Source: Bolinopsis microptera (lineage: Eukaryota > Ctenophora > Tentaculata > Lobata > Bolinopsidae). From it: DNA of 64,000 bases. Location of the stretch: NCBI RefSeq assembly GCF_026151205.1, contig NC_087074.1, positions 18,675,240 through 18,739,239 of the forward strand. Reading direction: 5' to 3'. This document shows, in pieces, positions 1 to 64,000 of this stretch (position 1 is the stretch's first letter; every line of letters starts with the position of its first letter). Position numbers and translations under genes: made by a program. Below the pieces are notes generated by a model. The model worked only from the letters and a program-made list of their open reading frames with translations, was not told the origin of the DNA and made no database searches.

Positions 1-910
1 CGGCTGTCAAAGACTTAACCGTTTACTCATCATTTCCCAAACCACTCCTCCCTTCAAGAGAACAAGCGGTTTGGGAGAGTCTCTTGCTTTTACTCCTCCA
101 CAAAATTAATTACAGCCGAATTTATCATCATATTCCAGGATCGTGATTTCAGAATTTGATTTATAATAGGAACAGAGAGTGAGCCCGGTCATCTGGTGAA
201 ACACCCCAACAGACCTGGGTCACGTGATGCCCAAATATGGCTGTAATCCCGGGAATAGTCTGTCTTCCTCGGGCAATTACCGCCAGCATATCCGGTCAAT
301 TTATGAGCAATTAGCGACCGATTTCTCGTAAATAGAGAAAGAGATCCTGCTATTTTCAACCTATTAATAAGTCTCGGATCAAACCTCGCTAAACAGATTC
401 GAAGCTATTTGTGATACTTCCCCGTTGACCCATTATTATGCCTTTTTAGTTAGCATATTTTGATCTTTATAACACTGATTACTATGATACGTCTTCATTA
501 TTTGACGGGCCGATTTCTTAAATGCTAAACGATTAAAAGTATAAAAATGTGTTGCGAATGCCGAATAGAGAGACTTCTGTTTCAAGGCATACACTTCAAC
601 AGGAGTGTCAAACTATAGAATTATTTCAGTGTTGAATATTAATAATATCAACCCTGTCCAGTGTGCACTATTCGCCACACAGTGTTTATCAGACATTGTG
701 ATTTCAAAGCTCAGTGTTCGTAGTATATGCATCTTTTATTGTGATTTTAACTACCATGTGACCAATCTTAAAACCATTGTATCGCTCACAGTTTTCTTAA
801 AACTGTCCAAAAGTTAAGAAGATCGGTTCTTTCTACAAAATTGTTCAGATCTTTGGGAATCAAATCTTGAACATGTTCGTCACATGATCCGTAAGCACAA
901 CAGATGGACA
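1..910. other. No gene seen; upstream flank
   Basis: AT-rich sequence before the first gene. I see no coding exon or RNA gene. A CACGTG E-box lies near 222. The 5' UTR and promoter of the gene starting at 1099 may be here, but no TATA box or defined start site can be supported. Confidence 0.4.
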
Positions 911-1036
911 TTGCACATTGCACATTTCACAATTCACATTGCACATTGCACATTGCACATTGCACATTGCACATTGCACATTGCACATTGCACATTGCAC
1001 ATTGCACATTGCACATTGCACATTGCACATTGCACA
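908..1036. repeat. 7-bp tandem repeat (CACATTG)n
   Basis: About 18 copies of CACATTG, nearly perfect after the first two units. The array ends about 60 bp upstream of the ATG at 1099, so it sits in the 5' UTR or the core promoter of that gene. Confidence 0.95.
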
Positions 1037-1098
1037 TGATGATTGTTAATGAAACTAACTTCACCCTCTTAATCTAGCACATCAAGTGGAAGCTGAAC

Positions 1099-4000
1099 AT
1101 GTCTGATACACAGGAAACACCCGTACTGGAATCACAGTCTGGTAAGTAGTCTGGTATTCTCAGAGAGATTATTTGAGTTTTAATGTTAGGTGAAAATACC
1201 AGTGTTGCAGTCCGCTCTTTTACTCGCACAGCGGCATGTATCTGACTAAAACCACCCGGTCAGATCCTAGTAAAGACACGGTACTTTACCGGAACCATTC
1301 GCATGTTATTTATCGCTGCAGCGCATCCGGCAAAATTGATTTAATTTACAGCTTATATTGCAAAATCGCATATTTAAACCTTTTAAAACATATCCTTGCG
1401 TTTCACATATTATGCTACAAATACTTATGCTTCATTCAGAGACATATTATGAGCTCTATCTAATTATTTCCTCGTGAATCCGACAGGCCAAAAAAATGTG
1501 TACTGATAAAAAACTGCATTGACACAATCCCACGTCAATTTCTTTTAAATAAATCTAACGTAAAACTAAACTTACGCATTAGTCTTATAAAATATATTAC
1601 AAAGGCCATCTCAGTCAGGAAATCTATACAATAAACTCCGGGTCGAATTGAAACAATAAAATCATTTATCAATCCGTACAAAGCGACTCAACCCGACAGC
1701 TATCTACACACTATGTAATATATAATAATAATACAGTAGATATTATGATACAGTACACTTAAAATGAACTACAATTTTCCGAGTAAATAACCGAGCTCTC
1801 TTGTCTCAACCGTTTCCACTGCAATTATTGAGTACAAATGAGGACCACAGGATGTTGGCGTTGCGGTGATATTGCTCGGCTGTTTTGCTTTGTTCGTGCT
1901 GATAGGAACAAAGGTAAAAATGCTATCTTTCATTTCGATACGTAATACCCAATCACGTGTAACTTTTGGTAACTTTTTGTATTACAAAAAGTCAACTTTG
2001 TTACACAATTGTTGTCAGGTTATGATGGGGGGTATCCAATGGTGAAAAATGGCGAATGCTTTTAATGGTGAATCAGGTTTCCAAATTGTAAAATTTCACC
2101 ATTTTTCACAATTTTTTCGATGAGTATATTTGCCTTTTAGTTTTAGCTTTGACCTGGTGTTATCACTCTAAAACAATATTTGGTTATTAACTCAGATTTT
2201 GAGGATATAAAGAAACAATTAAAGATGTGTTTCATTATATTGAAAGTAAGTCTAGGTTTTACATTTACAATTCGGAAACTTGATTCACCCAAACTATCAA
2301 TCACCATTTTTCATCAAACCTAGTGAACATGGTGAGAAAGGTACATTGAAACTGGTAACTTTAAGTGAAAATGGTGAGAAAGGTACATTGATACCGGTAC
2401 TTTTTGGTGAACTTGGCGAGTAAGGTACATCAAAAATGGTAACTTTTGGTGAACATGGAGAGTAAGGTACATCAAAAATGGTAACTTTTGGTGAACATGG
2501 CGAGTAAGGTACATCAAAAGTATTAACTTTTGGTGATCATGGCGAGTAAGGTATATCGAAACTGAGCTCTCGGTATCGTCGTATACTACCAGAATACACA
2601 TTTAATATTTCAATTTGATATTTCGAAAGCAAAACATTCAAATGGTGAAAAATGGTGAATGATTTTTATGGTGAATCGACTTTCCAAATTGTAAAATTTC
2701 ACAATTTTTCACAATTTTTCATCATTTTTCACCATTGGAAACCCCCCGATATGATCATACTCAGACCCCTTAGTTTTATAGGTCCTGATGTGCAAAAAAC
2801 AACCTAAAATTCATTTGCTTGGTACTTGATTGGTGTTTGTCCAAATGTCAAAGTTAACAAGTCCAGTCTATCAAGTCTGTACTCACAATCGTTGTCGTTT
2901 GTATTTGTGGCTGTTGTCGTATTATCATATTGGGAGTTTGTTGATTATACTGGGAGTTTGCTAATCCACATTTTTCTACAATATCGTTTGAAATAATTTT
3001 ACTCGCTATTTTGATGAGTGGAAAGTTTGATAAGCGAGTCAGCTATACTTTTTGAGTTATAACTGCTGGCTTCATGTGATGATCTGCGCTTCTCAGCTTC
3101 CTGCTCGACTCTGGTATTGGCTCTAATCTTCAGCTTAAAAGGCTGATTTGACAGCTCCATACTCCACAGGAATCTTCCCACCACTCAAGGATTCAAAATG
3201 GAGTTGGGCTCACGATGGTACAAATATCAATGGTGCTCTAGACTTACTGGGAGATGGAGGTGTTAAATGGTGCGAGGGAGAAAGGCAGGGAGGATGGGAA
3301 GTCAGGGAAAATGGAACTGTTCTCGATGTGACGTTCGGGGGAGTATGTCACAAGTTCACCTACAAAGATAATACAGCTGTACTTTTCTGTCCTGATAGGA
3401 AGCCTCCAAGTGTCATGGGAGTTATTAATCCCTCTCCAGGTATATTATATGTATATATAATATACAAGTCTGCTTTACCTGAATTTCGTACGCAAAATTG
3501 TTCAACTCTTACTTCAAAATACTGATGTTTGTGATAACTTTAGTTCTTTGGAATTTGGAAAGAGTTCGGGTTGAACTTCTTGGGCTTTCTAATTCCTTTT
3601 CACGGTGATGTTGTCCGAAGGTGCAATCGTTCTATCATTCAGAATTTTGACTTGTCCCTCTTTTGCAAGAGACACCGAGCATTACTTTTGCTCTTCAATG
3701 GTTGAGAAGCAGCCGTGCTAATTTCAAAATATGTTTTGGAAGTAAGCTTTTCAAACTATAGCAAAGAGCCATCAAGTCCGCTGCCCAAAAAATACATTAT
3801 AATCGAAATGACTGAAAATCAAGGATAAAACTACACCAATTTAAATGTTACGGTTATCAGTGTACAAACCTTACCCTGGTTAAATGATAACATTTGTATT
3901 TCTTTGAATTCTTTAGTAATTCTAAATATTTTGCTGCTGTGGTGGGTTCAAAGTATACCCATTATAAATGACATATGTAAAACAAGAGGCGAATTTATCG

Positions 4001-7000
4001 TATAACTGGAGAGATGTATTTGTTTCTTTGTCCCAAGCTTCATTTTACTAAGTGGTTTCCAACCCAACAATTAATCAGTGTGGTTTAAACAACTAAAATA
4101 TGGTCGGAAATGGTTGGTTATTTCTCAACTGATTTCTAATTAATAAAGCTATTGATTAATAGTATTTCTAGCTGAAAAGAGCGTCATGATTTGGATCCAT
4201 ATCCTTACCAAGTCCCAAATAAGAAATTTAAACCTAAACCGATTGCAAAGCTACAGAAACTAATATTATTTTAAAAATAAGTAAATTTACTTACAATAAG
4301 TTCAGATCAGCCTTCTTTTTCATGCTCCGTTAGTCTTATCTATCATCTTCTAGAGACCCATTATAGCTATGAAGGTGTAGAATAATCAGTATTTTTAAAT
4401 CGAGCGAATAAAAACTTACTTCAAAGATCTATAATAATTGAATTTGTTATTTTTAACTGATTGTTCTTTTACAGAGAGTAAAATCGAGGAGCCCAAAGCA
4501 GTGTTCGACGAGCCTAAAAGTGAGGAAGTAAATGAGGAGGAACCAGTGAAGGAGAACGGTGGGTAGATTTATAATATTGTGTTCATCCTTTAGTTACTCG
4601 TTTATGCTTATAAGGTTGCTCAGCAAATCATAGAAGCCCACAAACTCAAATTCAAATTTTATTACAAGCTCATAACCGATTATGATGGAAAACAATAAAT
4701 TAATGGACAACAGCAAATTGACATTACATACTTCAGGTGAAGCCGCTGCCGAAGAGATCTCAGAAGAGCCAGCCACCGAAGAGGCTTCAGAAAAATCAGC
4801 CGCCGAAGAGGCTTCAGAAGCACCAGCCGCCGAAGAGGCTTCAGAAGAACCAGCTGCTGAAGAGGCTTCAGACAAACCAGCTGCTGAAGAGGCTTCAGAC
4901 AAACCAGCTGCTGAAGAGGCTTCAGACAAACCAGCTGCTGAAGAGGCTTCAGAAGAACCAGCTGCTGAAGAGGCTTCAGACAAACCAGCCGCCGAAGAGG
5001 CTTCAGAAGAACCAGCTGCTGAAGAGGCTTCAGACAAACCAGTCGCCGAAGAGGCTTCAGAAGAACCAGCTGCTGAAGAGGCTTCAGACAAACCAGCCGC
5101 CGAAGAGGCTTCAGAAGCACCAGCCGCCGAAGAGGCTTCAGGAGAACCAGCTGCTGAAGAGGCTTCAGACAAACCAGCCGCCGAAGAGGCTTCAGAAGAA
5201 CCAGCTGCTAAAGAGGCTTCAGAAGAACCAGCTGCTGAAGAGGCTTCAGAAGAACCAGCCGCCGAAAAGGCTTCAGAAGAACCAGCCGCCGAAGAGGCTT
5301 CAGAAGAACCAGCCGCCGAAGAGGCTTCAGAAGAACCAGCTGCTGAAGAGGCTTCAGAAGCACCAGCTGCTGAAGAGGCTTCAGAAGCACCAGCTGCTGA
5401 AGAGGCTTCAGAAGCACCAGCTGCTGAAGAGGCTTCAGAAGAACTAGCTGCTGAAGAGGCTTCAGAAGCACCAGCCGCCGAAGAGGCTTCAGAAGAACCA
5501 GCTGCTGAAGAGGCTTCAGAAGAACCAGCTGATGAAGAAGCTTCAGAAGAGCCAGTCGCTGAGGAGGCTTCAGAAGAACCAGCCGCCGAAGAGGCTTCAG
5601 AAGAACCAGTCGCCGAAGAGGCTTCAGACGAACCAGTTGCTGAAGAGGCTTCAGAAGAACCAGCTGCCGAAGAGGCTTCAGAAGAGCCAGCTGCAGAAGA
5701 GGCTTCAGAAGAACCAGCTGCCGAAGAGGCTGTAGTAGAGGTAAGTTATGTTTCTAAAACTAAAGGCCAATTTTTAAGCGGCTAAATTGTCTTTATTCGG
5801 TTGAAATGATAATTTTGAATTCATGAAACCTTAGGTTGAAGATCATTATCCACAGTTACACTGCTTAGTAGCGCTCACAGTTAATAGATAAAGTCGTATC
5901 ATATTTCTATACTAGAGTATGTATAATAGTGCTGATTAGGAGCCAGGAAGATTACCGATCTAAATAGTTTCGCCTCAGACTAAAGACTGGCGAATAGTAA
6001 AGTACACATCATTTGCCATTATTTTAATTGAACATATTAAGTTTTTGTTCTCAGAATGGGTTGACTAAAGTACAGTTTAACAGAACAAAAGCATGCCTGG
6101 CGTAAAATTACTGCGACGCGAAACATGTCTTTACTTGGTGATTTCTTTATAGTAAAATGCTGCCTAACTGTGAGTTGCATTGTTTTTGTCACTTTTGTAG
6201 TCGGCTCCTAAGTGACTCTGGTCTTTGGTCGATGAGTACCAGAACAGTTTCTCTTTCCTCTGAGGAGGAGGAGGAGAGCGTTATCTGCTGCGAATATTGT
6301 GTGGGTTACAATTAACATAATTATAGTTATACCCATTATAATGAACTCACACTGGTCAATTAAGAGTAGAGAAATTTCTAATATTTTTCATGTCACCTGT
6401 TTCCATACAGTTATACAATGAAACCCCGATTTACCGTGGAGTTCGGGGGAAAGGAGAAAGCCGCGGTATATTGAAGACCGCAGCAAGTCGGGGTTTTGAT
6501 TGTTCTCATCAAATTAAACATTATACATGTTAAGCTCCCATTAAAGGGGAGGAAAATAGCCGCGGTATATCGGAGTTTGCAGTAAATCGGGATTTTATCG
6601 CAATTTCGCCACATACGAAGCCATGCACTGCATACACAAGCCATCATGTTTACAAAATCACATTTGACAACCAACTAATCTCTCAATATTTCAGGACGAA
6701 GCCGCAGCGGAGGAAGCAGCACAAGAAGAGACTGCACCTGAAGAGGGTGAGGTAGTAGCAGAAGAGGAGGCAGCACCTGAAGAGGGTGAGGTAGTAGCAG
6801 AAGAGGCGGCACCAGAAGAGGAAGAAGTAGCTGCAGAGGAAGAACCAGCCGCCGAGGAAGAATCACCAGCAGCTGAAGAAGAAGCAGCCGTTGAGGAAGA
6901 ATCACCAGCAGCTGAAGAGGAAGCAGCCGAAGAGGAAGAAGCAGCTCCACTTGAGAATGGAGATAATCATGCAGCTGAGAATGGGTCATCTGGAGAGAAG

Positions 7001-7210
7001 TCTGACATAGAGGAGGAGGTTGAGGATATAAAAATGAGGCTGGACCGACTGGAAAGTGATCAAGGAGCGTTGCAGGACAACGTTAACGACCTCAAGACCA
7101 AGTTCGAGGACGGCAGAGTGACCTCGCCGACTAAAAAGAGTCCCGGCAGCAGCGATATCGTGGGCCCCTCAATCCCCATGTCAAACCTGAGGGCTATGTT
7201 CGGAAACTGA
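1099..7210 (+). CDS. Acidic Glu/Ala/Ser/Pro repeat protein with C-terminal coiled coil (five exons)
   Basis: Exons read as 1099-1141, 3155-3439, 4475-4558, 4737-5740 and 6695-7210. Every junction is GT-AG and the phases agree (1,1,1,0), giving 643 residues and TGA at 7208-7210. Exon 2 encodes a compact globular segment rich in Trp and Gly (motifs KWSWAHDG, GVKWCEGERQGGWEV), perhaps a small beta domain. Exon 4 is about 36 copies of a 9-residue unit, EEASEEPAA, encoded by a 27-bp tandem repeat. Exon 5 continues Glu/Ala-rich, then gives a short heptad-like helix (EEVEDIKMRLDRLESDQ) and a polar tail. No signal peptide or membrane segment is visible. The very acidic low-complexity core suggests a disordered cytoplasmic or cytoskeletal protein. 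I do not recognise the family; the exon structure is well supported, the function is not. Confidence 0.8.
2027..2749. mobile_element. MITE-like element with inverted ends in intron 1
   Basis: The left end (2027) is a G6 run followed by TATCCAATGGTGAAAAATGG. The right end is its near-perfect inverse (CATTTTTCACCATTGGAAA then C6, to 2747). TATGAT directly flanks the left end (2021-2026) and recurs at 2750-2755, so a 6-bp target duplication is likely. The body contains a 42-bp tandem array (2331-2565). No transposase ORF is present. The ends share the CCAATGG...AAAATGG core with the MITE inside the satellite near 10.3 kb, suggesting one family. Confidence 0.7.
2331..2565. repeat. 42-bp tandem repeat inside the MITE
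   Basis: About 5.5 units of 42 bp, each beginning GGYGAGWAAGGTACAT and ending TTTTGGTGAACAT. Because 42 is divisible by three, the minus strand stays open and shows a false 14-residue repeat protein. Confidence 0.9.
4746..5730. repeat. 27-bp coding minisatellite (exon 4)
   Basis: About 36 tandem copies of GAAGAGGCTTCAGAAGAACC plus AGCTGCT, varying mainly at GAA/GAC/GCA and at CCC/TGC within codons. Units differ in subfamily order (for example runs with GACAAACCA between 4869 and 5070), the signature of repeated unequal exchange. Most substitutions keep the acidic/Ala/Ser/Pro character. Confidence 0.95.
6405..6600. repeat. Possible degraded MITE in intron 4
   Basis: Two related blocks, GAAACCCCGATTTACCG near 6420 and the inverse-like GCAGTAAATCGGGATTTT near 6580, with a third half-copy near 6480-6496 (GCAGCAAGTCGGGGTTTTGA). 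This resembles the terminal repeats of Tc1/pogo-type MITEs, but no target duplication could be fixed. Confidence 0.35.
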
Positions 7211-8058
7211 GCGGAACTTCTTAGATCTTGGATTTAACGTTAAATTAACGGCGAAGATATGTTGTTTGTCTATGTTTCGGCTCATTGAGGACTAAAAGGA
7301 TTGATATAACATGTTATGAACTAGGATATCCCGAATTAAAGTGTTCAATTTGTCGAGGCAGATCTTTCAATAGCCAGATAGGTGAAACAATTTTTTATTT
7401 TACTCTGTAAAATTTGTTATTTTACTCTGTAAAATGCAAGAGGAAATTTCTGCACATTTTGGTACGCGTGTGCAGACTTCCTCTATTTTAAGATGGACGA
7501 TTTTTTGATTTTAAGAACTTTTGAGAGCCGTCTATTGGGGGCCCCCCATCTTTTTAAGCAGTCGAAATTAAATCTTTATTTCCTGCGTGGAATTTGTGAC
7601 GCTTTTTCTTAAATTCGTCATGAAATTTTGCTAAATTGTGTATTATATTGGAATTGTTTTGTATGTGAAATCCTTTATTCTTTTTATACAAACCAGCAAA
7701 CATCGTGAAATTCACATTTGGGCGTGGAAAATGAAATAACAGCTGAGCAAGTAAACAATGGTAAATAATTGGCCTATAGTTTTCTTTTAGTTGGATAATG
7801 ACCTATCAATAGGAGTTACTTAACTTGGCGAAATAAACACATTGAGTAATGAACGCAGTATCGTAGTTATAAATAACAAATTATTACTGGTCTTATATTT
7901 ATAATCAGAAATTATCCATCGGAAGTTGATAATGCCAAAGTATTTGCAGACGAAAATGATTGAAACTTATTTACATAAAATTGACCCAGAAAATATCCCA
8001 AAAATTACAAATATTACAGACACAGAAAAAATAAATGATTTAATATCATCATAATGTC
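7211..8058. other. Convergent intergenic stretch (3' UTRs)
   Basis: Lies between the TGA of the acidic-protein gene and the stop codon of the opposite-strand DONSON gene, so it should contain both 3' ends. An AATAAA occurs near 7831 on the plus strand. Nothing else is recognised. Confidence 0.4.
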
Positions 8059-11000
8059 TCATTTTATCGAAAACACACCATCTTTCAAATTTATTTCTTG
8101 TATAGTGGCCGTTTCTTCTGCAGATTTTGAGTCCCTCTTGAGTCCCGAGCAATCATTTACAACACCAGAATGTCCTATATCAAATGGGACCAGAAGTTCC
8201 GCGATGTTTGAAGATGTAAGGTTGTCAGGGTTACTACTCAGACTGTCAAGGTTACTACTCAGGCTGTCAGGGTTACTACTCAGGCTGTCAAGGTTACAAC
8301 TAACTGTTGGTGGCTGCTCAGGGTCAGACGAGTTGTAGGCGGTAGAGTTAAGCAGTGATTCAAACTTTCCAGAGAAATCTTTCTGTGGGTTACAGAATAT
8401 AAAGAGGTTTATCAAACCCCAAATCCTAGGCTACCAGATATCAAAAACTTTCTGGTAATTATATTAACTGGAATGTATGCAGATCAATTAACTAGCACAC
8501 TAAACCACGCGGATGTCATTTTAAGAATGAAGCGTGATTGTACCTGAGTAGTTCGGAGGAGCTTGTTGATACCCTCCACGTTGGAAGGGAGTATAGGTCC
8601 CGTTAAGTGCAGGTAATTAACCACATCCATTGTACCATCGTCTTGTCGGGCATGCGAACTACCGCACTTAACCTGTAATGGAACATGTGAATACATAGAG
8701 TAGGGGGGAAATGAATGTGGACAATGGAGCGCTATAATGGCTTATACGGGTCATGGGAATTGTCTTACAACATAAATTCTATTTAAAACCACGATCTTAC
8801 TTATAAGTTTAAATATGAATTTATCTTCCACTCTGTGGAAATGCCCACTTTCACAGAGATCTCTCACGAGGAAGCTCACAACAGAAAGTTAAACAAAACG
8901 AAAAGTCAATCTCTGTCCCATTTTCAAATATGAAAATTTCTGAACACACATTTGACAGATTGGATGGGATTTTTGCCCAAAGACCAATTAGTCAGTTAAT
9001 TGACGATGTTATGAAACCAAATTGAGGTACTGGAAGTCAAAATCACGAAGAAAATTGAAAAATCATATTGTCCCAAACTCTGTCCCATTTTCAGTTTTTC
9101 ACGATGAAATTTTCAGGACCGAAATTTTACAGTTTTGACTGAATTAATCACCCCCAACCAATTAGTCAGTCAACTATAGACCCCATACGACACGATTGAG
9201 GTGCTGGAAGTTTGATTTCGGTCCAAGGAAGCTCACAGCAGAAAGTTTAACAAAACGAAAAGCCATACTTTTCAATCTCTGTCCCATTTTCAAATATGAA
9301 ATGAAATGAAAATGAAATGAAATAAAGCATTTTTATCCCGCTTATATCAACAATCCAAATAAAAATAAAGATTGCCGATGTCAAACCGGCTGGCCTATGA
9401 ATATACCCCAAACTAAGATAATCAGTTAATGAGAATGATATTTTTAAAAAAAATCCAAAACCAAATTACTTATTGACATTAAAAGTTAGTATAGCAACGG
9501 TAAAAAAACAACTTAAGGATGTATATCATTAAACATTATTATAAATCGTTCACTCCACTACCTTGTCCATACAACAAATTTTACCACTTCTGATATAATA
9601 ATGTTTATCTGTGTCTTCTTTGGCAATCTGTTTCATCTCTAAGACCAACTGTTGATGGATAGTTCGTTCCTCAGGTGATCGGTCCGGAGAAATGAAAACA
9701 GTTTTATGACGTGGAATCAGTCTCAGTTCTTTGGCTTTCACTAATATCTGATGGACTGTACTTGAATTTTCAAAAGAAACTTTAACCGGTCTAATCTTTA
9801 TAGCTAACTTCTTCCCAACCCGGACAGCTTCGAAGTGTGGCTTTTCGTCAATCTGCTGAAACATCTCGCCAACTTCATGACTCAGATTCTCTTCACTAAT
9901 CTCCTCGAAACCAAATATTAACACATTCTTAGTTCGATCCTTCTGTACAACCTTTTTCAAGCTCTCTTCTGTGAGTACAGGTGCGGCTGAGAAAATTTCT
10001 AAACACACATTTGACAGATTGGATGGACTTTTTGCCCAAAGACCAATTAGTCAGTTAATTGATGATGTTATGAAACCAAATTGAGGTACTGGAAGTCAAA
10101 ATAAAGAAGAAAATTGAAAAATCATATTGTCCCAAACTCTGTCCCATTTTCAGTTTTTCAAGATGAAATTTCCAGGACCGAAATTTTACAGTTTTGACTG
10201 AATTTCTCACCCGCAACCAATTAGTCATTTGAACTATAGACCCCATAGGGGTGGCCAATGGCATAAAATGGCATAAAATGGCATAAAATGGAGAATATTT
10301 CTATGCAGAAAATGGAAAAACCTATGAGTAATTCTCCATTTTCTTCATTTATGCCATTGGCCCCCCCCCACCCCATACGACACGATTGAGGTGCTGGAAG
10401 TTTGATTTCGGTCGAAGGAAGCTCACAGCAGAAAGTTTAACAAAACGAAAAGTCATACTTTTCAATCTCTGTCCCATTTTCAAATATGAAAATTTCTGAA
10501 CACACATTTGACAGATTGGATGGACTTTTTGCCCAAAGACCAATTAGTCAGTTAATTGATGATGTTATGAAACCAAATTGAGGTACTGGAAGTCAAAATC
10601 AGGAAGAAAATTGAAAAATCATATTGTCCCAAACTCTGTCCCTTTTTCAGTTTTTCAAGATGAAATTTCCAGGACCGAAATTTTACAGTTTTGACTGAAT
10701 TTCTCACCCGCAACCAATTAGTCATTCAACTATAGACCCCATACGACACGATTTAGGTGCTGGAAGTTTGATTTCGGTCGAAGGAAGCTCACAGCAGAAA
10801 GTTTAACAAAACGAAAAGTCATACTTTTTAATCTCTGTCCCATTTTCAAATATGAAAATTTCTGAACACACATTTGACAGATTGGATGGACTTTTTGCCC
10901 AAAGACCAATTAGTCAGTTAATTGATGATGTTATGAAACCAAATTGAGGTACTGGAAGTCAAAATCAGGAAGAAAATTGAAAAATCATATTGTCCCAAAC

Positions 11001-14000
11001 TCTGTCCCATTTTCAGTTTTTCAAGATGAAATTTCCAGGACCGAAATTTTACAGTTTTGACTGAATTTCTCACCCGCAACCAATTAGTCATTCAACTATA
11101 GACCCCATACGACAAGATTGAGGTGCTGGAAGTTTGATTTCGGTTGAAGGAAGCCCACAGCAGAAAGTTTAACAAAACGAAAAGTCATACTTTTCAATCT
11201 CTGTCCCATTTTCAAATATGAAAATTTCTGAACACACATTTGACAGATTGGATGGACTTTTTGCCCAAAGACCAATTAGTCAGTTAATTGACGATGTTAT
11301 GAAACCAAATTGAGGTACTGGAAGTCAAAATCAGGAAGAAAATTGAAAAATCATATTGTCCCAAACTCTGTCCCTTTTTCAGTTTTTCAAGATGAAATTT
11401 CCAGGACCGAAATTTTACAGTTTTGACTGAATTTCTCACCAGCAACCAATTAGTCAGTCAACTGTAGACCCCATACGACGCGATTGAGGTGCTGGAAGTT
11501 TGATTTCGGTCGAAGGAAGCTCACAGCAGAAAGTTTAACAAAACGAAAAGTCATACTTTTCAATCTCTGTCCCATTTTCAAATATGAAAATTTCTGAACA
11601 CACATTTGACAGATTGGATGGACTTTTTGCCCAAAGACCAATTAGTCAGTTAATTGATGATGTTATGAAACCAAATTGAGGTACTGGAAGTCAAAATCAG
11701 GAAGAAAATTGAAAAATCATATTGTCCCAAACTCTGTCCCATTTTCAGTTTTTCAAGATGAAATTTCCAGGACCGAAATTTTACAGTTTTGACTGAATTT
11801 CTCACCCGCAACCAATTAGTCATTCAACTATAGACCCCATACGACACGATTGAGGTGCTGGAAGTTTGATTTCGGTCGAAGGAAGCTCACAGCAGAAAGT
11901 TTAACAAAACGAAAAGTCATACTTTTCAATTTCTGTCCCATTTTCAAATATGAAAATTTCTGAACATAAATTTGACAGATTGGATGGACTTTTTGCCCAA
12001 AGACCAATTAGTCAGTTAATTGATGATGTTATGAAACCAAATTGAGGTACTGGAAGTCAAAATCAGGAAGAAAATTGAAAAATCATATTGTCCCAAACTC
12101 TGTCCCATTTTCAGTTTTTCAAGATGAAATTTCCAGGACCGAAATTTTACAGTTTTGACTGAATTTCTCACCCGCAACCAATTAGTCATTTGAACTATAG
12201 ACCCCATAGGGGTGGCCAATGGCATAAAATGGCATAAAATGGAGAATATTTCTAAGCGCTTATAACTAAGAAGTTTTGGTCACATGTTAAGTATCAATCT
12301 AACTCCTGCCGTATTCCTAATTGTGTTAGTTATTCTGGACAGCTTCGGTTCAAACCCAAAGATCAAGCTGAACTTTTCAATTCTTTCTTTTATAACCAGT
12401 TTTCGGATCCTTCACTTTATGACACTGACATCTCTTATGTCAATGATGTTGATTTTGATATTGACTTCGATCATCGGGATGTTCGTAAGCTTCTTTCAAA
12501 TATTAATTCAAATAAAGCCCAGGGACCAGATGGCATACACGGTAAAATTCTAAAAAATTGTTCCGTAGGTTTAGCTTACCCTCTAACATGCATTTTTCGT
12601 GGATCCTACAACAGCGGCTACATTCCACAAGAATGGAAACTTGCAAATGTTGTCCCAATATTTAAGAAAGGTAAGAAAAGTGAGGTTGAAAACTATAGAC
12701 CAATATCCCTTACTTGTTTAGTCATGAAAGTTTTTGAGCGCATTGTTAAACGTAAACTGCTTTCTTTGACAAGTACCCTTCTTGATCCCAGGCAGCATGG
12801 TTTTCTAGAGCACAAGTCATGCACAACCAATATGGTTGACTTTTGTGATAGCCTGGCATTGTCTCTTAACGAAAATATTATCAATCATGTTGTGTATTTT
12901 GATTTTGCTAAGGCATTTGATTCTGTAAATCATGATATCCTTCTTCATAAGCTAAAGACCTTATATAACATTGATGGTACACTTCTCAAATTTCTTACCA
13001 ATTACCTTCAAGGCCGTTACCAAAGAGTGGTTATTGGTAATGAGATGTCATCTACCCTCTCAGTTAATTCTGGTGTCCCCCAGGGCTCTATCCTTGGTCC
13101 CTTACTTTTTGTATTGTTTATCAATGATATTCCTCTTGGCCTTTCGGATAATACTGATATTGTTTTGTATGCCGATGATACAAAAATCTGGCGTAAAATA
13201 CATTCATCTTCTGATAACACTAATTTACAAATGGATATAGACTATCTCTCTGACTGGGCACTAAGAAACAAAATGCGATTCCATCCAGCAAAATGTAAAG
13301 TGCTTATTGTTTCAGGAAAACCATCTTTATCTCCTCCATTCGCATATAATCTTGATGGCTTTCCTCTTGTGTATGTAGAGTTAGAAAAAGATCTTGGAGT
13401 CGATGTTACTCCTAAGCTAAGTTGGAATAGTCAGTGCGACAGAATTTATACTAAGGCCTGCCAACAACTTGGTATGGTCAGAAGAAATGGCCATATTGTC
13501 ATTGATCAGAAACGTCGCCGGGCGCTTTACCTTTCCCTGGTTCGTAGCCAATTCGAAAATTGTTCCATAATCTGGCGCCCTTGTAATAAATCACTTAGTG
13601 ATAAATTAGAAAGTCTCCAAAAGAGAGCTATTAAATGGATTCTGTCTGAAGAGGGCCGCAGTTATCCACCTGAGCAATATGTCAAAAAGTGCAAGCTTGT
13701 CGACATTCTCCCTTTGTCTCAAAAGTTTGACTTGAATGATTTTATTTTTTTCCACAGAGTTCTGAACAATTTAATTCCTGTATCGCTGCCTCTCTCTTTA
13801 TATCAGGGCACTTCTCGACTAAGACGTTGCCACCTCGACAGTCTGTCTATTGTGTCATCAATTTTACCTAAGTTAAGTCAGAATTCACACACCATATGTA
13901 CCTCAAATAGCCCACTGGCAAAATCATTTTTCTACAGAACACATATACTGTGGAATGGACTCCCTTTACAGGTAAGACAGATTGTGTCTACTAGTCTTTT

Positions 14001-17000
14001 CAAAGCTGAGGTCACTAAGCATCTATGGAAATGTTTATTAGATAGTGAAACAACAGTCTAGCCAAGTCTCTTTGCTCCCCATATTATTATTTTTTGTTTT
14101 ATTAAGTTTTTTTATCTACCTTCCTATACTTTCAACATCATATCACACTTCACCCGCACACCTTCTCACACATTAATGACCATATCAGACCTGTATCTAA
14201 TGTATCTGGAATTTGACGTATGAAATACCAATTTTGACACTATATCCACAGTTATTCACCATGGATTTGTTTGTTATTAAATAGTTTTTCATAAATTTTT
14301 GGATTTAGATTAATTCGATGTAATGGGTCCAAGTTACTGCGGACATAGTTCACTATGTGTTTACCGTGTTTGGGTGCCCATCATAGTTTACAGATGGGGG
14401 CGATATTTTGAACGATTCTATTTTATATTCATCTATTGCTGTACTCTGTAAAATTTGAAAAGTATTTAATAAAAAATGCAGAAAATGGAAAAACCTATGA
14501 GTAATTCTCCATTTTCTTCATTTATGCCATTGGCCCCCCCCCCACCCCATACGACACGATTGAGGTGCTGGAAGTTTGATTTCGGTCGAAGGAAGCTCAC
14601 AGCAGAAAGTTTAACAAAACGAAAAGTCATACTTTTCAATCTCTGTCCCATTTTCAAATATGAAAATTTCTGAACACACATTTGACAGATTGGATGGACT
14701 TTTTGCCCTAAGACCAATTAGTCAGTTAATTGATGATGTTATGAAACCAAATTGAGGTACTGGAAGTCAAAATCAGGAAAAAAATTGAAAAATCATATTG
14801 TCCCAAACTCTGTCCCATTTTCAGTTTTTCAAGATGAAATTTCCAGGACCGAAATTTTACAGTTTTGACTGAATTTCTCACCCGCAACCAATTAGTCATT
14901 CAACTATAGACCCCATACGACACGATTTAGGTGCTGGAAGTTTGATTTCGGTCGAAGGAAGCTCACAGCAGAAAGTTTAACAAAACGAAAAGTCATACTT
15001 TTCAATCTCTGTCCCATTTTCAAATATGAAAATTTCTGAACACACATTGACAGATTGGATGGACTTTTTGCCCAAAGACCAATTAGTCAGTTAATTGATG
15101 ATTTTATGAAACCAAATTGAGGTACTGGAAGTCAAAATCAGGAAGAAAATTGAAAAATCATATTGTCCCAAACTCTGTCCCATTTTCAGTTTTTCAAGAT
15201 GAAATTTCCAGGACCGAAATTTTACAGTTTTGACTGAATTTCTCTCCCGCAACCAATTAGTCATTTGAACTATAGACCCCATAGGGGCGGCCAATGGCAT
15301 AAACCCCATAGGGGCGGCCAATGGCATAAAATGGCATAAAATGGCATAAAATGGCATAAAATGGAGAATATTTCTATGGAGAAAATGGAAAAACCTATGA
15401 GTAATTCTCCATTTTCTTCATTTATGCCATTGGCCCCCCCCCACCCCATACGACACGATTGAGGTGCTGGAAGTTTGATTTCGGTCGAAGGAAGCTCACA
15501 GCAGAAAGTTTAACAAAACGAAAAGTCATACTTTTCAATCTCTGTCCCATTTTCAAATATGAAAATTTCTGAACACACATTGACAGATTGGATGGACTTT
15601 TTGCCCAAAGACCAATTAGTCAGTTAATTGATGATTTTATGAAACCAAATTGAGGTACTGGAAGTCAAAATCAGGAAGAAAATTGAAAAATCATATTGTC
15701 CCAAACTCTGTCCCATTTTCAGTTTTTCAAGATGAAATTTCCAGGACCGAAATTTTACAGTTTTGACTGAATTTCTCACCCTTAACCAATTAGTCATTCA
15801 ACTCTAGACCCCATAGGACACGATTGAGGTGCTGGAAGTTTGATTTCGGTCGAAGGAAGCTCACAGCAGAAAGTTTAACAAAACGAAAAGTCATACTTTT
15901 CAAACTCTGTCCCATTTTCAAATATGAAAATTTCTGAACACACATTTGACAGATTGGATGGACTTTTTACCCAAAGACCAATTAGTCAGTTAATTGATGA
16001 TGTTATGAAACCAAATTGAGGTACTGGAAGTCAAAATCACGAAGAAAATTGAAAAATCATATTGTCCCAAAGGGCGAGTACATGTTCAGGAGGCTGAAGA
16101 GACGCTTGTAACGCCTTCTTGTTACCCCCCTTTGAGGGCCCCGAATTATTTTCTGAACGAACGCTCAAAAATAACCGAGAAATCGACCTTCTTATTAACT
16201 CATTTTGATGACCGTTTCTAACCTAAAATTATCACCTCCCCGCCAGTATCCACATCTATTAATCAGTTAATTGATGATAGTATGAAACCAAATTGAGGTA
16301 CTGGAAGTCAAAATTCCGAGGTTATTTTTTGGACAGATATATCACAGTTTTTACTGAATTTTGATACACTAACCGCACCGATTAGTCTATAATATAAAGT
16401 CTATAATTTGTAAAAACTATAGAATATAAATTATAGATGCTATAAGGATTAACTAAGCGGATTAACTAATTATAAATTGTGAACAACCAACTTGAAATTT
16501 TGGGGAAGCACTTCAATTATCACACCAAATGTGTCTAGAAACTTTGAAGTTTTTTAAACTAACTATATTATATACAGTACTAGATTGAACTTGTCGGGTT
16601 GTGACTAACCTGATTGTGTTTGATAGTTCCTCCCACAAATACAGAGGGAGAGAGAAGAGTGGGGGGCACCCCCGCTAATTCCCCTACAGTTGGGATCAGA
16701 CTCTTGTTGTTGAGCAGGAAGTTGAACACACCCTGTACCTGACTTCCTTGTACTCGTACCAGCGATCTTATACTGTGATCTAGAAAATATTTGGAATATT
16801 TACTTGTATTAACCGCATGATATACTTTGATACGGTGGGGGTAAACCGTTCTTTACAAATTACACGTGTTCTTTACACGTGTCTTCTGGAATTTCAAATG
16901 GTCGCTGCTGGTAAATTAAAGGCTGTCACGTGTCAGGTGACTCAACTCCCCATTATGACATGGCTATCGATTCATTATACAATTCATTAACATGAAGTTT

Positions 17001-20000
17001 ATAGTACATAAACGTGGTTAAAAACAGACAGATCAATTTTTTCGTCTCACAAACAAGATGAGGAATTGTCAATCAGTCCGGAATATTTCCACTGCAACCC
17101 CCCCCCCCCCCCACCACTCAACTAACCTAGCTTTAATCGGCCAGCTGCTCGCATCTTTACAGTAGAAGGATCCAGTTCACTATATCTCTTACTGTCTATA
17201 CCCAAACTATCGAGGAAGTCTCTAGCGTCGCCAGTCTCTCCATTGGTATCTGACGTACGTGTTAAATAAATTATAAGTAGCTGATTCACAGGTCATAACA
17301 CAAAAGTATTAGACACAGTCTCATTCAACTGTGTTACCTTTTTAATACAACATTATAATCGACTCCTTAGGTTGTTATATATTGTAATTTTGAGATTAAT
17401 ATAGCTGACCTAGATTTTCCTGCTCCAACGTTTGGGCGTTAAGAACCTCCTGGGCGAGAGGCATCGTAAACTCAATATCTGAAATGGATTTGTTGTTACT
17501 TTTGAACCAACAAGCACAGTGCACACCAAGTAAAAGCCTTTACATCTTGAGATATAAGATTTACAATGAACCTAATATTTTTTGGAAATGAGGTTTGTTA
17601 ATCACTAATCAGCGAGTACATGGAACCCCCCCCCCCCCCCCCTCCAAATGTACCTTCTTGTTTCAGAGAGTTTCGTACACCGTATGTAGTGGGAACCAAA
17701 TCAGCACACAGCCCCTCCGCCCTGCTCCGGAATAGCACAGTAGTCTGGTGACTACACACGTAGAAATAGGGACAGTGCCCTGCTTTCAGGAGCCCAAATA
17801 AACTCTCAAACGAAGCACACCTAAAGTTGAGAGCACTTCAAAATGCTTAATAGTAATTTTGGGTATAGCTGGTTGTACAAGGAATTCTAGTATGTTAAAA
17901 AGACAGAAGTATGTTAAAAAGACAGAAGTATGTTAAAAAGACAGAAGTATGTTAAAAAGACAGAAGTACGTGATCGATAACAAAATGTGAATAAGTTTAA
18001 TTTCTACAAATACGTATATATATACGCGCGTGCGTTTGTTGTGATTCCTGAACACCCAAGGTTTTACTCAATGCGCGTTACGTAAAATTTTGGCGGGAAG
18101 CTTTAGGGTCCGCTATGCGCCTATGCTGCAGGCTGCACTACATGAAGGATATACATCATACATGACAGCGTTTACGCTTTTATTTCGATAATCTTAATGT
18201 TGAGAGCTTTATCAGACTATTTCCCATCAAAGTATATGATATTTTGTCTAAATGACGTCCCCCAGGGCCCAGCGCCAGTCGTTGCATCACTTTTTACATG
18301 ATCTAGTTAGGTTTAGTACTGCACCTGTTATCCCAGTTATGCAATTCTATGTAAGGTTATGCAATATGTACAGTTATTGCATATGTAATAAGAAACTTAA
18401 GTATAGATCACTATTTTACAAGACTACCTTATAATATAACTCTCACCAATCATTGAGCAATCCTGTTAAAGCTTCTTGTTTGAACACTGTATTTTCGGAT
18501 TTGCTGAAACAACGGGTGTTGGTAAAAAATGTTATTGAGGCTTGAAAATTATAAATCACATTTTCATAATAAACCAAGGAGTAGAGTATAGTAGAGTATA
18601 GTAGAGTATAGTAGAGTATAGTAGAGTATAGTTGAGAATAGTAGAGTATAGTAGAGTATAGTTGAGTACAGTAGAGTATAGTAGAGTATAGTTGAGTACA
18701 GTAGAGTATAGTAGAGTATAGTAGAGTATAGTAGAGTATAGTAGAGTATAGTAGAGTATAGTAGAGTATAGTAGAGTATATTAGAGTATAGTAGAGTATA
18801 GTAGAGTATAGTAGAGTAAGATACAAACCTGACGGAGGGTCTGTCCCTAGGAAAGAGTTTTAGCCAGGGTATGTTTGGGTGGACCCAATAAGACAGATAA
18901 TATCTCAATCTCTCTCTGTCAGAGCAACCCTCCTGTAAATGTTATAAAACTTAATATTTCTAATTTTAGATACCCAAGCATGCTTAAATAGAGAACTTAT
19001 CAATAATATGGCAGATCCTACAGTATGACTACAGTATGACTACAGTATGATTACAGTATGACTACAGTATGACTACAGTATGATTACAGTATGTGAGTAT
19101 GACTACAGTATGACTACAGTATGACTACAGTAAGACTACAGTATGATTACAGTATGATTACAGTATGACTACAGTATGACTACAGTATGACTACAGTAGG
19201 ACTACAGTATGACTACAGTATGACTACAGTATGACTACAGTATGACTACAGTATGACTACAATATGACTACAGTATGACTACAGTATGACTACAGTATGA
19301 CTACAGTATGACTACAGTATGACTACAGTAGGACTACAGTATGACTACAGTATGATTACGGTATGATTACAGTATGACTACAGTATGACTACAGTATGAC
19401 TAACGGGGGACTGGTGAGCAGCCAGAAGTTTAGTACAGCAAGCCTCCTCACTAGGCTTGAGAAGTGCGAGAGAACACCACTTAAAGGGTTTGCTACTCTG
19501 TAACTTGTACTCCAGCTTTACCGACCAATCTCTAGGTGGAACTGAAAAGGTACTCTTGCTGGGCAATAATCCAATCTCCTGTAATATAATATAATGTAAT
19601 ATTTTATTATTATATATGTAATATAATATAATGAGTGTGCTGTTAAATTATCAGGTTATAAAATAAAAAGTAATTACATTACATCGAATTATATTCAGAC
19701 TTCAACATCAGAATGGACGCTAAAAAGTTAAAACGTGACATGGTAAAACCTGCAATAATAGACAATATGATCTGAGATTTCAAAACCTGTTATGCCGGAA
19801 AGGGGCTTGGTTCAAAAAGTAATATTTCAGTTATTTTTGATATGTATTTTGAAATGTAATAATTTATCTATAATTTAAAACAAAAATTGAACTGATTGAC
19901 CTATTTGTTAGATTTTAAGGGCCATTCAAAATTTGGACACGATTCTTGAAACACCCTGTACATATTAGTTTTAGTTTCTTGCTTCCAGCACTAAGTCAGA

Positions 20001-23000
20001 TTAGGACTATTCAAATCAACTATCTCTTACATAATCAGCATCCTACACAAAGCACTAGACCTGTTTGTACCAAAACAAACAGCCTCATCTACGATGATAT
20101 AACAGAGGTGCAGATAAGATGAAACTGAGTAGATGACTCATCACGTGGCTCAGAACTGCGGTAGTCAACTCTTTCAATTTAAATTTGCATTTTTAAAGCA
20201 CATCAGTTTTTGAAATGCTTATTTTGCGAGGAATTTTGATATGTGTTTTGGTTGTTTTATTCTAGATAATTTGTTTTATAACCTTTCTGAATTGTTTTTA
20301 TTTAAATTCGTACGGTTTTGTAGTTTGTACCGGCTATTCAAAAAGGAATTGGTTATCTTATTGATAGGTGATACAGACACAGTGTTTATCACGTGACTTA
20401 ACTATGGAGGGCACAACAAACGTTCAAGACAGGAAAGAAATTGCAGGAAAGTATCGATAAAATATACTATATACAGAAATATTGCCACTGATAAGATCCC
20501 AATGACAGTAAAGAACATTTCAGAAAAAATTCTTTTGTTATTTTAAATTTGCATTTAGTACAGATAATTAAATTTTCACGTGATCCATTCCGATGTACTA
20601 TTTATTGAAAGGAAGTAAGGATATAGTGCTGTTATTTGCAGCACATTTTTCTTCTTCCATTTCCATCCTGTGTTTTGTTCATTCGGCAGAAAATTGTACA
20701 CAAGTAATTACTCGATAGCAAGTATCAAGGAATATCAGTCTTATATTGTTAGAATTATTTCTTGTTCGTCAGAATTCTTTCTCATTAAAACCACCCTAGA
20801 ACAGCGAACCTCTCCAGGATATCACACCAGAACCATTCGACATAATATATTGTTACTGAACCAATTTAGTGTTGTATTATCTACAAGTTACCCGGTACTC
20901 GTAATCAAGTTATACTTCTAATCAAATTATACTTTTAATACTTTCAACACTACTATATAACAAATAATTTGAGGCTCTAACGATGTAGTTTTACGAAGAT
21001 TTCAAGCCTTTTTTGTTGTGTATTTCCCTTTGTGTCCAAAAGCATAGCAAATTATACTTCTTGTCATTGTAAGATGTTCATTCAGAAGTCAAGCTTATTG
21101 TCTTGTTCCAATGATTCTGCAAGAAGTTTCCGTCCTCGTCTGCTATCAGTTTAGAAGATCGGAGAGATAAATTACATATCGTAGTGTGTGACGTGGTGAA
21201 TTACTATCTAGTGCTACAGATAATTAGTAATTAGAAAGTCTTTTATTAGAATCAGCATCCTACACAAAAATATCAGATCTGTTCGTACCAAGTTGCAAAA
21301 TTAGAATTAATCAATAATCAGTAGACCATGGCTAAGATGAAACTGAGTAGCTGACGTAGGAACAGGATTGTCCGATCACCTCATCACGTGATTCCCACCT
21401 TATCACGTGTCACTAAACTGTGCCACTGCAAGGCTTGAGAGGTGGTATTGTTAGCCAGTATCTAGTCAAAATTGGTTACAATATGTTCAATTTTCAAGCT
21501 AGTTTGAAAAATTTTCAACACTATCTACACTGTTTTTTTGCATTATTTGATTTAAATATTTAAATATAATTATACTTATAGTGTTTAAATGATACGTGTT
21601 TAAGTAACCTTCTTCTTATGACCCTGGTAGATTCAACATGCACATTTGGTATATTTGCTCATGCGTGATAAATCATAGACTAAGATATGAAGCCAAACTA
21701 AGCATCTAATTATAAATTGCCTATTATATATTGCCTATATTATATTGCTTTGTAAGTTGTATATAAATGTGGCCTGCAGTCATTTAGTCTTTACGATCTG
21801 AAACTTGACGAGTTCATTTTTTAGTTGTAAAGCTTTGACTTAATAATTCCTGAGCCTTCAAAATCTATTTGCTGAGATTTACTGAGCTTTAACTATACAT
21901 ACATTTTCAAAATTAAAAAATACCTTCCTCCCCGTTTTATGTAATTTACATCATTTTGAGCCAATTGAAAAATTGTATTTTTATTAATAACTAATCCAAT
22001 TAACTGAAAAAGTTTTCTCATTGATAAGATAAACAACCTCGATTAGTTCGCAGCATTCTACGATGTTCCCAACTAAAGATATTTAAAAACAAGAAAGGCG
22101 GGAAAAAGTGGCCTTAAGACTCCTGAAAATGTTTGGGAAATAGGTGTCCATTTTCGCAAATTATCGATTATGACAACAACCCTATATTATCATGACGACA
22201 GTAACAAAACTGCTTATGGCATTAAAAGTGATGCTATAAGATACACTTGGGCAGGATACTTTCTATTCGTCATTGCTTCATCGTTAATAGGAGACACAGC
22301 CATTCTCATAGGATCCATAAAGTACAACGCCATTAAACTTCACCGAGTCATCATTGTCATCATCCAGCACATAGCATTCTGTGACCTGATTGTATCTGCT
22401 ACCTACGTTCTCCCAAAGTTGGTCTCTGTCCTTTCTGATGAGTGGGAGCTAGGAAACGTCTTCTGCTACATGTGCTCCTATGGACAGTTCTTTTCTAACC
22501 TGACGAGTTGGTTGCTAATCTGTGCCATGACAACAAGCAAGCTGCTCCTCCTCAAATATCCCCTCCAATTTAGAACAACCTCTTTGAAGAAAGCGCACTT
22601 GATCTGCTTGGCATGCTGGTTGGCATCTTTCACTTTCCCTGTGATTCTCCTTGCCGGAGATAAAGATGATGTTTTCTTTTCGTATAGGGGTTATCTATGC
22701 GATTATGGTTTCTCATCGGAGATTTGGCACTATCTGAGGCCTTTTATTGCAGTGGTGTACGGATTTATTCCACCATGCCTGGTTGTATCAACCACTCTTT
22801 GTTTGCTGATTACAGCCAGCAAGTTTGTTTCCCGGAGCAGGAAAAATTTAAAGTGGCAGGGGATCGTGACAACAGTCCTTACAGCCACTGTTTACTGCAT
22901 ATCTCTCCTACCATACGTTGCTTACCATATCGGGAAGTCTATCGTGAATCTAGAAGATAAGAGCTCATTCCACACCGCATTCCACACCACTTTTTATAGA

Positions 23001-24919
23001 GTTGCACTCTCGCTCACGTCTTTAAACACCATGAGCAACTTCTACATATATTGCCTGACCGTGACTAGCTTCAGAGCATTTATCCGGTCGAAGATGCAGC
23101 TGTCTTATCAGTACATTACCAACGTGGAAACTTCTACAACCCATGGTAATTAAATATTGATATATAAATATTAATACCATCAATATTTATTTATCAACTT
23201 TATTGTCCTGACAGCGGGATTATAATTGAATAGCTTCTGATATTTTACATTTACAATGAAATTTTTGTACTCATTTTTTTCAGGAGAAAGGAGGATTGGC
23301 ACAGAAGCGAATAATGTAAACGTGGATGAAGGTATTGAACAAACACCAGTTTGATTGTGAAATAGTGACCCAGAAAATTATTAGAAATAACAATATACAA
23401 TATGATTGCAAGAAGAGAATGATCCTGGCAGAATCAGCTTAAGACTCTCAGGCAATATGGGGGTAAAAATTTCATGGAATAAAATCTTGACAATCTAACG
23501 TACTTGACACCTTGCTTATTACTTTGTTATGATCACTAACCTGTTTGCAATTTTGAATGAGCAGTATATATTGGTTTTATTTTTCCTTGATTATTGTTTA
23601 TTTCTCTCCGTTTCCATCATTGTTTCATTTTCAGGAATTCTTTACAACAAACGATTGTGATTTTTGTTACTTTTCAACTTTTGGCATTAATTAAGCTTTT
23701 TTAAATTTACTAATTTAATGTTAGTAAATGTATGTCATTCTTAAGATATTATCATGATTGTAAAGGTTTACATGACCGGCAGTTGAGTTCACTTGCGTGT
23801 TTTTTTGACTTCTGTGGCTAACTAATGTGTATATAATAATAATATACTTGCTTAAGAGATTAGAGATGGCATCAAATTTTTTGCGTATGCTCAAATATCG
23901 GCATATATTATGGTTTTGACTCATAACAAAATCTGGGTTTTGGGCATGTTGGACCAAATATGGGCATAGTTTTGTTGGTCCTAGTTTGTTGGTCAACTGA
24001 ACTGCTATTTTGTAAACAAGTTTCACAAACAAAATCAGGGTAAACCCCCCTTTAAGGCCATTACTTGTAACAGTCAAAATGAATTCTTATTATATATTAT
24101 TTAACACTTACTGGCTGTGAATTTGAAGTGAGTTCTGGCAAAATATAGCTTGATTCACTTGAACCCTGAAAATAGATTCAATGATAGTGATAATCTATAT
24201 TATATTGATCAATAATCAACAAGTGTGATGAAGTATCATAATATTAAAGTATCATATTAACACTGCTGTAAAACGTCAGTGTAAGTATATGTTTTTAGTC
24301 GTCCGAAAATACCAATAATATCATGTTACAATGTTATGTCAATCAAAGTATCAAAGTGCATAGTATTTCTGAGTGTAAGGATACCACCCAAGTTTAACTA
24401 TCTGGCAGTAACTCTTCAAATTGAGAGAATCATACATCGTATTTTATGTATGTACAATTATTTTATTCAGCTGACCTGTGAAGATGGCGTTTTGTTAAGA
24501 ACCATATTGAAAATGTTATCCGGCTGTGTAGAACCGGTGTTATCTTTAATGTCTAGTAAGTTCTGTGTTTTTCTCACACTTTGAAACGGGTTCATGAGTT
24601 GTCGTTTGCAAATCTGAGGATAACAGAAATATTATTATACTATAAAGTTAATTTAGCTTGCCAAAAATGAAACATTATTACTTTACCGGCAAAAACAAGT
24701 TTAGAATTGACTTATATAAACTGCATTGTAATTAACTAAAGTGCCCAGGACACTGGTTATACAAACCTCATCACCGTGACAGTAGTTTTTCTTGACAGTC
24801 TTCTTTTCTTTCTTTTCCTTTACATACGGGTCACATTGTGTTCGCTGGGAAGCACCAAATTTCTTCCGTTTCAGTTTCATCATCATTGGAGGTTTCAAAC
24901 ATTTGTTGTTACTCATCAT
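8059..24919 (-). CDS. DONSON: DONSON homologue (replication fork protein), nine exons traced
   Basis: Minus-strand exons in coding order: 24919-24767, 24165-24112 (these two tentative), 19578-19405, 18932-18829, 17820-17654, 17478-17410, 17249-17127, 16779-16610, 8672-8544 and 8382-8059. All introns are GT-AG and all phases agree. Recognition rests on DONSON-typical segments in the right order: [88 protein letters not shown] and [16 protein letters not shown] is a nuclear protein that helps assemble the CMG helicase and stabilise forks. The last exon differs from what I recall of the vertebrate C-terminus: it carries four copies of a 7-residue Ser/Asn/Asp/Leu repeat (21 bp, near 8217-8300). 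The phase-0 N-terminal exons are basic ([11 protein letters not shown]) and fit, but another exon could be missing between 24112 and 19578. Confidence 0.85.
9302..9990 (-). mobile_element. LINE ORF1 fragment with (TTTCA)n tail inserted in the satellite
   Basis: The satellite breaks after CAAATATGAA(A) at 9301 and resumes with GAAAATTTCT at 9991, so the insertion is precise, with a possible 4-bp GAAA overlap. Read on the minus strand it has an open frame (about 9990 down to 9550), a short 3' region and a (TTTCA)n microsatellite tail typical of some non-LTR elements. The frame contains [22 protein letters not shown] and [12 protein letters not shown], the pattern of an ORF1-type protein of CR1/Jockey-like LINEs. 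There is no reverse transcriptase between ORF1 and tail, so this is an internally deleted or non-autonomous derivative. Confidence 0.65.
10248..10370. mobile_element. 123-bp MITE, intact, with 7-bp target duplication
   Basis: Inserted in the satellite: CCCCATA flanks both sides (10241-10247 and 10371-10377), whereas unfilled monomers have it once (GACCCCATACGAC). Inverted ends: GGGGTGGCCAATGGCATAAA on the left; the right end is TTTATGCCATTGGCC followed by a C run. No ORF. Confidence 0.9.
12255..14476 (+). mobile_element. 5'-truncated non-LTR retrotransposon (CR1/Jockey-like)
   Basis: About 2.2 kb inserted into the MITE between GAATATTTCTA and TGCAGAAAATGG; the unfilled site is visible at 10281-10310. 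The target duplication is one base (A) or none. The 5' end lacks the endonuclease region; the 3' end is AT-rich, ending TTTAATAAAAAA. The internal ORF is uninterrupted, indicating a recent insertion. Confidence 0.9.
12256..14061 (+). CDS. LINE reverse transcriptase ORF (5' truncated, uninterrupted)
   Basis: Open for 601 codons from just after an in-frame TAA at 12253 to TAG at 14059-14061; the first internal Met in the conserved core is at 12724. Reverse-transcriptase motifs in order: [49 protein letters not shown] (catalytic Asp), [30 protein letters not shown] (catalytic ADD). The C-terminal helical region has [16 protein letters not shown]. No endonuclease domain is present. The motif set suits the CR1/Jockey group; the exact clade is not resolved. 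It lies in a DONSON intron in antisense orientation, so it is not part of the host gene. Confidence 0.9.
   Translation, partial: ALITKKFWSHVKYQSNSCRIPNCVSYSGQLRFKPKDQAELFNSFFYNQFSDPSLYDTDISYVNDVDFDIDFDHRDVRKLLSNINSNKAQGPDGIHGKILKNCSVGLAYPLTCIFRGSYNSGYIPQEWKLANVVPIFKKGKKSEVENYRPISLTCLVMKVFERIVKRKLLSLTSTLLDPRQHGFLEHKSCTTNMVDFCDSLALSLNENIINHVVYFDFAKAFDSVNHDILLHKLKTLYNIDGTLLKFLTNYLQGRYQRVVIGNEMSSTLSVNSGVPQGSILGPLLFVLFINDIPLGLSDNTDIVLYADDTKIWRKIHSSSDNTNLQMDIDYLSDWALRNKMRFHPAKCKVLIVSGKPSLSPPFAYNLDGFPLVYVELEKDLGVDVTPKLSWNSQCDRIYTKACQQLGMVRRNGHIVIDQKRRRALYLSLVRSQFENCSIIWRPCNKSLSDKLESLQKRAIKWILSEEGRSYPPEQYVKKCKLVDILPLSQKFDLNDFIFFHRVLNNLIPVSLPLSLYQGTSRLRRCHLDSLSIVSSILPKLSQNSHTICTSNSPLAKSFFYRTHILWNGLPLQVRQIVSTSLFKAEVTKHLWKCLLDSETTV
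15284..15443. mobile_element. Third copy of the MITE, with a duplicated left end
   Basis: Flanked by CCCCATA (15277-15283 and 15444-15450). The first 21 bases plus the target duplication are repeated (the MITE start recurs near 15310), and the internal GGCATAAAAT unit is expanded to four. It looks like slippage or a local duplication after insertion. Confidence 0.85.
16070..16258. repeat. Partial copy of the ~510-bp dispersed repeat
   Basis: Matches the start of the repeat at 41.1 kb (GAGTACATGTTCAGGAGGCTG, then GACGCTTGTAACG and the ACCCCCCTTTGAGGGCCCCG block), then jumps to the inverted end TATCACCTCCCCGCCAGTAT. It therefore has an internal deletion joining the two inverted ends. Satellite sequence resumes after it (16259-16390). 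Confidence 0.75.
17885..17968. repeat. 19-bp tandem repeat, four copies
   Basis: Unit AGTATGTTAAAAAGACAGA, in the DONSON intron upstream (gene sense) of exon 17820-17654. Confidence 0.9.
18583..18820. repeat. 10-bp tandem repeat (GTAGAGTATA)n
   Basis: About 24 copies. The array stops at 18820, two bases before the 5' splice site (18823-18828, minus strand) of DONSON exon 18932-18829. Confidence 0.95.
19017..19403. repeat. 11-bp tandem repeat (ACAGTATGACT)n
   Basis: About 35 copies with ATGATT and TAGGACT variants. The last unit runs into the 5' splice site (19399-19404, minus strand) of DONSON exon 19578-19405; the repeat's own GACTA forms part of the donor. Confidence 0.95.
20030..20160. 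repeat. Diverged direct duplication, copy A
   Basis: Shares ATCAGCATCCTACACAAA, a GTTTGTACCAA-type block, AAGATGAAACTGAGTAG and a TCATCACGTG block, in the same order, with copy B at 21247-21400. Both lie upstream of the GPCR gene and inside the DONSON intron. Confidence 0.7.
21247..21400. repeat. Diverged direct duplication, copy B
   Basis: Second copy of the 20030-20160 block, about 0.8 kb upstream of the GPCR start; spacing between the matching blocks is slightly longer. It contains ATCACGTGAT and is followed by a second TATCACGTGTC. Confidence 0.7.
22170..23354 (+). CDS. Class A (rhodopsin-like) G-protein-coupled receptor, two exons
   Basis: Exon 1 is 22170-23145 and exon 2 is 23284-23354 (phase-1 GT-AG intron of 138 bp), giving 348 residues. 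Hydrophobicity shows seven membrane segments, roughly residues 25-50, 59-81, 103-125, 142-163, 188-213, 231-252 and 273-297. A glycosylation site (NKT) is at residue 12. Cys 99 at the top of TM3 and the Cys in YLCDYGF form the usual disulphide pair. The DRY position reads SKLLLLKYP, so the acidic/Arg switch is missing; TM7 has NTMSNFYIY, a variant of NPxxY. The ligand cannot be named. If the DONSON N-terminal exons are right, the gene is nested antisense in a DONSON intron. An AATAAA lies at 23479. Confidence 0.88.
23355..24111. other. GPCR 3' flank within the DONSON intron
   Basis: AT-rich, with a polyadenylation hexamer at 23479. No further exon is convincing on either strand. Confidence 0.4.
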
Positions 24920-25500
24920 GAATCTCAGACTAAGATGAAATCACATCAATAAAGTAATGTCATTTTCAAAGAGTTAAACGGACTCCACTCATTGTTTCAG
25001 AATATTTAGTTCAGATATCTTTAAAGAGTATCGATCCTGGACTGAATTTATCAGTCTTTAAATCAAATTTATTTTTCAGATTTAATTAATTTATCAATTG
25101 ATTCATAAATCTAACCTCATGGTTGAATAATGACCATTGCTGAAATTATCTGCATATATAATTTTAAAGAAAATTTAAAATCGATGGACTTTGCTGACAA
25201 TTGCATCACTTAATTTGAATGAATGTATCATTTTATAATTTTCTTGTATAGATTTTTCAGTACACTCCCAATGTAAACAAGAAATGCGGCCGCTTTTCTT
25301 TTGTGGATGGCCGCTCAATTTCCCGATCCGTGATGGCGTATTTTATCATATTCCATACCACCTGGGGACCCCAGTCATACACCAAATGGGCATTATATTT
25401 TATGAATTGTTTTACATCTTTTTATTCTGTAAAATGTGCTAAAATTAAATTTCTTGTTTCATTGAAAAAATGTCTTGTTTCATTGAGTCTTTACTGTTTA
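24920..25500. other. 5' flank of the DONSON gene
   Basis: No coding sequence recognised. The minus strand just upstream of the ATG at 24919 has an acceptor-like CATCTTAG, so a 5' UTR exon may lie further right. Confidence 0.3.
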
Positions 25501-25514
25501 TAAGCATGCAGATA

Positions 25515-25550
25515 TGGCGGAGTGACAGGCCGAGCACCGCCCAGTTAATA
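25515..25550 (+). repeat. Dispersed repeat core, copy 1
   Basis: GGCGGAGTGACAGGCCGAGC followed by ACCGCCCAGTTAAT. The same core recurs inverted near 26582-26614 and direct near 27818-27851. All three neighbourhoods also have a CCTGGGGACCC-type block and a TTCATAAA-type spacer, so they are probably fragments of one element. Confidence 0.6.
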
Positions 25551-26139
25551 TAATTCCATATTGAATTTGAAAATCGTGTATCGTGTATATTATGTTACCA
25601 TATGTTTATTGTTTATGCAACCTGACACGGATCTGTGCAAAATAGTAATACTAATTCAAAATAATAATAATATGCTATCAATTAGTCCCTAGCGGGATGT
25701 GTACATGGTGAAATTAACAAATACAATGTACTTGAACAGTTCAGCACCGCGCGCCAACAATTTATTAATTCAGATTATCGCGAAAATCACTTTGCGCAGG
25801 CAGAAACGTGGGCGATAACTGGGGGCAAGGGCATGTACGCACGCTTGCACACACGCTCGCACGCACGGTCGCAAGCTAACATATACAAAAAAACCTTGTT
25901 TGCTAACCCTTGCCCTTCGGCACTTTGAGTCATGGAACGGGAAAAAATAAAATAATTACTTGACTAATGTTTCCTTAGGGCAAGTGAACTTGGGTGCACA
26001 GGTGAATAAAAATGCAATAAATTTAACATTATTCTAAGGACTTCGTTAGGTCCATCCATACCCCTGTAGACGGCTAATTTACCGGCTAATATAACCGGGA
26101 AATCTGTGATCAGGGGTTAAATGAAGAAGGACCGTCAAA

Positions 26140-26552
26140 ACTTACTTACTTACTTAATTCATAGTTTGGGGTGAAGCAGCACTCCTTAGGACAGCATCTA
26201 GCTGGCCCGGAAGCACTGCAAACGAGCTTTTGGATGATTATGAAGCAGAGTCAGACATAATAGACATTGGAAAAGTTTCTAACATTTTCAAACCACTTTT
26301 AAAACACTCGACTTACTCGACTTAGGGCGGCTTCAACGTCCGAACAGAGATAGTTTTCTTCCAAATCTGTCTATCCAGCATGAGTTTGTTAATCTCCATG
26401 CTGTCGTCAAGCCCCCTGTCCTTCCGAAGAATGTCAATATATGTGAGATGTGGTCTTCCCCTTCGACGATGTCCTTGAAGGGGTTCCCAGAAAACAGGGG
26501 TTTTAAAACAACATAACATTATGGCATTTAAAAATTTGTATACATACCACAT
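26140..26552 (-). pseudogene. 3' remnant of a non-LTR retrotransposon
   Basis: A minus-strand frame ending at 26322 contains GHRRRGRPHLTYIDILRKD followed by a conserved DRQIWKK, the usual C-terminal tail of endonuclease/reverse-transcriptase polyproteins. Nothing of the catalytic core is present. About 170 bp further on is an (AAGT)n run (26143-26158), consistent with a LINE tail. Confidence 0.6.
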
Positions 26553-26559
26553 GCAATGC

Positions 26560-26665
26560 TTTTATGACATTCTTCAAACTTTACTGGGCGGCGCTCAGCC
26601 TGTCATTCCGCCGAATCTTATATTTATGAACATTATAGCCTGGGGTCCACAGGTAATTCAAACTC
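26560..26665 (-). repeat. Dispersed repeat core, copy 2 (inverted)
   Basis: Carries TTACTGGGCGGCGCTCAGCC and GCCTGGGGTCCACAGGTAAT, the reverse complements of blocks in the copy at 27768-27870. Confidence 0.6.
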
Positions 26666-27767
26666 AGTCGTCCAACATCATAATTGCAGCATTACACATT
26701 ATATATATATCGTATAGAAAGAAAATCACTCACATTACATCACACAGTCACAATGCCATTGATTTAATAATTTTGAAAATTTAAATGAAAATCTATCAAA
26801 ATTTTTAGCAAAATAGCACCAAAACTTAAGCTTTTTGAGAATTGGGCTCGCTTAAAGTCCCATATACACTATATAAAGGCATAATAAAGCTGGGTCGTGG
26901 CGATTATAATTAAATAAAAACGCTCTGTGCAGGTTCATACTTCATACACACTGCTTCCGCTCTATATGCAATATGGTTATGTTTGATCAACCACGTTGTT
27001 GATTGACGATGTTAATTATGACGGGCAATTATTATGTATTAGCCTAAAGTGTTTTGGTCCCTCATTCCTGCTTGCCACTCATATCATCATTGCCGACGTG
27101 CGCCGGTCGCCCGGTCAGTCCGTTAACAATGGACATCATTTTCGACGCCATTTGGAGGACTTCGACGCTTCGACGCGCCACGCAAACTAGCATTCTTGCT
27201 TCGTATCGAAGATGGTTGCAGAGCAACGATCTGGAATAGAAGGGTTGACATTATCAATCAACGCCGCCATGCACTAATATAACTAGCAGGAACCCGTCTA
27301 ACCCTAAAGTGGCATGGTGACAAGACTCAAGAGACTAAAATAATTAATATCTATTTAATTCGCGTTTTTGACACCACTTGGAGGTCCAAATTTTGGGTAC
27401 TAAAATTCTTATTCCTTGGCCAATATTTTATTTTTCATGCTGATTTGAAAGTTAACGGGTGATACTCGTAAAATATTTGTTCCAACTCGGCGCGCGTCCT
27501 GGTAGGTTGTAAACCTACAAATTTGAAGGCCATAAAGGCATTTGACCCAGTCATAAAAGTTTCAGTTGTATATCTTTTACGGTTTTTGCGGAAAGTCGCG
27601 TTAAAGTTGATGCCGTGGTGTCAGTAAAATTGCACAATTCCATCCATGTATATTATATCGTCTCGCTTTATATATAGTAAGATATAAATCTTTGCTCTTT
27701 CTAGAGCAGAGCACGTAAACTTGAGTTTGCATGTTGCAGTAACGCGGTAGCGCGCCCGCAGTGGCGT

Positions 27768-27870
27768 GATTACCTGGGGACCTCATGCTATCATGTTCAT
27801 AAACATAGAATAGAGATTAGGCGGAATGACAGGCTAAGCGCGGCCCAGTAAGATAGCCTGAGGTACCCAG
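27768..27870 (+). repeat. Dispersed repeat core, copy 3
   Basis: ATTACCTGGGGACCTCATGC, a TTCATAAACATAGAAT spacer and GGCGGAATGACAGGCTAAGC. Order and spacing match copy 2 in reverse. Confidence 0.6.
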
Positions 27871-27962
27871 GTAAAGGGTATCATAGTACCTTCCCTACTA
27901 TATACGCGTATGATTTCCACTTAATTAGACATTAGAGTTGCTCGATTCTTCATGAGTGATGA

Positions 27963-29208
27963 TAGGTAGTGCGCCATCGACAGTGAGCCGCGCGTGCCGA
28001 CTGTAGGATGGTTTTTTAGCACTAATTTCGGCCAGCACAATTTTCTTCAAACAAATAGATATTGAGTATAGTATCCTTCCCGACCTCCAATTGCAACAAA
28101 AATTGGTAAGCTTACTCATAGACTTACAAAGAAAGTGTCCGGAAAATTTAAAGCTTATCCAACCATCAGACATTATGTTCACATAGCCATGTGTATACTG
28201 TATACGCGTACTGCGTGACGCGCTTGTTTCACAAGTTAAATATATATATATATATTTGCCGCCCTCGGCGGTCGCGCGCTACTGCAAGCGAGAGGGCTCT
28301 GGTTAGAGCAAGACATTATGTTACAGCTAAAAGCAGCGTATTTTGCCCCATTTTGATCACTATATCAACTCCGATATCCACCAAATTTTTCGAACAGTTA
28401 ATTGTGAAAGCCCTATTGGAAGGACGTCGCCAATTTTCAGAATGATCTCATTCAAGGAACCGAAGATATATCCGAATAATACGACAAAAATCAACGAATT
28501 TGGTCAAATTACGCACTTTTTACAGCTAATTTTGCTCCAAAAGCCGCGCACCATTAAATATGGCACCTAGGCGAAACTCACTGATCTTTCCAAAAAGGTA
28601 TGACAAATTTGGTATTGTGAAAATTCTCACAGTCTCTAGAAAACAATGGTACACAAATTTTTAAAATCCGAGCAAGTTTATTTTTATCGTGCACCCCCTA
28701 GTGATGAATTTATAATTATATTTAATTTTATATTCATGTGTCACGTCATACATCATTGCATTGGAAATGGGAAAGGAGCAGTCAGCAGTGGAATAGCAAA
28801 CGATCGCGATCGCAATAAAAATAAAATTATTTGTTATAATTTAGGAAACAAGGTTCCTTGAATTAGATCATTCTGAAAATTGGTGAAGACCTTCCAATAG
28901 AAATTTCACAACTGTCCGAAAAATTTGATAGATATCGGATCAGTTGATATAGTAATGAAAATGGGGAAAAAATGGGGAAAAATACGCTGCTTTCTTCAGC
29001 TGTAAAATAATGTTTGGATATGCTTTAAATTTTTCAGACACTTTCCTTGTAAGTCTATGATTAAGCTAACCAATTTTTGTTAAAATTGGATCAAGGGAAG
29101 GTTACTCATTACGCATTTGTTTCAAGAATTTTGTGCTGGCCGAAATTAGCGCTAAAAAACCATCCTACAGTCGGCACGCGCGGCTCACTGTCGATGGCGC
29201 ACTACCTA
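27963..29208. mobile_element. Large foldback element with long inverted arms
   Basis: Left arm from TAGGTAGTGCGCCATCGACA (27963) to about 28460; right arm from about 28851 to GCGCACTACCTA (29209). The arms pair over nearly their full length: ACTGTAGGATGGTTTTTTAGC near the tips, then blocks down to GAATGATCTCATTCAAGGAA near the loop. The loop is about 390 bp. The left arm is split by a 131-bp insertion (28180-28310). No transposase is seen. Confidence 0.8.
28180..28310. mobile_element. 131-bp insertion with 12-bp target duplication
   Basis: AGACATTATGTT flanks both sides (28168-28179 and 28311-28322). The intact right arm of the foldback lacks this block, so it is a genuine insertion. It contains an (AT)n run and a GC-rich half with CGGCGGTCGCGCGCTACTGC. 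It is SINE-sized, but I find no convincing tRNA A and B boxes. Confidence 0.75.
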
Positions 29209-29214
29209 ATTATA

Positions 29215-31504
29215 TTAAGGTATTGTGCTAACTTGTGTTAGGTTAATTAACTGGTCTCGTGTGTACACTTTTGATCAGGAAAAAGCATAATGTATATCAT
29301 GGGTCAGAACGAATCCATAATATATATATAACAATTGTATCACGTTGCGACCCCCACGGTCGTTTCACTATCGTTCTGACGATACAGGGGGAGCCGCGCA
29401 CTTCGTGCGCGGCGGGTCATACAACGTATGACAATATAACAACAGGTTCTTTCAGTCTAATGTGATTACCGTCTCGAAAGTTTGCACGAAGTCAATCCTG
29501 TAAACGTATTATACTTGTCTAGTAATTTAGTAATTTCTAGCATGTGTTTTCCTTTTCAGACTATCACCGGTCACGCCAAATTATGAATTATAATGAGTAT
29601 GACATCAGTGTGTTTAATTTTAAAGTAATCGTTGACATCACTCCGTAACGGCGCGTCTTTTGGCGCGTATTTTGCTGCAATTCATCAATTCCTCGCTAGA
29701 TCGGCGAGATGCGCTACTGTGCCGCGCCGAGCTGCGATGAATTGACATCGTCAATTAAGTAACTACTAGTTACTGTAACTAGTTTGAATGTTTGACTCTC
29801 CGTTTCTGCAAAATCTCAATTACGAAGTTCATTAGAAACGCGAAATTTTTATTGTTCAAGATTGTCCATTTTACCAATGTTAAGATTTGGACCTGTTTAA
29901 AATCATCCGATACTTAATTTGTACCCTTTAGGCAAACATTTCTGTTAAGTCTCAGTAAGAATTATGTTTTAATACCACTTAAATGAATGGAACTGGTTGT
30001 CACGTTACGATATTCAACGTTATAGTCAGACTCTAAATTTCAATACATTTAATGGATTTGTATTTTGATCTAGTTTAAAAGTAAAACATATTGCCTGTTA
30101 ACTTTCTTACTCTGTCGTAGACATGGATTATAAGAGCATCTTTTAAATTGCATTTGATGTTGAACTTTTAGTATTCTTATCTCGAAACAAGGACAAAAGA
30201 AAATAGCGGCGAAAATATCGAAAATCGCGGCGAATTCGTAAAAATTTCCACGGTTCTTCATTTAATCGATTCTACGTTCAAAAATACGTCTAGTAAGGTG
30301 TAACTGGGGTCCCTAGCGTTTCTAGCAGACAATGCCCGTAAGAGCCTCTATTATCAATTTTCAAGTGAACAAATTGTTCTTAGGCACGTGGTTCTGGAAC
30401 AAATAGTCCTACGGCATATTATTATTATGGTTTTGCAGCTAAGTGGCTTTTTGTGGGCGACTTAGAGGTGGCGGCATGTTGCCAGCATTGTGGCATCCTT
30501 TGTAATTGTATAACATTTTCACTATCACTATGTTCGTAGAAATATTTCCTTTACCCTCATGAGCTTTTGTCCATATTGTGTTGGCAAAGGTATGTTATAA
30601 AGTTATAATATAGATTAATCGTCTTAACAATTGGTCAATGTTCTCATTAACCAATACATACATTGTTCCAAATCTCACTTAACAAATTAACTTCTAACTA
30701 ACCTTATGCCGAACACATTTTACATCACCTACGTATTATGTTATTTCCTCATCTTTGCCTTTGTTCATAAGAGGGCCTCTGTATATAATCGTTTTCTGAA
30801 TGTTTGCAGTTTCCAGACATTGATTGGGGTGTTTAGTGGTTAACTTTATGTCTAGTGGTAAACTTATGTCTAGTGGTCTAAGTTTTTATGTCTAAGTTTT
30901 AGGGAAGTTAGGAAGTTTTTGGTTAACAATGTTACGTCAGCAGACGAATGGGTTAAGAAATGCTTGTGAAAGTGGATTCCTGGAAACCAATTTTTCCACG
31001 GTTCATGCTACCCTGATCATTATGATACTAAAATATTTTTTTCGGTTTACTGAAGTCCGTACTTAGTATCTAGTAGTAGTACCTACCTCTCGAAATACGA
31101 TTTTGGAAGTTTTTCGACTGAAACTACTTTTATTCATGTTTCATGCAACTAGCAGTAGCTCTGATCATTATGAACTGAAAATATTTTTCGGCCTTCTGAA
31201 GTCCGTACCTACATTCGAAAGGCTGTGGATGTGATTGGTTCCATATACTTATAACTTTATAAAGAACGTGATATTTGGCCTTTCGGATTTAAAGGAGAAT
31301 GCGCAAATTTGGTCCTCAGATTTAAAGAAAAATGCGTCAAAAATCGCGATTTGTCGCGGAGAATGGGACAAATCGCGATTCTGCACGTGCCGCGATTTCC
31401 TTTTGACCTTGTCTCGAATTGTTTAGAAAAATTGATAAACGTCCTCACAATTCTGATATAGAACAACCTCACCATTTCATATAACAACCCTCATCAGAAA
31501 AGGA
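29215..31504. other. Upstream flank of the SLC22-like gene; no gene seen
   Basis: Contains a strong GC hairpin (GCCGCGCAC / GTGCGCGGC, stem 29393-29401 with 29405-29413, loop TTC). A ~50-bp direct repeat has copies at 31013-31062 and 31162-31212 (TGATCATTATGA..., CTGAAGTCCGTACYT). A short inverted repeat ATCGCGATTTGTC / GACAAATCGCGAT is near 31353-31378. No coding exon can be supported. Confidence 0.45.
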
Positions 31505-34500
31505 ATGGGCTTGGACTACGGGTCGGACAACCGCCTCGCTCTCGTCACTCCTGATGACGACCTAAACGAGAAAGAGTCCCTGACAATAGATCAAGTTGTG
31601 GACAAAATATACCAGGGCCCAACCATCAAGTTGTTCCTGGTATTTTGGACGGCTGTAGCGGTTATGTATGTGACAGCGGCTGAGACCTACATAACAGTGT
31701 TCACAGGTCGTATTCCCTACACGGAGTGGACATGTGTCTCAGAAACGTGTCAGAGTTTGTATGTGGCAGCTAACATCTCCGACTCCTTCTACTCTGAGAA
31801 GTCAATGTGTGATAATGAGCTGGTTGCTGGGACTGACTTCAGTTGGACGAGCACGAGAACTACTTTCTCTATAGACTGGGGCATCTACTGTGGTACTGAG
31901 TCTAAACTCTCCCTGGCGTCCAGCTTGTTCTTCATTGGGGCTCTTCTGGGATTGCTGACTTCTACTGCAATATTTGATAAGTTTGGGAGAAGAAATGGAG
32001 GGATTGTTGGGTCTTTCATTTCAGCTTCAGCTACATTAGCAGGGGTATGGACACCTAATTATGAGGTCTTGCTTGCCATCAGGATAGTCCAGGGATACGG
32101 TTCGTTCATGAGTTTCACTGGGGTTTACTGCTGGATACTTGAATTTGCACCTAGCCACCTCCGGTGCAACATCAACACCATTACCATCTTTGCTTGGAAT
32201 TTAGGCTTTTTCCTCATGGTTGGCTTGGCTTACTTCATCACAACATGGCAGTATATATTCCTAGCCGCTGCTGTTATCAACTTCGTGTGTATCATTTCTC
32301 TTTTTATCTACCCAATATCCCCACGATTTGCACTGGTCCAGGGACGTGATGAAGATGCTAAGGAGATCCTGCAATCATACTCACGAATATGGTCAAGTTC
32401 GGAGACAACCTGTACATTTTTTACTTTTTTAGAAGTGTGTGGTGGAGCCAGCTCAACACAGACTGAAACTCCCTGATTATATGGCTGACAAGACATTTTT
32501 CAGGACTTTCTCTGAGTAAAAAAATAAAATTAAAAGGTTGAACGGTTGAGCAGATACAGGTGGTATTAAACAAACCCTTAAAAGGTGGAGATTTAAGGTG
32601 GAGACTGGCTCTGGTTGAAGAAACTTTTGATTAAGGTGGAAAAGGTTATTGGTAACACAAACTACATCAAATTTGCAATCTGATGGTTTTATCAATATTT
32701 TATTTAAGTGCTCAACCTAGGTGGAGAAATTAAATGCACTTTTCAAAGCTGCTCAACCGGGGGCGGAGAAAGGTTTAGAGAGTTCTAGGTTAGCTAGAAA
32801 GTTGCGTCTCGGCCTTTTCTACTTCCCGTTAAATTTTGTTTTTTCCATTGACGCTCAACAGGGTGGAGATCTTTCATTAAGAAACAGTAAAAAGCCTGTC
32901 AAAACATGCCTAAATTCATTAGTTTTATCACTAATTCTAATCTGCTCTGTCAACTGCTACTGTAGGGGATCATAAAACTGTTACCCCTTCTGTCTTAAAG
33001 CAAAGTGTTCTAGCAAATGAAAAAACTATCAAAGTTGTGAAAAGGTGCTCAACAAGGTGGAGAAATTGTTGATTAAACATCAAAACATTAAAAAATGCAT
33101 TAAATCTGGCCCCACCGGGTTGAGTTGAGCTTAGGCAGTTGATTTCTGGAAGAAATAACATTTGGTGACCCTTTAGCATGTATACAACTCATCAAACTAG
33201 CCATCAACCACTCAACCGCGGTGGAGAACCTTGACTTCTGAGGTCAAATTTACGCCCAAATTTGCCAAATTTGAGTCTCCACCTATGTTGAGTGTACGTT
33301 TTAGCAAGGATGCCTTGTAATATGAGTTGGTAGATGATTTAGAATCATTGGTATTGCAAATGGACTGCCACAGTCACTCTACAGCTCCTAAACTACAGAA
33401 TAGCAGATTTTGAACTGCATGTTATGCTGTCTCCACCTCGGTTGAGCCGATTCTGAGGATCCTATTCTATGAAATATGATTGGTATAACCCATAATATTA
33501 AATATTAGGACTTTGGAGCAATTAAAAAGCATGAGAGGGTTAGTTCTAGTCACTTATATTAGCTCATGTAGTCAGTGAGCTGCTCCACCTGTGTTGAGCA
33601 GACAAACCTACTCAACCGGCACTTTTTGAGTACCCACCTGTCTTACGTAACTTTAAATTGTGAAATTTGGAGTAAATATTTTTTTCATAAGTGATTTACA
33701 GCTCCTTTATGTTTGTAATTTTCAGGTGGCCACTGTCTCCACCAAGGTTGAGTTATTTAAATTTTGAACCCAGATATAATTATAGAAAGGTTAGGAGTAT
33801 AATATCTGAAGAGCCTGTACCCCTTGGACTGTCAGAGGAATTATAATTAATTTTACCGTTGATGGCAGTGAAATGAGTGTAATTAGTGACTGATTTTATG
33901 TACAGGTTGTCTCCGAACTTGACCATATGCGGTAACGAGATGTCGATGGAGTCTGTGGATTTGGTGTACAAGGACAGAGTGCAGAACTTTTGGGAGCAAA
34001 TCAAAGATTTCAAGACTCACCCCGCTATGCTGAAGAGAACATTGCTGGGCTGTATTTGTTGGTTCATGTGCGGAGCACTATTTTACGGGTTTTCCTTTGG
34101 GTGGAGCAAAATTGGCTCCAATATTTACACGGCGTACTGTTTTGCGGCTATTGGGAACACCATCGCGTTTGCTGTACTGACACCAACGTGCAATCTGATT
34201 GGTAGAAGGAAATCAGGCCTTGTTTTCTTCGGGATCGTAGTTCTCGCAAATCTGTTGGCGATGCCAGATGTCAATGTTTCTGCTAAATGGACCCTGAACT
34301 ACGTTGCCAGTCTGATCGGCAGTATTTCAGTCCTCGCTGCCTTTATCTTGATGTATCTCTTCACCAGCGAGCTAGCCCCCACCTCACATCGCGGCATGAT
34401 AATGTCCCTCAGCTCCAGTTGTGCCCGGTTAGGTAGTTTCGCTGGGCCTTATATTAGTTTACTTTACAAGGTAACGGATAGGAGAGTGACTGCTGGGGTA

Positions 34501-34659
34501 TTTGGTGGAATGGCCCTTATCGGCGTGGCTGTGGTCTTCTTCCTGCCGGACACTACTGGGGTGAGGATACCGGAGGTGCCGGGTGATCTGACATCTGGGA
34601 CGGAGTACCAGAAGGTCGAGAACGGGACACAAGTTCCAAACCATGACGAGGAAGCTTGA
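31505..34659 (+). CDS. SLC22-like organic ion transporter (MFS), two exons
   Basis: Exon 1 is 31505-32391 and exon 2 is 33906-34659; the phase-2 split forms a Trp codon. The product is 546 residues, the usual SLC22 size. Exon 1 has TM1, a Cys-rich extracellular loop (CVSETC, NIS glycosylation site, IDWGIYC), TM2, the MFS loop FDKFGRR and TM3-6 (RIVQGYG). Exon 2 has the central cytoplasmic loop, TM7-12, IGRRKSG in loop 8-9 and TSELAPTSHRG, matching the SLC22 signature. It should move organic cations, anions or zwitterions across the plasma membrane; substrate is not predictable. Frame and length depend on the GTCAAG donor at 32392, which is unusual but gives a full-length protein; reading on instead ends at a stop at 32474. 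Confidence 0.88.
32392..33905 (+). other. SLC22 intron with a repeated near-palindromic motif
   Basis: The intron carries about ten copies of CTCAACCNNGGTGGAG or its reverse complement CTCCACCNNGGTTGAG, near 32710, 32752, 32853, 33047, 33110, 33211, 33276, 33431, 33583 and 33736, plus half-copies. The sequence between copies is not repeated. Copies on the left are mostly in the first orientation, those on the right in the second. Confidence 0.8.
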
Positions 34660-35160
34660 GAGAGCTGAACAGATCGCTAGTGATATAACACGTGATATAA
34701 CGCGTGATGTAACAAGTGATATAATAGACTTCTTGTCGATAATAGATTTGAATCGTGATATTTTATTAAATTTTCCACTTTCGTTGACTTTTACACTGAA
34801 CGGGACCTATTACTCCATATAATACTCGTTACTTTTTTAAATTTTGATCTGAACAATTGTAAAAATACAATGTTGATATCAATTATACGTGTGATAAACG
34901 CAGTTTTTATAAACACTATATTAAACTACAAAAGTTAAAGACATTTAACATTAAGTCAAAAATCATGCCGGCCGTTTTTTGTGTCGACCAACAATTTGAA
35001 ATTGAGATAAATGACCGATTATAATATTATGTGATAACAACATTATTACACATAATACTTTTACAATACCATTAAGACTTAAGACGGTGTTTTATCATAT
35101 ATAATATAACTTATATGATCAAAAAATGCTGACTAGCTCAATGCCCAAGCGGCACTTAGT
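34660..35160. other. Convergent 3' flank
   Basis: AT-rich spacer between the SLC22-like gene and the 53-bp array. A short GTGATATAAC-type direct repeat occurs at 34680-34725. No gene is seen. Confidence 0.4.
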
Positions 35161-35174
35161 CTGAGAACCCCATC

Positions 35175-35703
35175 ACCAATCTGAAAACTGAGAGTCTCAT
35201 CACTAGCACTTTGGACCACACTAGCTCCTAGTCGTGAAAACTGAGAGCCTCATCACTAGCACTCTGGACCACACTAGCTCCTAGTCGTGAAAACTGAGAG
35301 CCTCATCACTAGCACTTTGGACCACACTAGCTCCTAGTCGTGAAAACTGAGAGCCTCATCACTAGCACTTTGGTCTACACTAGCTCCAAGTCGTGAAAAC
35401 TGAGAGACTAATCACTAGCACCTTGGACCACACTAGCTCCTAGTCGTGAAAACTGAGAGCCTCATCACTAGCACTTTGGACCATACTAGCTCCTAGTCGT
35501 GAAAACTGAGAGCCTCATCACCAGCACTTTGGACCACACTAGCTCCAAGTCGTGAAAACTGAGAGCCTCATCACCAGCACTTTGGACCACACTAGCTCCA
35601 AGTCGTGAAAACTGAGAGACTAATCACTAGCACTTTGGACCACACTAGCTCCTAGTCGTGAAAACTAAGAGCCTCATCACTAGCACTTTGGACCACACTA
35701 GCC
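35175..35703. repeat. 53-bp tandem array starting in a terminal exon
   Basis: About ten units of 53 bp (core ACTAGCACTTTGGACCACAC, then TAGCTCCTAGTCGTGAAAAC). The rightmost unit is coding: it supplies the last 17 residues and the TAG of the minus-strand gene at 35652-40077. The other units lie in its 3' UTR or flank. Confidence 0.95.
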
Positions 35704-38700
35704 CAATCTACACTGATGTTCACTCTTCTGATCCATTCTGTAATCCGCTCAAACAACTCGTCTGAGACGTAGGGGTGTCCGTAAGAGCTGGAGTGGTAGG
35801 TGAAAGGGGCGTGTCTGTAACTCGTATCTATCTTGTATATCTGTGAAGGGTGAGATGTCAATACTTAATACAAAATTATAATAAGATGACTGAAAGTTGG
35901 AAGAGGAATCAAGGTTGATCTGTGAGTAACGTTCATCAAGAACATGTTTCCACCCTGATTTTAACAATGTCCCCAGGTCCTCTTACCCTCTCTTGCAGTG
36001 AAGCTAGTCCGTATGCAGTGAGTCTAGTCGGCAGTGCCTCACTGTCCAGTCTGACAGAGCGGCGCGAGTGAAGGGGAGTTTGGAGGTCTCCTGCAGTTGC
36101 AGCTGGTATGTGCGGTAACGAGTGGGTCACCTGAAACTACACTCATTCAGAAACTGCCCGTGGGATATGTCTTTAGGAGGAAGACTTGAGTTTGTACGAC
36201 AGGCTATAAGACACAAACTACTTGAGGTAAAATGTAATAAACTTCATAATTTAACTTTATGGATAGTAACTACTACACTACTACACTACTACACTACTAC
36301 ACTACTACACTACTACACTACTACACTACTACACTACTACACTACTACACTACTACACTACTACACTACTACACTACTACACTACTACACTAATACACTA
36401 CTACACTACTACACTACTACACTACTACACTACTACACTACTACACTACTACACTACTACACTACTACACTACTACACTACTACACTACTACACTACTAC
36501 ACTACTACACTACTACACTACTACACTACTACACTACTACACTACTACACTACTACACTACTACACTACTACACTACTACACTACTACACTACTACACTA
36601 CTACACTACTACACTACTACACTACTACACTACTACACTACTACACTACTACACTACTACACTACTACACTACTACACTACTACACTACTACACTACTAC
36701 ACTACTACACTACTACACTACTACACTACTACACTACTACACTACTACACTACTACACTACTACACTACTACACTACTACACTACTACACTACTACACTA
36801 CTACACTACTACACTACTACACTACTACACTACTACACTACTACACTACTACACTACTACACTACTACACTACTACACTACTACACTACTACACTACTAC
36901 ACTACTACACTACTACACTACTACACTACTACACTACTACACTACTACACTACTACACTACTACACTACTACACTACTACACTACTACACTACTACACTA
37001 CTACACTACTACACTACTACACTACTACACTACTACACTACTACACTACTACACTACTACACTACTACACTACTACACTACTACACTACTACACTACTAC
37101 ACTACTACACTACTACACTACTACACTACTACACTACTACACTACTACACTACTACACTACTACACTACTACACTACTACACTACTACACTACTACACTA
37201 CTACACTACTACACTACTACACTACTACACTACTACTATCAACTCGACATAAGACACGAAGTTAAGGTTACCTTGTACTGCTTTTGCTTGAATTTAACTG
37301 AGTTAAAGGATGGCTTCTTAGTTGAGATTCCGGTCTTGCCATTGTAATCGGTCGTATTTTTCCCCTGAAAATTAAAGTGAAATTGAAGGCAATGGAAAAC
37401 TCGAACCCATATGGCAGCCTTTTAGTTTTATATAACTTTCTCTAAGTCTCAGTTTAAGCTTATGTTCTGCAATAACATTGTGAACCACACAATTGCATTT
37501 GCTTACGAAATTATGCAACATATAAATGAAATATGATGTTAGTATTAAATTATGGTAAACAATAGGTCTGTGATTTAATAGAGTGTCTACTTTCTGGATT
37601 GTAAGATTTGAATAAAATCATTGAATACTTTAGAAAAGTGCGTTATGCTTGATAAATCAAGCAATCTAATGAGTGAACCATCTGTCAGTGTCAACAAAGT
37701 AGAGGTTTGGACGGAAAACAGCGGGAAGAAAAAAATGTTAAACATCTTAAAAGATGAATGGTTTTTGACAGCGGTATGTTTAGTAATTAGTTATAAGATG
37801 AATTTGAATAAGCTATGATTTGAGCAGTGTGTTTGGTAGTAAGATGAGCGAGGTACCTGTGAAGCTAGGATTTGAGCAGCGTGTTTGGTAGTAAGATGAG
37901 CGAGGTACCTGTGAAGCTAGGATTTGAGCAGTGTGTTTGGTAGTAAGATGAGCGAGATACCTGTGAAGCTAGGATTTGAGCAGTTTGTTAGGTAGTAAGA
38001 TGAGCAAGGTACCTGTGAAGCTAGGATTAGAGCAGTGTGTTTGGTAGTAAGATGAGCGAGGTACCTATGAAGCTAGGATTTGAGCAGCGTGTTTGGTAGT
38101 AAGATGAGCAAGGTACCTGTGAAGCTAGGATTTGAGCAGCGTGTTTGGTAGTAAGATGAGCAAGGTACCTGTGAAGCTAGGATTTGAGCAGTGTGTTTGG
38201 TGGTAAGATGAGCGAGGTACCTGTGAAGCTAGGATTTGAGCAATGTGTTTGGTAGTAAGATTAGCGAGGTACCTGTGAAGCTAGGATTTGAGCAGTGTGT
38301 TTGGTAGTAAGATGAGCAAGGTACCAGTGAAGCTAGGATTTGAGCAGTGTGTTTGGTGGTAAGATGAGCGAGATACCTGTGAAGCTAGAATTTGAGCAGT
38401 ATGTTTGGTAGTAAGATGAGCAAGGTACCTGTGAAGCTAGGATTTGAGCAGTGTGTTTGGTAGTAAGATGAGCGATGTACCTGTGAAGCTAGGATTTGAG
38501 CAGTGTGTTTGGTGGTAAGATGAGCGAGGTACCTGTGAAGCTAGGATTTGAGCAATGTGTTTGGTAGTAAGATGAGCGAGGTACCTGTGAAGCTAGGATT
38601 TGAGCAGTTTGTTTGGTAGTAAGATGAGCAAGGTACCAGTGAAGCTAGAATTTGAGCAGTGTGTTTGGTAGTAAGATGAGCAAGGTACCAGTGAAGCTAG

Positions 38701-40077
38701 AATTTGAGCAGTGTGTTTGGTAGTAAGATGAGCGAGATACCTGTGAAGCTAGAATTTGAGCAGTATGTTTGGTAGTAAGATGAGCAAGGTACCTGTGAAG
38801 CTAGGATTTGAGCAGTGTGTTTGGTAGTAAGATGAGCGATGTACCTGTGAAGCTAGGATTTGAGCAGTGTGTTTGGTGGTAAGATGAGCGAGGTACCTGT
38901 GAAGCTAGGATTTGAGCAATGTGTTTGGTAGTAAGATGAGCGAGGTACCTGTGAAGCTAGGATTTGAGCAGTTTGTTTGGTAGTAAGATGAGCGAGATAC
39001 CTGTGAAGCTAGGATTTGAGCAGTGTGTTAGGTAGTAAGATGAGCAAGGTACCTGTGAAGCTAGGATTTGAGCAGTGTGTTTGGTAGTAAGATGAGCAAG
39101 GTACCTGTGAAGCTAGGATTTGAGCAGTGTGTTTGGTGGTAAGATGAGCGAGGTACCTGTGAAGCTAGGATTTGAGCAGTGTGTTTGGTAGTAAGATGAG
39201 CAAGGTACCTGTGAAGCTAGGATTTGAGCAGTGTGTTTGGTAGTAAGATGAGCGAGGTACCTGTGAAGCTAGGATTTGAGCAGTGTGTTTGGTGGTAAGA
39301 TGAGCGAGGTACCTGTGAAGCTAGGATTTGAGCAGTGTGTTTGGTAGTAAGATGAGCGAGGTACCTGTGAAGCTAGGATTTGAGCAGTATGTTTGGTGGT
39401 AAGATGAGCGAGGTACCTGTAAAGCTAGGATTTGAGCAGTGTGTTTGGTAGTAAGATGAGCAAGGTACCTGTGAAGCTAGGATTTGAGCAGTGTGTTTGG
39501 TAGTAAGATGAGCGAGGTACCTGTGAAGCTAGGATTTGAGCGGTGTGTTTGGTGGTAAGATGAGCAAGATATTTCTTCAGCTCAATTGTTCTCAGTTGAA
39601 CGGATCGTTCCTGATCTGTTCTGATCTGGGAACTGATCTTCTTCAGAGTGAACTTCTTCTTTATTCCCACTTTGGACAGGTCAAACCTCTCTCCTCCCTT
39701 TTTACCTGCCTGATAAATGTTATCAAATGTTAACTATTACGTTACACTATAAGTATAAGTGTAACCATGATAACTGTGGAAGCTATTAAAGCTATTACAG
39801 TATTACATTTACTATGGGCATATTTCAGATTGCTGGTGTTGACAACGATCATTATACATAATGTTGTATAATACATTCCTCTAACAATCAAATTCGTCTT
39901 AAATAAAACAGCAGTTAGCAAAGTCACCTTTTTAGTAACCTTTTGATTTGGGACTACATCTCGTTGTTTTTGTTCTGTGTTTGTTTTGGGAGACGGATCA
40001 CGTGTGCTAGTCACGTGATCACGTGTGCTAGTCACGTGATCTAGCGCTACAGTTAAGCTCTGATATTTCTCCTTCAT
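35652..40077 (-). CDS. Unrecognised basic protein, five exons
   Basis: Minus-strand exons in coding order: 40077-39928, 39709-39521, 37364-37272, 36130-35987 and 35840-35652. All introns are GT-AG in phase 0 and the product is 254 residues. The N-terminus has a tandem 7-residue repeat (DHVTSTR twice, from a 21-bp duplication rich in CACGTG). Exon 2 is strongly basic and helical (GIKKKFTLKKISSQIR, LRTIELKKYLAHLTTKH). The last exon has an aromatic-rich stretch (YRHAPFTYHSSSYGHPY) and an amphipathic helix (DELFERITEWIRR). No signal peptide or membrane segment. I do not recognise the family. Consistent phases and clean open exons argue that it is a real gene. Exon 2 and the last exon both end in units of long tandem arrays. 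Confidence 0.72.
36270..37237. repeat. 8-bp microsatellite (TACTACAC)n, about 970 bp
   Basis: About 120 near-perfect copies with a single obvious variant near 36392 (TAATACAC). It lies in the intron between exons 37364-37272 and 36130-35987. All six frames avoid many stops, which makes a false HYYTTTLL protein on the plus strand. Confidence 0.98.
37822..39560. repeat. 52-bp tandem array, each unit carrying a copied 5' splice site
   Basis: About 33 units. On the minus strand each unit reads ...CCTAGCTTCACAG|GTACCTCG..., identical or nearly so to the 3' end of exon 39709-39521 and its donor. The last 35 bases of the exon are thus the first unit and the intron is filled with copies. Sub-variants (AGCGAG/AGCAAG, TAGTAAG/TGGTAAG) alternate in blocks, indicating unequal exchange. 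Confidence 0.95.
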
Positions 40078-41080
40078 CGGTCTGTTAATAGTTTATGCTC
40101 CGTTCCGTTCAGATACACATTTTAAGATGAGAGCTTGCATGCCTTTTGATTTGCCCTTGTGCCTTGTGCCTCGGCTGCCGGCCAGAAAATATGTTAAAAT
40201 GTTTGAAATAATAATATTCAAAATCGAATTCAAGGCAGATCCGCAGATTAAAAATCGAACCAATAAATATCTTCTTAAACTCTCAATGAAAATACAAAAC
40301 AAGCAGTCACAAAATTAGCACTGAGATAATCCGAACGTTCCCGTATCAAAGCAACTAAAACGAAAAAAGCACTCAAATGCTATTGAAAACTGTCGGTGGC
40401 CGCACATTCTTACAAATCAGAAGCTCTAGAAGTTCAGAAGTAGCCCGGAGCTAGAATACAATGTCCGTTAACTGCTAGCAAGCACACTGCCACTGCTTTT
40501 AAAGGTGTCCTCAATCTAACCACTACACTCCACTGATTAGCGGGCAGTTTTTGAATATAACGTTTTCGATAAGTAGCAGCTCTGTCACGTGACCCAGGGA
40601 TTGGTTGCGGTTCTAGTCTGAGTAGACGTACAAGCTAGCGGTCTTGTAGTTGTAGTGTGTGGGGAGAAGCTAGCGGGCTTTGCTGTGGCGGGTCTTTGTG
40701 CGGTGTGTGTGTGCGGACTGTTTTGATTGAAAACTTATCTGAGTCGGAAATAAAAATTAACAAATAGTGATAAAATATTTGCAATAATATTAATACTAAT
40801 AGGAAATTAGAGAAATACCAAAATTTAAAACCAAAACTTTACTTCTAGTTCTAGTTCTAGTTAGTGCTGAGTTATACATTTCATCTCGACAAGTCTATTT
40901 TCTTATAAATGTTTTTAACTTTAAGTTTAACTGATTTAATTTTAAACGTTAGACTTCCGGACTTTCGCTTCACCACAGCTCCGATCTTAGATTGGGCGGA
41001 CACATGGAGGTTGACGCCGCTTCGTGATTTAAAAATAAAGGTAAATAATAATATTATTACAAAAATCAAAACGTGTTCTA
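40078..41080. other. 5' flank of the unrecognised gene
   Basis: Probable promoter region for the minus-strand gene beginning at 40077. GTCACGTGACC at 40586-40596 is a consensus E-box of the USF/TFE type. No coding exon recognised. Confidence 0.35.
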
Positions 41081-41600
41081 GATGTGGATACTGGCGGGGA
41101 GGTGATAATTGTTTGTTTACCATTTACAATTTAGGTCGAGTACATGTTCAGCAGGCTGAGGAGGTGATAATTGTTTGTTTACATTTTCGGGTGAGTACAT
41201 GTTCAGCAGGCTGAAGAGACGCTTGTAACGTCTTCTTGTTACCCCCCTTTGAGGGCCCCGAATTATTTTCTGAACGAAAGCTCAAAAATAACCGAGAAAT
41301 CGACCTTCTTATTAACTTATTTTGAGGACCGTTTATAGCCTAAAATTGCACGAAAAATCGATTTAGCTAGGTTTCAGAACCTATAAACACTTCCTTATCC
41401 CTCAAAATTGATGTTCCATAGTTTAGAATGCGAGCAACAAGCAACATATATTTTGATCCTTCGGTTCTACAGCTCTTGACCTAGGGCTGAAACCGAAAGA
41501 TCGAGGCAATCCTCACCTTAACTGATCGAACTTGAGCGAAGAGCAGAGTACGACAAAACACAGCAGGTAAGTAACTCATTTTGGTGACTGTTCCAGGTGT
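41080..41600 (+). repeat. ~510-bp dispersed repeat, copy left of the zinc-finger gene
   Basis: Starts AGATGTGGATACTGGCGGGG, has the block GTACATGTTCAGCAGGCTGA twice, then ACCCCCCTTTGAGGGCCCCG, and ends GTAAGTAACTCATTTTGGTG. An inverted copy lies at 45970-46483 and a deleted copy at 16070. Confidence 0.85.
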
Positions 41601-41737
41601 TCCTCAACAGTGTTACAATTGATACAACTGGGCAGTTCGGCAAATTTAAAAAGGAGTCGGCAATCGGCATCTACACTTTCCTTATTCAGCAAATGTATTC
41701 GAATAAAGTTTGAGACAAACAATATTATATTATAATG

Positions 41738-43871
41738 TTATTTATATTTACAGCTACTTTCATGTCTGTTTTTTGCACTACTTACATTAAATTTCATACC
41801 ACAGTGAGTACAGGAGTAGGGTTTTGCTCCTGTGTGAACTCTCATATGCACTGTGAGATTACTGTTTCTAGTAAACTGCTTACCACACACACCACACTTG
41901 TGTGCTCTCTCTCCGGTGTGTATCACAGTATGTCTTTTTAGGTTGTCTGCTCGCAGAAACCGTCTCCCACAATACCTACACTTGAACTTGAACTCATCAT
42001 CGCCGTGTGTCAGCTTGTGTTTCTTAAGACCATCAGGTTTTTTGAAAGACATAGGACACACATCACATCTGTATTGTTGTAGTGCATGCTCTAAACTGAT
42101 ATGATCATATAGTTCCTGTTCAGAGGATTTCTTAACACCACACTCATGATACTGACAATTGTGTGTCTTGTTTGTGTGGTTACGGTAGATGTGAGTAGTG
42201 AGGGTATTTTTCTGAACAGTGGTATAGTCACAATGTGTACACCTGTACTGCTTATCCCCCGTGTGTGTTAAAATATGTTGGGTGAGGTGGTGCTGATGAT
42301 CAGTCCTATATTGACAGTAAGGACAGGTGAGTCTCGCTACTTTATCGTGTACTGTTCTAATGTGTTTTGTTAGACTATTCCTCCAACCAAACATGTTCCC
42401 GCACGTGTCACACTTGTGTACTTTCTCTTTCCCCTTTCTTGATACTTCTCGAGTCGTCCCACATTTGTGTGTCTCCAGCTCTAGCTGCGTCTTAAACAGC
42501 TTCAGACAACCGGTTGCAGTGCAATGATGTTGTTGACCTGTACTTAATTAAAGTTAGGAACTATCTAATGAAATTGCACAGCCTCGTGCATGAAGGTATA
42601 AATTTGTGTTAACTGACCATTTACGACTCCTTTTTCCTTAAATGTTACTAGAGATTGTTCTCACCATGTTCTAGATCGTGGTGTACACCGCTACAAGAAG
42701 GTAAGTTGTCATCAGATTCAGGTTTTCTGACACAGTCTTTGGTTTGTGGTATGTTACTTTTGTTAGTACTTCCTCTGGTGTTGTCACCATCATCATCTAG
42801 AACGATAATCCTATCCCTGTCTTTGAGAACCGTCTTCACCTTTTTGTTATACCTGCGAGATGAAGAATTGGTATGTTAGCAATCTTAAAAGTACAGTTAG
42901 CACCACGCGATCAACTACAATTGCGAAACATATGCTGCAAACTATCGGTTAAGTGAAGCCATTACAGTATGTTTAAAGAAAACTTTTAATACGAACTAGG
43001 ATAACACAGTATCAAAACTCACTCGTCATGCGTCATGTTATGATAGTTATCATACAACTCAAGTGCTCGATCAAGACAAGTATCTGTTTGATCCTTGTTT
43101 ATTCTACCAAACTTAAACCGTTCCTCATCATCGTCAGTTACAACATTACTCTTGTCTGATATAAGTTCATTGTAGAGATCAGGGGGCAGCTCAATTCTCT
43201 CGATCTCCTCATCTGAGGACTCTCCGTTCTCCCTGAAAAGTAGCTTACCCATTGAACATATCATAACAGATTGCTAAGTTTAAAATTTAAATAGAATTTG
43301 GACTCTGACAAATATTTATGCAAATAAGGAACACAAGTTAAAGCTCCAAAACGCGATTGTGGTCAAGTTTTAAGTTATCCAGTAAGATTATATAAGTAGA
43401 CAGTGTTACTAACATGTCCTCCACGAATTTCTCCCAGCCACCAGGATAAGTCTCACAAGTAATTTTATAGTACTCCTCATCCGGCATAAGAGAGTCTATG
43501 TTAGCCTCACATATTTCATGTGTAAACTCAGGGTTTTCTGCGATCAATTTACACATATCTACAGGACCTTCTCCGAGATGAGAAGTTAAATTCTTGTTGA
43601 CAAATAGATCTTTCAATGCTGGTACAGACTCAGGTTCTGAGTGTAGGAAAATCTCTAGATCCTCTACTTCAGGAGCATCAGCTTCTTCGTTAACAGAGTA
43701 CTGGTTAACTTTTCGTTCGTCTGTACATTCTGCAAAATCCGATTCACCATTTACATTCTTGTTCCTCGTTTCAGGAGCACTGTCCGTATCACTGTCAGAG
43801 GGGTATCTGGGATCAGCCTTAACAAATTCCTCCAGTTTTATCGATCCATCTTCATACCGATTCAGCAACAT
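41738..43871 (-). CDS. C2H2 zinc-finger protein, four exons
   Basis: Minus-strand exons in coding order: 43871-43410, 43273-43023, 42852-42665 and 42537-41738; phases 0, 2 and 1 agree and give 566 residues. The N-terminal half is acidic and probably disordered. The last exon holds a degenerate CTATGC...H unit and then about eight fingers, from CDTCGNMFGWRNSLTKHIRT to CTHCGMKFNVSSAKNRHESSC. Two are variants: CQYHECGVKK has an altered first Cys pair and the last ends in Cys (C2HC). Linkers such as HTGERAHKC and HTGAKPYSC are the classic TGEKP type, so DNA binding is likely; fingers CPYCQYRTDHQHH and CTHCDYTTVQKNT are of the CTCF/REST-like type. The start may be further upstream, since the frame stays open to an acceptor-like CAG at 43879. 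Confidence 0.8.
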
Positions 43872-44059
43872 CTCATCTGAATTGTGAGCTTATGGTTAAG
43901 ATACCAGAATAAGATTTTTAAAACCTTGATTTGATGGACACACTTGCACACTTTACCACTCACCGACTTCCAGAGAATATTCTTATTGGCTGCGTCAGAC
44001 AGTACACTGCTACACATAAACACAAACACATAAACACAAACACATTTATTGGGATTATT

Positions 44060-44220
44060 AGTATAGTTTAGAGGAGGAGGACTGAGGAGGAAGAGGAGGA
44101 GGAGGACTGAGGAGGAAGGGAAGGAGGAGGGGGAGGAGGAGGATGAGGGGGACTGAGGAGGAGGGGAAGGAGGAGAGGGAGGGGGAGAAGGAGCAGGAGG
44201 TGGAGGAGGAGGAGGAAAAA
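44060..44220. repeat. GGA-rich polypurine tract (short)
   Basis: About 160 bp almost entirely of A and G, with GAGGAGGAGGACTGAGGAGG units. It is the same sequence type as the 1.8 kb tract at 55.3-57.2 kb. It lies upstream of the zinc-finger gene. Confidence 0.9.
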
Positions 44221-45512
44221 ACGACACGAATGTGTACGGTACTAGCTAAAATATCTGCCAGTTTCATTCAGTACAAGTAGATTTTAAATAGAAATTTTAA
44301 TGGCGTACAGCAAAGCTCTAACCCATGAACCGAAATAAAATGTAGCTGGTTAACGAACTAAAGAGGGGTCCATTGAACTCAAACCATAGCAACAGCGCAC
44401 CCATTACCCGTTATACTTCCGTGTTATCTCATCTAAAATAAACACCCCACACACAAAATAAATGCAATTGCCTTTGAGGGCAAGTGCAACATTTAAAGTT
44501 ACACAAACTCTTATTACAATTCTAAGACTGATTCCAAGTTTACATATTATTTAAAACGCCAATAACTAATTGCACCACACAAATTGATATTCTGAGTTAT
44601 TTGTCTAACCTGTTGAAAATGAACTGCACCATGTTGAACTGGTACTTCAATTATGTGTAAAACCATACTCGTGCTTGTGTACACCGCAATTGCCTGCTCC
44701 TGTAACATACATTTCTTGTCAGAGAATTCGTGTCCTAGTTTTTGTTGTCAAACACTTACCGTCCAAGTTAAGCTAGGGGGCACTCATGGGTATATTCCTT
44801 TGGTTCCAGTTGGGGTAAACTTAAAGCAAAGTTCATCATTTGGAATTCCACTGAGTTGATAATCGCCACCACATAGTACAGCAAACTGAATATTACTAAT
44901 CTCCGCAGTTCAACCGAGACATACTATAACTAAAAAATTATGTTAATATTCTGTTCCTGACTGGACGATAAGCACCACAGTCAGTTGGGGGACAGACCAA
45001 CACACTATCAAGATTGTTTGACTATCGTAAACAACCCCAACAGTTTGCATTGTACATGGGCAGTGGGCACGGTTACATTATAACGATCACGGATCACACA
45101 ATTTCTAGTTCTGCATGATGTAATTATGGCGTGTGTACCTCGGTGCAGATAGGAGCACCTTGAAATTGCCAAGCTGTGGTAGAGATAACAATGTCAACAC
45201 AGTGTAAAATACAGATAAGGAAAGTAAACATACGATAATATACCTCTGCTCACAGTCACACTTCCTGTTCGTGATTGGACGGATCAGCGTCACGCGACAG
45301 AACACTTCTATTACAATTGGTCGGGAACACGGAGTGCAAGGCCATGCCCATTGCCCGTACGTTCAAAATAAATATAAATATAATTGAGTTGATAGTACGA
45401 TTGTTCTATCATGGTGTTGGTTACCTACCTTTGTTGTGTTTCTTTTGACTTAGCTATCGTGCTCTGCTCTGAAAATTGTGATAGAACCTGTTCGAGTTGT
45501 TAACGAGACAAT
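44221..45512. other. Intergenic, no gene seen
   Basis: Upstream flank of the zinc-finger gene. A possible exon on the minus strand (about 44010-43975, with a GTGAGT donor) cannot be joined in frame to the first traced exon and is not annotated. Confidence 0.35.
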
Positions 45513-45520
45513 CTCCTTGT

Positions 45521-45831
45521 CAGTGGCGTAGCCGTAACGTTGCCTGTTGGCGCCCCCCCCCCCCCCCCCCGCCGAAAAAGCACCCCCCTCCCCTATTGGT
45601 GCCCCTCCCTAAAATTGAACAAATTAGGTGATTTTAGAGGATACGCCGGTAAAATTTCTAAAAAAGTGAGTGTCTAGAGCAAAACGCGCAGTTTTGCTAG
45701 TAGTAGTACTTAAGTTAAGTTTTCGAAATTGTCCCACATTCAGCAACGATTTGGCGCCCCCCTTAGAAGGCGCCCCCCCTCCCCCCCCCCCCCGCTATGC
45801 GGGGTCAGTGGGGCCCTTCGTTACGCCACTG
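45521..45831. mobile_element. hAT-type MITE, 311 bp, perfect 8-bp target duplication
   Basis: Begins CAGTGGCGTAGCCGTAACG and ends CGTTACGCCACTG. CTCCTTGT flanks both sides (45513-45520 and 45832-45839). The 8-bp duplication and CAGTGGCG-type ends are characteristic of hAT non-autonomous elements. Two long poly-C runs lie inside. Confidence 0.92.
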
Positions 45832-45881
45832 CTCCTTGTTCTTTCGTTGCAGAATCAACATGTTCTTTGTTTGAGACACAC

Positions 45882-46483
45882 AACAATTTTGAGGAATAAG
45901 GAAGCGTTATTGGGCTGTAAAACCATCTCAAATCGATTTCTTGTGCAACGTTGTACAACTACAGGTGAGGAATAGTCACCAAAATGAGTTGCTTACCTGC
46001 TGTGTTTTGTCGTACTCTGCTCTTTGCTCAAGTTCGATCAGTTAAGGTAAGGATTGCCTTGATCTTTCGGTTTCAGTCCTAGGTCAAGAGCTGTATAACC
46101 GAAGGATCAAAATATATGTTGCTTGTTGCTCGCATTCTAAACTATAAAACATCAATTTTGAGGGATAAGGAAGTGTTTATAGGTTCTGAATCCTAGCTGA
46201 ATCGATTTTTCGTGCAATTTTAGGCTAGAAACGGTCCTCAAAATAAGTTAATAAGAAGGTCGATTTCTCGGTTATTTTTGAGCTTTCGTTCAGAAAATAA
46301 TTCGGGGCCCTCAAAGGGGGGTAACAAGAAGGCGTTACAAGCGTCTCTTCAGCCTGCTGAACATGTACTCGACCGAAAATGTAAACAAACAATTATCACC
46401 TCCTCAGCCTGCTGAACATGTACTCGACCTAAAATGTAAACAAACAATTATCACCTCCCCGCCAGTATCCACATCTATATAAC
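45882..46483 (-). repeat. ~510-bp dispersed repeat, inverted copy
   Basis: Reverse complement of the 41.1 kb copy, from CACCAAAATGAGTTGCTTAC near 45978 to the end CCCCGCCAGTATCCACATCT at 46483. Just outside the match, 45882-45945 resembles 46150-46220 (TTTGAGGAATAAGGAAG against TTTGAGGGATAAGGAAG), so this copy has a ~270-bp internal duplication. Confidence 0.8.
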
Positions 46484-47654
46484 TATAAGATCAACTTCCT
46501 CACTGCGACAATAAGAGAGCTTAATGGACACTCTGTTCTACATGAGTATAATCCAGAGATTTCTGTATTATAATACTCAGCTATGAATATTATGATGATG
46601 GGACAAAATTTGCAGTGTTCCCGTTCATTGCGACAAGGTTCTCTTTTCCTTATCCTGATAAGGGCCCGATCCGGATATTACATACTCTATGCTACAGACC
46701 TCTGCTATCAAATGAAAATCCTGCTCGATTATTAACATTGCAGTCCTGCTGTTAAAGTGTAACTACTAGTTCTATTGTAAAACAAGCACATCTGCTCATG
46801 TTATCTGCTTGTTTAAAGCAATCCTGGCTGTAATTCTATCAGATAAATTAGTCATGGTTTAACAAATTGTACACAGAATGTATATGGGAAAATATCATTA
46901 AATTATCTTTATTTTTACAAGTTCAACTTAAAGACAATCTTTTGGTAATCAATCAGTCAACAAAAAGATTCACCACAAGATTGAAAATCCAAAATGCTCC
47001 ATATAAGGGGACGCACGCTCAACAATTAATTCATGAGTTCATGTTGCTAGTATGCCAATAAAAATAATAACATGATCGCTATTCCGCTAATTAACGTGTA
47101 AAAAGTGAAGATTGAACGAAAATTAACGTACATGGTACAAGTCGTACATGTGCGCTGATTGAAGGGGGGTAACTATAAGAAACTAAAATCAGCAATTCTA
47201 ACCATTCCCACTAACAAAATATAATTCCACAAAAATATGAGACACTTTGGGGAGAAAGGAGGCAGTAATTAAGAATTAGCGGTGATTAGTTACTAACTAG
47301 ACTAGCTACTACAACTTTAAGTCAGTGTGCTAAGTTAGTTAACAGACCTAATTGCATCTAGTAGTCTGCAGTATTACATCTATCGCATTTCATTTTTCAT
47401 ATTAAAACCAGCGATAAAAAGCTGAAATCTCCGCCATCTTGTCACGTGGCTGATCACGTGACACATTACGTCACGTGACACATTACGTCACGTGACACAT
47501 TACGTCACGATGTGCGTTACAAAGCTCCTCACTATTAAATACCTGGACTAAAACCAAAGATTCACACTTAACATCCAATTTATTCACACAGGATGCTTGT
47601 TATTTCTTAGAATCCCCGCCCCTTATTATTTTATTATAGATAACTCTGACGGTG
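46484..47654. other. Intergenic, with a 19-bp E-box repeat
   Basis: No gene seen. At 47440-47510, three copies of GTCACGTGACACATTAC, each with a CACGTG E-box, form a short tandem cluster. This could be a regulatory element. Confidence 0.4.
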
Positions 47655-47843
47655 TTACATACGGTGGTTTCTGTAACCGTAAGTAATGGTGGGGAGAATA
47701 TCGTAACCAGAAGAACTCTTTAAATAAGCACGTGCTGTAAACTGTCTACAGATCTGGTCATTTCGCTCCACCTTTTTGAGCACGGTATCCCTTACTGGAT
47801 TTCTTGAGAAAATGTATATCCCCGCGTCTATAAACGCAAACAT
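47655..47843 (-). CDS. Hypothetical 62-residue protein
   Basis: ATG at 47841-47843, TAA at 47655-47657. It begins with a short hydrophobic stretch (MFAFIDAGIYIFS) followed by a basic/polar tail (RNPVRDTVLKKVERND). The minus strand has an acceptor-like TTTTTAG eight bases before the ATG, so it may be the coding exon of a gene with a 5' UTR intron, or a chance ORF. The family is not recognised. It lies downstream of the MIB gene on the same strand. Confidence 0.3.
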   Translation of the reverse strand: MFAFIDAGIYIFSRNPVRDTVLKKVERNDQICRQFTARAYLKSSSGYDILPTITYGYRNHRM

Positions 47844-48062
47844 GGTGAGCACTAAAAATTAGAAATTTAATCCTCAAATCAGTCTTTCATTGCACACAAA
47901 ATTAAATAGAAAACAGCTAATAAACTTGATGAGCTCTGAGTCTTGGTGTCATCACGTAAGATGCTGGTCAGATGGAGAAAGTTCGTGGTTATCATGATCA
48001 GTAACCATTGGTTACTACGGTGAGTAACCATTGGTTACTATGGCTACACGTTGTTATGGCCA

Positions 48063-51000
48063 CTAATATAGTCTGATGGTGTGTGTTATCTTGACTCTGC
48101 ACATGGGGCAATCTCTCAGTTGAGGAGCGCACTTGTCGCACACTCTGTGTCCACACATGAAGGCCACATTCTTTGGATTCTCCAGGCAGATACCACAGTT
48201 CTGTTCCTCCCCGGCTGATACGTTCAGCTCCCCTCCTGGAGGCTCTGACTCTGATGTACTGGTTTTACCTGGGGTTAAGGAGGGTTACCATGGTTACTTT
48301 ACCTTATATGGTTATCTTATTGCACAAGAGAGTGGTACGATACTTAAACCATGTTGGTACACAGTGAGCAAAATGTAGTACTGTTAGTGTTTAGCAGATG
48401 ATAAACATAGATAAATGCTTAGCTTAAGGAATAGTAATCGAATAAATCTTCAGAATGGATTTCATTAAAAGCTAACAGATATTGCTGTGAGGAGGTTCGA
48501 CATTCCCTCATGAACAATGCTTTTTAAAATCACATGCAAAGAAACACACTGGTGACACGTGTTATATGAAGTGTATACACGTGTTGTTATATGAGGTTGT
48601 AGCAGGATGCTTACACGTAGTATTATAGACACTGGTAACTGTATTGAAGTTATATCAAAGAGAATGTGTTTAGGATAGTAACTATAGTAACTTTAGTAAC
48701 TTGGATAGTCACTATAGTAACGGCACTGTAGTTACTTTACTGTTAGATATTATAGTTTTTGTATCTAGATGAAATCTCGTTAAAGTTTTAGTAACTAGAT
48801 AATATCTAGTTATAGTAACCATAGTAACTGGATAATATCGAGTTTTTGTAACTATAGTACACTCCGTTTATTTTATAAAGATGCCCTTCATAATATAAAG
48901 ACGAAGCCTTCAAATGAAATAAAATAAAAGTCGGCAACGCTTCAAAATCGAAAAATTTAAGACGCCACAACAGGTCTCAAAATAGATCGGATGTAATAAA
49001 GCAGATTTCATGTTCTCATTATGACAATTGTTGGTAAAATTGATTAGAGTTGTCTTAACTGACTTTCTTACACTTATTATGCTCATTTATATTGATTACT
49101 GAAGTTTGTAATGTAAGCGTAGGATTCTTGCACTTTGAAAATTAAAGACGGGGTTGCGATGAATTAAAAGATGGTGAAGCCTTTAAAATGGTCAAAATTA
49201 AAGACGCTGAAGCCTTCGACGTAATTAACCATCTTTATAAAAAAACGGAGTGTAACTAGATAATATCTAGTTATAGTAACCATAGTAACTAGATAATATC
49301 TAGTTATAGTAACCATAGTGACTAGAAAATATCTGGTTATAGTAACTAGATAATATCTAGTTATAGTAACCATAGTTAACTAGATAATATCTAGTTATAG
49401 TAACTAGATAATATCTGGATACGCACACTCACACGAAACTCACCCATCCTGCCACGTCTCACTCCTTACAAAAGTCAAAGTTAGAACACTGCGTTGTAAC
49501 GCACAGTGTATATACATACATCACGTAACTTATGGCTTCTCATTACTGATCATAACTTCAATACAGTTCAAATCAGCACCAATTCGATGGACGCCAGCCC
49601 TAGATAAGGTAGTGGTGGTCTGTACACTTACATTTCTTGAGACCTGTCTTTTTCGATATTACAGCCTTGCATGCGATGCATTTTTTCGTTCTCCTAGCAC
49701 ATGCTGAGGAATGTTAATGTTACTGTAAGGTATAATGTAAACTGGTGAAGGTAGCAATTAGTTATTTCTACAGCTGCGCGCTTAGGAAAGAGCGTGGTTA
49801 TACTGGCTACTTACGTTATGGTCACTTTTCATAAAGAGAATGGTGCAAATGTTGGAATTATATGCTTTTCTGTGCGCCGCGCGGAGATATTAGCAGACAG
49901 AATAAGGTTCCTTGTGATGCAAGCATTGCAGCAAGATATTCACGGAATTAAATGAACCTAATTTAAGATGCAGAGCAAAGAAAACAATACCTGAGCACGA
50001 GACTTTGTGGCCGCATGGTTGGAATACCACTTCTGCTGTATCATTAGAGCATATCATACATACCTGAATTAACAAAGATTACACTTTACTGTGTAAATTT
50101 ACAGTTTGCACTGATATCTTATGTGACGCAATATCAATAGTGTCCTATTTCCAGACATATTTGTAACACTGGATTTAAAAATTCGATTATAGATCATAGG
50201 AATGGAGACCCAACATACCTGCGGGTCGTTATCAATGATTTTCCTGCTCTCAACGATTTGTTTACATTCCAGACATTTCTTGATCCGCTCGCCACACTTC
50301 GCGCACATAATGACATGTCCACAAGGCCCAAACTCCAAGTTAGCTTTAGCTTCTTCACACAGTGTACAAAGAGTGTCGGGAGTGGGCACTCCTGCGGCTT
50401 GTTCGCATTCCTCCATCCTGCAAACAGAGAGGGCCAAGGGTTACCATGACATCATCGCTATGTTATCTCTCATTTCGTTGGTATTTTGTTATAAACACAC
50501 ATCACTCTGATATGATTAAAATATTACAAAATTGTGAAAGTAAGAACAAATCTGAAGAATATCACACCTTTCTCGGAACTTTCGAGAATAGTCCTGGAGG
50601 ATCGTTCTGAGTTTGGGGTCTGCACAGAGATCTAGGGGTGTTTTGTTCTTGTTGTTGGCGATGATGAGGGAAGCTCCCGCCTGCGCGAGGAAACAAGCTA
50701 TAGCCTCCCCAGTGTTACCGTCACTACTTTCCATTCCCAGATGAGTGCGAATCTGAGATGTTGTTTGATGATTACATTATTGGTTAGATTAATCAATTAG
50801 TTAAGCTTTTTAAATCGTTTATTATAAAAATAATTTAGTTTTATTATGTTACTTATGTATGATTGTGAATATAAGTTAAACATCATCACTATTCTCCACT
50901 ATAGATATAAAGCAGATCCTAAACAAAGCGATGTAATCATGTGTAATCCTATCATGTTAAACGAGATAACAGATTGGGCAGCACTTGAAAAATAAGACAA

Positions 51001-54000
51001 TTTAATTAATCAACTATTTTCTTAACTAAGACTCTTGTAACTAATTAGCACTGTAAGAACTAATTAGAACTAACTAATTATCACTGTAAGAACTAATTAG
51101 AACTAACTAATTAGCACTGTAAGAAGAGTGTAGTTACCCGTGTCATGGTGTCTGAAGCGCTACTGTCAGTGCTAACACTCTGTCGCACCAGTGCGAGATG
51201 TAGCGCTGTGTCGCCCTCCTCGTCCCGCGCGTCCACCTGAACAGTGTGTTATTACCGTGTGTCACACTGTTACACTGTGTTACTCAGTTACTGTCACACT
51301 GTTACACTGTTATTACTGTGTTACACTGTTATTACTGTGTTACACTGTTATTACTGTGTTACACTGTGTTACTGTGTTACACTGTGTTACTGTGTTACAC
51401 TGTTATTATTGTGTTACTCAGTGACTGTTACATTGTGTTACACTGTGTTACTCAGTTACTCAGTTACTGTTACACTGTTACACTGTTACACAGTAATAAC
51501 TGTGTTACACTGTTAGTGTCCGTGCATGTGTGTTTTATATACATTTGAAGCATTAAGCACGTGTACACAGTACATATCATTAATGTATGAGATTAATACA
51601 ATAATACGACTTAACAATATAATAGTACGTTATGTAATATATATTATATAATGTTCTCAATACATCTCAGTGATGTATTTTCACGACATCTTGACCAGCC
51701 AGCTGTTAACACACTGGTTACAGTTCTAGGAATCACGTACGCAGCTACATATAGACCAGAAGTGACGAAAATAAATATATATCCAGTAGGCAATAGTAGC
51801 TGAGTACTTACACAATCAGAGCATAGTATTATCGAAACTTGACACAAACTAACTAATCAGAGCACAGTATTCTCGAAACGTACCTCACAGCTGAACTCGA
51901 CCAGCAGCTCCACAATAGCGGTGTGTCCCTGGCTGACAGCCAATATAAGCGGAGTTTGGAGTCTGCCATTTCTGATGTTTATATCACAGCTACCCTGAAA
52001 AAAGAGAGGCATAAGTGTGAGACTCAGTGTAAATACACGAGGAGTTCTATAATGGAGTATTATAACTGGTGATGACACACGTTTAATGTACAGTTCAGTG
52101 TGTACTGTGTACTGTGTACTGTGTATTTACTGTGTATTTACTGTGTACTGTGTATTTACTGTGTATTTACATTTAACTGTAGTCTGAGTTGCTGGATTGT
52201 CACAGGGCCGGCTTTTGCTTGTCGAAAGCAAAACACTCGGACAACATTACACAACATTACACTCTAACATTACACAAGGTTTGTTTGCAGAAACTAACTT
52301 ACTGCTGAATGTACTTGGTGAGTATTACTCAGTAAGTACTTTCACACGCATTAAATCACGGTAGTGTCACTAAGTCACGGTAGTGTCACTAAGGCGTGTT
52401 TATATAAATATACTAGTGTTATATTTATATACAGTGTTTATATCATGGTGTTGCGTATTCCTAGTTAGTTGTACAGTATGCTGATGACATTCTCTCTAAT
52501 TAGTACGTGACCGGCTCTCTAATAATAGCATATAATATATAATATAATATGTCTATGGATATATAATATATATATATAAGTATATATATATAAGTATATA
52601 TATCATATAAGTATATATTATATTGTAATGTGGTATTCTCCTTATCATGAACTATAGTCATAGTGAGGATACCAATAGTATGAGTTCCACTGTGGAAACT
52701 CTTTACAAACTTGCTAGTTGCGTATTCTTCAGATTTAAGGTTATTTAAATTTTAAATATAGGTCAATTGTTAACTTTTAAAAATACATGAGTGTTACACA
52801 AATAGTATTCATCAGGGGTCGACCGGGATCGGAATTTTGTCCCGGCCGGGACCGGGATGAAACTGAAATCCCGGCCGGGACCGGGATCAGCTTAATCCCG
52901 ACCGGGACCGGGACCGGGATTTTCACGATATTTCTATGTTGAAATGGAACATTTTAAGCAACCTTCAGCTTCGTATAAAGGGTCCATTGACCAATGTAAT
53001 AAGTACTAACTACAAGTATATTTTCATTATTATATCTTCGGATGAAGATGAGCTTGAAATCTAATCAATCCTTCGAGTTCCGATTTTTATCTCGATTAGT
53101 TCGATTCTTAACAGTCGTTTCATTTGTCTAAGTCAAAGTAATAAAATATGAATTTGAAGCTAAATTGGATTAAAAAGATCGAAATTCTGTTTTTTAAATC
53201 CCGGCTAATATCCCGGCCAAAACGGTAATCCCGGCCGGGACCGGGACAAAAATGCCAAATCCCGGCCGGTATCCCGGTCGAGCTCTGGTATTGATATCGT
53301 AATATAATCCCTTAGCAAAGTGTAGAGTGTGTATTGTGTAGTGAAACTTTAGTTTTACATGACGTTAGTGTATTCTAAATAGGGCAAAAGCCAGAACTAT
53401 AGATTGACGTTTCACAAAACTAAATGTACGACATTGACAGCTAAGGGCTTCGCTGCACAATGGCACTATATAAGTATATACACTAGTATTCTGAGTAGAC
53501 ATTTACAATATAATAGCATTGTACTAGCATGGGAAGTGTTTTGAGTTCACAATTTCTGATATTCTGTATATAATGCGACCAAGTCACCAAGGGAAACTAC
53601 TCTTTTTCAGGTAAAGGAATCTGTTTAACGTTCCAATGTAACAACATATTCATGCTCTCAAATTATTTGTTATAATATAGACTTAGTGTTGGAAATATTA
53701 AAAGTATTTAAATGATGTAGTGACATTGAAACGTTGAACAGTTTCCTTTACCTGAAAAATAGCACTATCCCTTGGTTGCATGTACGGAATTATCAGAAAT
53801 ATAGAACTCTAAACATCACAACAATGTGACTCATAATAATGTTTCCTATCCGGATATTACAGCATGGTAAGTACTAGTATTCTCATAAAAGATGTTACCT
53901 CTTTGATCATGATCTCAGCGACACACTTGTGATTGTTGAGAGCTGCTAGGTGTAGAGCCGAGAAACCGTCCTCCTTCTTTATATCCACCAAACCTTCATG

Positions 54001-57000
54001 TTGTACGAGCAGCTGAACCGCCCTGAGATTAGTCAGTAATTAGTCAGTAATTAATCAGTAATTAATCAGTAATTAATCAGTAATTAGTCAGTAATTAGTC
54101 AGTAATTAGTCAGTAATTAGTCAGTAATTAGTCAGTAATTAGTCAGTAATTAGTCAGTAATTAGTCAGATATTAGTAAGTACTAAGTTAGCATCACCTCC
54201 CTACCACTAGCAGTGCAATTTTATATTTTTAATAATCATAGTTATTGGAGTGTGCTATCTGGAAACATGTCCTGTGTAGTGATTTTTTGGCTTTGCAGAT
54301 AAAAAATTACTTTTTTAACCATAACTTTAAAAGGAAGCATTTTAGCGTGTTTTGTTGTTCATAACTCATATTATATAAATGTGCTAGTTGCGGTTATTTT
54401 GCACCCTTCTAAAAGTCTCTAGCACATTCCTATCGAAATTTTAGGAAAATCTGTAAATATGAAAAACGAAAAATGTGCCTAAATTTGTTGTTTGGCTTTG
54501 AGGTCCAAAAGATCAACTTTCCAGTTGAATAAACGCATTTTTGAGAGCATCCAAAAATGCGCCAGGATTCAGAGAACAATTTCATGTCAAGCATCAAAAC
54601 AATCCGATGTTCCCTGACTGACTGTTTGGTCAAAATAAGCCTGAAAAGGACAATTTCAGCTTTTTGACTTTTGGGGGGGGGGTCCAACCCGATCAATTCC
54701 GATCATTCCGATCCCGATTTTGGCCTCATCAACCCTCATATCGGAAAAATCGGGAAAATTTAAATCTTCCCTCTAAGGTTTCTAGGCGATATAGGTAGCT
54801 ATTTCTGTACTTAAATATGACAAGAAATCGATTGGTGGTGGTCCCAGAACCCCAAAACGGTATCTTGTTCCAAACAAGAATCGTTTCGTCCGAAAAACAA
54901 CACAATGTCGTAGTTCGTACCAACTCTTGTTTGACAGAAACATCCACCCCGGTCCACAATTGAAAGAGGTACGGTTGGTAATAACAATCGTAACAAATAG
55001 CGAACGCTTTAGTAACTTTTGATATCAATTGTCTCCACAATTTGTAACAGGCTATCTGCAGAAATGGGTAGCACGGTTAATGACTATGGTCCTTTCTCAA
55101 ACTTCCAATCCTCAGTTAGATACAAAGAATAGTCTACACAATTTTCAATAACATTAAAAGGGATGAAAATCACTTTATTTATCAAAATCTTTATTTATCA
55201 TGTAACAACTTTTCCATAGTACTGGAGAGTAAAACTCTGTTAAACAAAAAAATTCTCGGGCACATTTTGAGTCAGTAACAGTAACATGTCAATATGTTAC
55301 AGACTCAAATGCGTTTAAAAACATTTTAGTAACAATAAATTGTGTAAACTGATGAGGAGGAGGAGGAGGACTGAGGAGAAGGAGGACTGAGGAGGACAGA
55401 GGAGGAATACTGAAGAGGACCAGGACGAGCACTAGGAGGATGAGGACGAGGACTAGGAGGATGAGGACGAGGACTAAGGACGATGAGGACGAGGACTAAG
55501 GACGAGGAGGAGGACGACTGAGGAGGAGGACTGATTAGGAGGAGGACTGATTAGAAGGAGAAGGAAGAGAAGAAGGAGGAGGAGGATGAGGAAGAGAAAT
55601 GAGGAGGAGGAGGAAAAGGAGGAAGACTGAGGAGAAAGAGGAGGACCGAGGAGGCCTGAGGAGGAGGAGGACTGAAGAGGAGAGGGAGGACTGAGGAAGA
55701 GGAGCAGGATTGGTGTGGAGGAAGACGAGAAGGAGGAGGACGAGAGCGAGGACGAGGAGGAAGACTGAGGAGGAGGACTGTTAAAAAGGAGAAGGACGAG
55801 GACTGAGGAGGAGGACTGAGGATGAGGAGAAGGAGGACTGGGGGAGGACTAAGGACGAGGAGGACTGAGGAGGAGGACTGAGGATGAGGAGGAGGAGAAG
55901 GAGGACTAGGGAGGACTGAGGAAGAGGAGGACTTAGGGAGGACTGAGGAGGAGGAGGACTGAGGAGGATGATGAGGAGGAGGACTGAGGATGAGGAGGAG
56001 GAGAAGGAGGACTGGGGGAGGACTGATGAGGAGGAGGACTGGGGGAGGACTGAGGAGCAGGAGGATGACTTAGGAGTAGGAGGAGAAGGAGGAGAAGGAG
56101 GAAAAGGATGAGAGGGAGGAGGAGGACTGAGGAGGAGGAGGAGGACTTAGGAGTAGGAGGAGAAGAAGGAGAAGGAGGACTGGCGAGGAGGAGGACTGAC
56201 GAGGAGGAGAAGGACTGCGGAGGAGGAGGAGGACTGAGGAGAAGGAGGAGGAGGAGGACTGACGAGTAGGAGGAAGAGGAGGACTGAGGAGGAACAAGAT
56301 GACGACTGAAGAGGATGAGGAGGATGAGAAGGAGGACTGGGGGAGGACTGAGGAAGAGGAGGACTTGGGGAGGAGGATGAGGACGATGAGACTGATGAGG
56401 ACTGAGGAGGAAGACTGAGGAGGATGAGGACGAGGACTAAGGACGAGGACTAGGAGGATGAGGACAAGGGCTAATGAAGAGGAGGAGGACGACTGAGGAG
56501 GAGGACTGATTAGGAGGAGAAGGAAGAGGAGAAGGAGGAGGATGAGGAGGAGGACTGAGGAGGAGGAGGAGGATGAGGAGGATGAGGACTGAGGAGGAAT
56601 ACTGAAGAGGACGAGGACTAAGGACGAGGAGGAGGCGGAGGACGACTGAGGAGGAGGAATGATTAGGAGGAGAAGAAAGAGGAGAAGGAGGAGGAGGAGT
56701 AGGAGGAGGAGGACTAAGGACGAGGATGAGGACGAGGACGATTATGAGGAGGACAGAGGATGAGGACTGATGAGGAGGAGAAGGAGGATGAGGAGGAGAA
56801 AGAGGAGGAGGACTGGGGGAGGACTCAGGAGGAAGAGGATGATGACTGAGGAGGAGGATGAGGACTGAGGAGGAGGACTCAGGAGGTGGACTCAGGAGGT
56901 GGAGGAGGATGAGAAGGACTAAGGAGAACTGATGGGGAGGAGAAGGAGGATCAGGAGGAGAAATGAGGATGAGGAGGAGGAGAAGGAGAAGGAGAAGGAG

Positions 57001-59361
57001 AAGGAGAAGGAGGAGGACTGGGAGTAGGACTGAGGAGGAGAAGGGGATTGAGGAGGAGGGTGAGGAGGACTGAGGAGAAGGACGAGGACGAGGACGAGGA
57101 GTCAGGAAGAGGACTGAAGAGGACTGAGGAGGAGAAGGACTCAGGAGGAGGAAGACTTAGGAGGAGGAGGACATCTAAATGTTTTGTCTGTTTTTGTCCG
57201 CCCTACTTTTTGTCCGTTTTGAAAATACAGGGTACCGAACGGACACAAAACATGATCCCCCAGCCAAGCATGTGTTACGATACAAATGTACTTGACTATA
57301 CATTTAAGGTGCAGTGTACTAGTGATATTATGGTATGTTTAAAGACCGGACCACAAAATATAACCCTAGTGTTGTACTAATACATAATAACAAGTAACAG
57401 GGATAAAATTAATGAGCAGAAACAATCAATCTCACGTCAAGAGGCCAAAGCACTCGGGTCTGGGAGTACATGACAACTCCAACTAGTAGTGAGCATACTA
57501 GCCCCTGCAGTGGAAAAACACATAAAACATACTATTGGAATGTCCAATTAGTTCGTTTTCTCATAACAATATAGCATATGTAGGGGTTTTTTATCACTTC
57601 CTCACTTCTGAGAGGTTTTAGAGATCGATTCTCTAAAATTTCTCAATTTTCCGATTTTTCCGATTCCGATTTTGGCCTCATCAACCCTCATATCGGACAT
57701 CGGGTTGGACCCCCCCCCCCCACTTTTAAAATGTATAAAAACGCAGTCTTTTCAGATACGATATCAAGATTTTACACACATCTTGAACTAGATATGAATA
57801 AACTTCGAGCAAAATTTCAACTTGATACCACAAGAAATGATTAAATTATAGCCTCTCCATGAAACAAATTGTGTTTTTCCTAAAAATGCACTTTGACCAG
57901 GAAATGATCGATTACAGAAATGAGTTTTCTCGAAATCAAATTTTGTGAGTTGGAATCGGTCACTGAACTTCCTGTCACAGGAATCCTGTGAGGTCATTTG
58001 GGTTGGCTAATTTTGGTGAGAACCACCTTAATAGCATGGATATGTAGCTCCCCCCCCCCCCCCCCGGGTAGCTATTCAATACTTATGTAATTTACCCAAG
58101 ATTCTAGAGTTAATATTCAAGAGTTACGATTTAAGATTGAATAATAACCGGGGGGGGGGGGGGGGGGGGGTTGCCCGACAGTAGAACCTGACACAGATCA
58201 CACTCAGGTGCAGTCATGGTGATATCATCTAAATGTGTCTATCTAATGTATTGTTTTGTTGCCGAACACACTACAGAACCACTACTAAAGTGCTGTGTCT
58301 GATTGTGTCACTACTCGCTCACTGTCTCTCAGTTGTAGCGCACAATGGACTGTAATTGTGCATTAAGTCACCCCTGTCATGTCAGTTGCTGTGTTGTAAT
58401 ATATATATATACATTATGGAGGAACACGTATTAGGGAGATATATATCTACTTTGCTGGAAATATTATATCTACATTGCGCAACATGTGTATGCTAACTAC
58501 TAAGAACGATTTCTTCACACGCCCTAAAAATAGAGGTCTAATTATCGCTAATATCGCTAATACTTTCTAATTCTGGGCACAAAATTACTAATGTCTAAAC
58601 TAAACCGGAAGTTCTCAACTCATTGAGCTTCTTGCTGAAGGTGTAGTAGTGTAGTAGTGTAGTAGTGTAGTAGTGTAGTAGTGTAGTAGTGTAGTAGTGT
58701 AGTAGTGTAGTAGTGTAGTAGTGTAGTGTATTGTAGTAGTGTAGTGTAGTAGTGTAGTAGTGTAGTAGTGTAGTAGTGTAGTAGTGTAGTAGTGTAGTAG
58801 TGTAGTAGTGTAGTAGTGTAGTAGTGTAGTAGTGTAGTAGTGTAGTAGTGTAGTAGTGTAGTAGTGTAGTAGTGTAGTAGTAGTTATAATTAAAAGTGTA
58901 GTAGTGTAATTAAAGTGTAGTACGTGCTCAATGCACCAACTATACACTATTACACTGTTCTGCACAGTTATTAATTACCCCACTAATTACAGCACGCACA
59001 CTCTTCAACAACGTGTTGTTACATTACGTACTCCTACGAGTTACCAGATTGAAGCTTAAATTGACGTACCAAGCAAGCTATGTGTGATCAAATAGGTTAC
59101 CTAATACCTAATATTACTTTTAAGCTTTTAATAGTCTAGTGTTACCTATAGTGTGCTATAGTACTGTGTTCTAAAGTGTTATATTTTTCTAAGTGTAAAG
59201 CGTACTAACCCAGAGTTTCCTTTAAGAGCGCCATGGTGTAGAGCGTTGAAGCCTCTATCGTTAGGGATTTTCAGATCCGCTCCTGCGTCTATCAGTAACT
59301 TTACAATCTCATTCCGTTCTTTAGCAATGGCATCATGTAGTGGTGTGTCTCCATATGCGTC
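48063..59361 (-). CDS. MIB1: Mind bomb (MIB1-like) E3 ubiquitin ligase, 3' portion
   Basis: Minus-strand exons in coding order: 59361-59210, 54022-53899, 51994-51884, 51236-51138, 50752-50568, 50417-50219, 50063-49991, 49703-49632 and 48268-48063. All are GT-AG with consistent phases. The order is five or so ankyrin units (DAYGDTPLHDAI, GFNALHHGALKGN, DGFSALHLAALNNH, RLQTPLILAVSQGH, EGDTALHLAL, NKTPLDLCADP) and three RING fingers: CTLCEEAKANLEFGPCGH, CMICSNDTAEVVFQPCGH with CARRTKKCIACK, and CGICLENPKNVAFMCGH with CPMC. The product ends RLY, like MIB proteins. Three RINGs favour MIB1 over MIB2. The ligase ubiquitinates Notch ligands such as Delta and drives their endocytosis in the signal-sending cell. 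The N-terminal HERC2/ZZ/MIB domains are not seen between 59361 and the retroelements; they lie beyond the window or upstream of it. Confidence 0.93.
48660..49410. repeat. Degenerate repeat of TAACTAGATAATATCTAGTTATAG
   Basis: Several scattered and then tandem copies of AACTAGATAATATCTAGTTA, itself palindromic (TAGATAATATCTA), in the MIB intron. The cleanest run is 49253-49410. Confidence 0.75.
51245..51515. repeat. TGTTACAC/TATTACTG microsatellite in a MIB intron
   Basis: Irregular tandem array of GTTACACT and GTTATTACT units. It begins within 10 bp of the 3' splice site of MIB exon 51236-51138. Confidence 0.85.
52813..53287. mobile_element. hAT-like MITE, 475 bp, rich in CCCGGCCGGGA
   Basis: Ends CAGGGGTCGACCGGGAT on the left and ATCCCGGTCGAGCTCTG on the right form imperfect terminal inverted repeats. 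Flanks GTATTCAT (52805-52812) and GTATTGAT (53288-53295) are an 8-bp target duplication with one mismatch. CCCGGCCGGGACCGGGAT recurs near both ends. No ORF. Confidence 0.85.
53583..53785. mobile_element. Small palindromic MITE-like element
   Basis: Left arm ACCAAGGGAAACTACTCTTT, TTCAGGTAAAGGAATCTGTT and AACGTTCCAATG is repeated inverted at 53722-53785 (CATTGAAACGTTGAACAG, CCTTTACCTGAAAAATAG, TATCCCTTGGT). Spacer is about 75 bp. Confidence 0.7.
54028..54175. repeat. 11-bp tandem repeat (CAGTAATTAGT)n abutting a 3' splice site
   Basis: About 13 copies. On the minus strand the array reads (ACTAATTACTG)n and runs into ACTAATCTCAG, the acceptor of MIB exon 54022-53899. Each unit contains ACTAAT, similar to a branch-point sequence. 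Confidence 0.9.
54675..54745. repeat. Repeat copy left of the polypurine tract
   Basis: G-run then GTCCAACCCGAT, then CGATTTTGGCCTCATCAACC and CTCATATCGG. The second block recurs in the same orientation at 57671-57702, where GGTCCAACCCGAT appears inverted. Confidence 0.7.
55340..57175. repeat. 1.8 kb GGA-rich polypurine tract in a MIB intron
   Basis: Almost uninterrupted A/G on the plus strand (GAGGAGGAGGACTGAGGAGG and relatives, with scattered C/T in ACTGA). The MIB pre-mRNA would therefore carry a ~1.8 kb U/C-rich run in the intron between exons 59210 and 54022. Units are irregular, not a simple repeat. Confidence 0.97.
57640..57722. repeat. Repeat copy right of the polypurine tract
   Basis: CGATTTTGGCCTCATCAACC, CTCATATCGG, then ATCGGGTTGGACC and a C12 run. 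See the partner at 54675. Confidence 0.7.
57723..58630. other. MIB intron, homopolymer runs
   Basis: No exon seen. Holds a poly-C run (58051-58066) and a G20 run (58151-58170), about 85 bp apart and on complementary strands. Confidence 0.5.
58637..58881. repeat. 8-bp microsatellite (GTAGTAGT)n
   Basis: About 30 copies, with a short GTAGTGTA disruption near 58728. It is the reverse complement of the TACTACAC array at 36270-37237. Confidence 0.95.
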
Positions 59362-60373
59362 CTGGTTAAAATTAAAACGTTTTAAAAGAACATTTTAAAA
59401 ATATTAGGCTAAACATATGATTTTATTTTGTTAATTTGTAACAATTATCTAGGCCCCAGATGGTCTATGTAAAGCTAAAGTGCCGTATACTAGATATCTA
59501 CAGGGTGGCCCAAAAGTGACTACCCACACGCAACCTCTTAATAACTCACGTAATTCGTCTCCAAATTGCACCAAAATTTCAGAGATTATAGATATGGGTC
59601 AAACTTAGATTTCCTGAAAGTTTCGTAAGCCACGCCCAATTACAGTGGGCGTGGCGTGACACTCCCTCTTTTTCACTATTGTCTTCATAAAATGAGAACG
59701 CTTTAAGCTAAGAACTCCAAATTTTTTTGCACACATTTGGCTTGATAATTTAAAACCTTTCCCGAAGTTTCAAGTTCATTTTTCAAAATTTGCCTGAGTT
59801 ATATATAGTTGTATATATAAATTGATAAGAAACATCTGGTAACTGTTTCGTGTGGTATTTCAATACGTCAAATTGATAAAGCTTTCGCTGACGTTAAGGA
59901 AAGTAGAGATTGTCCAGCAAGGGTGTTAATTAGCCGCAATCCTCCCAAGATAAAATACGTTAGGATCTTAAGATTTTTTAGATATCATTGAGCATAAGCA
60001 GTGATACAACGTATCTCGGGATGATCCGCAGAGTCTCGACTAGTTTCGGCTTACCGCCATCAACAGGATCGATGAATCATCTAGCGGGAAATTTGAAATC
60101 AATTATCAATAAACAACATTCCGAAAGTATAAAAGTAAAATTCAAAAGAAAAAGTCAGTAGGAAAATGTACGAAGTAGGTAATGTAAATAAGGTAACTAC
60201 TGTGAAAGCATGGAGTGGGCCAAAACAACTACAAAACGTGCAGAGTAAGACTGAACTGAGATAGGAAGTTAAAAGGAGGAAACACGTTCGCAAGCAAAAA
60301 GTACACTTTACTGCTAATAACCTAAGAGAGAGTGTGTGTAAGTGTAAAGGGTAAAAAACGCCAAACATCGGAC
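59362..60373. other. MIB upstream intron and 3' flank of the Penelope-like element
   Basis: No MIB exon found. Near 59502, TACAGGGTGGCCCAAAAGTG looks like the terminal repeat of a mariner-type element, but no partner end is visible. About 59950-60373 is probably the 3' UTR of the retroelement. Confidence 0.4.
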
Positions 60374-62443
60374 CTAATTCCCGGTAACTTTGCTCCTATT
60401 TAACCCAATAATCCTCGCTTTAAATTTCTCGATATAAATATCTTCAAACATGTTAAGTTCCTCTCTACTACATTGTTTAATAATACCCAAATTAAAATTG
60501 CTTAATTTCTCAGAAAGTTTGTCTTGGTGCATTTCAGATATGTGCATGGAAAGGGCCGATTTAGTGTAACAACCTGGTTTAAAAGCTGCCCTGTGGCTGT
60601 TCATTCGTGTGCTTAAAGTCAACCAGGTTTGGCCGAAATAAAAGCCACTATCGCACAGTTTACATTGGGCTACATAAATCACGTTTTCATTACTACAGTT
60701 AAGCCGCATGTCAATTCTGATAATCTGTTTGTTAACTGTCAAAGTACCATTTGCTGTTCCACTAGTTAGCTTGCATGTAAGACAGCGAGGTCTATTGCAA
60801 GCTTGTGATGTTATGTCCGCCGTATTGATGGAGTTGGGTGCTGAGTCAGCAGGTGTTGTCGCAAATCTCCGCCTCTTGAACATTTCATCTGCGATGTTGT
60901 TGTCCCTTCTGTGAGCTATTGTTATGGATACCTGCTTACCAATGATATGCTCAATAGTTTGTTTCTTATCTTCAAGGAAGCTCCTGATTTCGTTGAGTTC
61001 CTTGCAGTACTGTGTTGAGAGGATCAAGTTGCAGTGTTCACTATTTGGCATAGACTCATTGGTATTCTCCCTCGGTGTAAGGCGTTGATCTCGGTTAACC
61101 AGACTAGCTTTGGTTAATGCTGCCTTAAGTTCTGCATCCCTGTATCCGCTTTTCTTGAAGTCTCCCATAATCTCTTGTGCTGCTTCCATAAAAGTGTCCT
61201 CATCTGAGCATATGGTTTTTGTTCTTAGAAGTTGTGAGTAAGGAACGCTTTTGAAGACATGAGGAGGATGGTGACTGTTCCTCTGTAGAAAAGATCTGTT
61301 ATCAGTAGGTTTCTTGAACAGAGAGGTAGCCAGAGTTACTGGTGTGTCGTGTTCTGGATCTGTTATCCTGACCTTAACATCCAAGAAGCTTAGCTCTCTA
61401 CCTCCATCCCCTGTGAACTCTATCCCGTAAGTTGATGACTCACTGTTGAGTTTAGAGACGAAATCCTCAAATTCCTCTTTCGTACCTCTCCATATACCGA
61501 AAATGTCGTCGATATACCTTTTCCATAATCTGATGAGTACATCCCACTCTGGTATTTTAGATTTGAGATGTAGTTTGAGAAATTTGAGGAATGTGTCAGC
61601 CAAAGGTCTAGATATGGAGCCGCCTGTTGGTACTCCTTTGATGGCTTTGAAATACATGCCTCTGTACTCTAGAGTGGAGTTTTGAAGACAGAATTCGATG
61701 CATGGGAGTATGCCGCTTCTGATTTCAGGGGTTAGGGTTCTATCCTCTTCCAGTGCTGCTTTGACTGACTGTAGAACGATGGTCTGGTCCATGCTCGGGT
61801 AAAGGGCTTTCACGTCTAGAGTATAGAGTAATTCGCCTTCTTCTATTCCGACTTCTTTTATTTGGTGTAGGAAATCGTTTGTATCCTTGATGTATTCATC
61901 ACTAGCATAGTTACGTGAAACTTGGCCGAAGTGGTGAGCAAGGAATTGTTCAAGCCTGGTTGTTGGAGATTGGGTAAGAGCGTGTACTAATCTCGATGGG
62001 GGAATGGTCCTGTCTAGGATTTGTTGGGGGTCTAGTTTGTGGATCTTGAATAGTGGGTATGGTATTCCTGTCCTTGTCTTAAAACAGGTTTTTCTCATTT
62101 TCCCTCCTCTTTCTGTGTACCCCGTAATGGTTTCTAAAATCTTGTTGTTGAAAGAGCCGTTATTGATTAGATTTTCAATAAGCAACTTCTGGTTTTTAAG
62201 AATTCCATCATTAGGGTCTTCTGGTAAACTGCTGTAACCATCTGATTTGCTAAGTTCAGCTCTTATAGCTTTATCCACATCCTGGGGGTTCATCACAAGG
62301 ACACTTCCTCCTTTATCAGCTCTTGTGAAAACCAATTTACCAAGGCGCATCATGCTCTTACACCAGTTTTGGCCTCTAGTTTCCGCTTTTGTCAGGTTGG
62401 GGGTGGGTCTGCTCAGTACTATTGTATCTACAAGTTGTTTCAT
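60374..62443 (-). CDS. Penelope-like element: reverse transcriptase plus GIY-YIG endonuclease (5' truncated)
   Basis: 689 uninterrupted codons from ATG at 62443. Reverse transcriptase: TRADKGGSVLVM (about residue 41), GIPYPLFKIHKL (125), LLYTLDVKALYPSM (206, catalytic Asp), GVPTGGSISRPLADTFLKF (270), RYIDDIFGIW (310, catalytic DD) and LSFLDVKV. A Cys cluster (ACNRPRCLTCK) follows, then a GIY-YIG nuclease (VIYVAQCKLCDSGFYFGQTW, with the downstream LSTRMNSHR). This is the usual order in Penelope-like elements, which are not LTR or LINE elements and are related to telomerase in their RT. Compared with the plus-strand copy, the first ~150 residues are missing: sequence identity stops at 62485. 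Confidence 0.93.
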   Translation of the reverse strand: MKQLVDTIVLSRPTPNLTKAETRGQNWCKSMMRLGKLVFTRADKGGSVLVMNPQDVDKAIRAELSKSDGYSSLPEDPNDGILKNQKLLIENLINNGSFNNKILETITGYTERGGKMRKTCFKTRTGIPYPLFKIHKLDPQQILDRTIPPSRLVHALTQSPTTRLEQFLAHHFGQVSRNYASDEYIKDTNDFLHQIKEVGIEEGELLYTLDVKALYPSMDQTIVLQSVKAALEEDRTLTPEIRSGILPCIEFCLQNSTLEYRGMYFKAIKGVPTGGSISRPLADTFLKFLKLHLKSKIPEWDVLIRLWKRYIDDIFGIWRGTKEEFEDFVSKLNSESSTYGIEFTGDGGRELSFLDVKVRITDPEHDTPVTLATSLFKKPTDNRSFLQRNSHHPPHVFKSVPYSQLLRTKTICSDEDTFMEAAQEIMGDFKKSGYRDAELKAALTKASLVNRDQRLTPRENTNESMPNSEHCNLILSTQYCKELNEIRSFLEDKKQTIEHIIGKQVSITIAHRRDNNIADEMFKRRRFATTPADSAPNSINTADITSQACNRPRCLTCKLTSGTANGTLTVNKQIIRIDMRLNCSNENVIYVAQCKLCDSGFYFGQTWLTLSTRMNSHRAAFKPGCYTKSALSMHISEMHQDKLSEKLSNFNLGIIKQCSREELNMFEDIYIEKFKARIIGLNRSKVTGN

Positions 62444-64000
62444 TTCTGTTTTCAGTTCTTCGATTCCTGGTTGTTGAAATGGGGGATACTCCTATTTCAC
62501 CTACTGATCAGCCTCTTTATCAGAAAAGAGCCGAACGTTCTGCTAGCCAGCAGGCGTATAAAAAACGATGCCGGAAACACTATAAACATCGTAAAGCAGC
62601 TGAAAAGAAGGAACGTTTGGCTGCTAGACTGAAAACTATAGATGACTCCAACATGGTCATAAACTTTTCAGACATCACCCTACCACCAGAAGCGAAGCTG
62701 TTCCTTGCCAAAGGCACAGGTTTCGTCAGTTCCAGAAAACCGGATAGGGACAAACTGCACTACGATACCAGGGAGCTGATAAGAAATATAGCATGGAGAG
62801 CACATCATAACACGAACAACGATGAGGAAAATCGGGAAGAGCAAGACACCGTACCTACAGATCTATTTCCTAAAGCACTCTACATCAAGCGCACAGGTTG
62901 GCCCCCATTTCAACAACCAGGAATCGAAGAACTGAAAACAGAAATGAAACAACTTGTAGATACAATAGTACTGAGCAGACCCACCCCCAACCTGACAAAA
63001 GCGGAAACTAGAGGCCAAAACTGGTGTAAGAGCATGATGCGCCTTGGTAAATTGGTTTTCACAAGAGCTGATAAAGGAGGAAGTGTCCTTGTGATGAACC
63101 CCCAGGATGTGGATAAAGCTATAAGAGCTGAACTTAGCAAATCAGATGGTTACAGCAGTTTACCAGAAGACCCTAATGATGGAATTCTTAAAAACCAGAA
63201 GTTGCTTATTGAAAATCTAATCAATAACGGCTCTTTCAACAACAAGATTTTAGAAACCATTACGGGGTACACAGAAAGAGGAGGGAAAATGAGAAAAACC
63301 TGTTTTAAGACAAGGACAGGAATACCATACCCACTATTCAAGATCCACAAACTAGACCCCCAACAAATCCTAGACAGGACCATTCCCCCATCGAGATTAG
63401 TACACGCTCTTACCCAATCTCCAACAACCAGGCTTGAACAATTCCTTGCTCACCACTTCGGCCAAGTTTCACGTAACTATGCTAGTGATGAATACATCAA
63501 GGATACAAACGATTTCCTACACCAAATAAAAGAAGTCGGAATAGAAGAAGGCGAATTACTCTATACTCTAGACGTGAAAGCCCTTTACCCGAGCATGGAC
63601 CAGACCATCGTTCTACAGTCAGTCAAAGCAGCACTGGAAGAGGATAGAACCCTAACCCCTGAAATCAGAAGCGGCATACTCCCATGCATCGAATTCTGTC
63701 TTCAAAACTCCACTCTAGAGTACAGAGGCATGTATTTCAAAGCCATCAAAGGAGTACCAACAGGCGGCTCCATATCTAGACCTTTGGCTGACACATTCCT
63801 CAAATTTCTCAAACTACATCTCAAATCTAAAATACCAGAGTGGGATGTACTCATCAGATTATGGAAAAGGTATATCGACGACATTTTCGGTATATGGAGA
63901 GGTACGAAAGAGGAATTTGAGGATTTCGTCTCTAAACTCAACAGTGAGTCATCAACTTACGGGATAGAGTTCACAGGGGATGGAGGTAGAGAGCTAAGCT
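61387..64000. repeat. Inverted repeat formed by the two Penelope-like copies
   Basis: Positions p and 125387-p are complementary from 62485/62902 outward to 61387/64000, with no length change, so the arms are at least 1099 bp. The spacer is 62486-62901 (416 bp). The junction is at a GGGGG/CCCCC run. Both arms encode the same protein wherever compared. Confidence 0.93.
62479..64000 (+). CDS. Second Penelope-like element, plus strand, continues past the window
   Basis: Open from ATG at 62479 to the window edge (507 codons, no stop). Residues 1 to about 150 are the N-terminal region missing from the minus copy: basic (KKRCRKHYKHRKAAEKKERL), then NFSDITLPPEAKLFLAKGTG and FVSSRKPDRDKLHYDTRELI, as in Penelope-like proteins. 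From 62902 the sequence matches the minus-strand copy. The ATG at 62479 lies inside the end of the inverted copy, so the original start may be different. GIY-YIG would lie beyond 64000. Confidence 0.9.
   Translation, partial: MGDTPISPTDQPLYQKRAERSASQQAYKKRCRKHYKHRKAAEKKERLAARLKTIDDSNMVINFSDITLPPEAKLFLAKGTGFVSSRKPDRDKLHYDTRELIRNIAWRAHHNTNNDEENREEQDTVPTDLFPKALYIKRTGWPPFQQPGIEELKTEMKQLVDTIVLSRPTPNLTKAETRGQNWCKSMMRLGKLVFTRADKGGSVLVMNPQDVDKAIRAELSKSDGYSSLPEDPNDGILKNQKLLIENLINNGSFNNKILETITGYTERGGKMRKTCFKTRTGIPYPLFKIHKLDPQQILDRTIPPSRLVHALTQSPTTRLEQFLAHHFGQVSRNYASDEYIKDTNDFLHQIKEVGIEEGELLYTLDVKALYPSMDQTIVLQSVKAALEEDRTLTPEIRSGILPCIEFCLQNSTLEYRGMYFKAIKGVPTGGSISRPLADTFLKFLKLHLKSKIPEWDVLIRLWKRYIDDIFGIWRGTKEEFEDFVSKLNSESSTYGIEFTGDGGRELS

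Follow-up and report, generated by a model that had tools for sequence, protein, structure and literature searches.

A predicted exon end and its splice donor repeated 32 times into the following intron in Bolinopsis microptera, with similar arrays elsewhere in the genome

Introduction

Tandem repeats that contain the splice donor of the exon they follow have been described in human genes. In intron 18 of ABCA7, a 25-bp variable-number tandem repeat (VNTR) lies directly after exon 18, with the exon 18 donor as its first two bases, and it comprises 23.7 units in the reference genome (PMC5954066). One unit is retained in 2 ± 1% of transcripts independently of array length, which shifts the frame and introduces a premature stop, whereas longer arrays are accompanied by more exon 19 skipping and by lower expression, a drop that the authors do not blame on decay; the VNTR also bears on Alzheimer's risk (PMC5954066). 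A second case is human IFI6 (6-16, G1P3), a gene whose minisatellite carries several donors (Turri et al. 1995, as related in citing papers) and in which two downstream repeat units serve as donors and give rise to three mRNA species (PMC4526556).

The 52-bp array that we describe here in the ctenophore Bolinopsis microptera belongs to this known kind, namely, a VNTR that holds an exon's own donor, and what is new is its recurrence within one genome. The ABCA7 and Bolinopsis arrays are alike in that tandem units after an exon include that exon's donor and in that a retained unit shifts the frame to a premature stop. They differ in that the ABCA7 unit starts at the donor and is intronic, whereas 48 of the 52 nt of the Bolinopsis unit are exon sequence; furthermore, transcripts and length variation were measured for ABCA7, whereas the Bolinopsis array is known from the sequence of one assembly. 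In IFI6, tandem repeats at an exon end likewise supply donors, although several mRNAs have been reported there and the array described here is known from its DNA sequence. The IFI6 unit is reportedly 12 bp long and frame-keeping, in contrast to the 52-bp frame-shifting unit in Bolinopsis. Among the matches listed in a search of the open-licence literature, there were no exon-end donor arrays in ctenophores or genome-wide. While a single such array would be a curiosity with human precedents, many arrays in one genome would constitute a natural experiment on the choice among identical neighboring donors, which has so far been studied mostly with artificial constructs.

Results and discussion

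The array begins on the end of a predicted exon

In the 64-kb window (the whole stretch of DNA that was analyzed), TRF identified a period-52 array at 37810-39565 with 33.8 copies and 94% matches. Together with a unit-by-unit reading, this placed the array at 37810..39568 on the minus strand, where unit 1 is followed head-to-tail by complete, intronic units 2 to 33 and then by a truncated unit 34. Unit 1 (39568-39517) consists of 48 nt from the 3' end of a predicted exon, designated exon A, and GTAC of the intron, such that the exon end reads ...CTAGCTTCACAG|GTACCT on the minus strand. The donor of predicted exon A (GT at 39519..39520) is part of the array's first unit, and the later units repeat it at 39468 and then each 52 bp to 37856, giving 32 intronic donors and, with exon A's own, 33 near-identical donors in total. 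Among these, CAGGTACCT was found 23 times, CAGGTATCT four times, CTGGTACCT three times, CAGGTACAT twice, and TAGGTACCT once, and GGT was present at all 33. An earlier note on this DNA had described about 33 repeats of an exon end and its 5' splice site, in agreement with these counts; its 52-bp unit spanning the exon end and donor was also recovered with the same period, except that the exon share is 48 nt rather than 35.

The array is far beyond chance. A genome search with the 52-bp unit (264.65 Mb; the search scores best candidates only) returned 17 matches, all of them inside the array and none at another locus. A satellite family was considered as the source of the unit and rejected, since this search matched the unit at a single locus only.

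AG|GT junctions are found in 30 of the 33 units, exon A's own counted, which would be in keeping with recursive or stepwise splicing, where each CAG|GT would act as both acceptor and donor and the array would be removed in 52-nt steps or jumps. By eye, however, the unit lacks a good pyrimidine tract before the CAG, another AG lies eight nucleotides upstream, and an intron of 52 nt would be very short for an animal; we consider this route very unlikely.

The array-bearing intron (37365..39520, minus strand) contains ~445 bp of non-array sequence followed by the acceptor TTTTCAG|GGG. Most of the unit is exon sequence and AGGT occurs in it, as would be expected if the intron had been born through the duplication of an AGGT-containing exon segment, but the unit is not carried on into the next exon, exon B, the ~445 bp of other intron sequence lies between the two, and the last copy of a 102-copy array described below runs into ordinary intron. 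Such a birth therefore appears extremely improbable. A diverged stretch past the truncated unit 34 (37740-37809, TTCATCTTA...ACTAAACATACCGCTGTCAAAAACC) was observed to resemble the 52-bp unit by eye, as if an older edge copy had survived.

The predicted gene carrying the array

On the minus strand, exon A (39521..39709; 189 nt, ending in phase 0, last 48 nt in array unit 1) is followed by predicted exon B (37272..37364; 93 nt, phase 0), exon C (35987..36130; 144 nt, phase 0), and exon D, which is coding to the stop (35652..35840, with the end computed from the 225-aa length). The putative first coding exon MSYLPAVFCRTLLFAQVRSVK (41517..41579, minus strand; donor AAG|GTGAGG, phase 0) was predicted as the top-scoring stretch from an ATG to a donor in the interval from 41738 to exon A; its peptide is one that we take to resemble a mitochondrial presequence. 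Given that the lengths of exons A, B, and C are all multiples of three, that these exons have GT-AG ends and a single frame that continues into exon D, and that the joined exons form a 225-aa open frame (via donor 1 only), the reality of the predicted exon is supported. When the genome was queried with exon A or with exons C-D, only this gene was matched. Pfam matches to the predicted protein were all below the cut-offs, and no PDB match was better than E 0.5. Since no Pfam or PDB match was significant, the gene is a prediction that rests on the consistency of its frame and splice sites. A match to bL9 with an E value of 0.65 was rejected as not significant.

Exon A could also belong to a pseudogene, or its open frame could lie beside a minisatellite by chance, as might be suspected from its weak donor and from the finding of no homologue. 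However, exons A to C have proper splice ends and share a frame that runs on into exon D, and unit 1, the exon copy, differs from the array consensus at three positions, all of which are synonymous in the exon A frame. In addition, an equal layout was found on an exon with further exons after it and on another whose Sushi match is sub-threshold (see below), and it is quite unlikely that exon A is not real.

The four commonest unit variants (exon-derived columns 3, 15, 24, and 36; 37815-39568) all correspond to third codon positions, a pattern that was noticed post hoc. These third-position variants look as if they had entered the array from a constrained exon copy. We count this third-position bias against a neutral array, for which the expectation would be chance only.

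The same gene carries further repeats. An 8-bp array of 121 copies (36269..37236) occupies the next intron, 35 bp past exon B. A second array on the minus strand (53 bp by 9.8 copies, 35182..35702) starts within the last codons of exon D, with the last ~51 nt of this exon, including the stop codon, falling inside the first 53-bp unit. One gene thus has two exon-seeded arrays, the 52-bp array at exon A and the 53-bp array at exon D.

Only the first donor preserves the reading frame

Reading through the array closes the frame quickly, with 52 mod 3 = 1 and a stop that ends 96 nt past donor 1 (~39425). We rejected a coding VNTR on these grounds, namely, that the period is not a multiple of three and that the frame closes 96 nt past donor 1. 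Donor 1 is the only one of the 33 that keeps the full 225-aa frame: donor 2 leads to a shifted frame with a stop in exon B, and donors 3 to 33 lead to a stop within the array. When all 33 donors were counted, the 32 other than donor 1 gave a stop that precedes the last exon junction by 50 nt or more. When scored with a donor matrix, the GTACCT donor reached 6.3, relative to 7.0 for exon B, 8.9 for exon C, and 11.5 for the first exon; it has neither A at +4 nor G at +5 and is, by this matrix, weak to modest in strength.

We also asked how variable the donor is relative to the rest of the unit, using the 32 complete intronic units and leaving out unit 34. The AGGT columns contained 3 variants, a level that was not exceeded in 29 of 52 four-column windows (39 of 52 when the truncated unit 34 was included). 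The donor GT was invariant, as were 28 of 52 two-column windows, and the nine-base donor contained 10 variants, with 35 of 52 windows as low. In the 102-copy array (101 intronic units), 33 of 46 eight-column windows varied no more than the donor columns. In neither array are the donor columns better conserved than the bulk of the unit, and the extra donors show no clear sign of maintenance, nor of purging.

These results bear on what the earlier note had proposed for the array. Its statements that each unit shifts the frame, with a closing stop near 39425, and that the full protein comes from the first donor only were confirmed, the latter by a premature stop from 32 of 32 later donors. Its claim of a usable donor in each unit held insofar as GGT is present at 33 of 33 positions and must be tempered by the weak score of 6.3 and the lack of A+4 and G+5. 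A selected role along the lines that it suggested, either as a tunable decoy or in producing isoforms, did not find support, as the donor columns are ordinary, the donor is weak, and donors 2 to 33 would lead to truncated proteins only; a functional reading of the array as a decoy is possible but unsupported.

If splicing were tuned in this unproductive manner, the number of competing donors would set the share of transcripts that decay, array length would set the output, and selection would keep the array. The early stops that all 32 extra donors produce, 50 nt or more before the final exon junction, are consistent with such a system, as are the intact GGT at 33 of 33 donors and, in ABCA7, the lower expression and greater next-exon skipping that accompany longer donor arrays (PMC5954066). 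On the other hand, the ABCA7 authors exclude unit retention plus decay as the reason for lower expression (PMC5954066), and in Bolinopsis the donor columns are not specially conserved, the array donor is weak, and similar arrays recur on other, unrelated exons. We therefore regard tunable unproductive splicing as unlikely.

It seems probable to us instead that a minisatellite by chance began on an exon-intron junction and was tolerated, with splicing occurring mostly via the first donor. A 52-bp segment straddling the junction would have been duplicated repeatedly, leading to minisatellite expansion, with the first copy kept as functional exon end and donor and the 32 other complete copies becoming intron. 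Exon A is presumably transcribed, and donor 1, as the dominant donor, would mostly be joined to exon B, with the entire array being spliced out; rare use of a later donor would produce a premature-stop transcript that would be degraded. The toleration of the array would follow from this preference for the first donor, and selection presumably does not maintain it. An effect of array length on expression is possible, albeit with frame-shifted donors as an unlikely route, given that in ABCA7 one-unit retention is independent of length while expression and next-exon skipping depend on it.

Similar arrays occur on other exons

The clusters inspected in the 265-Mb, 13-chromosome genome bring the number of exon-end arrays to at least eight, including the 52-bp array, with ~4 to 102 copies and periods of 52, 46, 40, 41, 54, 44, 38, and 23. 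The period is not a multiple of three in seven of the eight, and an in-frame stop falls within two units in all eight. The seven other arrays (L038/L066/L039, L052, L046, L067, L069, L070, and L071) lie in other genes and have units of 23 to 54 bp, in which the terminal 22 to 45 nt of a predicted exon and its donor (CAGGTRAGT, AAGGTRAGT, or AAGGTGAGC) are repeated into the intron. The 52-bp array is one of several alike, as expected in a minisatellite-rich genome.

The 102-copy array (L038, C3:5823838-5828481) has a 46-bp unit in which 40 nt from the 3' end of a predicted exon are followed by GTGAGT, and ordinary intron and further exons lie downstream of the array. Its donors are strong and of the CAG|GTGAGT type, and across the 101 intronic units the GT is intact in 98 and CAGGTGAG in 93. 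L046, the third case, has ~4 copies. The exon of L067 has a sub-threshold Sushi match (E 0.0025); the exons of L038, L046, L052, L069, L070, and L071 had no Pfam match reaching the cut-off, and their exon status rests on open frames and splice ends.

Clusters were searched for genome-wide as three donor words 30 to 60 bp apart, combining forward and reverse hits and using the backward word as a control. Hit counts, which are dominated by a few long arrays, were 780 versus 10 backward for CAGGTRAGT, 685 versus 29 for AAGGTRAGT, 1,061 versus 260 for the rotated control word GTRAGTCAG, and 505 versus 51 for a scrambled word, the last being used besides the rotated word, which keeps GTRAGT and is a poor control. 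When clusters were counted by eye among the matches listed, CAGGTRAGT gave at least 10 in ~74 Mb (C1 to C4:3.73 Mb), AAGGTRAGT at least 7 in ~26 Mb on C1, and the scrambled word at least 9 in ~113 Mb.

Exon sequence was part of the unit in 2 of the 10 CAGGTRAGT clusters (L038 and L046). In L008, L044, and L045, the array starts at a donor without a clear exon part, and no exon was recognized in four others (L006/L057/L058, L040/L059, L041/L060, and L043/L062) upon reading the sequence ahead of the first donor and listing the coding-like frames on either side. The tenth cluster, L042, lies on the acceptor side of a MoCF exon. Examination of the upstream side of the seven AAGGTRAGT clusters on C1 revealed four exon-end arrays (L067, L069, L070, and L071) and three that are not (L068, L072, and L073). 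The 10 clusters of the rotated word included the exon-end array L052 and L013, which lies at the acceptor of a WW exon; no exon was recognized in seven, among which the edges were read letter by letter for L012 only. L047, also found with the rotated word, begins ~5 nt inside the intron that follows a spectrin-like exon. Arrays that end at an exon acceptor, in mirror image of the donor arrays, were observed at L042 226-344 (MoCF domain exon) and L013 1494-1857 (WW domain exon).

Seeding on junctions appears roughly random

With minisatellites defined as arrays of period 20 to 100 and at least 5 copies, 8 were found in 14 arbitrary 10-kb pieces of the genome (57/Mb), relative to 4 in the window (62/Mb). 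In a motif-free test of low power, coding-like sequence (≥3 bits) was not enriched at array edges (10 of 60 edges versus 1,148 of 8,518 control windows). Since this test shows no gathering of coding-like sequence at the edges, junctions look like ordinary seeding places, and our reading is that seeding is more or less random, with splice junctions not obviously avoided. A general tendency of arrays toward exon edges had been an impression gained by eye from clusters selected by donor words, and it was rejected upon finding no enrichment in the low-power motif-free test.

Per length searched, donor-word arrays were commoner than control-word arrays, and all four words exceeded their backward controls, the donor words most. 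Because donor-word clusters exceed the controls, the donor arrays are more than rare leftovers, and seeding may yet be biased toward junctions. Without the exon-end arrays, the AAG cluster figure falls near that of the scrambled word, both being small numbers. A rough extrapolation from the 4 exon-end arrays on C1 and the 2 in ~74 Mb suggests ~45 such arrays in the genome for the two donor words alone.

We put forward only tentatively the broader idea that exon-end or donor arrays form a class present in dozens to some hundreds of introns, in which the spliceosome would reliably ignore up to ~100 consensus-grade donor copies just downstream of the one it uses. If this were true, donor choice would be set by order of appearance or by exon definition rather than by sequence, and array length could be a source of expression variation.

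Other features of the window

A 705-aa frame at 60374-63967, part of which is repeated inverted alongside, had no Pfam match reaching the cut-off and is presumably Penelope-like. The region at 10370-15364 contains a 601-aa reverse-transcriptase frame (12256-14061, RVT_1 by Pfam), with copies of a 365- to 366-bp tandem repeat on either side together with AATGGCATAA runs. An open frame at 4676-5785 encodes 37 copies of a 27-bp (9-aa) EEASEEPAA-like repeat, and it is followed by another acidic repeat frame at 6668-7210.
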